Shown here in pieces: positions 1 through 47,545 of a stretch of DNA of 47,545 nucleotides (the first letter of the stretch is position 1; each line of letters starts with the position of its first letter). Made by a program: the position numbers and the translations under genes. Source of the DNA: Chloroflexota bacterium (GTDB taxonomy: Bacteria > Chloroflexota > UBA11872); contig JAPPLN010000088.1 of NCBI GenBank assembly GCA_028874175.1, forward strand, positions 1-47,545, given 5' to 3'. The notes under the pieces were generated by a model. That model did no database searches. It saw only the letters and a program-made list of their open reading frames with translations, and was not told the origin of the DNA.

Positions 1-40
1 AGCTGTCAGCACCCCATCCCACCCCGCCCGCCGCTCGTCA

Positions 41-97
41 CCCTCTCCGAGGGGAGAGGCAGCATCGGCCGTCCCTGGCCGAATCCGGTGAGGGATC
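41..97. repeat. Dispersed GAGAGG-hairpin repeat, partial copy
   Basis: A hairpin (CCTCTCC, then GGAGAGG, 42-59) is followed by a tract ending in GGTGAGGG at 88-95. The same arrangement recurs at 43431-43548 and, with a tighter hairpin, at 38900, 45096 and 47163. This copy resembles the 43431 copy most, since both have CCTCTCC, a short GA/AA-G loop, GGAGAGGCAG and a later CGGTGAGGG. The terminal GTTACGCAAAGGTCTC end seen in other copies is not recognisable here, so this copy looks degraded. Confidence 0.6.
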
Positions 98-389
98 CGC
101 CGCGCACCCCCGACCGGCAAACCACCCCTCCCCAACCGCCCTCCAAACCCACCAAAAAAGCACCCCGCGCAGCCTCAAGAGTTTTTTGGAAAAAACTCTT
201 ATTGCGCGTGAGGCGCCCATTCCACGCCCCCCGGTGGCCTCACCCGCTGCGCTGGCGAATGAGCGTTCCCCCTCCAATCCCCCGCCCGCCGCTTGGAACT
301 CGCGGTCGAACGGTCGGGGTGTCCCCTGCCGTCAGCGGTACGATGAGCGTCCGGCCCCGACGTGCGGCGCCGTCGTCTCCGGATTCCTG
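98..389. other. Non-coding region upstream of valS
   Basis: No convincing gene is present. The valS reading frame stays open upstream to about 186 through a TTG, but the residues before 390 are Pro/Arg-rich and do not resemble a ValRS N-terminus. The region holds the AT-rich palindrome at 177-200 and a weak -10-like TACGAT at 339-344. I looked for T-box leader features (specifier stem, AGGGTGG-like box, terminator) and did not find them. Confidence 0.5.
177..200. repeat. Perfect AT-rich inverted repeat (11 bp arms, 2 bp spacer)
   Basis: AAGAGTTTTTT (177-187), GG, AAAAAACTCTT (190-200) form an exact inverted repeat in an otherwise very GC-rich region. Outer bases add an imperfect extension: CCTCA at 173-177 can pair with TGAGG at 209-213. 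It lies about 190 bp before valS. It could be an operator, a bidirectional terminator or a relic of an insertion, and the sequence alone does not decide. The spacer is too short for a full-length RNA stem, but a 9-bp stem with a 6-nt loop is possible. Confidence 0.6.
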
Positions 390-3056
390 ATGGACGCCAA
401 GCCTTCCCCTTCCGTCCTCGACGCCATGGCCGGCCCCTACGACCCTGCCGCTGTCGAAGCCCGGCTCTACGACACCTGGGACGAGTCCGGCGCCTTCCAA
501 CCCTCGGACGACCCCGAGCGGCGGCCGTTCACCATCGCGATTCCCCCGCCCAACATCACCGGCCAGCTGCACAACGGCCACGTCCTGTTCGTCGCCTACC
601 AGGACCTGATGATTCGCTGGCAACGCATGCACGGCCGCGCCGCCCTGTGGGTGCCGGGCACCGATCACGCCGCCATCGCCACCCAAAATGTGATCGAGCG
701 CGAACTGGCCAAGGAAGGCCTGTCTCGACACGACCTCGGGCGTGAAGGCTTCGAGGACCGCTTCTGGCAGTGGAAGGACGAAGTCGGCGACAACATCAAC
801 GAGCAACTTCGTCGGCTGGGCGCATCGGTCGACTGGACCCGCGAGCACTTCACACTCGACGAGCAGCTCTCCCGCGCCGTCCGCGAAGCCTTCGTGCGCC
901 TGTACGAGAAGGGCCTGATCTATCGCGGCCGCTACATGGTCAACTGGTGCCCCGACGACCAGTCCGCCATCAGCGACTTGGAAGTCGAGCACCAGGACGT
1001 CGAAGGCTCGCTCTGGCACATCCGCTATCCGCTGGTCGACGGCGGTCACCTGACCGTGGCCACCACCCGCCCCGAAACCATGCTTGGCGACACGGCAATT
1101 GCCGTGCATCCGGACGACGAGCGCTATGCGTCGCTCCTCGGCCGGGCGGCCGTCGTCCCCGGAATCGGGCGTGAGATACCGATCATCGCCGACAGCTTCG
1201 TCGATCCGGAGTTCGGATCAGGTGCCGTCAAGGTCACGCCTGGCCACGACCCCAACGACGCGGCCATGGGCGAGCGCCACGATCTGCCGGTGATCAACAT
1301 CATGAACGGCGACGGCACGCTCAACGACAACGCCGGGCGCTGGGCCGGCCAGGACCGATTCGATGCCCGCGCGGCCTACCTGGAGTTCCTGCAAGCCGAG
1401 GGCCTGCTCGAGCGCATCGAACCGCACACGCACCCCGTCGGCCACTGCTCGCGCGACGACGCCGTGATCGAGCCGCTGGTCTCCGAACAATGGTTCGTGA
1501 ATGTTCGTCCGCTCGCCGACGCCTCCACCGCCGCCGTGAACGACGGTCGCATCCGGTTCCATCCCGCCCGGTTCAAGAACGAGTTCCTGCGCTGGCTCGA
1601 CGAGATTCAGCCGTGGTGCATTTCCAGACAGCTCTGGCTGGGTCACCGCATTCCCGTCTGGTACTGCGCATCGTGCGAGGCCGTCATGGTTCCCCGCGAG
1701 GATCCAACGACCTGTTCCACCTGCGGCGGCGGTGAACTCAGGCAGGATCCGGACGTACTGGACACCTGGTTCAGTTCGGGCCTTTGGCCGTTTTCAACCC
1801 TCGGCTGGCCGGACGACACCGCGGACATGCGGCGGTTCTATCCCACCGACGTCATGGAAACCGGCTACGACATCATCTTTTTCTGGGTCGCCCGCATGGT
1901 GATGCTCGGCCTAGAGCTTGTCGGCGAGGTGCCGTTTCACGACGTCTACTTCCACGGCCTGGTGCGCCATCTCGACGGATCCAAGGTCAGCAAGACCAAC
2001 TACCAGCCGGGCGACGATCCGCTGGAGACCATCGAGGCCTACGGCGCCGACGCCATGCGCTTCAGCTTCGTCACCGCCGCCGCCCCCGGCAACGACATGC
2101 GCCTGGACCTGCGGCAGGTCGAGCGCGGCGGCCACTTCGCCAACAAGCAGTGGAACGGCGCCAAATTCGTCATCGGCGCCATGGAACGCACCGCGAACGA
2201 CGCCCCCGGCGAACCGTCCCTGGTCGACCGCTGGATCCTCAGCCGCTTCAACCAGGTGCATGCCGACGCGATTCGCGACGTCGAACGCTTCCGCTTCGGC
2301 GAGGCAGGTCGTGCCCTTCACGACTTCCTTTGGACCGAGTTCTTCGACTGGTACGTCGAGGCCGCCAAGATCCGCCTCTACGCTGACCACCCGGCCGCCG
2401 CCGCCCGCACGGCCACCACGCTGGCGACGGTCCTGGACGGCTCGCTGCGGCTGCTGCACCCGTTCATGCCGTACGTGACCGAAGAAATCTGGCGCCACTT
2501 CCGCTCCGCGGGCGGCGCGCCCGGTTCCCGCGAGCTACTGATCGAAACCCCGATCCCACCCGCTTCCCAGAACATTGACGGCGACGCGATCACTCAGGTT
2601 CGAGCGCTGATCGACATCGTCCAGGGCATCCGCAACGCCCGGCACGAGTCGGGCGTTGAAGCGGGCCGCCACGTCGAGGCGCGCGTCATCGGCGGCGCAG
2701 GCCTTGAAGCCGAGGCCGTGTTCATCCGTCGGCTGGCCCGAGTGGACCCGCTCACGTTCCATCCGCCGGGCACAACGTTCGATGAACCCGCCGTCACGGC
2801 GCGAGCGGGCGGTGTCGAGATCTTTCTACCGCTGGCCGGGATGGTCGATCTCACCGCCGAGCGCGAGCGCCTCGCCCGGGAGTTGGCCGAAGCCCAAGCC
2901 ACGCTCGGCCGGGCCGAGCAATTGCTGGCAAATCCGCGCTTCGTCGAACGCGCGCCGGAGGCGGTGGTGGCCAAGGAGCGCGATCGAGCCAGCGCGGCGC
3001 GCGAGCGGGTGACCCAGGTCAAGGAACGGCAGGCGGCGCTGGTCGGTTCGCATTAG
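390..3056 (+). CDS. valS: Valine--tRNA ligase
   Basis: Class I aminoacyl-tRNA synthetase charging tRNA-Val in the cytoplasm, 888 residues from the ATG at 390. The N-terminus (YDP, then W-ESGAF near residue 30) and PPPNITG followed by HNGH (residues 61-64, the HIGH signature) are typical. An editing domain follows, then a Cys4 zinc knuckle (WYCASC, then CSTCGG), VLDTWFSSGLWPF and an anticodon-binding domain. A C-terminal coiled coil rich in Arg and Glu, normal for bacterial ValRS, closes the protein. The KMSKS loop is unusual, reading KVSKT at about 533 followed by NYQPGDDP instead of KGN. ATG 426 is an alternative start, and neither start has a strong ribosome-binding site. The downstream gene is convergent. 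Confidence 0.96.
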   Translation: MDAKPSPSVLDAMAGPYDPAAVEARLYDTWDESGAFQPSDDPERRPFTIAIPPPNITGQLHNGHVLFVAYQDLMIRWQRMHGRAALWVPGTDHAAIATQNVIERELAKEGLSRHDLGREGFEDRFWQWKDEVGDNINEQLRRLGASVDWTREHFTLDEQLSRAVREAFVRLYEKGLIYRGRYMVNWCPDDQSAISDLEVEHQDVEGSLWHIRYPLVDGGHLTVATTRPETMLGDTAIAVHPDDERYASLLGRAAVVPGIGREIPIIADSFVDPEFGSGAVKVTPGHDPNDAAMGERHDLPVINIMNGDGTLNDNAGRWAGQDRFDARAAYLEFLQAEGLLERIEPHTHPVGHCSRDDAVIEPLVSEQWFVNVRPLADASTAAVNDGRIRFHPARFKNEFLRWLDEIQPWCISRQLWLGHRIPVWYCASCEAVMVPREDPTTCSTCGGGELRQDPDVLDTWFSSGLWPFSTLGWPDDTADMRRFYPTDVMETGYDIIFFWVARMVMLGLELVGEVPFHDVYFHGLVRHLDGSKVSKTNYQPGDDPLETIEAYGADAMRFSFVTAAAPGNDMRLDLRQVERGGHFANKQWNGAKFVIGAMERTANDAPGEPSLVDRWILSRFNQVHADAIRDVERFRFGEAGRALHDFLWTEFFDWYVEAAKIRLYADHPAAAARTATTLATVLDGSLRLLHPFMPYVTEEIWRHFRSAGGAPGSRELLIETPIPPASQNIDGDAITQVRALIDIVQGIRNARHESGVEAGRHVEARVIGGAGLEAEAVFIRRLARVDPLTFHPPGTTFDEPAVTARAGGVEIFLPLAGMVDLTAERERLARELAEAQATLGRAEQLLANPRFVERAPEAVVAKERDRASAARERVTQVKERQAALVGSH

Positions 3057-3099
3057 TCCCGCGATCGCTGAACGCGCGGCGGGCGAGGTTGCTCGAGGC

Positions 3100-4044
3100 T
3101 TAGTCCTCTGCTCGCACGTACAACTCGCGCATCGCCGTCGGCCCGCGCAACATCTCGCCCCGCACGCCCCGCTCCCGGGCGGCCGCCACGTCCTCGATCG
3201 CTGGACGAACCTGCGACGAGAGTTGGTCGATGTAGTGCAGGGCAATGGCCTCCGGCAACATCGGCACGGTGACCGCCGCGTATTCCAGCTGACCCTGGTG
3301 GCTCAGCACCAGGTGACGCAGCAGGGTCGCGATCTCCCCGTCACACCCTGTGGCCGTCAAGGCGCGGTCCAGGATCCGCACCCCCTGCACCATGTGGCCT
3401 TCCAGGCTGCCGGCATCCGTGTAGACAATGCTCGCCTGCAGGGCCAACTCCTCCAGCTTGCCCAGGTCGTGAAGCACGACGCCCGCCAACAGCAAGTCCC
3501 GATCCAGCTGCGGATAGACCCTGGCAACCCGCTCGGCGATCTGCAGCATCTCCACCGTGTGCTCCGCCAACCCGCCGATCCATGCGTGGTGCCGGGTCTT
3601 GGCGGCCGGCCACTGGGGAAGCCGTTCGGCAACCAGCGGGTCCGCAATCACGGCGCGTAGCACGTCCTTCAACTCGGGCGACTCGATGGACTCCACAGCG
3701 TCGCGGATGGACCCGGACAGTTCTTCCGCGCTCCTGGTGGAGCGGGGCAGATATGCGGTCGCGTCCCACGTCTCGTCCGAGCGCCGCATCGTGTCGACCT
3801 TGATGTTGACGCGATTGCGAAACTCGTCGGCCCGGCCCTCAACCTCGTATGGCTTGCCCGCGGTGACGGCCGCGATCTGCGCCTCCGTGACTTGAAACAT
3901 GACCGCGTCAATCGTGGCGCCGGCGCGGTCGCGCAGGCCCATCCGTAGGAAGCGATTTCCGGTGCGAGCCTCGCGAACCTCGACGGATGCAACCAGGAAC
4001 ACGGCATGCACGTAACTGCCCGGAGTTATATCAGCGATGTTCAA
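3100..4044 (-). CDS. YhaM-like 3'-5' exoribonuclease (OB-fold plus HD domain)
   Basis: 314 residues starting at a TTG. Residues about 10-90 form an OB-type nucleic-acid-binding domain (G-F-MGLRDRAG-IDAVMF, then EVEGRADEFRNRVNIKVD). Residues about 145-285 form an HD phosphohydrolase domain with the expected metal ligands: HH at 152-153, GLAEHT at 158-163, HDLGK at 192-196, EGH at 215-217 and LSHQG later. This order and length match the YhaM/CBF1 family, which degrades single-stranded RNA or DNA from the 3' end. It is convergent with valS. No Shine-Dalgarno is obvious, and no ATG exists near the homologous N-terminus, so TTG is preferred. Family assignment is secure; the precise substrate is inferred. 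Confidence 0.85.
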   Translation of the reverse strand: MNIADITPGSYVHAVFLVASVEVREARTGNRFLRMGLRDRAGATIDAVMFQVTEAQIAAVTAGKPYEVEGRADEFRNRVNIKVDTMRRSDETWDATAYLPRSTRSAEELSGSIRDAVESIESPELKDVLRAVIADPLVAERLPQWPAAKTRHHAWIGGLAEHTVEMLQIAERVARVYPQLDRDLLLAGVVLHDLGKLEELALQASIVYTDAGSLEGHMVQGVRILDRALTATGCDGEIATLLRHLVLSHQGQLEYAAVTVPMLPEAIALHYIDQLSSQVRPAIEDVAAARERGVRGEMLRGPTAMRELYVRAED

Positions 4045-4128
4045 GGGCGCAGGCTTACCGTGGGCGTTGGGGGATACGCCATCCTACCGGCCGGCACCCC
4101 GCAGAGTGCGCCCCAAGCCTCGAAATGG

Positions 4129-4560
4129 TCAGCGACGTCGGCGAAGTGCGTCGCGAAGTCGCTGCCTCAATGACGGGCGTTGGTCAGGAAGCTCGATCAC
4201 CTGCCCACGCCACATAACGGGGCTGCCTCGGCCACCGGGCGAACGGGCTGAGCGTCGCTCCATGATCCCGCGTACCAGCGCCGACGCGAACACAACGGCG
4301 CCGGCGACAGCCACGATCGACGCGAACTGCCGCAGGAAAATCGAAAGGAACAGCGCCGCAACGACCAGCACGGCCGCCGTGACCAGCATTTCTCCCGTCG
4401 TCGAAAAGCGAGCCATGATCCATTGGCCGAGAAGCTCGACGTAGTTTCGACGAGGTTGGTTCGGCTGCGGCGCCAGCGAAACCCGTCGCTTCGGCGGTGG
4501 CGCTGAGGCTTCGGCCCGATCGAGGATTTCCTTGACTTCGTCCTGCCAACTCTTCGGCAT
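4129..4560 (-). CDS. Small membrane protein of unknown function
   Basis: 143 residues from the ATG at 4560; in-frame codons extend further upstream but look non-coding. The N-terminus is an acidic amphipathic helix (WQDEVKEILDRAE) followed by a Pro/Arg linker. Two adjacent hydrophobic segments (about residues 60-80 and 83-103) form a hairpin in the membrane. A basic Arg-rich tail ends RLRDALRRRR. A -10-like TATACT lies on this strand at 4594-4589, about 30 bases upstream of the start. I do not recognise a named family. Coding is supported by the frame, the membrane pattern and the fit between neighbours. It is divergent from the hydantoinase B gene. Confidence 0.6.
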   Translation of the reverse strand: MPKSWQDEVKEILDRAEASAPPPKRRVSLAPQPNQPRRNYVELLGQWIMARFSTTGEMLVTAAVLVVAALFLSIFLRQFASIVAVAGAVVFASALVRGIMERRSARSPGGRGSPVMWRGQVIELPDQRPSLRQRLRDALRRRR

Positions 4561-4684
4561 TAAGAACTTCGTGTAGGGCTCCGCTTCGAGTATATCGCCG
4601 CGCCAACATTCGCGGCGTAGCAAGGAGCTGACTTGATGTCAGCTGCCGCGAGCAGCGGCTTCCGGCAAACGCCACAAAGCTGGC

Positions 4685-4690
4685 TATGCT
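4685..4690 (+). promoter_or_regulatory. -10 promoter element for hydantoinase B (likely leaderless)
   Basis: TATGCT lies 6 bases upstream of the ATG at 4697, so transcription would begin at or next to the start codon. There is no Shine-Dalgarno. The same hexamer occurs before topA (22535) and rpsB (25311). Inference from spacing. Confidence 0.45.
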
Positions 4691-4696
4691 TCACCC

Positions 4697-6307
4697 ATGG
4701 CGACGCCAGCTACCGATCCCTTCGAGATCGAAGTCTTCCGCCACCTCTTCGCCTCGGTTGCCGAGGAGATGGGCGTCACGGTTCAGCGCAGCGCGCATTC
4801 GCCCAACATCAAGGAGCGGCGCGACCACTCCTGCGCCGTGTTCGATGCCGACGGCCGCATGATCGCCCAAGCGGCCCACATACCCGTCCATCTCGGATCC
4901 ATGCCCGCCTCAGTATCGGCGGCGCTCGAGACTTACGAAGGCAAGCCGCCAACCCCTGGTGACGTGCTGATCGTTAACGACCCTTACCTGGGCGGCACAC
5001 ACCTTCCGGACATCACCACCGTTTCACCCGTCTTCGTGGGTTCGGAGCGCCAACCAACGCACTGGGGCTGGGTAGCAACCCGTGCCCACCACGCCGACGT
5101 GGGCGGGCTGGCGCCCGGCTCGATGCCGCCTTCCACCGAGCTCTACCACGAGGGCCTCATCATCCCGCCGCTCAAGCTGGTGGACGCGGGCACGCTGGAC
5201 GAGCAGCTCGTGGAAATCATCTGCCGCAACGTCCGCACGCCCGAGGAACGCCGAGGCGACCTGGAGGCGCAGCTAGCTTCCCACCGCGTGGGCGAAGCAC
5301 GCCTGGCCGAGTTCGCCCGACGCTACGGCGCCGAGCCGTTGCGCGAACGAGCCGCGGCCCTGCTGTCCTACTCCGAACGACTCGCCCGGGTGCGCCTTCG
5401 AGTAGTTCCCGACGGTACATACAGCTTTACCGACTACCTGGACGATGACGGCGCCGGCGGTCCTCCGATACCAATCAAGGTCACCATTCAGGCGCGAAGC
5501 GGGCGACTCAGGTTCGACTTCACCGGCACCGGACCGGCAGCGGCCGGCGCGCTGAACGCGCCCCAAGCCGTCACGCGCTCCGCCGTCATCTACGTGGCGC
5601 GCTGCCTCATGGGCGACGACGTACCGGCCAATGACGGGGCAACCGCACCGCTTGAGGTCATCGTCCCGGCCGGCACCGTCCTCAATCCGCCGCGGCCGCA
5701 CGCCGTCGCGGCGGGCAATGTTGAAACGTCGCAGCGCGTGGTTGACGTCTTATGGGGCGCGCTGGCCGACGCACTACCCGACGTGGCCCCCGCCGCCAGC
5801 CAGGGCACGATGAATAATCTCATCATCGGCGGAATCGACCCTCGACACGATCGCGCGTTTACCTACTACGAGACCATCGCCGGCGGCGCGGGTGCCGGCC
5901 CGCAGGTCTCGGGAGCCGACGCGGTACAGGTGGCAATGACGAACACGCTGAACACTCCCGTCGAAGCCATGGAACTGGCCTATCCTCTGGCCGCCCGCCG
6001 CTACGAAATCCGCCGAGGATCAGGCGGCAACGGCCGCCATCGCGGCGGCGATGGCGTGATACGTGAAATCGAAACCCTCGTGCCCTCCGTCGTCACCATC
6101 GTGACCGAGCGACGCTTGCGCCGGCCGTGGGGTGCAGCCGGTGGCGCTTCGGGAGCCTCCGGCATCAACCGCGGAACGGTCGATGGGAATGAGCGCGAAC
6201 TGCCGGGCAAGGCCGCGCTGGAACTGGCCGCGGGAGACGTGATCCGGATCGAAACGCCCGGCGGCGGCGGCTGGGGCGCGTCAGGCGGCCCCGACCAACC
6301 GGCTTAG
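4697..6307 (+). CDS. Hydantoinase B / oxoprolinase family protein
   Basis: 536 residues, full length for the HyuB family, the B subunit of ATP-dependent N-methylhydantoinase, 5-oxoprolinase and acetone carboxylase-type enzymes. Family hallmarks visible are SVAEEMGVTVQRSAHSPNIKERRDHSCAVFD split over residues 20-50, VHLGSMPASV, NDPYLGGTHLPDI, then HHADVGG and G-MPP-ST-LYHEGL-IPP. FTGTGP near 275 and the glycine-rich RGGDGVIREIE and PGGGGWG close to the end complete the pattern. The partner HyuA (ATPase subunit) is not adjacent, which is unusual, so the substrate cannot be inferred. The last 4 bases overlap the convergent thpR gene. Confidence 0.92.
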   Translation: MATPATDPFEIEVFRHLFASVAEEMGVTVQRSAHSPNIKERRDHSCAVFDADGRMIAQAAHIPVHLGSMPASVSAALETYEGKPPTPGDVLIVNDPYLGGTHLPDITTVSPVFVGSERQPTHWGWVATRAHHADVGGLAPGSMPPSTELYHEGLIIPPLKLVDAGTLDEQLVEIICRNVRTPEERRGDLEAQLASHRVGEARLAEFARRYGAEPLRERAAALLSYSERLARVRLRVVPDGTYSFTDYLDDDGAGGPPIPIKVTIQARSGRLRFDFTGTGPAAAGALNAPQAVTRSAVIYVARCLMGDDVPANDGATAPLEVIVPAGTVLNPPRPHAVAAGNVETSQRVVDVLWGALADALPDVAPAASQGTMNNLIIGGIDPRHDRAFTYYETIAGGAGAGPQVSGADAVQVAMTNTLNTPVEAMELAYPLAARRYEIRRGSGGNGRHRGGDGVIREIETLVPSVVTIVTERRLRRPWGAAGGASGASGINRGTVDGNERELPGKAALELAAGDVIRIETPGGGGWGASGGPDQPA

Positions 6308-6921
6308 AAAAATCCGAACCGCCGCTTCGGCGGAGCCTCCACGCTGACCTCGTCCGGGGTGAATTCCACGGAGAACGCCTCGTGATGAATGGCCCCAGTT
6401 GGAGTCAGATCGCTCTCCATCAGGCTGATATGCGACACGGTGAATAGTCCTAGCCGGTCAAGTTCCATCGCCTCGAACCCGCGGCTAATTGAGCGGCGCG
6501 CAGTTGGCGCGGCCATGCGTCCGATGCGCGCGAGGGTGACGTGCGGACTGAACGGCCGCCGGTCCACCCGCAGACCCAGGCCGCGAACCGCCTCCAGCAC
6601 CGCCGCCTGCAAGTCGCGCAGAGCCTCGGTCTCACCGCTGATCCCGGCCCAGGCAACCCGAGGCTCGCGATTCTCCGGAAATGTGCCCCCGCCGCTGAAC
6701 CCAATGCTGAACGGATGCCGACCCCGCACTGCCGCCTGCATCCCCGACCGAACGCTATCGGTGCTCTGCGCCGGTATGTTGCCAAGGAATGCGAGCGTGA
6801 GGTGCAGGTTTTCCGGCGACACGGTTCGAATGTGACGCGATACGCGAGCCAATGACGCCGCTTCGGCAGCCAGCGCGTCCCGAAACGGCTTGGGGATCGT
6901 GACAGCCACGAATGCCCGCAT
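6304..6921 (-). CDS. thpR: RNA 2',3'-cyclic phosphodiesterase (2H family, LigT-like)
   Basis: 205 residues, the usual length for ThpR. It carries the two catalytic H-x-T-L motifs of the 2H superfamily: HLTLAFLG at about residues 40-47 and HVTLARI at about 127-133. The start MRAFVAVTIP and the FSIGFSGGGTFPE and RVAWAGI segments are typical. The enzyme hydrolyses 2',3'-cyclic phosphates at RNA ends or ligates 2'-5' RNA; the physiological role is often unknown. It is convergent with hydantoinase B (4-base overlap) and divergent from the DXS-like gene. A TATACT -10 element sits 8 bases upstream of the ATG, implying a leaderless transcript. Confidence 0.92.
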   Translation of the reverse strand: MRAFVAVTIPKPFRDALAAEAASLARVSRHIRTVSPENLHLTLAFLGNIPAQSTDSVRSGMQAAVRGRHPFSIGFSGGGTFPENREPRVAWAGISGETEALRDLQAAVLEAVRGLGLRVDRRPFSPHVTLARIGRMAAPTARRSISRGFEAMELDRLGLFTVSHISLMESDLTPTGAIHHEAFSVEFTPDEVSVEAPPKRRFGFF

Positions 6922-6929
6922 ATGAGATC

Positions 6930-6937
6930 AGTATAGT
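6930..6937. promoter_or_regulatory. Overlapping divergent -10 elements
   Basis: AGTATAGT reads as TATACT on the minus strand (6935-6930), 8 bases before the thpR ATG. On the plus strand it reads TATAGT (6932-6937), upstream of the DXS-like gene. The near-palindromic shape suggests a shared bidirectional promoter. No clear -35 boxes were seen. Confidence 0.4.
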
Positions 6938-6955
6938 GAGGTCATACACCCACTG

Positions 6956-8281
6956 GTGACCCCGGTCGCTGGCCATCTGGCAACTCTCGGCCGACAAACC
7001 GAAGTCCCAATGACAGCCGCGATTCCCGAGCGCATGGCGGCTCAGCCGGCCGTTCCCGCCGAAGCGAACGCACGCGCCGCCACAATTGAGGCGCTGCGCA
7101 AACAGCTTGTCCGACACCTGCCGTCACACTCTCAGGCACTGAGCGGTGCCGCTGAACTGGCCGTGATGGTTACGGAAACCGTGGCTGATCCCGCAACTGA
7201 CGTGTTCTGGGATCGGGCCGACCACGCGCTCGCTCATGACCTGCTACTGACGGGCTTGGCCGAGGAGACGGTCCTAACCACGCCTGGACGCGCGGCCTCC
7301 GAGGCGGCTGGAGTTGCCGTCGCCCGCACGCTCCAACGGCAACGTCTGCCTGTGGTCGCCGTGCTGGACGAGGCCGGCCTGGGAACCGGTCTGGCGTTCG
7401 AGGCCGTGAACCACGTCGGCCATCTACAGGTGCCCTTCGTCCTGGTCTTGGTTGACGCGCAGACGCCGCGTGGACGCAACGCCGGCGCGATGGCTCGTTA
7501 TCTCACCCGCGTTCGCGGCCACGCCCGCTACACCGACGCAAAGAACCTCATCGAAACAACGCTAGGGCGAATGCCTGCCGGTGAACAGGCCGTGGAAGTG
7601 GCCCGGCGGCTCAAGAACTCCGTGCGTGAGCTGCTGGTTCCCACTGAAATGTGGGAAGAGTTGCTGGGCTTTATGTATCTGGGCCCGGTCGACGTTCACA
7701 ATTTGGAGGCCCTGGGCGACCTGTTGCGCCTGGCCCTTCGGGTTGGACGCCCGGTCGTGCTGCATGTGACGCTCGACGGGCGAGGCCCCGTTCGCTCCCT
7801 ATCGTCCAACGCCGCCACGCGCGACGTCGACCTGGAGCGGGCACTGGCGGCATCGTTGGCCGGGGACGAGCAGCGACTGCTCATTGCGACGGACACCAAC
7901 GGCGCGCTCGATACCGCCGCCCTGGCTGAACAGGCGCCGGAGCGCTATTTCGATCTTGGCCTGGGCGGGGCGCATGCCGTGGCTTTTGCCGATAGCCTGG
8001 CGGCGCAGGGCTACCGGCCAATCGTTGTGCTCGGTGACGCAAGCGTCGAGTCTGCCCTCGCGGCCCTGACTGCTGAACCTAAGCGCCGCAACGAGACAGT
8101 CGTTGTCATCAGCACGGGCCGAGGCATGGCATTGCGTCCGCCGGTTCGCGCGGCCCTCAAGGCGGCCGGTTTCGCCTGGCACAGCCCGGACCCACCCAAC
8201 GACTGGGCGGAGGCCTTGCGCACCGCCGGCGCCAGCAACCGCTGGACCTTCCTCACGCCAGGGGCGATGGACACCGACTGA
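6956..8281 (+). CDS. DXS-like protein lacking the thiamine-diphosphate site (probable pseudoenzyme)
   Basis: 441 residues from GTG 6956 (ATG 7010 is an alternative). The sequence follows 1-deoxy-D-xylulose-5-phosphate synthase over domains I and II. ELAV-VTETVADPATDVFWDRADHALAHDLLLTG (67-100) matches the stretch around the DVGHQAY region. LAFEAVNHVG (146-155) and RNAGAMARYL (174-183) follow. LLVPTEMWEELLGFMYLGPVD (226-246) matches the VPG-LFEELGF-YIGPVDGH region, and ERYFDLGLGGAHAVAF (329-344) matches the RYFDVAIAEQHAVTF region. Every cofactor motif is altered. The GDG Mg/ThDP motif reads DEA (138-140), GHSST is absent, LNDN-MSIS reads LVDAQTPRG, and the catalytic Glu of AEQHA is Gly338. The C-terminal transketolase domain is missing. 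The frame is intact, so it probably encodes a protein with a binding or regulatory role, but the function is unknown. The amidohydrolase gene follows after 11 bases. Confidence 0.75.
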   Translation: MTPVAGHLATLGRQTEVPMTAAIPERMAAQPAVPAEANARAATIEALRKQLVRHLPSHSQALSGAAELAVMVTETVADPATDVFWDRADHALAHDLLLTGLAEETVLTTPGRAASEAAGVAVARTLQRQRLPVVAVLDEAGLGTGLAFEAVNHVGHLQVPFVLVLVDAQTPRGRNAGAMARYLTRVRGHARYTDAKNLIETTLGRMPAGEQAVEVARRLKNSVRELLVPTEMWEELLGFMYLGPVDVHNLEALGDLLRLALRVGRPVVLHVTLDGRGPVRSLSSNAATRDVDLERALAASLAGDEQRLLIATDTNGALDTAALAEQAPERYFDLGLGGAHAVAFADSLAAQGYRPIVVLGDASVESALAALTAEPKRRNETVVVISTGRGMALRPPVRAALKAAGFAWHSPDPPNDWAEALRTAGASNRWTFLTPGAMDTD

Positions 8282-8292
8282 CGAACCGAGCC

Positions 8293-9249
8293 GTGCCGGA
8301 CGGCACAATGCTGCCTGGCGCTATCCCAGGAACGTCACCCATTTCCCAGGCCGAAGCCAGCCGCCTGACTGAGTCCGTGCGAATTGACGTCCACACGCAC
8401 ATCGTCCCTCCGGACGTGGTCAATGGCCGTCGCCACTACAGCCGGGCGGACCTCTGGTTCGGTCGGCTTTACCGCAACGAGCATCGTGTGCTCGCCACGG
8501 CCGACGATCTGCGCCGGAGCATGCGCCGAACCACCCTTACCGCCAGCGTCGCGTTCGGCTTCGCCTGGCGCGATCCTGGTCTCTGCCGCGTCAACAACGA
8601 CTACGTGCTCGAAGCCGCTGCCGCGAGCAACGAAGGCAGCGGCCAACTCCTCCCGTTCTGCGTCGTCCCGCCCGATGACCTTGACTTCGCCATCGCGGAG
8701 ATGGAGCGCTGTCGGGCGCTCGGTGCAGTTGGCGTCGGCGAGCTGTTTCCCCAGGGCCAAAGCTGGAATCTCAACGACCGGTCCGCCGTCCGATCGTTCA
8801 TGGACACAGTTCGCACCTTGGGACTCATCCTGACCGTACACACCAGCGAGCCGGTCGGGCACCACTACCCCGGCAAAGACAGCACCACGCCGGCGGCAAT
8901 CTGGTCCCTGATCGAGGCTGCGGAAGGCGACGTACCGATCATCCTGGCGCATTGGGGCGGCGGTCTCGCCTTCTACGAACTCATGCCCGAGATTCAGCAG
9001 CAGGCCCAAAACGTCTTCTACGACTCCTCAGCCAGTCACCTGCTCTATCGGCCAGACATCTACCGCGTCATGAGTCAGTTGGCTTCGGGACGCGTGCTCT
9101 TCGGTAGCGACTACCCGCTGATCCGTCAAACGCGAGCCGTGCGCTTGGCGCGCGAAGCTGGATTGCCGGCGGCCGAACTGGCCGCGCTGCTCGGTGGCAA
9201 TGCCACCCGCCTGGGACTCGGCGTCAATGAAGGCACAGAAGCCGTCTAG
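8293..9249 (+). CDS. Amidohydrolase-2 family metal-dependent hydrolase
   Basis: 318 residues from a GTG; the conserved domain begins near residue 30, so GTG 8377 could also start it. It is a TIM-barrel amidohydrolase of the ACMSD/4-oxalomesaconate-hydratase type. Metal-binding and catalytic motifs are in order: DVHTHI (HxH, about residues 32-37), LTVHTSEP (His), ILAHWGGG (His) and VLFGSDYPL (Asp), followed by LLGGNATRLGL. Such enzymes decarboxylate or hydrolyse small acids; the substrate cannot be read from sequence. It lies 11 bases after the DXS-like gene, so the two are probably cotranscribed, and its end overlaps the convergent corrinoid gene by 4 bases. Confidence 0.85.
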   Translation: MPDGTMLPGAIPGTSPISQAEASRLTESVRIDVHTHIVPPDVVNGRRHYSRADLWFGRLYRNEHRVLATADDLRRSMRRTTLTASVAFGFAWRDPGLCRVNNDYVLEAAAASNEGSGQLLPFCVVPPDDLDFAIAEMERCRALGAVGVGELFPQGQSWNLNDRSAVRSFMDTVRTLGLILTVHTSEPVGHHYPGKDSTTPAAIWSLIEAAEGDVPIILAHWGGGLAFYELMPEIQQQAQNVFYDSSASHLLYRPDIYRVMSQLASGRVLFGSDYPLIRQTRAVRLAREAGLPAAELAALLGGNATRLGLGVNEGTEAV

Positions 9250-10121
9250 ACCGTTCGCACCTTCTCGCGCTCGATCTCGGCCATGATGCGCTCGATGTGC
9301 GTGGGGTTGTAGCCGGCCGCCCGCGCCTGCTCGACCAGGCCTTCCGCCTCCATCAGCCCGTCGGCGTGCGACTCGGTCCCAGGCTCCTCGCGCACCGCCA
9401 CCTGCAGCGCGTCGCGCGCCCGCAGGTACATGGACCGGCCCGCGTCCTCGGCTTCGTCCGCGTCTCCCAGCACGCCCAGCAGCCGCTTGGCCAGGATCAC
9501 GGCCGAGGCCGCGTCTGCCGCGTAGCCGTCGGCGCCGATTTCGTCTGCGTAGCGCTGGGTGACCGGCGCCCCGCCGATGATGCAGTGCACCTGGTCGGCC
9601 AGTCCGGCCGCTTCCACCGCCTCGATGGTGTTGCGCATGTTCGTCATGGTGGTCGTCAGCAGCGCGGACATTCCAATAATGTTGGCGTTGTGCTCCACCG
9701 CGTTCTGGATGTACTCGTCCGGGTGCGTGTCGATGCCCGTGTCATGCACCCCGAATCCAGCCCCCTCCAACATCATGGCGACCAGGTTCTTGCCGATGTC
9801 GTGCAGGTCACCGCGCACGGTGCCAATGACGACTTCGCCCACGGGCTCGATACCTGATTCCGCCAGGATCGGCCGCAGAATCGCCATGCCGGCCTTCATG
9901 GCCCGTGCGGAGATCAGCACCTCCGGCACGTAATACTGGTTGGTTCGGAAGAGTTCGCCAACGACGTCCATGCCCGGAATCATTCCGTCGTTGATGATGG
10001 ACGAGGCTTCCACGCCCTCGTCCAGCGCCACGCGGACCGTGGAATCAACGGTTGGGGCGTCACCCCGGATGATGGCGTTGCCGAGGTCCTTGAACGCCTG
10101 CTCGGTGTCGAAGCTGGACAT
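9246..10121 (-). CDS. Corrinoid (B12-binding) methyltransferase subunit
   Basis: 291 residues from ATG 10121, which has a good ribosome-binding site (AAGGAAGAG) about 5 bases upstream; an upstream in-frame ATG is less likely. Residues about 1-85 form the helical cap domain (GDAPTV, EGMIPGM-like NDGMIPGMD-VGELF, YVPEVLISARAM). About 90-210 is the cobalamin-binding Rossmann domain, with the cobalt-ligand motif DLHDIGKNLV, then MSALLTTTM and IIGGAPV. This matches MtbC/MttC/MtaC-type proteins that carry a methyl group on corrinoid in methylamine, methanol or glycine-betaine demethylation. About 75 extra C-terminal residues, acidic then helical, are atypical. No cognate methyltransferase (MtbB, MttB or MtbA type) lies next to it. 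Confidence 0.9.
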   Translation of the reverse strand: MSSFDTEQAFKDLGNAIIRGDAPTVDSTVRVALDEGVEASSIINDGMIPGMDVVGELFRTNQYYVPEVLISARAMKAGMAILRPILAESGIEPVGEVVIGTVRGDLHDIGKNLVAMMLEGAGFGVHDTGIDTHPDEYIQNAVEHNANIIGMSALLTTTMTNMRNTIEAVEAAGLADQVHCIIGGAPVTQRYADEIGADGYAADAASAVILAKRLLGVLGDADEAEDAGRSMYLRARDALQVAVREEPGTESHADGLMEAEGLVEQARAAGYNPTHIERIMAEIEREKVRTV

Positions 10122-10271
10122 CAACGCTCTTCCTTCAGACCGGACGCCAGAACGCCAACCTTGGATGCCAATAGGCCGCCGACTCACTGGCGGCGATACT
10201 GGTGGGCGACGTCGCGCAACAACTACGAAGCAACTCTAGCAATTAGCAGACGGGATGACGGCGAAATCCGG

Positions 10272-10889
10272 ATGCCGCACGCCAGCGTCGTGCTGGCCAG
10301 CGGCAGCGTCCACAAGCTGGCCGAGTTTCAGCGCGTTTTCGACGGTTCGCCGATTGCGTTGGTTTCGCCGTTTGATCTCGGCTGTCAATGCGAGGTGGAC
10401 GAAACAGGCGCAACCTTTGCCGCAAACGCTCGCCTGAAGGCCGTCGCCTACGCACGGGCTTGTCGGCGCTGGGCGCTGGCCGACGACTCCGGCCTGGAAA
10501 TCGACGCCCTGAACGGAGCTCCCGGCGTGCGGTCTAGCCGCTTCGCCGGACCGAACGCCACCGAAGACGACCGGAATACTCGTGTGCTGGAACTGCTCCT
10601 CGGTGTCTGCGAAGACCGGCGAACGGCCCGTTATCGCTGTGCGGTCGCCATAGCCAATCCCGACGGCGTCGTCACCTACGAGTCGGAAGCCACGGTCGAA
10701 GGCGTCATCGGCGACGCGCCGCGTGGTGACGGCGGCTTCGGCTACGACCCGCTGTTCATCGTCGGCCCGGGAGACACGACAATGGCCGAATTGCCCGGAG
10801 TGGCCAAGGACGTCATCAGCCCCCGTGGTCAAGGCGGCCGATCCGGCCGTGCCTTTCTGGAACGCGTACTGCTCCGCGGCGTAGCCTGA
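10272..10889 (+). CDS. rdgB: RdgB/HAM1-type non-canonical purine NTP pyrophosphatase, copy 1
   Basis: 205 residues from ATG 10272. The family hydrolyses dITP, XTP and ITP to the monophosphate plus PPi, keeping deaminated purines out of DNA and RNA. VVLASGSVHKLAEF corresponds to the SxNxxK nucleotide-binding motif but has Ser in place of Asn. The catalytic stretch ADDSGLEIDAL-G-PGVRSSRFAG, the GDAPRGDGGFGYDPLF loop and MAELPGVAK are present. The end of the active site reads ISPRG rather than ISHRG, so the base-recognising His is lost. It is followed by a diverged tandem copy at 11094. No strong ribosome-binding site is seen before the ATG. Confidence 0.88.
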   Translation: MPHASVVLASGSVHKLAEFQRVFDGSPIALVSPFDLGCQCEVDETGATFAANARLKAVAYARACRRWALADDSGLEIDALNGAPGVRSSRFAGPNATEDDRNTRVLELLLGVCEDRRTARYRCAVAIANPDGVVTYESEATVEGVIGDAPRGDGGFGYDPLFIVGPGDTTMAELPGVAKDVISPRGQGGRSGRAFLERVLLRGVA

Positions 10890-10963
10890 ATCCTGAATTG
10901 CCGCCGACAGGCACTTTCCCGGCGCCATCAGGCGGGCGCCGCGGATGCTTGGCCCTTACCCTT

Positions 10964-10987
10964 GCCTTACGGGTACTGGCGTAAGGC
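10964..10987 (+). repeat. Stem-loop between the two rdgB copies
   Basis: GCCTTAC (10964-10970) and GTAAGGC (10981-10987) are exact inverted repeats with a 10-base loop. No T-tract follows, so it is not a clear intrinsic terminator. It may be an attenuating hairpin or a processing site between the duplicated genes. Confidence 0.4.
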
Positions 10988-11093
10988 GGCGGCGTGACTT
11001 TCAACATGATGTCAATTCGAACCAACATCACACGACAACAGGGCAACTCAAGCGACTAGCGAGCGAACCGACGACGAAATCCCTCCAGACTGC

Positions 11094-11702
11094 GTCCGTG
11101 TAGTACTGGCCAGCGGCAACGCGGACAAGCTCGCTGAGTTTCGGCGCATATTCGCCGGTTCCCGAGTGCGGCTGCTCTCGCCGACGGATTTGGGCTGCGG
11201 TCTGGATGTGGTCGAGACTGGTGTCACTTTTGCCGAGAACGCACGCCTGAAAGCCATCGCCTACGCAAGGTCGTACCGACAATGGGCTCTGGCCGACGAC
11301 TCCGGCCTGGAGATCGACGCGCTAGGCGGCGTACCGGGCGTGCGGTCTAGCCGATTTGCCGGACTCAATGCCACGGACATTGATCGGAATAGCCGCGTGA
11401 TCGAACTGGTTCGTGGCATTCCTGACGGCGATCGATCCGCCCGCTACCGCTGCGCTGTTGCAATAGCTAGTCCCAAGGGAGTTATCGCTTACGAGACAGA
11501 GGCGACGGTGGAGGGCTTTATCGGCCATTCGCTGCGGGGTGACTGCGGCTTTGGCTTCGACCCGCTATTCGTCGTCGGACCCGGCGATACGACGATGGCG
11601 GAACTGCCCGGAGTGGCAAAAGACGTGATTAGTGATCGTGGCCAAGGCGGCCGCGCCGCGCGCGCTTTCCTAGAACGCGTGGTAGCTCGTAGCGAGTCCT
11701 GA
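11094..11702 (+). CDS. RdgB/HAM1-type pyrophosphatase, copy 2, no standard start codon
   Basis: Homology with copy 1 begins at about 11094 (V-R-VVLASGNADKLAEFRRIF), which keeps the Asn of the SxNxxK motif. The catalytic ADDSGLEIDAL, VRSSRFAG, GDCGFGFDPLF and MAELPGVAKDVIS segments are intact, with ISDRG replacing ISHRG. The frame is open upstream to 11010, yet it contains no ATG, GTG or TTG before the motif. The first standard start is GTG 11166, which would remove the nucleotide-binding N-terminus. Possible explanations are a non-AUG start (ATC 11079 or similar), a gene beginning to decay, or a sequence error. Flanks before and after match copy 1, marking a tandem duplication of about 0.7 kb. 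Confidence 0.75.
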   Translation, partial: VRVVLASGNADKLAEFRRIFAGSRVRLLSPTDLGCGLDVVETGVTFAENARLKAIAYARSYRQWALADDSGLEIDALGGVPGVRSSRFAGLNATDIDRNSRVIELVRGIPDGDRSARYRCAVAIASPKGVIAYETEATVEGFIGHSLRGDCGFGFDPLFVVGPGDTTMAELPGVAKDVISDRGQGGRAARAFLERVVARSES

Positions 11703-11784
11703 ATCTTGAACTCCCGCCGACACCCATCCCCTCGGCGCTGGCCAGATGCCGGCGCCGGCCGGCCGGCCCGGACCTAGCCTTTGA

Positions 11785-11790
11785 TAGTCT
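11785..11790 (+). promoter_or_regulatory. -10-like element before the SDR pair
   Basis: TAGTCT (overlapping GATAGT at 11783-11788) ends 9 bases before the ATG at 11800. There is no Shine-Dalgarno in the short gap. The spacing suggests a leaderless or nearly leaderless mRNA. Confidence 0.35.
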
Positions 11791-11799
11791 CGCTACCCC

Positions 11800-12573
11800 A
11801 TGACGGATGAAGCAAGGCCCCCGCTTCCGCTTGCCGGGCGAACCGCGCTGGTAACCGGCGCCGGCTCCGGCTTCGGACGGGCCATCAGCCAACGACTTGC
11901 CCGAGACGGAGCACGCGTCGGGCTGGCCGAGTTCAATACGGCCGCGGCCGCTGAGACACGCGACCTGATTGAATCCGACGACGGCGAGGCGCTGGTGATT
12001 CCAACGGACGTCACTGACTACGTTGCGATGCAAGCCGCCGTGCAAGCCGTGACGGACCGATGGGGCCGGCTGGACATCATGGTCAACAACGCCGGCATCA
12101 CCAGGCGTGAGGCATTTCTGGACCTCACGGTCGACGCCTTCGACAAAGTCATGGCGGCAAACCTCACCGGCGTCTTCCACGGCGTCCGTGCGGCGGGCTT
12201 GCAAATGAAGGCCCAGGGCGGCGGCGTCATCATCAACATGTCGTCCATTCGCGCCAATGTCGGCGGCTTCATCCACACCTCCTACTGCGCCTCCAAGGGC
12301 GGCGTTCGCATGCTCACCAAGGCCGCCGCCGTAGAACTTGGCCCCTATGGCGTGCGCGTCTGCGCCATCGGACCTGGCGTGGCCGAAACCCCGCTCACGG
12401 AATCGCTCTTGGCCAGCCCGGAGGCGCTGGACGATCAGTTGGCTCGCGTTCCCATGGGTCGCCTCGGCCAGCCCGAGGACATTTCGGAGGTCGCGGCGTT
12501 CCTGGCCTCCGACGACGCCGCCTACGTCACCGGCGCCACGCTCTACGTGGACGGCGGGGAGATGACCCACTGA
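11800..12573 (+). CDS. SDR-family dehydrogenase (3-oxoacyl-ACP reductase-like), first of pair
   Basis: 257 residues, a classical short-chain dehydrogenase. The cofactor loop is TGAGSGFGRAIS (TGxxxGxG), followed by NNAG at about 91-94. The catalytic Ser is in NMSSIRA, and Tyr/Lys in YCASKGG at about 160-166. The C-terminal GP-G---TP-TE and VTGATLYVDGG complete the fold. It is an NAD(P)-dependent oxidoreductase whose substrate, sugar, polyol or acyl, cannot be decided. The stop overlaps the start of the next SDR by one base (TGATG), indicating translational coupling. The two paralogues are only moderately similar. Confidence 0.9.
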   Translation: MTDEARPPLPLAGRTALVTGAGSGFGRAISQRLARDGARVGLAEFNTAAAAETRDLIESDDGEALVIPTDVTDYVAMQAAVQAVTDRWGRLDIMVNNAGITRREAFLDLTVDAFDKVMAANLTGVFHGVRAAGLQMKAQGGGVIINMSSIRANVGGFIHTSYCASKGGVRMLTKAAAVELGPYGVRVCAIGPGVAETPLTESLLASPEALDDQLARVPMGRLGQPEDISEVAAFLASDDAAYVTGATLYVDGGEMTH

Positions 12574-13334
12574 TGCGTTCCGTCGCCATCGTTACGGGTT
12601 CCGCTCACGGCATTGGTCGCGCCTGCGTGGAACGCCTGGCGGCCGATGGCTACCAGGTAGTGGCGACGGATTCCGACGGCAGGGCCCTGTCCAATTGGGT
12701 CCAACAGATCGGCCTCCAGGATTCCGTCGAGACTCGAACGCTTGACGTGGCGGACGTCCCGGCCGGCCAGGCCCTCGTGGCCGACACAATTGCCGCGCAC
12801 GGACGGGTCGACGCCCTGGCCAACGTTGCCGGCTACACCCGGCGCCAGTCGCTGGAAGAGATCGATACCGACATCTGGAACGCGATGCTCGACGTGCTCG
12901 TACGCGGGCCGGTCTTCCTGACCAAGGCCGTCGCCGAGGACATGATTCGCCGCGGCGACCCTGGCTCGATCGTCCAGGTCAGTTCCATTCGCTCCGAGTC
13001 GGCCGAACCCGGCCAGGCCCACTATTGCTCGGCCAAGGGCGCGCTGCGCACCGTGACACGTGCGATCGCCCAGGAACTCGCTCCGCACCAGGTCCGCGTC
13101 AATTGCGTAGGTCCCGGCCTGACCGCCACCCGGATGACCTCGGATGTCCGCTCCAGGCCGGAACTGTTCGAGCAGCGCAGGGCCACGGTGCCCTTGGGGC
13201 GCTATGCGTCGGCGGACGAGATTGCCAGTTGCGTCGCCTTCCTCTTGTCGCCGCGCTCGGCTTACGTGACCGGCACCACGCTCTATGCGGACGGCGGGTA
13301 CCTGGCGTCGCTGGGCAAAACCCGTTCGTGGTGA
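12573..13334 (+). CDS. SDR-family dehydrogenase, second of pair
   Basis: 253 residues, translationally coupled to the preceding SDR gene. Motifs are TGSAHGIGRAC, the NVAG equivalent of NNAG, VSSIR with the catalytic Ser, YCSAKGAL with Tyr and Lys, NCVGPGLTATRM and VTGTTLYADGG. Both proteins share the SSIR serine region and a TRR after the NAG motif (GITRRE and GYTRRQ), which suggests they arose by duplication and may act on related substrates or as a heteromer. The ribosomal methyltransferase rsmA follows after 74 bases from its own promoter. Confidence 0.9.
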   Translation: MRSVAIVTGSAHGIGRACVERLAADGYQVVATDSDGRALSNWVQQIGLQDSVETRTLDVADVPAGQALVADTIAAHGRVDALANVAGYTRRQSLEEIDTDIWNAMLDVLVRGPVFLTKAVAEDMIRRGDPGSIVQVSSIRSESAEPGQAHYCSAKGALRTVTRAIAQELAPHQVRVNCVGPGLTATRMTSDVRSRPELFEQRRATVPLGRYASADEIASCVAFLLSPRSAYVTGTTLYADGGYLASLGKTRSW

Positions 13335-13394
13335 GGCTTCGCGCGAAACTCATGGCGCATCCGGCGGAGATCGGGCCCGCTCAGCGCTGACCGG

Positions 13395-13403
13395 TGTGAT
13401 ACT
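13395..13403 (+). promoter_or_regulatory. Extended -10 promoter for rsmA (leaderless)
   Basis: TGTGATACT contains an extended -10 (TG-T-GATACT) ending 5 bases before GTG 13409. Transcription would start on or immediately before the start codon. Inference from position and consensus only. Confidence 0.5.
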
Positions 13404-13408
13404 GGGGC

Positions 13409-14248
13409 GTGAGCACCGCCCCGCGGGCGACCTTCCGCCCATCCAGCCGGCGCGGCCAGAACTTTCTCGTGGATCGGGCCGTGCAACGGCGCATTGCATC
13501 CGCCTCCGCTCTGCCGCCCGGCGCCACCGTCGTCGAAATCGGGGCCGGCACCGGCAATCTGACGGACGCGCTGCTCACGCATGGGCTGCGCGTGATAGCC
13601 GTCGAGATTGAAGAGGTCCTGGTCACGCGGCTGCGCGAGCGTTTCCGCAACCGTGACCGCGTCAAAGTCGTGGCCGGTGACGCGCGACGGCTCAACCTCC
13701 GCGAACTGGCCGGCGGACCGTTTCACGTCGTGGCGAATCTGCCCTACAGCGTGGGCACGCGGCTGGTGGTAAGTTTCGTCAGCGACGCCGAGCCGCCGCG
13801 CAGCCTCACGGTTCTCCTGCAGCGCGAAGTGGCGCGCCGCCTCACGGCCAAGCCTGGCGACATGGCGCTGCTGAGCGTCATCGTGCAGTCCTATGCAGGC
13901 GCCCGCCGTCTTTTCGATGTGCCATCCGAGGCGTTTCGTCCGCGGCCCAAGGTCGTTTCCAGCCTGGTGCGCATTGATCCGCTCCGAAGTCCCGGTCTCG
14001 ACGTCACCACGGTGGAATCACGGATCTCGATGGCGCGGCACGGGTTTGCGCAAACGCGCAAAAAGCTTCGGAACTCTCTGGCCGCCGGACTGGGGCGCCG
14101 AGAGCCTGACGTCGGCGCGGCCCTCGAGTCGGCGGGGATCGATCCTGGCCGTCGGCCGCAAACGCTCGCGCTCGCGGAGTGGGATCAAGTCGTCGTCGCG
14201 CTCAGCGCCGGGCAACCAGCCGGCCCCGCCGAAAGCGCCGGGGCATGA
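13409..14248 (+). CDS. rsmA: 16S rRNA (adenine(1518)-N(6)/adenine(1519)-N(6))-dimethyltransferase
   Basis: 279 residues. RsmA/KsgA dimethylates two adjacent adenines in helix 45 of 16S rRNA late in small-subunit assembly. Motifs are RRGQNFLVD at residues 14-22 (target and SAM site), VVEIGAGTGNLT (SAM motif I), VIAVEIEEVL (motif II), GDARRLN and VANLPYSVGT, the NLPY catalytic motif. FRPRPKVVSSLV and the C-terminal helical domain with F-QTRKKLRNSL follow. The GTG start is supported by the adjacent promoter. The stop overlaps the pth ATG (ATGA), so the genes are coupled. Confidence 0.95.
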   Translation: MSTAPRATFRPSSRRGQNFLVDRAVQRRIASASALPPGATVVEIGAGTGNLTDALLTHGLRVIAVEIEEVLVTRLRERFRNRDRVKVVAGDARRLNLRELAGGPFHVVANLPYSVGTRLVVSFVSDAEPPRSLTVLLQREVARRLTAKPGDMALLSVIVQSYAGARRLFDVPSEAFRPRPKVVSSLVRIDPLRSPGLDVTTVESRISMARHGFAQTRKKLRNSLAAGLGRREPDVGAALESAGIDPGRRPQTLALAEWDQVVVALSAGQPAGPAESAGA

Positions 14249-14883
14249 AGCGCTGGATGCGGCGCTGGCGCCGCCAATCGAGCCCGTCGTTCAGTCCCTG
14301 CCGGCTGATCGTCGGTCTGGGCAACCCCGGACCTGCCTACGCAGGCACGCGGCACAACCTGGGTTTCCTGGTCTGCGACCGTCTGGCCGCGCTCGGTACA
14401 GGCCGCTGGCGCGCCGCGCGATACCGTGCTGAAGTCTGGACAGGACAGATTGACGGTCTGGGCATCGCCCTACTGAAACCGCAAACCTTCGTGAACGAGT
14501 CTGGCCCCGCCGTAAGGGCCGCGCTACAGACATTCGGCTTGGAACCTTCGTGTCTCATCGTGGTGCATGATGATCTTGATCTGGCGTTTGCCCGCATTCG
14601 TGTCCGCCCTGAAGGCGGCAGCGGCGGTCACAACGGCATGCGCTCGATCATTCGCACTCTAAAAACCGACCAGGTGGCGCGTGTGAAGATTGGCCTGGGG
14701 CGACCGCCGGCGGGAGTCGATCCGGCGGACCATGTGCTCGGGCGATTCACTCCCGCCGAACGACCGGACGCCAACGCCGCCCTGGAACGCGCCGCCGACG
14801 CGGTCCGCGCGCTCCTGACTGCGGACGTGGACTCGACCATGCAGCAATTCAATCAAACCGATGGCGCTCACCGGCCTGCTTGA
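14245..14883 (+). CDS. pth: Peptidyl-tRNA hydrolase
   Basis: 212 residues, starting at an ATG that overlaps the rsmA stop. The enzyme cleaves peptidyl-tRNA released during aborted translation. LIVGLGNPGPAYAGTRHNLGF contains the catalytic His (in TRHN). Further features are LLKPQTFVNESG, the VVHDDLDL aspartate, GGSGGHNGMRSII and KIGLGRP. A short Arg/Trp-rich extension (MKRWMRRWRRQSS) precedes the usual N-terminus. The 3' end overlaps the mfd start by 23 bases, so rsmA, pth and mfd form one tightly packed operon. Confidence 0.96.
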   Translation: MKRWMRRWRRQSSPSFSPCRLIVGLGNPGPAYAGTRHNLGFLVCDRLAALGTGRWRAARYRAEVWTGQIDGLGIALLKPQTFVNESGPAVRAALQTFGLEPSCLIVVHDDLDLAFARIRVRPEGGSGGHNGMRSIIRTLKTDQVARVKIGLGRPPAGVDPADHVLGRFTPAERPDANAALERAADAVRALLTADVDSTMQQFNQTDGAHRPA

Positions 14884-17800
14884 CCTTCTGGCCGAGGAGC
14901 CGACGCTGGCTGCCGCCGCGTCACGTTCGCTGCAAGGCCCGCATCCGCTCACGGTCGAGGTCCGCGACGGCGCCAAGTCGGCCGTCCTCGGCCTGCTCGG
15001 TCGCCGTGCCAATCAGCCCCTGCTGGTCGTGACGGCCGAAGACGGTCGCGCGGCGGAACTGGCGCACGACATCCGCATGTGGTGTGACTCTCGTCCCGTA
15101 TTGCACTTCCCCGATCCGGATCAGCCGGCCTACTCCATGCTGGCCATCGGCGGGGACGTGCTCGCGCAACGAGTAGCCGTGCTCGGTCATCTCTCCCGCG
15201 TTCGCCAATCCGGCGATTCGTCGGCCCCAATCGTCGTGACGTCGGTGCGGGCGTTGCTTCGCCGCCTGGTTCCGCCGGACGAGTTCCGAACGCACTTCCT
15301 CTCGCTCTCGCCCGGCATCGCCGCCGACCTGCCCGACGTGGTCCGCCGGCTGTCCGCGCTTGGGTACGAGAACACGCCGCTCGTCGAACGGCCCGGCGAA
15401 TTCGCCCACCGCGGCGGCATCGTCGACATCTATCCGCCGGACGCCCGTCTGCCCGTCCGGGTCGACTTCTTCGGCGACGACATTGAGTCGGTTCGCCATT
15501 TCGATCCTGATACCCAGCGCTCCCTGGGACCGGCCAACGACGTGTTGCTCACGCCGGCAACCGAAGTGCCGATCTGGCTCGGCGAAACCGTGGCCGGGCG
15601 GCTCCGCGAACTGGATCTCGACTCGCTGCGCCCGGAGGACCGCGTGGTCTGGCGTCGCCACCTTGAACAGCTGGAAGGCAACGAATACTTCGACGACGCT
15701 GCCTTCTACACCATGAGCCTGCTGCCGGACGCGGCTTCGCTCTTCGACTACGCGCCAGGCGCGTTGGCAGTCGTCGACGAGCCTGGCCAGATTGCGGCGG
15801 CCGTTCGTGACGCGGAGACGGCGGCCGCCGCCAATCGCGAGCGCCTCACCGCCAACGGCGAGCTTCCCGCCCGTTTCGACTCGCCCCTGTTTCCCGGGGC
15901 TGCGATCCTGCGTAGCCTGGATCAGGCGCAGGTGCGCCTCACCTTTGTGCCAGGTTTGCCTGGCGAGGACGGATCGAGCCGCGCCATCGTCGAGGGCTTC
16001 CAGGCCCAGCCTCCCTACGCCGGCCGTCTGCAACACATGGCCGAGGACCTGTTGGCTTTGCGCGACGCGCGCGCCCGCATGCTCATCGTCAGCTATCAGG
16101 GCCGACGCCTGCGCCATCTCCTTGCGGAGCAGGGAGTAGCCGCGGAGGTACAGGAGCGCCTGAACGATCCTCCGCGAGCGGGTTCGGTCACGATCATCGC
16201 CGGCACCCTGGCCGAGGGCTGGCGGCACCCGCCGTCGGATCTGGTGCTCGTCAGCGATGCCGAACTCTTCGGACGCAAGCGCATCCGCCGCATCCGGCGC
16301 GGTGCGCGGGGGGTGGACCGGTCATTCCTGGCCGATCTCGAGAAGGACGACTACATCGTCCACGTGGAACACGGCGTCGGGCAGTTCGAGGGCATCGTTC
16401 AGATGAGCGAGGGCTCCGGCGAACGCGAGTACCTGGCCATCAGCTACGCGGGAGAGGACCGCCTATACGTACCCGTCGATCAGATCGGCCGCGTGCAGAA
16501 ATACGTCGGCATGAGCGAGCGCGCACCCAGGCTCAGCCGCCTGGGCACCGCCGACTGGACGCGCGCCAAGAAGAAGGCGCAGCAATCCGCGGAGGAAATC
16601 GCCGCCGAACTGCTGGACATCTACGCCGCCCGCGAACTGGCCAGGGGCTACGCCTTCCCCGCCGACTCGCCCTGGCAGCACGAATTCGACGAGAGGTTCC
16701 CGTTCATTGAGACGCCCGACCAACTCGAGGCCATCAACGATGCCAAGGCCGACATGGAACGCGCGCGCCCCATGGACCGTCTGATCGCCGGTGACGTCGG
16801 CTACGGCAAGACCGAAGTCGCCCTACGTGCCGTCTTCAAGGCGGCCATGAACAACAAGCAGGTCGCGGTGCTCGTGCCCACCACCGTGCTGGCGCAGCAG
16901 CACTTCGACACCTTCGCCTTTCGCATGCGCGACTATCCGCTGAACGTCGAGTTGCTCAGCCGCTTCCGCGCCCGTGCCGAGCAGGCCGAGGTCATCGCCG
17001 GTCTCGCCTCGGGCGACGTGAACGTCGTGGTCGGGACCCATCGCCTGCTCCAGAAGGACGTCAAGTTCGCCGATCTGGGTCTTGTCGTGGTGGACGAGGA
17101 ACAACGCTTTGGCGTCAGGCAGAAGGAGCGTCTGAAGGACCTCCGCCGTGACGTCGACGTGCTCACGCTCACGGCCACGCCCATTCCTCGCACCATGCAC
17201 ATGGCGCTCAGCGGTCTACGCGAGATCAGCGTGATCGAGTCGCCGCCCGAGCGCCGCCTGGCCGTGAAGACCTATGTGGCCGGCTACAGCGATGCCATCG
17301 CTGTGGATGCCATCCGGAGCGAACTGGCTCGCGGCGGCCAGGTCTACTTCCTCCACAACCGCATTCAGACAATTCGGACGTGGGAAGAGCGGCTGAGGAA
17401 TCTGCTGCCCGATGTCGACATCGTCGTCGGCCATGGCCAGATGCCGCCGCGCGATCTCGAAGAGGTCATGTACCGCTTCGCCCGCGGCGATGCCCAGGTG
17501 CTGCTCTCCACTGCGATCATCGAGAACGGCCTGGACATCCCCAACGTCAACACCATCATCGTCAACGACGCTTGGCGCTTCGGCCTGGCCCAGCTCTACC
17601 AGTTGCGCGGGCGCGTCGGTCGCAGCGCGACCCAGGCCTACGCCTACTTCCTCTACCAGAAGAATCACACCTTGACCGAGGAAGCGCAGAAGCGTCTGCA
17701 GACCATTCTCGAGGCCTCCGAACTCGGCGCCGGCTTCCGTATCGCGCTGCGCGACCTCGAAATCCGCGGCGCCGGCAGCCTGCTGGGCGCCGAGCAACAC

Positions 17801-18382
17801 GGCTACGTAACCACCGTCGGCTTCGACCTCTACACGCGCATGCTGGCGGCCGCCGTGGACCGGCTGCGCGGCAAGGAGCCCGACGAGCCGGATCGGGAAC
17901 TCCGTGCGGTGGTCGACCTGCCGCTGGCGGCCTACCTACCCGACGACTACATGGGCACCTACGCCGCCAAGATCCGCGAATACCAACGCCTCGCCCGCCT
18001 GCGCACCATCGGCGACGTCGAGGAAGCCATCGCCGACATCCGCGACCGCTTCGGTGACCTGCCCGAACCAGTGGCCAACCTGGCCTACCTGCTCCGCGTC
18101 AAGGCCCGCGCCATTGCGCTGGAGATTCCCAGCATCACCGTCTATGGACGCGAACTCATCATTCGAATCCCAACCGGGCTCCACGTCAGCCGTGGCGTGC
18201 TCCTGAACGAGATCGGACGCGGTCCGCGCCGCAGTCACCAGGGCCTCCTCTGGCCCAACTTCCAGCGCGACCGCGAGTGGCAGAACAAGCTCCTGTCCCT
18301 CCTCGATGCCCTCCTCCGCTGGCACGACCACGCCGACGCCCCGCCCGCGCAAGCGGCGGCTGGCGTTGGCGGCCTGCGCTAG
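14861..18382 (+). CDS. mfd: Transcription-repair coupling factor
   Basis: 1173 residues, normal for Mfd. The protein removes RNA polymerase stalled at lesions and recruits UvrA. The N-terminal UvrB-like region (about 1-400) includes GYENTPLVERPGEFAHRGGI and VDIYP. The RNA-polymerase-interaction domain begins near DYIVHVEHGVGQFEGI (about 500). The RecG-like helicase follows: GDVGYGKTE Walker A (about 643-651), VVVDEEQRFGV, TATPIPRTM, ENGLDIPN-NTIIV and QLRGRVGRS. The C-terminal TRCF domain with LP-DYMG-Y is present. The start overlaps pth by 23 bases. It is convergent with the ABC transporter gene. Confidence 0.97.
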   Translation: MALTGLLDLLAEEPTLAAAASRSLQGPHPLTVEVRDGAKSAVLGLLGRRANQPLLVVTAEDGRAAELAHDIRMWCDSRPVLHFPDPDQPAYSMLAIGGDVLAQRVAVLGHLSRVRQSGDSSAPIVVTSVRALLRRLVPPDEFRTHFLSLSPGIAADLPDVVRRLSALGYENTPLVERPGEFAHRGGIVDIYPPDARLPVRVDFFGDDIESVRHFDPDTQRSLGPANDVLLTPATEVPIWLGETVAGRLRELDLDSLRPEDRVVWRRHLEQLEGNEYFDDAAFYTMSLLPDAASLFDYAPGALAVVDEPGQIAAAVRDAETAAAANRERLTANGELPARFDSPLFPGAAILRSLDQAQVRLTFVPGLPGEDGSSRAIVEGFQAQPPYAGRLQHMAEDLLALRDARARMLIVSYQGRRLRHLLAEQGVAAEVQERLNDPPRAGSVTIIAGTLAEGWRHPPSDLVLVSDAELFGRKRIRRIRRGARGVDRSFLADLEKDDYIVHVEHGVGQFEGIVQMSEGSGEREYLAISYAGEDRLYVPVDQIGRVQKYVGMSERAPRLSRLGTADWTRAKKKAQQSAEEIAAELLDIYAARELARGYAFPADSPWQHEFDERFPFIETPDQLEAINDAKADMERARPMDRLIAGDVGYGKTEVALRAVFKAAMNNKQVAVLVPTTVLAQQHFDTFAFRMRDYPLNVELLSRFRARAEQAEVIAGLASGDVNVVVGTHRLLQKDVKFADLGLVVVDEEQRFGVRQKERLKDLRRDVDVLTLTATPIPRTMHMALSGLREISVIESPPERRLAVKTYVAGYSDAIAVDAIRSELARGGQVYFLHNRIQTIRTWEERLRNLLPDVDIVVGHGQMPPRDLEEVMYRFARGDAQVLLSTAIIENGLDIPNVNTIIVNDAWRFGLAQLYQLRGRVGRSATQAYAYFLYQKNHTLTEEAQKRLQTILEASELGAGFRIALRDLEIRGAGSLLGAEQHGYVTTVGFDLYTRMLAAAVDRLRGKEPDEPDRELRAVVDLPLAAYLPDDYMGTYAAKIREYQRLARLRTIGDVEEAIADIRDRFGDLPEPVANLAYLLRVKARAIALEIPSITVYGRELIIRIPTGLHVSRGVLLNEIGRGPRRSHQGLLWPNFQRDREWQNKLLSLLDALLRWHDHADAPPAQAAAGVGGLR

Positions 18383-18400
18383 AACGTCCGGAGCTACGCC

Positions 18401-20086
18401 TTAGCTGGCAGGCTTTCCGTTCGATCCTGCTTCGCTCACCTGGGAGTCGCGTAGAGTTGCCAGCCGGCCTCCCGCTTTCAAGAGTTCGGCCGGAGCCCCC
18501 TCCTCCTGCACTCGGCCATGGCCTATCACCACGAGCCGATCAGCGCCGATCACCGTTTCGATTCGATGGGCGACCACAATCAGGGTCCGTCCGAGTCGGG
18601 AGGCTGCCAGCGCGTCTCGAAGCGCTCGCGCCGTCACGGTGTCCAGCGACGCCGTTGCCTCGTCCAGAATGAGAAGGCGCGGACGACGCAGCAGCGCGCG
18701 GGCAACTGCGATCCGCTGCCGCTCTCCGGCCGAGATTCGGCCCCCGAGCTCGCCGACCCGTGTTGTTAAACCCTGAGGGAGCCGAGCAACGAAGTCGTCG
18801 AGCTGCGCGTCTCGCACGGCTTGATCCAGTGCGGCAGGGTCGACGCTTTGGTTGGGATATTGGATGTTCTCCGCGATCGTCGCGTCCCACAGTCGAGGCT
18901 CTTGCGGCACGTAGCCGATTCGCTGGCGGAGCCACCCCAGATCGATCTGCTCGGTATCGATTCCGTCGATACGCACGGCGCCTGCGAGCGGCACATAAAG
19001 CCCGACCAGAAGGTCCAGCAGCGTGGATTTGCCGCTGCCGGTCTCTCCAACGATGCCCACGAACTCGCCCGGCTGGACCGTGAACGAGACGTTGAAGATG
19101 CCAGCGCCCTCGCGCTCGTGGCGGAAGGTGGCGTCGTCAAACGCCACGCCGGCGCCAGCGTCATGCACCGGAATCGTGGGCGTAAGTCCGCCCACCCGCT
19201 CCCGTTTGAGACCGAATAGGGCGTCCATGCGTTCGTGTTCGGCCCTGACACGCGCCCGATTCCCCTGCAGCGTCAGCAGGCGCTGAACCGATGCGTAGGC
19301 GCGGGGCACCAGTGCCACCGTGGCAATGAGGCCGCCGACGGTTAAGTGGTTATCGGCGACGAGGGCCGCGCCGAATCCAAAGACTGCCGCCGTAACCATT
19401 GCTTGGGCGGTGGGGCCCGTGTGCGCGATCACCAGATCGTGCAGCACGACCGTCTTGGCCTTGGATTGCCAGTGGTCGTAGAGCCACCGCCGCCAGAGCT
19501 GTCGTTCGCGGGCTGCCGCATCAAACACGCGGACCACCCGCATGCCGGCGAACACCTCCTGCAGGAACTCTTGGCCGCGTTCGAGGTGACGCCCCCAGGC
19601 ACGATCGAGCCGCGTCGACAGCGGTCCCAGGCTGGCGCCTCCCAGAGCTGTCGCCGGGATCGCGACGAGCGCCAGTAGTCCCAGCGGCCACGCCACCAGG
19701 AGCATCGCGATCCCTGCGGCGGTCAGCACCAGCGCATGAGATGCGGCGGGAAGCAGGGATCCGGCGACATACCACTCGCCGATTCGCCCGCACGATCGGG
19801 TGACTCGGAACACCAACTGCTCCGTCGGGATCCGCTCGAGTTCGGCGAATTGCGCGGAAGTGACACAGTCGAAGGCGCACTCGCGCAGGCGACGCGAGAC
19901 CCCCTCCCCGATCATGGTGCGCGTGTAGACCTCACCTGAAGCCAGGGTGAGTTGGAGGAGCGCCGCGCCGGCCATGCCGCCTGCCAGCACTGCTACAAGA
20001 CCGAGATCCTGAGTGGGCAGCGCGTGATCGATGAGCGCGCCGGCAAGCAGCGCGGGGACAATGCTGACCGCCGCGCCTGCCAGCAT
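18401..20086 (-). CDS. ABC exporter half-transporter (membrane plus ATPase fused)
   Basis: 561 residues from ATG 20086. A type IV exporter membrane domain occupies about residues 1-280, with several hydrophobic helices. The ATPase domain runs from about 315: GETGSGKST Walker A, IGYVPQEPRLWDATIAENI (Q-loop), signature RISAGERQR in place of LSGGQ, LLILDEATASLD Walker B and VVAHR H-loop. The reading frame continues upstream of 20086 for 44 codons with exporter-like sequence (DELRLRWRAAALTAG) but has no ATG, GTG or TTG. TM1 is therefore partly lost if ATG 20086 is the true start. Substrate unknown. It probably acts as a homodimer or with a partner not present here. Confidence 0.88.
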   Translation of the reverse strand: MLAGAAVSIVPALLAGALIDHALPTQDLGLVAVLAGGMAGAALLQLTLASGEVYTRTMIGEGVSRRLRECAFDCVTSAQFAELERIPTEQLVFRVTRSCGRIGEWYVAGSLLPAASHALVLTAAGIAMLLVAWPLGLLALVAIPATALGGASLGPLSTRLDRAWGRHLERGQEFLQEVFAGMRVVRVFDAAARERQLWRRWLYDHWQSKAKTVVLHDLVIAHTGPTAQAMVTAAVFGFGAALVADNHLTVGGLIATVALVPRAYASVQRLLTLQGNRARVRAEHERMDALFGLKRERVGGLTPTIPVHDAGAGVAFDDATFRHEREGAGIFNVSFTVQPGEFVGIVGETGSGKSTLLDLLVGLYVPLAGAVRIDGIDTEQIDLGWLRQRIGYVPQEPRLWDATIAENIQYPNQSVDPAALDQAVRDAQLDDFVARLPQGLTTRVGELGGRISAGERQRIAVARALLRRPRLLILDEATASLDTVTARALRDALAASRLGRTLIVVAHRIETVIGADRLVVIGHGRVQEEGAPAELLKAGGRLATLRDSQVSEAGSNGKPAS

Positions 20087-20221
20087 CAGTCCAGCCGTTA
20101 GTGCAGCGGCCCGCCACCGGAGACGAAGCTCATCCCGAACAAGGTCCGCCGATTCCGATGTGATGAGAGGTTTGGTGCTGGTGGTGGACTCGATACCGCG
20201 ATCCTCAACGTCTGCGTCTTA

Positions 20222-20408
20222 GAGGCTCGCTAGATCCGCCGCTACTATCTGTGCCGATTCCCGCCGAGATATTTCCAAGCCGGGGATACAATGGAGTGTG
20301 TAAGCGAGACGGTTGCTCCGGCGGCCTGATCGCGCGCCGCTTGACGGCGCTGATCCCACGGCTATGTCGCCGAGGAGACCTCAGTAGCTCGTTCGGCCAC
20401 GACGACTC
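20222..20408. other. Intergenic region between ABC transporter and kinase genes
   Basis: About 190 bases outside the open frames on both sides. I see a TACAAT -10-like hexamer near 20287 and a TTGACG near 20340 with TATGTC 16 bases downstream, both on the plus strand where no gene follows. They could drive a small RNA, but I recognise no RNA family and no tRNA fold. Nothing else is supported. Confidence 0.3.
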
Positions 20409-21437
20409 CTAATGCGCCTCCAGGATGGCTTGCTCCGCGCGCTCGATGAAACGAAGCAGCCGCGCGCGCAATGCCACGACATCGCCTGTTGGCTGCGTCA
20501 GGCGTTCCCGATCCGGACCTTCATGAGCGCTCCACAGCCATCGGAGGATCAGGAAAGCCCACCGTGTCGAGATCAGCCGGTCCCACACTGCCAGTCGCCC
20601 CTCGAATCCGGGATCTCCTGGAGGCTGGCGGTAGCTTTCGCGCAGCCAGGCGTGCTCGGCTGAGCTGAGGGCCTCAAGCGACACGTGCCAGCGCAGATCC
20701 GCCAGCTCCAGCGCCGGGTCGCCCCATCCGCTGTATTCCCAGTCGACCCAGCGGAGCCGCCCATCGTCGCACCACAGGGCGTTCGCCAAGCCAGGGTCGA
20801 CCCGGCACAGACGCCGCGGCACTTGCTCCCGACGGGGGTCCGCGTCGCTGCTTGCCACAACCTGCGCGCAGGCTTCTACTAACCGCCCAAGCCGCGCATA
20901 GAGTTCACGCCCTCGCCGTTCGGCATCAATCAACCAGGGGCCATGCTCGGCAAGAAGGCCGTGGAGTTCGTCCAGATAAGGCTCAAAGCCAAACCAATGG
21001 AACCAAGCGTCCGCTAGTTCGTAGCCAGCCAAGTCTCCCGGCCGAATGCCGTGAATTCGCTGAAGGCTCTCAATCAGCGCGGTGAGCTGCTGAGATGTCA
21101 ACTCCGGACCCAGTGGCGAACCGGACGTCCACCGGTACGCAACGGTTGGGTACGAAACGACCGTGCAACTCTCATCTAGCCAGAGCGGCCGAGGCGCAAT
21201 GTCTAACCCAGCCGCTTCCAGGATCCGCAGCGCGCCGAAATCGCGCTTGGCCCGCTGCCGCTCGTCGTCCACGCACAACTTGCAAGCGAAGTGCTCGTCG
21301 TCAACCTCCACACGAAACAGCGCATTGTTGGCGCCCCCGGTTATCCGGTGCACTGCCACTCCCTGCTCGGCACGGGTCCGCGCTTGTGCTGAATGGGCGG
21401 CCGCAACGACCTTCAGCCAGGCTGGCGCCCGTCGCAT
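20409..21437 (-). CDS. Aminoglycoside-phosphotransferase-fold kinase (APH/ChoK superfamily)
   Basis: 342 residues from ATG 21437, with a clear ribosome-binding site (AAGGGAGAG) just upstream. The N-lobe has an ATP-loop-like ITGGANNALFRVEV and the ACKL lysine. The catalytic loop reads RVDPGLANALW where most members have HGDxxxxN, so His is replaced but Asp and Asn are kept. The metal-binding Asp is in WVDWEYSGWGDPALELADLRW, typical of the family (choline kinase and homoserine kinase II relatives). The small-molecule substrate cannot be predicted, and antibiotic resistance is only one of several possibilities. It is divergent from the TIM-barrel isomerase gene. Confidence 0.85.
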   Translation of the reverse strand: MRRAPAWLKVVAAAHSAQARTRAEQGVAVHRITGGANNALFRVEVDDEHFACKLCVDDERQRAKRDFGALRILEAAGLDIAPRPLWLDESCTVVSYPTVAYRWTSGSPLGPELTSQQLTALIESLQRIHGIRPGDLAGYELADAWFHWFGFEPYLDELHGLLAEHGPWLIDAERRGRELYARLGRLVEACAQVVASSDADPRREQVPRRLCRVDPGLANALWCDDGRLRWVDWEYSGWGDPALELADLRWHVSLEALSSAEHAWLRESYRQPPGDPGFEGRLAVWDRLISTRWAFLILRWLWSAHEGPDRERLTQPTGDVVALRARLLRFIERAEQAILEAH

Positions 21438-21593
21438 GCTCTCCCTTTCCGCGTGGCTGGTGACCGCGTCGGCGCACAGATTGCGCTCTAGCAGGCTAGT
21501 TGGTGCATCGTGCTCCATCCGTGGAATTCCCGCATGGACATCCACCCCCACGCTGCCGACAATCGTCGGCCACCTGGCAAGCGCGAGGGTGCA

Positions 21594-22439
21594 GTGAAAC
21601 TCGGCTACTTCCACAACGGCCACTTCCCGCCGATCGAATTTGAGAAATTCGTCCGCTGGGGCGCGGCCAACGGCTACCAGGCCATTGACGTCCCCCTCTT
21701 CGAACCCAATGTGCGAGCCATCTGTGACCGCCACGGCATTGAGCCCACCTCGACCGTCGGCATGGCCTGCCAGCCAATTGCGACCGACCCCGAACTGCGC
21801 GCCGAGGAAGTAGTCCAGGCTCGCCGTGCCCTCGACTACGCCGCCGCCGAGCACATTCCCAACGTCTGGCTCGGCCACGAAATGGCGCCCGACCTGGGCT
21901 TCGACGAAAACACTCGCCTCTTCGCTGAGGGTGTGGCCCCGGTCTTAGAACACGCGGATCGCGTCGGCGTTCGCCTCGTGATGGAGAACTGGGCCAACGG
22001 CGGCCGCAACCTGGCGTATGCCCCGGCCCACTGGGCCGCCATCTTCGACGCCGTCCCCCACCCCGCCCTCGGCCTGTGTCCGGATCCGTCGCACCTGGTA
22101 TGGCTGGGGATCGACTACCTGCGTGCCGTGCGTGACTTCGGTTCACGCATCTACCACGCTCACGCCAAGGACACGGAATTCCTGCCTGAGGCCCAATACC
22201 AGTACGGAGTCATTGGTACCGAACGCGGCCGCGTCGGCCAGGGCACCTACCGCTTCCGCATTCCCGGCTTCGGCGTCGTCGACTGGCCCGGCTACATCAC
22301 CGCGCTGCTCGAAGTCGGCTTCAACGGCGCCCTCGTCGTCGAGCACGAGGATGTGTTCTGGACTTCGCAAACCGACGCCGAACACGCCCTCAACGGTCTC
22401 GTGCTGGCCCAGCGATTCCTCTCGCCGCTGCTAGTCTAA
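21594..22439 (+). CDS. Sugar phosphate isomerase/epimerase family (AP-endonuclease-2 TIM barrel), gene 1
   Basis: 281 residues from GTG 21594, chosen because GAGGG sits 5 bases upstream and VKLGYFHNGHFPP looks like the first strand of the barrel; ATG 21534 is possible. Metal-site motifs of xylose-isomerase-like barrels are present: VRLVMENWANGG (Glu), GLCPDPSHLVWLGID (Asp/His), IYHAHAKDTEF (His-x-His, Lys-Asp) and ALVVEHEDVFW (Glu). Such enzymes isomerise or epimerise sugars, inosose or hydroxypyruvate. The substrate is unknown. The HAKDTE motif is common in inositol and sugar catabolic clusters, but no such cluster is present. Confidence 0.87.
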   Translation: MKLGYFHNGHFPPIEFEKFVRWGAANGYQAIDVPLFEPNVRAICDRHGIEPTSTVGMACQPIATDPELRAEEVVQARRALDYAAAEHIPNVWLGHEMAPDLGFDENTRLFAEGVAPVLEHADRVGVRLVMENWANGGRNLAYAPAHWAAIFDAVPHPALGLCPDPSHLVWLGIDYLRAVRDFGSRIYHAHAKDTEFLPEAQYQYGVIGTERGRVGQGTYRFRIPGFGVVDWPGYITALLEVGFNGALVVEHEDVFWTSQTDAEHALNGLVLAQRFLSPLLV

Positions 22440-22534
22440 ACGCCCAGGCATTGATGCACCGCCGGACCACTGTCCAGACCGTCGTGGCCCAATCGGTCGG
22501 CCGCCACGCCGCTCAGGGTCTTGACACGACGCCG

Positions 22535-22540
22535 TATGCT
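22535..22540 (+). promoter_or_regulatory. -10-like element upstream of topA
   Basis: TATGCT, the same hexamer as before hydantoinase B and rpsB, 54 bases ahead of the topA ATG. A TTGACA occurs at 22521-22526 but only 8 bases upstream, too close to act as its -35 box. Confidence 0.3.
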
Positions 22541-22594
22541 GAGCGCCGCCATCAATCTGACTTGACAGGCCACAGCCGCCCGCCGCACTGACCC

Positions 22595-25285
22595 ATGCCC
22601 CCCCGACGCCGCGCCACGCAGCAATCAGCCGACGCGAGCACGCTCGTAATCGTCGAATCACCCGCCAAGGCGCGCACCATCAAGCGCTTTCTGGGTGACG
22701 GCTATTCCGTCGCGTCCTCCATTGGGCATATCCGCGACCTGCCGGCCAGCGCCGCCGAAGTTCCCAAGAACCTCAAGGGCAAGGACTGGGCGACCCTAGC
22801 TGTGGATGTGGACGAAGGATTCCGCCCTGTTTACATAATCCCAACTGACAAGAAGCGCGTCGTGACTGAATTGCGACGCGAACTCAAGGGCGCCGGCCAG
22901 CTCCTGTTGGCCACCGACGAAGACCGCGAGGGCGAGGCCATCGCCTGGCACTTGATCGAAGTGCTGAAGCCCAAGACACCCGTCCGGCGTCTCGTCTTCC
23001 ACGAAATCACCCGCTCCGCCATCACCGAAGCGCTGTCGCACACTCGCGAAATCGACCAGCGCCTCGTCCAGGCGCAGGAATCGCGTCGCGTCCTCGACCG
23101 ATTGATTGGATACCTCGTCTCCCCTGTCCTCTGGAAGAAAGTTGGCAGTGGCCTCTCCGCCGGCCGCGTGCAGACCCCCGCACTCTGGCTCATCGTGCAG
23201 CGTGAGCGCGAGCGCATGGCCTTCGTCTCCGCCGCCTACTGCATCCCGGTCGCCACGCTCAGCCCTGTCGACGACTCTGAAACCGCCTTCGACGCCCGCC
23301 TCATCAGCCTGGACGGCAATGCCCTGGCGACCGCTGCGGACTTCGATCCTGACACCGGTGAATTGCGCGCCGACAGCAAGGCACGCCGGTTGCCCGAAGC
23401 CGACGCGCAATCCGTCGTCCGAGCGCTGGCCAGCGTGACATTCCAAGTTACCGAGGTCACCAAGCGCCCCCGTACCCGCCGCCCCCAGCCGCCATTCATC
23501 ACGTCCACGCTTCAACGCGCCGCCTCGACCCGGCTGCGCTTCTCGCCGCGCCAGACCATGCGCGTGGCCCAGCAGCTCTACGAAAACGGTCTCATCACCT
23601 ATATGCGCACTGATTCGCCCGCGCTCTCGGCTCAGGCAACCGACGCCGCTCGCACCGCCGTCCGTGCCGAGGTGCCCAAGGATCGGGAACGCGACTACCT
23701 GCCGGAGCGCCCCAGGCGCTATCGCGCTCGTTCCGCCCGCGCCCAGGAGGCCCACGAGGCCATCCGCCCCGCCGGCGAGCGCTTTCGCCATCCCGACGAC
23801 CTCGGATCCGATGTCGACGCCGACGGCCGCCGCCTCTACCGCCTGATCTGGCAGCGCACCCTCGCTTCGCAGATGCACGATGCCCGGTTCGAACAGACCC
23901 GCGTCCAGATTGCGGCGGAAGCGGGCGAGCATGGCACGGCCGTCTTCCAGGCCAATGGGCAAGTCGTCGTCTTCGATGGCTTCCTTCGCATCTACGCCGG
24001 TGAACGAAGCGGCGACAGCCTGCTCCCCGACGTGGCCGAAGGCGATCGGCTCCAGGTCCACGGAATCGACCCCGGTCGGCGCGAGACCCGACCGCCCGAT
24101 CGCTGGACTGAAGCCAGCCTCATCCGCGAACTCGAGCGCCTGGGCGTCGGCCGCCCCTCCACCTACGCCACCATCCTGGAGACCGTGCAGGGCAAGTACG
24201 TGGAACGCAAGGAAGGCGCGCTGGTCCCGCGCTGGCACGCCTTCGCCGTGATCCAGTTGCTGGAGGCCCACTTCCCCGAGCTCGTCGATTCCCAGTTCAC
24301 CGCCCGCATGGAAGACGGTCTGGACCGTGTCGCGGAAGGATCGCTCAACCCGTTGCCCTGGCTGTCAGCCTTCTACTTCGGTGCCGACGCCCAGAACGGC
24401 GGAGCCGGGATGTTGCGCGACGGCCTGCGCCAGCGCATTGAGGCCAGCCAGGACGCCATCGACGCACGCGCCGTCTGCACCATCCCGCTGGCCGGTCCCA
24501 ACGGCTCGCCCATCGCAGTTCGCATTGGGCGCTACGGCCCCTACCTGGAGGCCGTCGAGAGCGGCGCGCGCGCCCAGGCGCCGGAAGACTTGGCGCCCGA
24601 CCAGTTGACCTCCGAGGTCGCCGCTGGCCTGCTGGCCAAGGCCGCCAGCGGCGACGAACCGCTGGGTGCCGATCCCGAGTCAGGGCTGCCCGTGTTCCTC
24701 AAGTCCGGTCGGCTTGGCCCCTATCTCCAGCTTGGCCCGAGTCAGCGCGGCCGCCGGCGACCGAAGACGGCCAGCGTGTGGCCGATGTACAAACCCGAAA
24801 CCCTGACACTGGAACAGGCGCTGGACATGCTCGCCTATCCCAAGACGCTCGGCGCCCACCCGGAAAGCAGATCCAGAGTGACTGTGCAGGACGGCCCCTA
24901 CGGCCCCTACATCAAGTGCGGCAAGGAGTCCCGCAGCCTCCCGGGCGAGGGCGCCGAGCGCTACGCCAAGCTCGCCTCGATCGAGTTATCCGAGGCTCTC
25001 GAAATCCTCAACGCCCCGCGCCAACCGCGCGGTCGGCGTGCCCAGACGGCGGCCCTGGCCGAACTCGGCGCGCATCCCGCCTCCGGTGCTCCGATCACCG
25101 TTCGCGACGGTCGCTACGGCCCCTACGTCACCGACGGCGAACTCAACGCCAGCCTCCCCAGGGGCCGTGATCCGGCGACTGTCTCGCTCGACGAGGCCGT
25201 GACGCTGCTGGCCGCGCGTGCCGAACGCGTCGCGGCTCAGGGCGGCCGGCGGCGGCGCACGGGAACCAGGCGCCGACGGCGCTAA
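22595..25285 (+). CDS. topA: DNA topoisomerase I (type IA)
   Basis: 896 residues. It relaxes negative supercoils through a transient 5'-phosphotyrosine bond. The Toprim domain starts at LVIVESPAKARTIKRFLG (about 12-29), with DEDREGEAIAWH supplying acidic metal ligands. LSAGRVQTPAL follows, and the catalytic Tyr is in YENGLITYMRTDSP. RPSTYATI and the rest of the core are present. Instead of C4 zinc fingers the C-terminus has four GxxGPY repeats (GRYGPYLE, GRLGPYLQ, GPYGPYIK and GRYGPYVT) and an Arg-rich tail. This repeat type is common in several phyla including Actinobacteria. Confidence 0.97.
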   Translation: MPPRRRATQQSADASTLVIVESPAKARTIKRFLGDGYSVASSIGHIRDLPASAAEVPKNLKGKDWATLAVDVDEGFRPVYIIPTDKKRVVTELRRELKGAGQLLLATDEDREGEAIAWHLIEVLKPKTPVRRLVFHEITRSAITEALSHTREIDQRLVQAQESRRVLDRLIGYLVSPVLWKKVGSGLSAGRVQTPALWLIVQRERERMAFVSAAYCIPVATLSPVDDSETAFDARLISLDGNALATAADFDPDTGELRADSKARRLPEADAQSVVRALASVTFQVTEVTKRPRTRRPQPPFITSTLQRAASTRLRFSPRQTMRVAQQLYENGLITYMRTDSPALSAQATDAARTAVRAEVPKDRERDYLPERPRRYRARSARAQEAHEAIRPAGERFRHPDDLGSDVDADGRRLYRLIWQRTLASQMHDARFEQTRVQIAAEAGEHGTAVFQANGQVVVFDGFLRIYAGERSGDSLLPDVAEGDRLQVHGIDPGRRETRPPDRWTEASLIRELERLGVGRPSTYATILETVQGKYVERKEGALVPRWHAFAVIQLLEAHFPELVDSQFTARMEDGLDRVAEGSLNPLPWLSAFYFGADAQNGGAGMLRDGLRQRIEASQDAIDARAVCTIPLAGPNGSPIAVRIGRYGPYLEAVESGARAQAPEDLAPDQLTSEVAAGLLAKAASGDEPLGADPESGLPVFLKSGRLGPYLQLGPSQRGRRRPKTASVWPMYKPETLTLEQALDMLAYPKTLGAHPESRSRVTVQDGPYGPYIKCGKESRSLPGEGAERYAKLASIELSEALEILNAPRQPRGRRAQTAALAELGAHPASGAPITVRDGRYGPYVTDGELNASLPRGRDPATVSLDEAVTLLAARAERVAAQGGRRRRTGTRRRRR

Positions 25286-25310
25286 ACACATCCGCACAAC
25301 GGGTGTGCGA

Positions 25311-25342
25311 TATGCTGGCGTCACGCCCGATGCGTTCGGGCG
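25311..25342 (+). promoter_or_regulatory. rpsB promoter -10 and leader hairpin
   Basis: TATGCT at 25311-25316 is followed within 8 bases by a perfect hairpin, CGCCCGA (25324-25330), TGCGT loop, TCGGGCG (25336-25342), which would lie near the 5' end of the rpsB leader. The leader is about 125 bases. Ribosomal protein S2 autoregulates through its leader in several bacteria; a link to this hairpin is inference only. Confidence 0.4.
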
Positions 25343-25450
25343 AATTCACACGCTGCCCGACGCCTGCGGATCCTGCCGCGATGACCGGTCCCGCCTGCGA
25401 GTGACGGTGGCGGAGGACCTTCGAAGGACAGGAGAGGGGTAAATACCCAC

Positions 25451-26530
25451 ATGCCGGTAGCCTCCATGCGCGATTTGCTCGCCGCTGGCGTGCATTTCGG
25501 CCACCGAACGCCGCGTTGGAACCCAAAGATGGCGCAATTCATCTTTGGTGCACGAGGCGGCGTGCACATTATCGATCTTCAGCACACCGTCCGTGCACTT
25601 GACCGCGCCGCGGCGTTCATGCGCGCCACCGCCGCCAGCGGTGGCGAAGTCATTTTTGTAGGCACGAAACGTCAGGCCCAGGAGGTCGTGCGCGAGCAGG
25701 CCGAACGCTGCGGCGCCCACTACGTCCAGCACCGCTGGCTCGGCGGCACGCTCACCAATTTTGAGACCCTGCGCGCGCGCCTGCAGCGGCTGCGTGAACT
25801 CGAGGCCCGCGAGGCCACCGGCGAGTTCGACACGCTCTCCAAGAAGGACGCGCAGCGCCTGCGGGTGGAACTGGCCCGGCTCACCAAGAAGATGGGCGGC
25901 GTCAAGCACATGTCACGGCTGCCGGCCGGCCTGTTCATCATCGATCCCAAGCGGGAATCCAATGCGGTAACTGAGGCTCGCAAGCTCGACATCCCAATTG
26001 CCGCCATTGTCGATACCAACTGCGACCCGGAAATGGTCGATTACGTCATTCCGGGTAACGATGACGCAATTCGCTCGATCACGGCGGTCACGACCGTCGT
26101 GGCCGACGCTGTGCTGGCCGGCCAGGAAGAATTCCGCAACCGTCAGGCGGAGCGCGAGGCACGGCTGGCACGTGAGGCTCAGGCCGCGCTTGCCGCGGCC
26201 GCGCGGGCCGAGGCGGCGGGCGAGACGGCCAGCGACATCGAGGCCGCCATGCTCGCGGCGGCCAGCGAAGCCGGCAACGTACAGCGAAGTTCAGTTGGGG
26301 CCGCCGGGGTGTCCCCGGCTGCTGTTGCCCCGTCCGTTGACCCGCAGGGCGCGCCGCGAGGCCGTCGCCGGCCGCCTCCTCAAGCTCGCGGCGGCCGCCG
26401 AAAGCCCAACGGTCGGGCCGGGCGGTCAGGTCAGGGCGCGGCTCGGCCCCAAGGCCGGGCTCGGCCCGGGCAGCGTGGCGCGGGATCGAGGGGCGCTCCC
26501 AACACCCCTCAACCCAACCAAAAGGAATAG
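25451..26530 (+). CDS. rpsB: 30S ribosomal protein S2 with long basic C-terminal extension
   Basis: 359 residues, against a usual 230-260. Core motifs are [22 protein letters not shown], then [15 protein letters not shown] and [39 protein letters not shown] and [24 protein letters not shown] follow. From about residue 235 there is an Ala/Glu-rich helical stretch, then from about 275 a Pro/Gly/Arg-rich tail. The tail is likely disordered and RNA-binding. A strong purine-rich ribosome-binding site (AGGAGAGGGG) precedes the ATG by about 10 bases. First gene of an eight-gene operon with tsf. Confidence 0.96.
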   Translation: [359 protein letters not shown]

Positions 26531-26536
26531 ACGTTC

Positions 26537-27031
26537 ATGGCGCACAAGGCATCCGTGGCGGACATTCGCGCGATCCGAGTCGAGACCGGCGCGGGCGTCA
26601 TGGACATTAAGCGAGCCATCGAAGACGCCGAAGGCGATATAGACAAAGCCCGCGAACTCTTGGGCCAACGCGGCTCGCAGTTCTCCGCCAAGCGAGCGGA
26701 ACGCGAAACCAGGGAAGGCCTCGTCACTGCGTACGTTCATCCTGGTCGTCCGCTCGGCGCGCTGCTCGAACTCAATTGTGAAACCGACTTTGTCGCCCGA
26801 ACTGAGGACTTCACCACCCTCGCCCGCGACATCGCCATGCACATCGCGGCCATGGCGCCCACCCGAGTCAGCGACGACGATGACCGGGACCCGGGCGACG
26901 AAGGCCCCGCGCTGCTGACCCAGCCATGGTTCCGGGACGGCTCGCAGACCGTGGAGCAGGTCATCCAGGTGGCAGTTGCCAAGCTGGGCGAAAACATCCA
27001 GGTTGGGCGGTTTAGCCGCTTCGAGATCTGA
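26537..27031 (+). CDS. tsf: Elongation factor Ts (short form)
   Basis: 164 residues. EF-Ts exchanges GDP for GTP on EF-Tu. The UBA-like N-terminal domain (VADIRAIRVETGAGVMDIKRAI, about 6-28, then DKARELL) and the TDFVART signature are intact. Only one short core subdomain follows, ending with VEQVIQVAVAKLGENIQVGRF. The E. coli protein is about 280 residues; the compact form resembles those of Thermus and many Chloroflexota. It follows rpsB by 6 bases, the conserved order in bacteria. Confidence 0.95.
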   Translation: MAHKASVADIRAIRVETGAGVMDIKRAIEDAEGDIDKARELLGQRGSQFSAKRAERETREGLVTAYVHPGRPLGALLELNCETDFVARTEDFTTLARDIAMHIAAMAPTRVSDDDDRDPGDEGPALLTQPWFRDGSQTVEQVIQVAVAKLGENIQVGRFSRFEI

Positions 27032-27063
27032 ATACACCCGCGCTAACGCGAACTGGAGGGCCG

Positions 27064-27780
27064 ATGGCCGCACCTGGCCTCAAGTACCGCCGCGTGCTCT
27101 TGAAAATCGGTGGGGAATCGCTGGCCGGTGAACGTGCCTTTGGGATTGCTCCGCTTGCTGTACAGGCGCTGGCCGCCCGAATCGTCGAGGCGCTAGAGCT
27201 CGGCGTGGAACTTGCCGTGGTGGTCGGTGGCGGCAACTTCTGGCGAGGCGGCGAGCACCGCAACATCAACCGTGCCACTGCCGACTACATTGGAATGCTT
27301 GGCACGGTCATGAACGCGCTAGCGCTTCAGGAGGCGATTGAACGGCTCCACGTGCCCACCCGCGTTCAGACCGCCATTGAAATGCGTGAAGTGGCCGAGC
27401 CGTACATTCGCCGTAAGGCCGTGGCGCACCTGGAAGCCGGTCGGCTCGTAATCTTCGCCGCCGGAAGTGGCAACCCCTATTTCACCACCGACACCGCCGG
27501 TGCACTCCGAGCCATGGAAATAGGCGCCGAAGCCCTCCTCAAGGCCACCAAAGTTGACGGCGCGTACACTGATGATCCAATGACGAATCCAAACGCCACC
27601 CGTATCGAACGCACCACCTACCTTGAGGCCCTGAACAACGGCCTGAAGATTCTGGACGCCACAGCCTTCAGCCTCTGCATGGACAACAATCTGCCGATCA
27701 TCGTCTTCCGGCTGGAGGACGAGGGCAGTCTGGTTCGCGTGCTGGCCGGCGACCAGGTCGGCACGCTGGTCGCGGCCTGA
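27064..27780 (+). CDS. pyrH: UMP kinase
   Basis: 238 residues of the amino-acid-kinase fold. It phosphorylates UMP to UDP and is typically GTP-regulated. The P-loop-like RVLLKIGGESLAG, VVVGGGNFWRGGE, YIGMLGTVMNALALQ, FAAGSGNPYFTTDTA, ATKVDGAYTDDPM and FSLCMDNNLPIIVF are the standard family blocks. The ATG is preceded by GGAGGG at 27055-27060. It lies in the usual tsf-pyrH-frr order. Confidence 0.96.
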   Translation: MAAPGLKYRRVLLKIGGESLAGERAFGIAPLAVQALAARIVEALELGVELAVVVGGGNFWRGGEHRNINRATADYIGMLGTVMNALALQEAIERLHVPTRVQTAIEMREVAEPYIRRKAVAHLEAGRLVIFAAGSGNPYFTTDTAGALRAMEIGAEALLKATKVDGAYTDDPMTNPNATRIERTTYLEALNNGLKILDATAFSLCMDNNLPIIVFRLEDEGSLVRVLAGDQVGTLVAA

Positions 27781-27787
27781 CTCGACG

Positions 27788-28345
27788 ATGATCGACGAAT
27801 TCCTCCTGGACGGCGAACGACGCATGAGTCAGGCCGTCGTGCATCTCCGCCACGAGCTGGCCGGTATCCGCACCGGCCGTGCGTCGCCCGCGTTGATCGA
27901 GGACCTCAGCGTCACCTATTACGGCCAGCCGACGCCCCTCAAGCAAATCGCCGGCATTTCCGCACCCGAGGCCCGTCTGCTGGTGGTTCAGCCCTGGGAC
28001 AAATCCGCGCTGCCCGACATCGAACGGGCGCTGATTACATCCGATCTCGGAATCACACCGTCCAACGATGGCAACGTCATCCACCTGCCGATCCCACAAC
28101 TCAGCGAAGATCGACGCCGCGATCTTGTTCGCATTGTGCGTCAGCGCGCCGAAGACTCGAAGGTGGCCGTTCGCAACGTTCGGCGCGATGTTCACGATGA
28201 CCTGCGCGAGCTCGTCCGCGAGAAGGAAGCCTCCGAGGATGACCTCCGCCGCTCCGAATCGCGGCTCCAGGACGTAACGGACAAGCACGTCGCCGCGATT
28301 GATGAACTAAGCCGGCAGAAGGAAGCCGAGGTGATGCAGGTCTGA
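27788..28345 (+). CDS. frr: Ribosome-recycling factor
   Basis: 185 residues, full length. With EF-G it splits post-termination ribosomes. The long helical arms (RMSQAVVHLRHELAGIRTGRASPALIEDL, about 12-40, and the C-terminal helices ending DELSRQKEAEVMQV) and domain II (Y-G-TPLKQIAGISAPEARLLVVQPWD) match the family. RTGRASP is the hallmark. It lies 7 bases after pyrH and 17 bases before uppS. Confidence 0.96.
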   Translation: MIDEFLLDGERRMSQAVVHLRHELAGIRTGRASPALIEDLSVTYYGQPTPLKQIAGISAPEARLLVVQPWDKSALPDIERALITSDLGITPSNDGNVIHLPIPQLSEDRRRDLVRIVRQRAEDSKVAVRNVRRDVHDDLRELVREKEASEDDLRRSESRLQDVTDKHVAAIDELSRQKEAEVMQV

Positions 28346-28362
28346 GCGGTGAGTGCGAAAGG

Positions 28363-29076
28363 GTGCCGGCGCACGTCGCCATCATCATGGACGGCAACGG
28401 CCGCTGGGCCCAGCACCGCGGCCTCGAACGCCAGGCCGGTCACCGTGAAGGCGCCCGACGCGTTCGGGACATCGCGGCCGCTTGTATCGACTACGGCGTC
28501 CGCGTCCTGACCATCTACGCCTTCTCCACCGAGAACTGGGACCGCCCGGTGGACGAGGTCAGCTTTCTGATGGACCTCATCCCTGAACGTCTCGAAGACG
28601 AGCGGTCCATGATCTTCGAGCAGCGCGTGCGCATCCACGTCCTCGGCGAGATCGAGACACTGCCGCTGATCGACCGCGTGGCGGTGCAGGACATCGTCCG
28701 CCAGACCGCGCACCACGACGCACTGGACCTGAACATCGCCTTCAACTACGGCGGGCGGGCGGAAATCGTCCGGGCCCTGCGAAATCTCATCCGGGACGGC
28801 GTTCGTCCGGAAGACGTCACCGAAGACTTGGTGAGCCGGGCCATGTACACCGCCGGCCAGCCCGACCCCGACTTGCTCATCCGAACCGGTGGCGACCAGC
28901 GCTCCAGCAACTTCCTGGTCTGGCAGTCCACCTACACCGAGTACTACTTCTCGTCCATCTTGTGGCCCGACTTCACCAGGGACGCGTTCGAAGAGGCGCT
29001 GGCCGACTTCAGTTCGCGGACGCGCCGTTTCGGACGCGTTCCGATGGCCGCGCCCGCTGCGACGAGCAACACCTGA
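28363..29076 (+). CDS. uppS: Isoprenyl transferase (undecaprenyl diphosphate synthase)
   Basis: 237 residues from a GTG directly before PAHVAIIMDGNGRWA, so the usual short N-terminal helix is missing. It condenses isopentenyl diphosphate onto farnesyl diphosphate to make the C55 lipid carrier. Catalytic Asp in MDGNGRWA, then HREGARRVR, LTIYAFSTENW, NIAFNYGGRAEI, and PDPDLLIRTGGDQRSSNFLVWQ split around the substrate-binding RTGG and SNF-W. TEYYF, WPDF and a short disordered C-terminus follow. Its stop overlaps the probable CTG start of cdsA. Confidence 0.95.
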   Translation: MPAHVAIIMDGNGRWAQHRGLERQAGHREGARRVRDIAAACIDYGVRVLTIYAFSTENWDRPVDEVSFLMDLIPERLEDERSMIFEQRVRIHVLGEIETLPLIDRVAVQDIVRQTAHHDALDLNIAFNYGGRAEIVRALRNLIRDGVRPEDVTEDLVSRAMYTAGQPDPDLLIRTGGDQRSSNFLVWQSTYTEYYFSSILWPDFTRDAFEEALADFSSRTRRFGRVPMAAPAATSNT

Positions 29077-29870
29077 CGCCGCTGGCTGTTCGGGTAGCTA
29101 GCGCCCTCGTCCTGGCGCCGGCCGTCTTGGCGCTGGCCTGGTGGCATCCGCTGGCGCTCGCGGTTCCGATGGCTCTGGCGGCTGCGGTGATCGCGTTCGA
29201 AATTGGAACGATGTACGCGGCAAGTGGCATTAGGGTCTCCCGTGGAGCGGGCGCGCTCCTCGCCGCCGCAATCGTGGCACGGTGGGCTTTGGCGCCCGAG
29301 CAGCAACCCTGGACCGACTTGGCCATTGGCTTGATCGCTGCCTATACGCTGCTGCGCCAACTCTGGCATCCGCGCATGTACGGTCGCTTCACCAGTTGGG
29401 GCCTGGCACTCGCGTCCGCGGCCTACGCTGGAGGTCTCCTCGGGTTCCTGGTCCTGTTGCGCGACCTGCCGGACGGATTCTGGTGGGTGGCCCTGGCCCT
29501 CGCCGTTACGTGGGCCTATGACACCTTCGGATACATCGTGGGTCGCGGCCTGGGCCGCCGCGGGTTTATGACCCACATCTCACCGCGCAAGACGTGGGAG
29601 GGTGTGGCAGGTGGGTTGCTGGCCGCGATCATCGTCGTCGGCGCCTTCGCGCCCGTGCTCGGCTACGACTGGTGGCTGGCCGTTCCCTTAGGATTCCTGT
29701 GGGGCCTTGCCGCGCAAGCGGGCGATCTGGTGGCGTCGATGCTCAAACGAGATACCGGGCAGAAAGACTCCGGTCGGCTTATCCCCGGGCACGGCGGCAT
29801 GCTCGACCGGCTCGATGCCCTGTTGTTCGTAGCTCCCGCCGTGTTCGCCTTCGCGCGGCTGGGGGCCTGA
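29073..29870 (+). CDS. cdsA: Phosphatidate cytidylyltransferase, probable CTG start
   Basis: 265 residues, an integral membrane enzyme making CDP-diacylglycerol for phospholipid synthesis. Seven to eight hydrophobic segments are visible. The C-terminal signature is complete: D-VASMLKRDTGQKDSG, then LIPGHGGMLDRLDALL. The conserved N-terminus (L-VRVASALVLAP) begins just after the uppS stop, and no ATG, GTG or TTG lies between the stop and this block. CTG at 29073 overlaps the uppS TGA as CTGA, analogous to the ATGA/GTGA couplings elsewhere here. The alternative GTG 28962 would overlap uppS by 115 bases and add a non-homologous Arg-rich leader. Confidence 0.88.
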   Translation: MTPLAVRVASALVLAPAVLALAWWHPLALAVPMALAAAVIAFEIGTMYAASGIRVSRGAGALLAAAIVARWALAPEQQPWTDLAIGLIAAYTLLRQLWHPRMYGRFTSWGLALASAAYAGGLLGFLVLLRDLPDGFWWVALALAVTWAYDTFGYIVGRGLGRRGFMTHISPRKTWEGVAGGLLAAIIVVGAFAPVLGYDWWLAVPLGFLWGLAAQAGDLVASMLKRDTGQKDSGRLIPGHGGMLDRLDALLFVAPAVFAFARLGA

Positions 29871-29881
29871 GGAACGTGGCC

Positions 29882-31045
29882 GTGGCCGGCGCCGCTCCAC
29901 AACGCCGGCGTGTGGTGATTCTTGGGTCCACCGGTTCCATCGGAGTACAGACCCTCCAGGTCGTACGTGCCCACCCGGATCGCTTCGAGGTACTTGGACT
30001 GGCCTGCGGATCAAATTCAGAGCTGCTCTTCCAGCAAATCCGCGAGTTCCGCGCCCCCCTGGCCTGCGTGCGCGACCTGGACCCGGCCGCCGGCGACTGG
30101 CCGCCCGCTGCTGAGCGTCTTCCCTACCCCGACGGCATGGCCGCGATGGCCGGACTCCCTGAAGCCGACATCGTGGTCGTGGCGACCGTCGGCGACGCCG
30201 GCTTTCGCCCCACCGAGAGTGCCCTCCGCGCCGGCAACAACGTCGCCCTTGCCAGCAAGGAGATGCTCGTCATGGGCGGTGGGCTCTTTCGCAAGCTGGC
30301 CGATGCGTCCGGCGCCGCCATCCTCCCCATCGACAGCGAGCACAGCGCCATCTGGCAGTGCTTGGTCGGCGAAGCCCCCGAGAGCATCCGCCGACTGATT
30401 CTCACCGCGTCTGGAGGACCCTTCCGCACCTGGGCAATGCCGGACATTCGCACCGCCACCGCCGAAGAAGCGTTGGAACATCCCAACTGGGACATGGGCG
30501 CCAAAATCACCGTCGACTCGGCCAGCCTGCTCAACAAGGGCCTTGAGATCATCGAGGCCCACTGGCTGTTTCAGGTTCCCTACAAGGCCATTTCCGTAAT
30601 TGTTCATCCTGAATCGATCGTGCATTCCATGGTTGAATTCAAAGACGGTTCCATAAAGGCCCAGCTTGGGGTGCCGGACATGCGGTTGCCCATCCAGTAC
30701 GCCATCGGCTTCCCGGAACGCCTGCCTGAGGCACACGCGCCCTTGGACCTGCACACCCTCTCGCGCCTGAACTTCGAGTCGCCGGACGAGCGCCGCTTCC
30801 CGTTGCTCGCTGCCGCTCGGGCCGCGGGCGCCGCTGGCGGCACCGCTCCCGCCACCCTCTGCGGCGCCGACGACGCGGCAACCGCCTGGTTCATCGAGGG
30901 CGGCGGACCGTTTGGCGTGATGACCGACGCCGTGCAGGCCGCAATGGACGCCATCCCGGCCGAGCCGCTGGAAGACCTGAGCGCCGCCCTGGCGGCCCAC
31001 CGCCGCGGATTCGAGTTCGTACAGGCGCGTCTGGCTGACGCGTGA
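29882..31045 (+). CDS. dxr: 1-deoxy-D-xylulose 5-phosphate reductoisomerase
   Basis: 387 residues from GTG 29882, which has GAGGA 8 bases upstream; GTG 29876 is in frame. It is the second MEP-pathway enzyme, using NADPH. [15 protein letters not shown] (cofactor loop), [25 protein letters not shown] with metal ligands Asp and Glu, [40 protein letters not shown] and [17 protein letters not shown] are canonical. It lies 11 bases after cdsA, and its stop overlaps the rseP GTG (GTGA). With ispG at 35053 it places two MEP genes in the window. Confidence 0.96.
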   Translation: [387 protein letters not shown]

Positions 31046-32460
31046 ACCCGCTCGCGGCCCTCCTCAACAGCGAGGCGGGCCTGCTGGTCACGCTTCCGTT
31101 GGCGCTGGTCGTGCTGAGCGTCATCGTCTTCTTCCATGAGCTGGGCCATTTCTATGCCGCTCGCAAATTCGGCGTGCATGTCAAGGAGTTCGCCATCGGA
31201 TTTCCGCCGCGCCTCAAGTCCGTGCTCCGCGGCGGCAACGCCTACGACGCGGTTCGACTTACGCGGGATCCGATCAATGTGGACGGGCGCCTGGTGCGCT
31301 TCTGGAGCGGTGATCCCACCTCAAACCTCGCCAGAGCCGTCGTGGTCCTCGACGGCTCCGGTGCCTACTTGAGCGCCGACGCCGCGCACGCCGCCGCGAG
31401 TTCGGCTGCTGGCCTCGTGGTTGCTGAGCCACTGTCCATCGAAGACGCGACCGCTCTTGCGGACATGGCGATCCCGGTGGTCGCCGTCGGCCGTGATGAC
31501 GCCTCGGCCATGCTCGCCGATGCCGCCGGACGCGGAGCCTTCATTGAGACCTATCGAGATGTAGACGGCCAGGACCAATCGCGTGTTCGCATTGGCGCCA
31601 CGCGGTATGCGCTCAACGCGTTGCCCTTGGGCGGTTACGTGCGGATGACCGGCGAGAGTGGCGAGTTTGACGCGCCGGGCAGCTTCACGACCCGTCCGGC
31701 GTGGCAGCGGGGCGTGATCTTGTTGGCCGGACCGCTGATGAACGTACTGCTGACCCCCCTCTTCTTCCTGGTCGCCGCCATGATTGCGGACGTAACGGGC
31801 AGCATCGTCGCGGGCGTCGTCCCGGACTCGCCAGCGGCCCAGGCGGGCCTGCGGGCCGGCGATCAACTCCTGCGTATCGGCGAGCGCGACATCGTCTCGC
31901 CGGTCGACGTTCGTGACGCCGTGCTCGCCCACGCTGGCCGGGAAGTCACCGTCCTCGTCAAACGGCAGGAGACCGAGCTCGCCCTCGTCGCCGTCCCCCG
32001 TCTCAACCCTCCGCCGGGGCAAGGTTCGCTAGGCATACAGTTGCGAGCGACGGTCGGTCCTGCTCCAATCCACGTGGCCGTCCCACGCGCATTTCAGCGC
32101 ACCTGGGACGCCCTGCTCCTACTGCCCAGGGTCATCGGCGAGGCGATTGCCGGCACGCAACCCTTGGAGTTGGCGGGACCTGTCGGCATCGTCCAGACCG
32201 TCGGGGTCGCCGCTCGGCAGGGGCCCGAAATCGTCTTCATCCTGGCCGCTTTTCTGACTGCCCAGATCGGTCTGCTCAACTTGGCGCCGTGGCCGGGATT
32301 AGACGGCGGACGCTTGATCTTCGTGGCGGTCGAGCTCCTCACGGGGCGCCGGGTTCCCCCACGCCGCGAAGCCGCCTTCCACTTCGTCGGCATCATGGTG
32401 CTCCTGACACTGGTGCTGTTCATCACCGTGGGCGACGTGCAGCGCATTGCCGGGGCCTGA
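31042..32460 (+). CDS. rseP: Site-2 protease family zinc metalloprotease with inserted domain
   Basis: 472 residues. TM1 holds the zinc motif HELGH (residues 32-36) and a late TM holds NLAPWPGLDGGRLIF with the third metal ligand. A PDZ domain (about 250-330, IVAGVVPDSPAAQAGLRAGDQLL) lies between. ALNALPLGGYVRMTGE and LAGPLMNVLL are typical. About 120 residues are inserted between the FPPRLKSVLRGG segment (about 55-66) and YALNALPLGG (about 189). The insert contains IPVVAVGRDDASAML and may be PA-domain-like, which is inference. The enzyme cleaves membrane-embedded anti-sigma factors or signal peptides. Last gene of the operon. Confidence 0.92.
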   Translation: MNPLAALLNSEAGLLVTLPLALVVLSVIVFFHELGHFYAARKFGVHVKEFAIGFPPRLKSVLRGGNAYDAVRLTRDPINVDGRLVRFWSGDPTSNLARAVVVLDGSGAYLSADAAHAAASSAAGLVVAEPLSIEDATALADMAIPVVAVGRDDASAMLADAAGRGAFIETYRDVDGQDQSRVRIGATRYALNALPLGGYVRMTGESGEFDAPGSFTTRPAWQRGVILLAGPLMNVLLTPLFFLVAAMIADVTGSIVAGVVPDSPAAQAGLRAGDQLLRIGERDIVSPVDVRDAVLAHAGREVTVLVKRQETELALVAVPRLNPPPGQGSLGIQLRATVGPAPIHVAVPRAFQRTWDALLLLPRVIGEAIAGTQPLELAGPVGIVQTVGVAARQGPEIVFILAAFLTAQIGLLNLAPWPGLDGGRLIFVAVELLTGRRVPPRREAAFHFVGIMVLLTLVLFITVGDVQRIAGA

Positions 32461-32486
32461 GCGACTCCACCGCCCAACCAAGCGCA

Positions 32487-32500
32487 CCTCGAGCTCGAGG
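32487..32500. repeat. Perfect 14-bp palindrome in convergent intergenic gap
   Basis: CCTCGAG is followed directly by CTCGAGG, between the converging rseP and sulfite-oxidase-like genes. No loop and no T-tract are present, so it is not a standard terminator. Nearby, GCCGGGCAG occurs twice (about 32502 and 32519). No other feature is seen in this 135-base gap. Confidence 0.4.
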
Positions 32501-32595
32501 CGCCGGGCAGCGTCACGTGCCGGGCAGGCGGCGCCCGTTGACGTTCGAGCCGTCGGGAGAGCCGCCGCCTGCGTGACTCCTCACGAGGTCGTTCG

Positions 32596-34773
32596 TTAGC
32601 CGGCGACCTGGAAGCTGATTTGATGCCAGCCTTCGGCGCCGTTCGGTGCAGGCGGCCTGGGGCCTTCGGGTTGCGTCGCGCCGCTGGCGTCGGTCGCGCG
32701 CACCCTGGCAATGTGCGTGCCGGGTGTCGCCTCCCACTCGTGCACCCACTGCACCCACGTGTGCTGGCTGATCGGCAAGGCCAGCCTTGCTTCCTGCCAG
32801 TCGCCGCCGTCGACTTGCACCTCCACCTTGCTGATGCCGCGGTTCTGTGCCCACGCCACTCCGGCAATCGCCTGTAATCCGGGCCTGTTACCGGTCGACC
32901 CGGGCCTGGGAACGTCGATGCGGGACTGTGTTTTAACGGGTCCTTGCTTCGACCACCCGCGCGGAATCCAGTAGCCGTTGAACCCTTCCCAGGTTGTGAG
33001 CTCGATCTCTTGCAGCCACTTTGTGGCGGATACGTAGCCGTAGAGGCCTGACACGATCAGGCGCGCTGGAAAGCCGTGTTTGAACGGCAGCGGCTCACCG
33101 TTCATGCCGACGGCAACCAGCGCCGGACGTCCATCGAACGCCACATCGCGCGGAAACCCGACAGTAAAGCCGTCAACGGAGCGTCCCACAATCTGGGTGG
33201 CTTCAGGCTTCACCCCGGCATGATTGATCAGGTGCCATATCGGCACGCCCTGCCACCTGGCATTGCCGATCAGCTCTCCGCCCACCTGGTTGGAGACGCA
33301 GCACAGCGTGATGAACTCCTCAAATGCCGAGATCCCCAGCAGCTCCGCGAAGGAAATGCTGTACGGACGCTCCACCAGGCCCGTGATGTTTAGCTGCCAG
33401 GTATTGACGTCGACACGCGGAATCGAGAACGCGGTATCAATGCGGTAGAAGTCGTTGTTGGGCGTCACCAGCGGCGAGACCCCATCCACGCCAACCGTCG
33501 TCGTTGTTAGTGGCGCGGGTGTGGGCTCCGGCGTCGGCTCCGGTGTGGGCTCAGGTGTCGGCTCGGGAGTTGGTTCGGGGGTGGGCTCCGGCGTCGGTTC
33601 GGGGGTTGCTTGGGGCGTTGGCTCCGGCGTGGGTTGGGGGGTGGGCTCAGGTGTCGGCTCCGGCGTGGCTTCAGGCGTCGCGGTGGGGGCGGCCGTGGGA
33701 GGCGCCGTGGCGGTGGGCGACGGGGTCGCTGCGGCCGTTGGAGCTGCCGTCGGCGTGGCCGTCTCCGCGGCGCTGGCCACGGTCACGGGCGTGGGTTCGG
33801 GTGTCGCGGTGGGGGCGGCCGTGGGAGGCGCCGTGGCGGTGGGTGCCGGGGTCGCCGCAACCGTCGGTGCGGCCGTGGGCGTGGCTGTCTCGGCCGCGCT
33901 GGCCACGGTCACGGGCGTGGGTTCGGGCGTTGCGGCAGGGGCGGCCGTGGGACGTGCCGTGGCGGTGGGTGACGAGGACGCCGCGACAGTTGGAGCTGCC
34001 GTCGGCGCGGCCGTCGGGGGCGCCAGACTGGTTGGCGGCGCCAGGCTGCTGGGCGGCGTCAGGCTGCTGGGCGACGGAATTGCCGCCCCTGGAGCCGGTG
34101 CCGGGAGCGTCGCCGACGCACTGCTGCGCACCGCGGGCAGCACCACATCCTCGCGCTTGGCCACGGCCACCTTGGCGCGCTCGATCAGATTGCGTCCGAC
34201 AACACCGGTAACGACTGAGGTCGCCGCAACCAGCGTGGCTGTGCCGAGAAAGAGCCGTCGCTGTGGCTGCATCGGGACGGCTGGCGTCGCCGCAGTGGCC
34301 GCCGCTGGCTCCTGGATCAAGTGGATGAACCACAGGAGCACCGCGATCGCCCCACCGACAGAAATGAGAGCCGCGGCCGCCGCGTGGACAGGCGTTGATT
34401 GGGCGTCGAATGCGTTCGCCAGACCGGCCAGGATTCCGAATGCCGCAAAGCCCGCCACCGCCACCGGTCGCGACCGCAGGGCCACGACGCCGAAGGTGGT
34501 ACCGAAGATTGCGCTGAGGACTACAAGGAAGATGACCAGGGCCAGCTTGTCGCTGGTACCGAACACGCTGATGGCGAACTCTTCCATGGCCCGTGGACTC
34601 AGGTCGACAATCCGGCCGCTCATGGAGACGAGGAGCGACGGCAAACCGCCAAAGATCCCCGCGTACAGTTCGCTCACACCTATAGCCAGCAGCCCGGACA
34701 GAAGCCCTGCCAGGCCACCGCGTGCCCAGGGGTTCAACATGCGGGCCAGCCGCCCGCCGCTCGCGTCAGCCAT
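32596..34773 (-). CDS. Membrane-anchored sulfite-oxidase-like molybdopterin oxidoreductase
   Basis: 725 residues, with a good ribosome-binding site (AGGAG) 7 bases before the ATG. Residues 1-190 hold about five membrane helices. Residues about 205-425 are a Pro/Thr/Ala/Ser-rich linker built of repeats. The catalytic domain (about 430-610) has the Mo-ligand Cys in TLCCVSNQVGG (491-492), RWQGVPIWHLI, GF-VGFPRDVAFD, and LPFKHGFPARLIVSGLYGYVSATKW split around the pterin site. A C-terminal Mo-co dimerisation domain has GVAWAQNRGISKVEVQVDGG and ARVRATDASG. Members oxidise sulfite or reduce sulfoxides; the donor or acceptor is unknown. The catalytic part presumably faces the exterior, tethered by the linker. 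Confidence 0.9.
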   Translation of the reverse strand: MADASGGRLARMLNPWARGGLAGLLSGLLAIGVSELYAGIFGGLPSLLVSMSGRIVDLSPRAMEEFAISVFGTSDKLALVIFLVVLSAIFGTTFGVVALRSRPVAVAGFAAFGILAGLANAFDAQSTPVHAAAAALISVGGAIAVLLWFIHLIQEPAAATAATPAVPMQPQRRLFLGTATLVAATSVVTGVVGRNLIERAKVAVAKREDVVLPAVRSSASATLPAPAPGAAIPSPSSLTPPSSLAPPTSLAPPTAAPTAAPTVAASSSPTATARPTAAPAATPEPTPVTVASAAETATPTAAPTVAATPAPTATAPPTAAPTATPEPTPVTVASAAETATPTAAPTAAATPSPTATAPPTAAPTATPEATPEPTPEPTPQPTPEPTPQATPEPTPEPTPEPTPEPTPEPTPEPTPEPTPAPLTTTTVGVDGVSPLVTPNNDFYRIDTAFSIPRVDVNTWQLNITGLVERPYSISFAELLGISAFEEFITLCCVSNQVGGELIGNARWQGVPIWHLINHAGVKPEATQIVGRSVDGFTVGFPRDVAFDGRPALVAVGMNGEPLPFKHGFPARLIVSGLYGYVSATKWLQEIELTTWEGFNGYWIPRGWSKQGPVKTQSRIDVPRPGSTGNRPGLQAIAGVAWAQNRGISKVEVQVDGGDWQEARLALPISQHTWVQWVHEWEATPGTHIARVRATDASGATQPEGPRPPAPNGAEGWHQISFQVAG
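33500..34010 (-). repeat. Coding minisatellite in the molybdoprotein linker
   Basis: Two nested repeat types lie inside the gene. About 33665-34010 is a 126-bp (42-codon) unit repeated almost three times; the same GTGGGTTCGG lies at 33791 and 33917, and CGTCGCGGTGGGGGCGGCC recurs at about 33675 and 33801. About 33520-33665 is a 12-bp unit encoding Pro-Thr-Pro-Glu repeated about ten times with slight variation. Both periods are multiples of three, so the frame is preserved when copy number changes. Confidence 0.85.
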
Positions 34774-35052
34774 CCGAATCTCCTATGCGAACCGTGCTCG
34801 CAAACAGTCATACCTGCGAGAGATCGGGGACCGGGTTCGCCGCATGTCGTCGATGCCCGGCAAGGTGGGGGGCGGGGCCTCTCCGTTCCTTTCGCCCAGC
34901 CCTGCACCGCATCAGCCTTCGAAAACACGCGTGACCGCCGCCACCGGCCTCAAAATGTCCGCATCCCATTCTATGGCGCGTTCTGGTCTGGGCGCGGAAT
35001 CCGGGGTACGATTCAAGCAACGACCCCATGGCACTGCCCAGAGCCTGAGCGC

Positions 35053-36153
35053 ATGATCAAGCGGCGCGGGTCCTACCAGATCAAGGTGCGCGACGTGCCC
35101 ATCGGCGGCGGCGCGCCGATTGCCGTCCAGTCCATGACCATCACCGACACGCGCGACGTCGACGCCACCGTGGCGCAGATCGAGCGGCTGATGGAACACG
35201 GCTGCGACATCGTCCGTCTGGCCGTGCCCGACAAGTACGCCGGCGCCGCCCTCAAGGACATCCGCGCGCGCACCGATGCGCCCCTCGTGGCGGATATCCA
35301 CTTCGACTACCGCCTGGCCCTCATGGCGGCCGAAGCCGAGTTCGACTGCCTCCGCATCAACCCGGGCAACATCGGCGGACGCGAAAACGTCGAAAAGGTC
35401 GTCCGCGCCTGCAAGGACCGCGACATCCCGATCCGCATCGGCGTCAACTCCGGTTCGATCCAGGAAGCCTGGTCCAAGAAGTTCGACGGTCGACCCGAAG
35501 GCGACGAACTCGTGGACCTCATGGTCGAGGACGCCGTGGAACACGTGAAAATCCTCGAAGACATGAACTTCGACCAGATCAAGATATCCATGAAGTCCTT
35601 CGAGGTCGACGTCACCATCAACGCCTACAAGCAGCTGGCCCAGTTGGTGATGTATCCGTTCCACATCGGCATCACCGAGTCCGGGCCTCCGAGCACCGGG
35701 ATCATCCGTTCCTCGGTGGGCCTGGGCAGCCTGCTGTGGGATGGCTACGGCGACACCATGCGCGTCTCCCTCACCACCGATCCGGTCGAGGAAGTCCGCG
35801 TCGCCAACGAGATTCTCAAGGTCCTCGGCCTCAAGACCGTGGGACCGACCATGGTCTCCTGCCCATCCTGCGGACGCTGCGAAATCGATCTTTACGGCCT
35901 GGCCGACGCCGTCGAGGACGTAATGAAGGGCGTCAAGCAGCCCATGAAAGTCGCCGTCATGGGCTGCGTGGTGAATGGGCCCGGCGAAGCCATGGACGCC
36001 GACCTGGGCATCGCCGGCGGCAAGGGCCGCGCGGTGATCTTCCGCCACGGCGAAATCCTGCAGACCGTGGACGAAGCCGACATGCTGCCTGTGCTGACGG
36101 AAGAAATCGGCAAACTCGAAGTGGCGATGGCGGAAACGGCAGAGGCTTCCTGA
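35053..36153 (+). CDS. ispG: 4-hydroxy-3-methylbut-2-en-1-yl diphosphate synthase
   Basis: 366 residues from ATG 35053; the frame is open further upstream but that part is antisense to the molybdoprotein. It converts MEcPP to HMBPP with a 4Fe-4S cluster. TIM-barrel blocks are VQSMTITDTRDVDATV, ADIHFDYRLAL, RINPGNIGGRENV and RIGVNSGS; further on are ISMKSFEV and HIGITESG. Cluster ligands are CPSCGRCEIDL (about 270-280), MGCVVNGPGEA and the following Glu. It is divergent from the molybdoprotein gene, with a 279-base gap holding a TACGAT at 35007 that could be a -10 element. Confidence 0.97.
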   Translation: MIKRRGSYQIKVRDVPIGGGAPIAVQSMTITDTRDVDATVAQIERLMEHGCDIVRLAVPDKYAGAALKDIRARTDAPLVADIHFDYRLALMAAEAEFDCLRINPGNIGGRENVEKVVRACKDRDIPIRIGVNSGSIQEAWSKKFDGRPEGDELVDLMVEDAVEHVKILEDMNFDQIKISMKSFEVDVTINAYKQLAQLVMYPFHIGITESGPPSTGIIRSSVGLGSLLWDGYGDTMRVSLTTDPVEEVRVANEILKVLGLKTVGPTMVSCPSCGRCEIDLYGLADAVEDVMKGVKQPMKVAVMGCVVNGPGEAMDADLGIAGGKGRAVIFRHGEILQTVDEADMLPVLTEEIGKLEVAMAETAEAS

Positions 36154-36180
36154 ACCGACCAGCCCGCCGGGACTGAGCGC

Positions 36181-36804
36181 GTGGCTGAATTGCACCGCGA
36201 CGGCAAGCCCATGTTCCACGCGGAGTCGCTCGGCCAGTGGCGCGACTGGCTCCACCGGAACCACGACGTCTCCAGTGGCGTCTGGCTCGTCGTGTGGAAG
36301 AAACACTCCGGCAAGCCCGCCCTGGCGTACTCCGACACGGTCGACGAAGCGCTGGCCTACGGTTGGATCGACTCGCGCACCAACCGGCTGGACGACGAAC
36401 GCGCCACGCGCTGGTTCTGTCCCCGCAACCCAACCAGCCCCTGGTCCCGCATCAACCGGGCCAAGATCGCCCGGCTCGTCGAGGAAGGCCGCCTGCAACC
36501 GGCCGGGCAGGCGCTGGTCGACGCCGCCAGGGCCAACGGCGCCTGGACGATCTCCAACGAGATCGAAGACCTCGTGATTCCCGAAGATCTGGCCGAGGCC
36601 CTGCAATCCAATCCGTCGGCGGAAGCACACTTCGCCCGCTTCCCGGCCTCGGCCAAGAAGATCATTCTGTGGTGGATCAAGTCGGCGAAAACTGCGCCGA
36701 CCCGCGCCCGGCGTATCGCCACCACCGTTGAACGTGCCGCCGAAAACCGCATGGCCAACCACCCCCGGGGCCGCGACCAGGGACCGCGTGTCCGTCCGAC
36801 CTGA
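36181..36804 (+). CDS. YdeI/OmpD-associated family protein
   Basis: 207 residues from a GTG 27 bases after ispG. The family blocks are MFHAESLGQWRDWLHRNHD, SGVWLVVWKKHSGKP, Y-DTVDEALAYGWIDSRTNRLD, RATRWFCPRNPTSPWSRINRAKI and the C-terminal FPASAKKIILWWIKSAKT-TRARRI. The C-terminal helices resemble those binding peptides or membranes, and the family is sometimes annotated as bacteriocin-protection protein, but the biochemical role is not established. Length is typical. Confidence 0.87.
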   Translation: MAELHRDGKPMFHAESLGQWRDWLHRNHDVSSGVWLVVWKKHSGKPALAYSDTVDEALAYGWIDSRTNRLDDERATRWFCPRNPTSPWSRINRAKIARLVEEGRLQPAGQALVDAARANGAWTISNEIEDLVIPEDLAEALQSNPSAEAHFARFPASAKKIILWWIKSAKTAPTRARRIATTVERAAENRMANHPRGRDQGPRVRPT

Positions 36805-36871
36805 ACAAACCAGCCGTGGCCGTCGATCTCGTGATCGCTGGCTGCCAAACAAGAGGAGTCTCTGACTGACA

Positions 36872-37903
36872 ATGCTCGCCATTCGCAAAGCGCGCCCGGA
36901 GCGCGGCGTGGACGTCGCCCAGGTCGAACGACCTGAACCCGGCTTCGACGAACTCCTCCTGCGCATGCGCCGTGCCGGCATCTGCGGCTCCGACCGTCAC
37001 CTGTACGCCTGGGACTCCTGGGCCGAGCTCAATTTCCCCACACCCTTCACCCTCGGACACGAAATCGTGGGCGAAGTGGCCGCCGTCGGGGCCGCCGCCA
37101 AGGGATTCAACGTGGGTGAGTTGGTCGCCGTCGAAAGTCACATCTTCTGTGGCGTCTGCCGCGCCTGCCGTACTGGCAATGCCCACGTCTGCGAAGACTT
37201 GCGCATCCTCGGCATCGACGTGGACGGCGGTTTCGCCGAGCACGTCGCCGTCCCCGCCCGGGTCGCCTGGAAGGTACGCCCCGAAATCCCGCTCAAACGC
37301 GCCGTCCTGTTCGAGCCGTTGGGCAACGCCGTCCACGCCGCCATGCGCTTCGACGTCTCCGGCCAGCCCATTGCCGTCTATGGCTGCGGACCCATGGGCC
37401 TTATGTCAATCGCCGTCGCCCACTCGGTGGGCGCGTACCCGATCGTGGCCAGCGACGTGTCCGCCTATCGTCGCGGCCTGGCCGAAACCATGGGGGCCCA
37501 CGCCACCCTGGATGCCGCCTCGCCGTCGTTCGAGTCGGACCTCTTCAACGCCCTCGGCAGCCGCCCAACCGTCAGCCTGGAAATGTCCGGCCACCCCGAT
37601 GCCTTCCGCCAGGCGCTCCGTCTCTCGGCCAACGCCGGCAAAGTTGTACTGCTGGGCATCCCACCGACGCCGGTATCCATCAACCTCGCCGACGACCTGC
37701 TCTTCAAGGGCCTGGAGGTCTACGGCGTCACTGGCCGCCTGATCTGGGACACCTGGTATCGCACCGAAGCCTTCCTCATCCGGCACGGTGATGTCCTGGA
37801 CCCTATGCTCACCCACACCTTCCCGCTGGCGCACTTCGAAATCGCCATGGATACGATCAACACTGGCCAGTGCGGCAAAGTCCTGCTGGAGATGGATGCC
37901 TAG
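36872..37903 (+). CDS. Zinc-dependent alcohol dehydrogenase (threonine 3-dehydrogenase-like)
   Basis: 343 residues of the medium-chain dehydrogenase family. Catalytic zinc ligands are ICGSDRHLY (Cys) and LGHEIVGEV (His-Glu). The structural-zinc lobe has all four Cys in FCGVCRACRTGNAHVC. The NAD-binding loop is VYGCGPMGLMSIA. The C-terminus (TGRLIWDTWYRTEAFL, then GQCGKVLLEMDA) resembles L-threonine dehydrogenase and related polyol dehydrogenases, so a hydroxy-acid or polyol substrate is likely. AAGAGGAG lies 13 bases before the ATG. A sugar isomerase gene follows after 63 bases, suggesting a small catabolic operon. Confidence 0.9.
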   Translation: MLAIRKARPERGVDVAQVERPEPGFDELLLRMRRAGICGSDRHLYAWDSWAELNFPTPFTLGHEIVGEVAAVGAAAKGFNVGELVAVESHIFCGVCRACRTGNAHVCEDLRILGIDVDGGFAEHVAVPARVAWKVRPEIPLKRAVLFEPLGNAVHAAMRFDVSGQPIAVYGCGPMGLMSIAVAHSVGAYPIVASDVSAYRRGLAETMGAHATLDAASPSFESDLFNALGSRPTVSLEMSGHPDAFRQALRLSANAGKVVLLGIPPTPVSINLADDLLFKGLEVYGVTGRLIWDTWYRTEAFLIRHGDVLDPMLTHTFPLAHFEIAMDTINTGQCGKVLLEMDA

Positions 37904-37966
37904 CGTGCGAGCCGTCGACTGCCAGAAGCCGGCAAGCTCGCCAACGAGCACTGTCAGGAGACCGAG

Positions 37967-38776
37967 ATGAAACTGGCGCTATCTGGACGAGTCGTCGAAG
38001 CCCCCCACGAAAAAACCCGCGCCCTGTTCGACCTCCCTGAACTGGCCGAGGCCGCCGCCCGCATCGGCTACGGAGCCCTCGAAGTCCGCAATTCACAGCT
38101 TGAGGTCGGCGCCACCCATGCCCGCGTCTTCGAAATCCGCCAGGCCCTGGACGAACACAACCTCGCCGCCTGCTGCCTCGTGGCCGACTCCGCCACCGAG
38201 GGCCGCTTCAGCCCGCGCTTCGACGAATACCTCGATCTGGCCCTCCGCATCGGCGCCGAACGCATCCGGCCCAGCATCGGCTCCATCGAGCAGATCCCCA
38301 TGGTCCGCGAAGCCGCTGACAAGGCCGCCTCCTTCGGCGTCGACCTCGTCCAGTTCACCCACCACGGCACCCCCTTCAACACCGTGGCCGGCTCCCTCGA
38401 CATGCTGCGACGCGTCAACCGCTGCAACGTCGGACTCGTCTTCGAGCCCGCCAACCTCTACATCGAAGGCCAGGACTACCTGGAATCCGCCGTCCGCGCC
38501 CTCGCCCCCCACATCAAGCACGCCGAAGTCCAGAACATGCTGCTGGTCGGCGAAGACGAAGGCATTCCCATCAGCGCCCAGGGAGGCTACGTCCAATACC
38601 AGAACCTGCGCGTGGACGACCCTCGCGGCGTGGACATCCCCGGCGTGGTCGGCTGCCTCAAGGCCATCGGCTACGACGGCTGGCTGGTCATGCACAGCCC
38701 CAACTTCGACGGTCTCGACCCCCTCGCCTACGCCGCCCAGGCCCACGACTACCTGCGCGGGCTCATCGACAGCTGA
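37967..38776 (+). CDS. Sugar phosphate isomerase/epimerase family TIM barrel, gene 2
   Basis: 269 residues from ATG 37967, with CAGGAGAC 5 bases upstream. It is an AP-endonuclease-2-like barrel: FDLPELAEAAARIGYGALEVRN, AERIRPSIGS, LVQFTHHGTPFNT, NVGLVFEPANLYIEG and IKHAEVQNM. The C-terminal strand has VVGCLKAIGYDGWLVMH. Glu and His in FEPAN and THH are the probable metal ligands, but the HAKD motif of gene 1 is replaced by HAEVQN, so the two are distant relatives. Probably cotranscribed with the preceding dehydrogenase. Substrate unknown. Confidence 0.85.
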   Translation: MKLALSGRVVEAPHEKTRALFDLPELAEAAARIGYGALEVRNSQLEVGATHARVFEIRQALDEHNLAACCLVADSATEGRFSPRFDEYLDLALRIGAERIRPSIGSIEQIPMVREAADKAASFGVDLVQFTHHGTPFNTVAGSLDMLRRVNRCNVGLVFEPANLYIEGQDYLESAVRALAPHIKHAEVQNMLLVGEDEGIPISAQGGYVQYQNLRVDDPRGVDIPGVVGCLKAIGYDGWLVMHSPNFDGLDPLAYAAQAHDYLRGLIDS

Positions 38777-38785
38777 CCCTCTACT

Positions 38786-38971
38786 GAGACCTTTGCATAG
38801 CGTCTCTCGTCTACTAGTGAGCGGCCGCTCTTGCTCCCACTCCCTGTGGAGACCCTTGCGAAACTCCGCCTCGACTTCGAAAGCGGGGCCGCTCTTGCTC
38901 CCTCTCCCTCTGGGAGAGGGTTGGGGTGAGGGTCTTCCGGGCACCCATCCCCAGGGTTACGCAAACGTCTC
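38786..38971. repeat. MITE-like repeat, copy with both ends
   Basis: The left end GAGACCTTTGCATAGCG (38786-38802) and the right end GTTACGCAAACGTCTC (38956-38971) are imperfect inverted repeats. In between is the hairpin CCCTCTCCC-TCT-GGGAGAGGG (38900-38920) followed by TTGGGGTGAGGGTCTTCCG. A second left end, GAGACCCTTGCGAAACTC, is nested at 38849, and GCTCTTGCTCCC occurs twice (38827 and 38891), so the left half has been duplicated in tandem. No coding capacity. It sits between the isomerase and mutS genes. Confidence 0.75.
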
Positions 38972-39057
38972 TATTGGGCAGACCAGGGCGACACATCGTC
39001 CGGTGCTAGGCTGAGCCAAAGTTCGGTTTTTGTCCGGCAGCGCGTAAGGGGAGGCGC

Positions 39058-41583
39058 TTGACGACAACCAAGCCGAAAACGACCCCCCTGCGGCGGCAGT
39101 ACCTTGACATAAAACAACAGCAGCCCGACGCGATCCTGTTCTTCCGCCTCGGCGACTTCTACGAGATGTTCGATGAGGACGCCGAACGCGCCGCCGCCGT
39201 CCTGCAGATCGTCCTCACCTCCCGCGAGTTCGGCAAAGGCAACCGCGTCTCCATGTGCGGCGTGCCCTACCACGCCGCCCCCACCTACATCGGACGCCTC
39301 ATCGAGGCCGGCCTGCGCGTCGCCGTCTGCGACCAGGTCGGCGAGGTCGGCCGCGGCCTCGTCGAACGCCAGGTCACCCGCGTCATTACGCCCGGCACGG
39401 TCCTCGACGAGGACTGGCTCAAGCCCGAAGCCAACAACTACCTAGCCGTAGCCGTTGCCGATGGCGGTGCCCGCGGCCTGGCCTACGCCGACATCACCAC
39501 CGGCGACCTGGCCGCCTGCGAAGCCACCCCCCAGGCCCTGTCACGCGAACTCGCCCGAATCGGCGCCCGCGAGACCCTCACGCTGGGGCTCCCCGACGGC
39601 GAAGTCCCCTCCGGCGTCCCCCAGGACGACCAGGCGTGGCTGCGCGATCCCGCCGCCGCCCGCGAAATGGTCGCCCGCCACTTCCAGGTCCGCGATCTGG
39701 AAGGCCTGGGCCTGCAGGGCCGTCCCCTCGCTACTCACGCCGTGGGCGTCCTCCTGCGCTACGTCGAAGACACCGACCCTGCCGCCCTCCACGTCCTCAC
39801 CGGCGTCCACGTCTATGGCACCTCCGACTTCATGGAGTTGGACGCCTTCACCCGCCGCAACCTTGAGCTGGAAACCGCCGGTCGCGACGCCCGCCGCGAG
39901 GGCAGCCTCCTGGCCGTCCTCGACCGCACCCACACCCCCATGGGCGCCCGCCGCCTGCGCGAACAGCTCACCCGCCCGCTGATCGACCGCGCTCGCCTCG
40001 AACAACGCCTCGACCGTGTGCAGGTCCTTCTCGATGACCCGGGACTGCGCGCACGCGTGCAAGCCGCCCTGGATCGAGTTGGCGACCTTGAGCGCCTGGC
40101 CAACCGCGTGGTTCGCCGAGCGGTCTCCGCCTCCGACGTTCGCCACCTGGCCGCGGCCCTCGACGCCGTAACCGAACTGCGCGAGACGCTGCATATCGAG
40201 CAGCCGGCGCTCACCGACCTGCGCAACGCCCTCGACCCCTGCACCGATGCCAGGGCCCTGATCGAACGCGCCGTCACCGAACGCGGCAACCAGGTCATCC
40301 GCCCCGGCTACAGCGCCGAACTCGACCGTGTCGTCGACGCCGCGACCGAGGCCAGGGGCTGGATAACCGGCCTCGAACGACGTGAACGCGAGGCCACCGG
40401 CCTGCGCGGCCTCAAGGTCGGCTACAACCGCGTCTTCGGCTACTACCTGGAGGTCGGCCGCGCCTACAGCGAGCAGGTGCCGGAGGTCTATCAGCGCCGC
40501 CAGACCCTCGCCAACGCCGAACGCTACGTCACCCCGGAGCTCAAGGAGTACGAGTCCCGGGTCCTCGGCGCCGAGGAACGCATTGCCGACCTCGAACGCA
40601 CTCTGTTCGACGAAGTGGTCGAACGCCTCAGCGCCGACGGCCCCGCCCTCCAGCGCACGGCCCAGGCCCTGGCCGCGCTCGACGTCGCCGCCGGCCTCGC
40701 GGAAGTGGCTGAGCGCCAGGGCTACGCCCGCCCCGAACTGAACGAAGGCGACAACCTCGAAATCGAATCCGGACGCCACCCCGTCGTCGAGCTCGCCCAG
40801 CACGAACGCTTCGTCCCCAACGACTCGTTCCTCGATCCCGCCGAGCGCCAGATCGCCGTCCTCACCGGCCCCAACATGGCCGGCAAGTCCACCTACCTGC
40901 GCCAGGTCGCCCTGATCGTCCTCATGGCCCAGGTCGGCAGCTTCGTCCCCGCCGCCCGCGCCTCGATCGGCATCGTCGACCGCATCTTCACCCGCGTCGG
41001 CGCCCACGACGACCTCGCCGCGGGCGCCAGCACCTTCATGGTCGAGATGCTGGAGCTCGCCGCCATCCTCGCCCAGGCCACCCCCCGCAGCCTCATCGTC
41101 CTCGACGAAATCGGCCGCGGCACCAGCACCTACGACGGCATTTCCGTCGCCCGCGCCGTCATCGAGCACCTGCACAACCACCCGCGCCTGCGCGCCCGCA
41201 CCATCTTCGCCACCCACTACCACGAGCTCACCGCCGTGGCCGATTTGCTCCCCCGCGTCCACAACCTCAACGCCTCGGCCATCGAGCAGGACGGTCAGGT
41301 CGTCTTTCTCCGTCGCGTCATGCCCGGCGCCGCCGATCGCAGCTTTGGCGTCCACGTCGCCGATATGGCCGGACTGCCCTCAACCATCATCCGCCGTGCC
41401 GCCGCTATCCTCGGCGACCTCGAAACCCAGTCCAACGGCCGCCCCTCGCCCACCCAGCTCAGCCTCCTCCCGCCCCCCGAACACCCCGTCCTCAACGACC
41501 TCCGCTCCCTCGACCTGGAGCAACTCGCTCCCCTGGACGCCCTCACCGCGCTCTACGAGTTGCAGCGCAACCTGCGCTCGTGA
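39058..41583 (+). CDS. mutS: DNA mismatch repair protein MutS
   Basis: 841 residues from a TTG start, decided by the strong ribosome-binding site AAGGGGAGG 3-4 bases upstream. The mismatch-reading motif is in FFRLGDFYEMF (Phe and Glu of FYE). The connector, lever (GYNRVFGYYLEVG) and clamp domains follow. The ATPase has LTGPNMAGKSTYLRQ (Walker A, about 604-611), FTRVGAHDDLAAGASTFMVEM split around the signature, LIVLDEIGRGTSTYDG (Walker B) and ATHYHEL. It recognises mispairs and recruits MutL. A TAGGCT -10-like element is at 39006. The stop overlaps the mutL GTG (GTGA). Confidence 0.97.
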   Translation: MTTTKPKTTPLRRQYLDIKQQQPDAILFFRLGDFYEMFDEDAERAAAVLQIVLTSREFGKGNRVSMCGVPYHAAPTYIGRLIEAGLRVAVCDQVGEVGRGLVERQVTRVITPGTVLDEDWLKPEANNYLAVAVADGGARGLAYADITTGDLAACEATPQALSRELARIGARETLTLGLPDGEVPSGVPQDDQAWLRDPAAAREMVARHFQVRDLEGLGLQGRPLATHAVGVLLRYVEDTDPAALHVLTGVHVYGTSDFMELDAFTRRNLELETAGRDARREGSLLAVLDRTHTPMGARRLREQLTRPLIDRARLEQRLDRVQVLLDDPGLRARVQAALDRVGDLERLANRVVRRAVSASDVRHLAAALDAVTELRETLHIEQPALTDLRNALDPCTDARALIERAVTERGNQVIRPGYSAELDRVVDAATEARGWITGLERREREATGLRGLKVGYNRVFGYYLEVGRAYSEQVPEVYQRRQTLANAERYVTPELKEYESRVLGAEERIADLERTLFDEVVERLSADGPALQRTAQALAALDVAAGLAEVAERQGYARPELNEGDNLEIESGRHPVVELAQHERFVPNDSFLDPAERQIAVLTGPNMAGKSTYLRQVALIVLMAQVGSFVPAARASIGIVDRIFTRVGAHDDLAAGASTFMVEMLELAAILAQATPRSLIVLDEIGRGTSTYDGISVARAVIEHLHNHPRLRARTIFATHYHELTAVADLLPRVHNLNASAIEQDGQVVFLRRVMPGAADRSFGVHVADMAGLPSTIIRRAAAILGDLETQSNGRPSPTQLSLLPPPEHPVLNDLRSLDLEQLAPLDALTALYELQRNLRS

Positions 41584-43298
41584 GCATCCGGCGCCTCCCG
41601 CCGGAAATCAGCGGCAAGATCGCCGCCGGCGAGGTCATCGAACGCCCCGCCTCCGTCGTCCGCGAGCTCCTCGACAACGCCCTCGACGCCGGCGCTCGCC
41701 GTATTGACGTCGCCGTCGAACAGGGCGGAAAAGCTCTCATCGAGATCACCGACGACGGCTGCGGCATCCCACCCGATCAGGTCGCCCTGGCCGTCGAACG
41801 CCACAGCACCAGCAAGCTGACCACCGTCGACGATCTTGCCCGCATCCAGACCCTCGGCTTCCGCGGCGAAGCCCTCGCCAGCATCGCGGCCGTGGCGGAA
41901 CTGTCGCTGCGATCCGTCACTTCCGAGGGCCAGCCCGGCCGCGAGGTCCTTGCCCGCGACGAGCGCGTCATCGAGGAACGACCCGTCGGCGGCGCCCGCG
42001 GCACCCGGGTAACCGTACGTGGCCTCTTTCGGACCATCCCCGCCCGTCTCGAGTTCCTCAAGGCCGAGCGCACCGAACTCGGCCACATCGTCGCCGCCGT
42101 CACCCGCGCTGCCCTCGGCCACCCCCACGTCGCCTTTCGGCTCCACGACGGCCACCGCGAGCGCGTCCGCACCCCCGGCGACGGTGACCTCCGCAACGCC
42201 CTCCTCGCGATCTACGGCGCAACGCTCGTCGATGAGCTCATCGAGCTCCCGCCCGGCGAAACCCTGGGCATCGACGGCTTCGTCTCGCAGCCCCACCTCC
42301 AGCGCTCATCCCGAGCCGACATCGCCCTCTTCGTCAACGGCCGCTGGGTCAGCGACCGCCTCCTCTCCGCCGCCGTCAGCGAGGCCTACCGCAGCGTCAT
42401 GCCCACCGGCCGCTTCCCTGTGATCGTGCTGAACCTGACCATTCCCCCGGAGGAAGTCGACGTCAACGTCCACCCCTCCAAGGCCGAGGTCCGCTTCCGC
42501 CGCTCCGGCGAAGTCTTCCGCCGCCTCTCCGCCACCGTCCGCCGAGCCCTGGCCTCTGCTACCGAGATTGCCCCCGCCCGCCTCGACCGCCCCGTCGTCG
42601 ACCAGTTCTTCTTCCCCACCGGCAACGCCCGCTGGGAATCCGGTCCGCCCCCGCCTACCCGCCACCTAGGCGCCGGCGGAGGTCCACCCCCATCGCCGAA
42701 CGACTATGAGCCGGAACCCGCCCCCGGCCTCCGCTCCCCCGTCATGCGGCCACTCGGCCAGGTCGAAAACACCTACATCGTCGCCGCCGGTCCCCGCGGC
42801 CTCTATCTCATCGACCAGCACGCCGCCCACGAACGCGTCCTCTTCGAGCGCCTCGGCAACACCGCCGACGCCCCAACCCAGCGTCTCCTCGATCCCACCA
42901 GCGTCGACCTCAGCGCCGAGGAAAGCGACTGGGTCGCCGCCCACGCCGACGATCTGCGCACGCTCGGCTTCGACGTCACCGCCTTCGGCCCCTCTGCCTG
43001 GCTCCTCCGCGCCGTCCCCTCGGCCCTCGGCCGCATCGACGCCGCCACCTACCTCCGCGAAGTCGTCGCCGAAGCCCAGGCCCCCGACTTCCAGCGCATC
43101 GCTGCCGCTGACCGCCTCCGCTGGTCCCTCGCCTGCGGCGCCGCCATCAAGTCCGGCGCGCCCCTGGCCTTCGATGAAATGTCCGCCCTCATCCGCGACC
43201 TCGAAGCCTGCGACCTCGGCATCATCTGCCCCCACGGCCGCCCCACCGTCATCCTCCTCAGCCGCCAACTCCTCGACCGCGAATTCGGCCGCACCTGA
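41580..43298 (+). CDS. mutL: DNA mismatch repair protein MutL (endonuclease type)
   Basis: 572 residues, translationally coupled to mutS. The N-terminal GHKL ATPase has ISGKIAAGEVIERPASVVREL, ELLDNALDAGA, DDGCGIP, RHSTSKL and TLGFRGEALASI. Transducer residues HPSKAEVRF are present. The C-terminal domain carries the endonuclease motif DQHAAHERVLFE (DQHA-x2-E-x4-E) at about 413 and the ACGAAIK and CPHGRPT motifs, so this is a nicking MutL, as in bacteria lacking MutH. The last 65 bases (43234-43298) recur, about 88% identical, at 44979-45044 after the following gene. Confidence 0.97.
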   Translation: MSIRRLPPEISGKIAAGEVIERPASVVRELLDNALDAGARRIDVAVEQGGKALIEITDDGCGIPPDQVALAVERHSTSKLTTVDDLARIQTLGFRGEALASIAAVAELSLRSVTSEGQPGREVLARDERVIEERPVGGARGTRVTVRGLFRTIPARLEFLKAERTELGHIVAAVTRAALGHPHVAFRLHDGHRERVRTPGDGDLRNALLAIYGATLVDELIELPPGETLGIDGFVSQPHLQRSSRADIALFVNGRWVSDRLLSAAVSEAYRSVMPTGRFPVIVLNLTIPPEEVDVNVHPSKAEVRFRRSGEVFRRLSATVRRALASATEIAPARLDRPVVDQFFFPTGNARWESGPPPPTRHLGAGGGPPPSPNDYEPEPAPGLRSPVMRPLGQVENTYIVAAGPRGLYLIDQHAAHERVLFERLGNTADAPTQRLLDPTSVDLSAEESDWVAAHADDLRTLGFDVTAFGPSAWLLRAVPSALGRIDAATYLREVVAEAQAPDFQRIAAADRLRWSLACGAAIKSGAPLAFDEMSALIRDLEACDLGIICPHGRPTVILLSRQLLDREFGRT

Positions 43299-43430
43299 GG
43301 AAGGCCGAAGCGGGGTGGAGGGTAACTTTGATCAGACTGCAATTACCCGAGTGATGTGTGGTCCCTCTTCCTCTATCGGCGAGTCCAACGGTGTGTGTTG
43401 AACAATGAGCTGCGGGGGCGCCGATCTTCA

Positions 43431-43548
43431 CCCTCTCCAAGGGGAGAGGCAGAACCTGTCCTGAGCTTGCCGAAGGATTCGGGCGTCTTCGGCCGAAATC
43501 GGTGAGGGGTCTTCCGGGCAACCAGGCGCGGGTTGCGCAAAGGTCCCC
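43431..43548. repeat. Dispersed repeat, copy between mutL and lyase
   Basis: The hairpin CCTCTCC-AAGG-GGAGAGG (43432-43449) is followed by a CTGTCCTGAGCTTGCCGAAGG stretch, then GGTGAGGGGTCTTCCGGGCAACCA. The right end is GGTTGCGCAAAGGTCCCC (43531-43548), matching the right inverted repeat of the 38786 copy. The left inverted repeat is not found. The CCTGAGCTTGCCGAAGG segment resembles a short palindromic repeat common in many bacterial genomes. The rest of 43299-43602 shows no gene. Confidence 0.65.
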
Positions 43549-43602
43549 AGCCAGCGGTGGCTACGCTGCGCATAGCATGGCCGCCCGTCCCAGGAGCACA
43601 CC

Positions 43603-44997
43603 ATGAGCCAAGAACGACCAACCGCGCTAAGCGTCCGCGACCCCGGCATCCGGGCGCTGTTCGCGCAGCGGGCGCGCTGGCAGGCCTGGCTTGACGTCGA
43701 GGCGGCGCTGGCCCGCGCGCAGGCGGAGATTGGGATGATTCCGGAGGCGGCCGCAACGGAGATCCAGCGCAAGGCGCACCTTGAGCTGTTCGACCTCGAG
43801 CGCGTCACCGAGGGGCTGCGCGTCACCGGGCACGGCCTGGTGCCGCTCGTCTGGGAGCTCGACCGCCTCTGCGAGGGCGACGCCGGCGGCTACGTCCACT
43901 GGGGCGCGACCACCCAGAACATCACCCAGACGGGCAACATCCTGCAGCTGCGGAAGGCCCACCGCATCGTCCTCAGCGAGCTTGCCGACCTCCTCGAGGC
44001 CCTGGCGTCTCTCGCCGAGCGCACGAAGGACCACGCGATCGCCGGCCGCACGCACGGGCAACACGCCGTGCCCTCGACCTTCGGGGCGAAGGTTGCCGTG
44101 TGGATCGACGAGCTGTGCCGCCACGCGCAGCGGCTGCGGCAACTCGAGCCGCGAGCCTTCGTCGCCATGCTCGGCGGCGGCGCGGGCACCGCCGCCTCGT
44201 TCCAGGGCCACGGCGCCGCGCTGCAGCGGCGGATGGGCGAGTTGCTTGGGCTCGGCTCGATGCCGCTGCCCGGCCGCACGATCTACGACCACCTGACGGA
44301 ATACGTCCTCGCCCTCGCCATGCTCGGCACCAGCTGCGGGAAGGCCGCGCGCGAGGTGCGCACGCTGATGGCGGAGGAGTTCGGGGAGGTCGAGGAGCCC
44401 GTGCCGCCCGGCGCCGTCGGCAGCAGCACGATGCCCCAGAAGCGCAATCCGAAGCTCTGCATGGACATCGTCGCCGACGAGACGCACCTGCGATCGCTGG
44501 TCCCGCTCGCCATCGAGGCCATGCTCGGCGACCACGAGGCCGACGGCAGCCGCTCGATGATGATCGACCGCGCGCTACGGCAGGCAGTCGAACTGACCGG
44601 CGACATCCTCGTGCGAATGCAAGAAGTGACCGAGGGGCTGCGCGTCTTCCCCGAGCGGATGCGCCAAAACCTCGAACTCTCGGGCGGACTGATCATGTCG
44701 GAGAGCCTGATGCTGGAGCTGGGGCGCGAGATCGGGCGGCAGCGCGCGCACGACGTCATCTACGAGGCGGCGCAGGAGGCCGCCACCAGCGGAGCGTCCT
44801 TCGCCTCGCTGCTCGCCAGGGACGAGGAGATCGCCGCGCGCCTGGGCGCCGAGCGACTGGCGGAGATGCTGGACCCCGTCCGCTACACCGGCGACAGCGC
44901 CCGCCAGGCCTCCGAGCAGGCCGCCCGCGCCCTCCGCGTCGCCGCCGACCTGCGCGAGGCGACCTCCGCGGACAGAGTACGGCCACCCCCACCGTAG
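43603..44997 (+). CDS. Fumarase/aspartase-superfamily lyase (adenylosuccinate lyase / carboxymuconate cycloisomerase-like)
   Basis: 464 residues, with AGGAG 6 bases before the ATG. Superfamily regions are HWGATTQNITQT (C1), AGRTHGQHAVPSTFGAKVA (C2, catalytic His and substrate Thr) and GSSTMPQKRNPKLCMD (C3, the flexible loop serine). A C-terminal domain resembles PurB and PcaB. It cleaves a C-N or C-C bond releasing fumarate, or cycloisomerises a muconate; the sequence does not settle which. Codon style (frequent GAG, GGG, GCG, CGG) differs from mutS-mutL, which favour GAA/GAG mix, GCC and CTC. The last codons (RPPPP, stop) run into a duplicated mutL tail in another frame. Probable acquired gene. 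Confidence 0.85.
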   Translation: MSQERPTALSVRDPGIRALFAQRARWQAWLDVEAALARAQAEIGMIPEAAATEIQRKAHLELFDLERVTEGLRVTGHGLVPLVWELDRLCEGDAGGYVHWGATTQNITQTGNILQLRKAHRIVLSELADLLEALASLAERTKDHAIAGRTHGQHAVPSTFGAKVAVWIDELCRHAQRLRQLEPRAFVAMLGGGAGTAASFQGHGAALQRRMGELLGLGSMPLPGRTIYDHLTEYVLALAMLGTSCGKAAREVRTLMAEEFGEVEEPVPPGAVGSSTMPQKRNPKLCMDIVADETHLRSLVPLAIEAMLGDHEADGSRSMMIDRALRQAVELTGDILVRMQEVTEGLRVFPERMRQNLELSGGLIMSESLMLELGREIGRQRAHDVIYEAAQEAATSGASFASLLARDEEIAARLGAERLAEMLDPVRYTGDSARQASEQAARALRVAADLREATSADRVRPPPP

Positions 44998-45044
44998 TCC
45001 TCCTCAGCCGCAAACTTCTCCACCGCGTATTCGGCCGCACCTGA
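44979..45044 (+). pseudogene. Duplicated 3' end of mutL (about 20 codons)
   Basis: These 66 bases align with the mutL 3' end at 43234-43298 with one 1-base indel and six substitutions in the last 50 bases. In the mutL frame it reads PTVVLLSRKLLHRVFGRT and stop, against PTVILLSRQLLDREFGRT and stop in the real gene. The lyase stop codon (TAG at 44995-44997) falls inside this relic. A dispersed repeat starts immediately after its TGA. Confidence 0.85.
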
Positions 45045-45166
45045 GAGCGCTTTGCAAAACGCCCCACGTCCTCGAATGTGCAGCCGCGTCTTAATCCCTC
45101 TCCTGGGGGAGAGGGTTGGGGTGAGGGGTCTTCCGCGCAACCAGCCTCGGGTTACGCAGAGGTGTC
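45045..45166. repeat. MITE-like repeat abutting the mutL relic
   Basis: The left end GAGCGCTTTGCAAAACGCCCC begins directly after the relic stop codon. The central hairpin CCCTCTCC-TGGG-GGAGAGGG (45096-45115) is followed by TTGGGGTGAGGGGTCTTCCGCGCAACCA. The right end GTTACGCAGAGGTGTC is at 45151-45166. Left and right ends are imperfect inverted repeats of each other. No coding capacity; an in-frame start at 45078 within it belongs to a spurious extension of the next gene. Confidence 0.7.
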
Positions 45167-45293
45167 ACCTGAGAGAGACCTCCGCGATGGGCGCGTCGAC
45201 ATAACAATCTCCAGCGGGCTAAACTTTCCCGGCTTGGTCGGCTCGCCCACGCGGGCGGCGTGGGTGCAGAAGTTTCGACGCGGAGGCGCGCCC

Positions 45294-45884
45294 GTGCACG
45301 TCCTGACACAACGCCGCAACCTGAACGCCATCGAACTCCTGCTCGGCGCCGCCTTCATCGTCGTCGCCCTCTTCGCCTGGAACCAGCAATCGACGGTCGT
45401 CGATCCTGACGGTGCCGGCGTCGAAAACTGGCGCTGGCAGCTCTGGCAGATCGGAACCCTGGTCTTCGCCGCCGCCGGCGCCGCCTGGTTCTGGTCCAAC
45501 GGCCAGAGCCAACCCCGCATCCGAACCCTGGCGATGGTCCTGCTCACCCTCGTCATATTTCTCAACACCTACACCGACGACATCTTTGGAGACCACGTTG
45601 GATCGGTTTGGGAGGTGGTCGATGGCCTCTTCGTCACCCTCTCCGCCGTCGTCGGGCTCTCGCTCCTTAGGTCGGGCTGCAACAGGGGCCGCTTCCTGGC
45701 CGCGGTATCGGCGATCACCGGCATCCTCGTGTTTGTCAACTACCTCTTCATCAACAACGAGACGCTCTGGAGCGCCCTTGACCCGATCATGATGCTGGTC
45801 GCCCTGCTCTGGGCCCTCGTCGGCCTCAGCCCCGACATCGGCGGCCCCTGGGAAGTGACTGAAACCAAAGAGGCAACCACATGA
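45294..45884 (+). CDS. Multi-pass membrane protein, tandem paralogue 1 of 3
   Basis: 196 residues from GTG 45294, with GGAGG 8 bases upstream; the frame is open upstream through a dispersed repeat but that part is not membrane-like. About six hydrophobic helices. Shared features with the next two genes are NWRWQLWQIGTL after TM1, FLNTYTDD--VWEVVD in the middle, and LFINNETLWSALDPI before the last helix. No known domain is recognised and no catalytic or binding motif is obvious. The three genes lie head to tail with gaps of 12 and 4 bases, so they form one operon. The product may be an oligomeric or hetero-oligomeric membrane complex. Confidence 0.7.
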   Translation: MHVLTQRRNLNAIELLLGAAFIVVALFAWNQQSTVVDPDGAGVENWRWQLWQIGTLVFAAAGAAWFWSNGQSQPRIRTLAMVLLTLVIFLNTYTDDIFGDHVGSVWEVVDGLFVTLSAVVGLSLLRSGCNRGRFLAAVSAITGILVFVNYLFINNETLWSALDPIMMLVALLWALVGLSPDIGGPWEVTETKEATT

Positions 45885-45896
45885 GAGAGCAGCCCC

Positions 45897-46472
45897 TTGC
45901 GTAATCCAATCCGCCCCCGCGACCTCGGCGCCGCCGAGGCCCTCCTCTACGCCGCCATCCTCTTCGTCGCCCTCTTCGCCTGGGGTGCCTCCACCGGCAT
46001 GCTGTCCCGCGAGGGGCTCCCCAATACCTCCAACTGGGCCTGGCGCCTCTGGCAGGTCGGCGCCCTGCTCATGGCCATTCCCGGCATCCGGTGGCTCTGG
46101 CGCGGCACTGGGCGCGTGGTCTGGACACGCGGCTTGGTCCTCGGCGTACTTGCCCTGGTTGTCTTCCTCAACTCCTACGGCGACGGCCTCTTCGAAGGCA
46201 ACTTCGGCAACATCTGGAAGACGGTCAACCCGGTGTTCCTTGGCTGCACGCTCATCGCCGTTCCGGTCCTGTGGAAGCGTGGCGGTCAGTTGGACCGCCT
46301 CGGCGCGGCGCTCCTGGCCGCTCTGGGCGTCGTCCTCTTTGTCAACGCCTACTTCGTCAACAACGGCACGCTCTGGGATGCGCTCAACCCCGTGCGCGCA
46401 CTGGTTTTCTTGATGTGGTCGGTGGCGGCGCTCAAGCCGGGCGCTCGGCCTGGCACGGAAATGGGAGGGTAG
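45897..46472 (+). CDS. Multi-pass membrane protein, tandem paralogue 2 of 3
   Basis: 191 residues from TTG 45897, 12 bases after paralogue 1. Helix order and motifs repeat those of its neighbours: ALLYAAILFVALFAW, then NWAWRLWQVGALL, FLNSYGDGLFEGNFGNIWKTVNPV and LFVNAYFVNNGTLWDALNPV. The two NxY---LW--[LV]NP segments inside the one protein resemble each other, pointing to an internal duplication. No ribosome-binding site is obvious, so translation may be coupled. Function unknown. Confidence 0.7.
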   Translation: MRNPIRPRDLGAAEALLYAAILFVALFAWGASTGMLSREGLPNTSNWAWRLWQVGALLMAIPGIRWLWRGTGRVVWTRGLVLGVLALVVFLNSYGDGLFEGNFGNIWKTVNPVFLGCTLIAVPVLWKRGGQLDRLGAALLAALGVVLFVNAYFVNNGTLWDALNPVRALVFLMWSVAALKPGARPGTEMGG

Positions 46473-46476
46473 CGTC

Positions 46477-47064
46477 ATGCGGTGCTGGCTTGAACGTCAC
46501 AATCTCGGATTCGCCGGTTCCCTTGCCGCGGCCGCCGTCGTGGCCGCCATGCTCTACGCCTGGATCGACGCCGGCTCCGTGGTCTCCGAAACCCGGATCA
46601 ACGTCGACAGCTGGGGCTGGAAGATCTGGCAGTTCGCCGCCTTGCTCATCACCGTCCCCGGCGTCTGGTGGCTCTGGCGCAACACCCGCAACGTCAAGTC
46701 CGCCTGGGCCCTAATCCTCGTGGGCTTCGCCGCCGTCGTCTTCGTCAACTACTACGGCGACCATTCCGAGGACTTCTCAGCCTCGGCCTTCGGCGAAAAC
46801 ACGCAAGCCGTCTGGGAATCCATCAACGCCCTCGTCGTCGGATTCGCCGTCGCCGGAGCGCTGGCCCTGTGGCAACGTGGCGGGACCGCCTACCGCGTCG
46901 GCGCCCTCCTTGCCCTCGCCTTCGGCGTCCTCGACCTGATCAACGCCACCTTCCTCCAAAACGGAACCCTCTGGCAGATCCTAGACCCCCTCATCATCCT
47001 CGCCGCCCTCTACTGGGCCGTCGACGAGGTCCGACCAGCAGCGGCTTCGGCCGAAACCGGCTGA
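46477..47064 (+). CDS. Multi-pass membrane protein, tandem paralogue 3 of 3
   Basis: 195 residues, starting 4 bases after paralogue 2. Motifs are SWGWKIWQFAALLITVPGVWWLW, FVNYYGDHSEDFSASAFGEN, WESINAL and FLQNGTLWQILDPLIIL. It has a longer polar loop after the NYYGD motif than its paralogues. About six hydrophobic helices, no signal peptide and no recognised domain. The tail is short and polar. Function unknown. Confidence 0.7.
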   Translation: MRCWLERHNLGFAGSLAAAAVVAAMLYAWIDAGSVVSETRINVDSWGWKIWQFAALLITVPGVWWLWRNTRNVKSAWALILVGFAAVVFVNYYGDHSEDFSASAFGENTQAVWESINALVVGFAVAGALALWQRGGTAYRVGALLALAFGVLDLINATFLQNGTLWQILDPLIILAALYWAVDEVRPAAASAETG

Positions 47065-47124
47065 CAGGATTCGTGCTGGCAATGTAGATCTCTTCAGATC
47101 GACGGTGCGCTGTCAGTCTCCTCG

Positions 47125-47286
47125 GAGACCGTCGCAAGACCCAATGTGCGTCCGATCTTTCTCCCTCTCCCTCTGGGAGAGGGTTGGGGTGAGGGTCTTC
47201 CGCGCAACCAACCCCCGACTCTGCACGATCCCCACAGGGCGGCACGTTCTTCACCCTCTCCTAGGAGACCTTTGCGTAATGGCCCC
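47125..47286. repeat. MITE-like repeat plus a second, truncated copy
   Basis: The left end GAGACCGTCGCAAGAC is at 47125-47140. The hairpin CCCTCTCCCTCTGGGAGAGGG spans 47163-47183, with the TTGGGGTGAGGGTCTTCCGCGCAACCA tract after it and a degraded right end near 47235. A further left end, GAGACCTTTGCGTAATGGCCCC, is at 47265-47286. After it the repeat sequence stops and unrelated GC-rich sequence leading to a transposase begins, suggesting that an insertion sequence interrupts this second copy. The stretch 47065-47414 holds no gene. Confidence 0.65.
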
Positions 47287-47378
47287 TGGGCAGTGCCGAG
47301 GGGCGGCTCGGTCGCGTGATGGGGTGGGGCGAGAGGTGCGACGGCCCCGGTGGCCGCCCGTGGCGGCAGGTCGACCCC

Positions 47379-47393
47379 GCCCCGGACCGGGGC
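47379..47393. repeat. GC-rich hairpin downstream of transposase
   Basis: GCCCCG, GAC, CGGGGC is a perfect 6-bp inverted repeat, 22 bases past the transposase stop codon on the minus strand. No T-tract follows in that orientation. It may protect the transcript end or belong to the insertion-sequence terminus. Confidence 0.35.
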
Positions 47394-47414
47394 GAGGACG
47401 CACGGCGCCGAGGG

Positions 47415-47545
47415 CTAGGCGGGAGCGTCGCTCAGCAGCCGGTCCGCGCGGCGCAGGTTGTAGGCCAGCAGCTTGAACCACAGCTCGGTCGTATTGCGGG
47501 CCAGGCCGCGGTAGCGCACCCGCTGGTAGCCGTAGGAGCGTTTCA
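47415..47545 (-). mobile_element. IS5-type transposase, C-terminal end (runs off the window)
   Basis: Reading the minus strand from the window edge, 42 codons precede a TAG at 47417-47415: KRSYGYQRVRYRGLARN, then LWFKLLAYNLRRADRLL. The YGYxRVRYRGLARN block followed by a Leu-rich NLRRA helix is characteristic of the C-terminus of IS4/IS5-superfamily DDE transposases. The N-terminal part, the catalytic DDE residues and one inverted repeat lie outside. The other terminus should be between about 47280 and 47414, but I cannot define it from one end. Confidence 0.75.

Follow-up and report, generated by a model that had tools for sequence, protein, structure and literature searches.

The MEP pathway begins with DXS, and the question raised by this locus is what a bacterium does with a DXS-like protein from which most of the residues for thiamine diphosphate (ThDP) have gone. 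The window (i.e., the whole stretch of DNA analyzed, 47,545 nucleotides) corresponds to a complete contig from a Chloroflexota draft genome of 3.3 Mb. A preliminary description had read the frame at 6956-8281 as domains I and II of DXS stripped of every ThDP residue, selected as a protein, and serving perhaps as a non-catalytic regulator or partner of real DXS, or as a repurposed fold.

Descent from DXS and loss of the cofactor site

The frame is intact as described, running open without a stop from 6956 to 8281 on the plus strand. The ATG at 7010 is the likelier start, with an ATG at the aligned start in 17 of 18 orthologues; residue numbers refer to the 423-aa protein beginning there, except for Pfam positions, which are given in the 441-aa frame. 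The gene and the parts of it that bear on its former active site are listed here (g1 and g2 are the two genera of the family, g1 being that of the window's own genome):

7010..8281, plus strand: DXS-like gene, putative pseudoenzyme of 423 aa (ATG at 7010; the alternative GTG at 6956 is less conserved)
7367..7375, plus strand: D120-E121-A122, replacing the GDG metal motif (D120 in 18/18 orthologues; Gly in 65/65 DXS rows)
7796..8278, plus strand: degenerate domain II (pyrimidine-binding fold) without the DRAG/His431 loop (17/83 and 4/78 positions invariant)
7967..7969, plus strand: Gly320 at the place of the catalytic Glu370 (Glu in 6/6 g2 orthologues)

Pfam, PDB, and profile alignments agree with the earlier statement that the protein follows DXS domains I and II in order. 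Pfam PF13292 (DXP_synthase_N) matches residues 113-272 (441-aa numbering) at 4.8e-36, the transketolase pyrimidine domain gives a weak match under the cut-off to residues 293-358 (441-aa numbering; 0.021), and NCBIfam TIGR00204 (dxs) matches at 2.7e-39 with 135.2 bits, short of its equivalog cut-off of 465.95 bits. All 12 PDB sequence matches are named DXS (E-values down to 5.8e-23), and positions 95 to 409 of an 11-sequence DXS-like family profile align with residues 126-462 of E. coli DXS. The profiles thus place the protein in DXS rather than in an unrelated family, the outcome that would have told against the preliminary description. The predicted structure is weak (pLDDT 56.6, from an alignment input of 12 rows from one genus); among the 50 Foldseek matches listed for this model, all are DXS or DXPS-like with low TM-scores (0.36-0.42 by query), so the structure search adds little beyond sequence.

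The losses were compared at 26 motif positions in 18 DXS-like rows, 7 rows of the family's own DXS, and 58 rows of other Chloroflexota DXS, with the partial rows L023 and L141 left out here, in the fixed-site comparison, and in the tree. Numbering follows the E. coli DXS chain as aligned where visible; the remaining numbers and the residue roles are those usual for DXS. The alignment bears out the substitutions described for the window protein, in which the GDG metal motif reads DEA, the LNDN ligand motif reads LVDA, and AEQHA reads GGAHA with Gly for the catalytic Glu. The GHSST loop is deleted as described, the DRAG...HHG loop (DRAG/His431) is deleted as well, and the transketolase C-domain (domain III) is missing, the protein ending in domain II. 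Residues wanting in the DXS-like rows comprise the GHSST His and Thr, the full GDG motif, N179, N181, M183-S184-I185, K289, H299, Y392, F395, Q397, R398, D402, the DRAG-loop Asp (D427), His431, and R478; none of the 18 rows holds the full GDG...N metal/ThDP motif. The wording that every ThDP residue had been lost was too strong, as most are gone but D180 and H372 remain in 18/18 rows. H49 is absent in 17 of 18 rows and kept by one, and a domain I His (labelled H80 with doubt) is present in 11 of 18. The place of the metal Asp (D152) is taken by Glu in 11 g1 rows and by Gly in g2, with Asp in genome G002, and that of Glu370 by Gly in 12 of 18 rows (the 11 g1 rows and G002), while Glu is found in 6/6 g2 orthologues; the losses therefore look stepwise, with Glu370 outliving the others in one genus. 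The family's own DXS has the usual residues at all 26 positions in 7/7 rows. Read from its residue losses, the DXS-like protein is probably non-catalytic, as the preliminary description proposed.

Orthologues are present in 18 of the 19 genomes of the family (12/13 of genus g1, own genome included, and 6/6 of g2), all with open frames without stops, and most of the losses are common to all 18 rows. Absence from the remaining genome (G003) was considered as a true loss and is not supported: the genome is 76% complete and likewise yields no match to three genes of the flanks (amidohydrolase, LigT, and corrinoid). Whole-gene dN/dS ranges from 0.07 to 0.21 (Nei-Gojobori; 14 pairs picked by hand from 153 possible and not independent), far from the value near 1 proposed as the sign of decay. 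The ends are looser, dN/dS rising in single pairs to 0.86 for the N-terminal part and to 0.47 for the C-terminal one, and one short stretch gives 0.91 in one pair, where dS is 0.03. By these measures, together with the shared synteny, the DXS-like protein is under purifying selection and not decaying, as previously claimed.

The gene seems confined to its family. In the phylum search, which scored the best 4 first-look candidates per genome, family-profile scores drop from 677 to 241 bits, the best match outside the family being an ordinary DXS; by this profile, no DXS-like gene turned up in the remaining 381 of the 400 Chloroflexota genomes, and the 22 genomes of the class outside the family (of 41) likewise gave nothing similar. 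A contig scan with peptides of the DXS-like protein of the window returned 11 loci, all from g1; it missed even g2 and is hence uninformative on other phyla. A viral contig scan found no DXS-like gene. Several of these metagenome-assembled genomes are apparently sponge-associated, judging from isolate names.

Reversal of constraint and the former cofactor pocket

The stretch of domain I that runs from the metal motif to the GPVD strand, here called the connector, is on the aligned sequences the most constrained part of the DXS-like protein:

7496..7693, plus strand: hyperconserved connector, residues 163-228 (51/66 positions invariant in 18 orthologues)

Invariant positions amount to 51/66 in the connector versus 4/78 in the C-terminus, and dN/dS in the connector is 0-0.13 (13 pairs measurable there). 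Conservation of the DNA itself is an unlikely cause, as connector dS is 0.13-0.59 in 13 of 14 pairs and 0 in the nearest pair. Between the two genera, the DXS-like connector (163-217) is 78.9% identical, as against 48.5% over the remainder of residues 92-355 (72 pairs). In ordinary Chloroflexota DXS, connector identity exceeds that of the rest in 2 of 1,602 pairs within the 40-80% bands (51 further pairs, by arithmetic, fall outside these bands and were left untallied). Constraint is thus, as judged from these identities, reversed: the connector is most variable in ordinary DXS and best conserved in the DXS-like protein. In the available portions of two structural papers, the connector of DXS is described as being of very low conservation, with a six-glycine replacement leaving the P. 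aeruginosa enzyme comparably active (PMC10504544), and seven glycines in its place having small effects in M. tuberculosis DXS (PMC9068908).

The family's own DXS has changed in the same region. Between genera its connector is 44.8% identical versus 74.4% for the rest (10 pairs), and it has a mean identity of 11.9% to other DXS connectors. It measures 50-51 aa in 7/7 family rows, compared with 63-82 aa in 59 of 60 other rows; these 60 are a non-random set (about half are the strongest family-profile matches, the others weaker, and L117, with 7 aa, was dropped). The DXS domain span is correspondingly shortened in 19/19 family genomes (262-263 aa, or 260 in the own genome, whose copy runs into the contig end), as against 276-277 aa in the sister family f2 (3 of 5 genomes with DXS). 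The exception among the 60 rows is L146, the DXS of genome G063, with a connector of 29 aa; the only family-profile match of that genome (3.7e-25) is far under DXS-like strength, so a DXS-like gene is not a precondition for a shorter connector. A second DXS in the g1 genome G006 (contig C33) has the span length of the other genus and possibly reflects bin contamination.

Mean identity of the DXS-like protein to other DXS is 31.9% in the connector and 32.0% in the remaining sequence, and this equal distance implies that its connector was altered first and then held fixed. The closest connector, at 56%, is that of L087, the DXS of another family, a likeness that may point to a donor whose connector was canonical. 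On sequence grounds, the DXS-like protein is a descendant of a DXS with a full-length connector.

A second group of newly fixed residues lies around the emptied cofactor site:

7289..7291, plus strand: Arg94 at Thr124 of the GHSST loop (Arg in 18/18 orthologues; Thr in 64/65 DXS rows)
7448..7477, plus strand: LVDAQTPRGR, replacing LNDNxMSIS (N181 lost; R154 and R156 fixed in 18/18)

At 14 sites, one residue is found in at least 80% of the 65 DXS rows and a different one in 18/18 DXS-like rows; the switches include Thr124 to Arg94, Gly151 to Asp120, Asn179 to Val148, and Ile185 to Arg154. Arg156 occurs in 18/18 DXS-like rows and in 2/65 DXS rows. Three arginines (R94, R154, and R156) have become invariant at, or next to, positions of the former diphosphate loop, and Thr124 of DXS presumably also lies near the ThDP diphosphate. 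Arg154 occupies the place of Ile185, the last of the Asp, Met, Ser, and Ile that follow the Asn ligand and fold around the ThDP diphosphate in DXS, according to the available text of PMC10504544. The presence of these arginines together with the loss of the Mg ligands suggests that the former pocket is a putative metal-free anion site.

Genomic slot and the active DXS

The DXS-like gene sits in a fixed neighborhood:

4697..6307, plus strand: hydantoinase B family gene (HyuB), flank of the slot (profile match, synteny)
6304..6921, minus strand: RNA 2',3'-cyclic phosphodiesterase (LigT), upstream flank of the slot (profile match, synteny)
8293..9249, plus strand: amidohydrolase_2 gene directly downstream of the DXS-like gene (class-wide, 38/41; neighbor by synteny)

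The order HyuB, LigT, DXS-like, amidohydrolase, corrinoid protein, and Ham1 is identical in 18/18 loci compared with the window (17 genomes, G002 twice). Tandem Ham1/XTP-diphosphatase-like genes (10161-10889 and 11166-11702) both have matches in the syntenic loci, mostly in the same place. In four loci of the sister family f2, gene order is much alike, but a hemW-type radical-SAM gene stands at the DXS-like place; these loci have no corrinoid-gene match, LigT is unmatched in one, and in a fifth f2 genome the coordinates of the amidohydrolase and hemW-type matches agree with the same arrangement. The name hemW is the one we assume for the TIGR00539 (hemN_rel) matches. At E 1e-20, TIGR00539 is matched in 18 of the 22 class genomes outside the family (5/5 f2, 8/9 f3, 5/6 f4, and 0/2 f5) and in 0/19 family genomes. 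On this comparison, the DXS-like gene occupies the slot from which hemW was evidently lost. In 17 of the 18 genomes with a hemW-type gene, the amidohydrolase gene lies within ~450 bases of it, and the DXS-like gene is absent from all of them. The pairing with an amidohydrolase noted in the preliminary description is therefore real as adjacency but weak as evidence of joint function, given that the amidohydrolase gene is class-wide and adjoins the hemW-type gene elsewhere. The genes dxr (within 29594-31045) and ispG (35077-36111) do lie elsewhere in the window, as reported. A short EF-Ts frame at 26537-27031 (164 aa) matches the tsf model (293 positions) over positions 5-93, with a score slightly short of the cut-off.

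A genome search for a complete DXS found a catalytic-type DXS on another contig, whose end cuts off no more than the first residues of the protein; the DXS-like and DXS genes are not neighbors. In a tree of 72 rows (7 of the 18 DXS-like and 65 DXS, with connector columns included), the DXS-like rows form one clade (100/100) on a long stem, while the active DXS of the family falls together with f2 DXS and two further rows (98/90). None of three topologies is rejected, whether the DXS-like clade is united with family DXS (p = 0.168), with sister-family DXS plus L137 (p = 0.203), or with the whole set (p = 0.287), and its placement is accordingly unsure. DXS is present in 19/19 genomes of the family (f1) and in 3/5 of f2, and was not found in f3-f5 (0/17 class genomes), so the isoprenoid route may differ inside the class.

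Possible functions and comparison with known systems

Since the cofactor site is dismantled, the connector frozen, and the connector of the active DXS rewritten on the same branch, the DXS-like protein can be read as a DXS-derived pseudoenzyme acting by binding, with DXS as its most likely partner; this is the reading we tentatively prefer, at somewhat less than an even chance. The connector would be its docking surface, the former cofactor pocket would hold an anionic ligand without metal, and the partner, most likely the family's own DXS, would be activated, inhibited, or stabilized according to ligand. Action by binding is favored by the losses in 18 DXS-like rows set against intact counterparts in 7/7 family DXS rows. 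Several points tell against DXS as the partner. The connector change coincides with the acquisition of the DXS-like gene on a single branch (n = 1), and the connector of the DXS-like protein resembles those of other DXS no more than the rest of the protein does. L146 has a short connector in a genome with no match of DXS-like strength, and the DXS-like and DXS genes lie apart. In the available portions of PMC10504544 and PMC9068908, engineered connector deletions leave DXS active, so that DXS has no obvious need of a replacement.

A partner other than DXS is nearly as likely. The protein would then be a repurposed fold in non-DXS service, its connector and Arg-lined pocket binding another partner or an anionic metabolite, perhaps together with the amidohydrolase; this is a substantial possibility, short of even. 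It agrees with the adjacency of the amidohydrolase gene on the same strand in 18/18 loci compared, with the new invariant residues R94, R154, R156, and D120, and with the want of any link of the DXS-like gene to MEP genes other than the 47-kb contig on which it lies together with dxr and ispG, yet where the DXS-like gene is absent the amidohydrolase gene lies beside the hemW-type gene, so that their adjacency may be a legacy of the slot. The invariant polar residues (D120, D149, R154, R156, H171, and H322 in 18/18) would also suit a new, ThDP-free catalytic activity on the old scaffold, but constraint peaks in the connector, which is catalytically dispensable in DXS, domain II is weakly constrained, and no known active-site signature was recognized in the protein, making this improbable. 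Retention of ThDP binding or use in modified form is far less probable again, despite D180 and H372 in all rows, Glu370 in g2, and Asp at the D152 place in G002: N181, the GHSST His and Thr, K289, H299, F395, R398, D427, and H431 are absent in 18/18 rows and H49 in 17/18. Least credible of all is a decaying pseudogene or assembly artefact; lost catalytic residues, a lost domain III, and looser ends might be expected of one, but stop-free frames in 18 genomes, low dN/dS, and synteny kept across two genera led us to reject it.

A more specific form of the preferred DXS-docking reading is a two-gene DXS, in which the active enzyme dispensed with its mobile connector and the dead paralogue kept and froze one, docking through it and sensing a phosphorylated metabolite via arginines that replace Mg in the old ThDP pocket. 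In this full form the proposal is speculative and rather unlikely; if true, it would be a prozyme-like switch of bacterial isoprenoid synthesis. More generally, the gene would be a conserved dead paralogue in bacteria that may help to regulate the flux into isoprenoids in what seem to be sponge-associated Chloroflexota. Nothing on a bacterial DXS pseudoenzyme was found in the literature listings consulted.

Compared with DXS itself (TIGR00204, PF13292), the DXS-like protein is homologous over domains I and II in order, and its connector has the canonical Chloroflexota length and pattern, with up to 56% identity to one DXS connector, but it is without the ThDP/Mg/catalytic set, the GHSST loop, the DRAG loop, and domain III (135 vs 466 bits). 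As far as the available portions of PMC10504544 and PMC9068908 go, loop-truncated DXS constructs had the same region removed with activity kept, and in this they resemble the shortened connector of the family's DXS; those constructs are laboratory-made, whereas here the active DXS was shortened in nature beside a dead paralogue with a full-length connector. A region cut out for crystals as non-conserved in that work is best conserved in a protein that is hardly DXS any more, which implies that the connector can carry a function of its own, one that is now testable. The closest precedent for the preferred reading as a DXS-docking regulatory partner, which could be wrong, is offered by the trypanosomatid AdoMetDC prozyme and deoxyhypusine synthase (PMC5201418, PMC6221367, PMC3663545), where, in the portions of these papers available, a dead paralogue is kept beside an active enzyme. 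Here likewise a selected paralogue, dead as read from its residues, stands beside an active-type DXS in the same genome. The trypanosomatid systems differ in fold, pathway, and kind of organism, the present case is known from sequence alone, and the active DXS here keeps all 26 of the motif positions checked.
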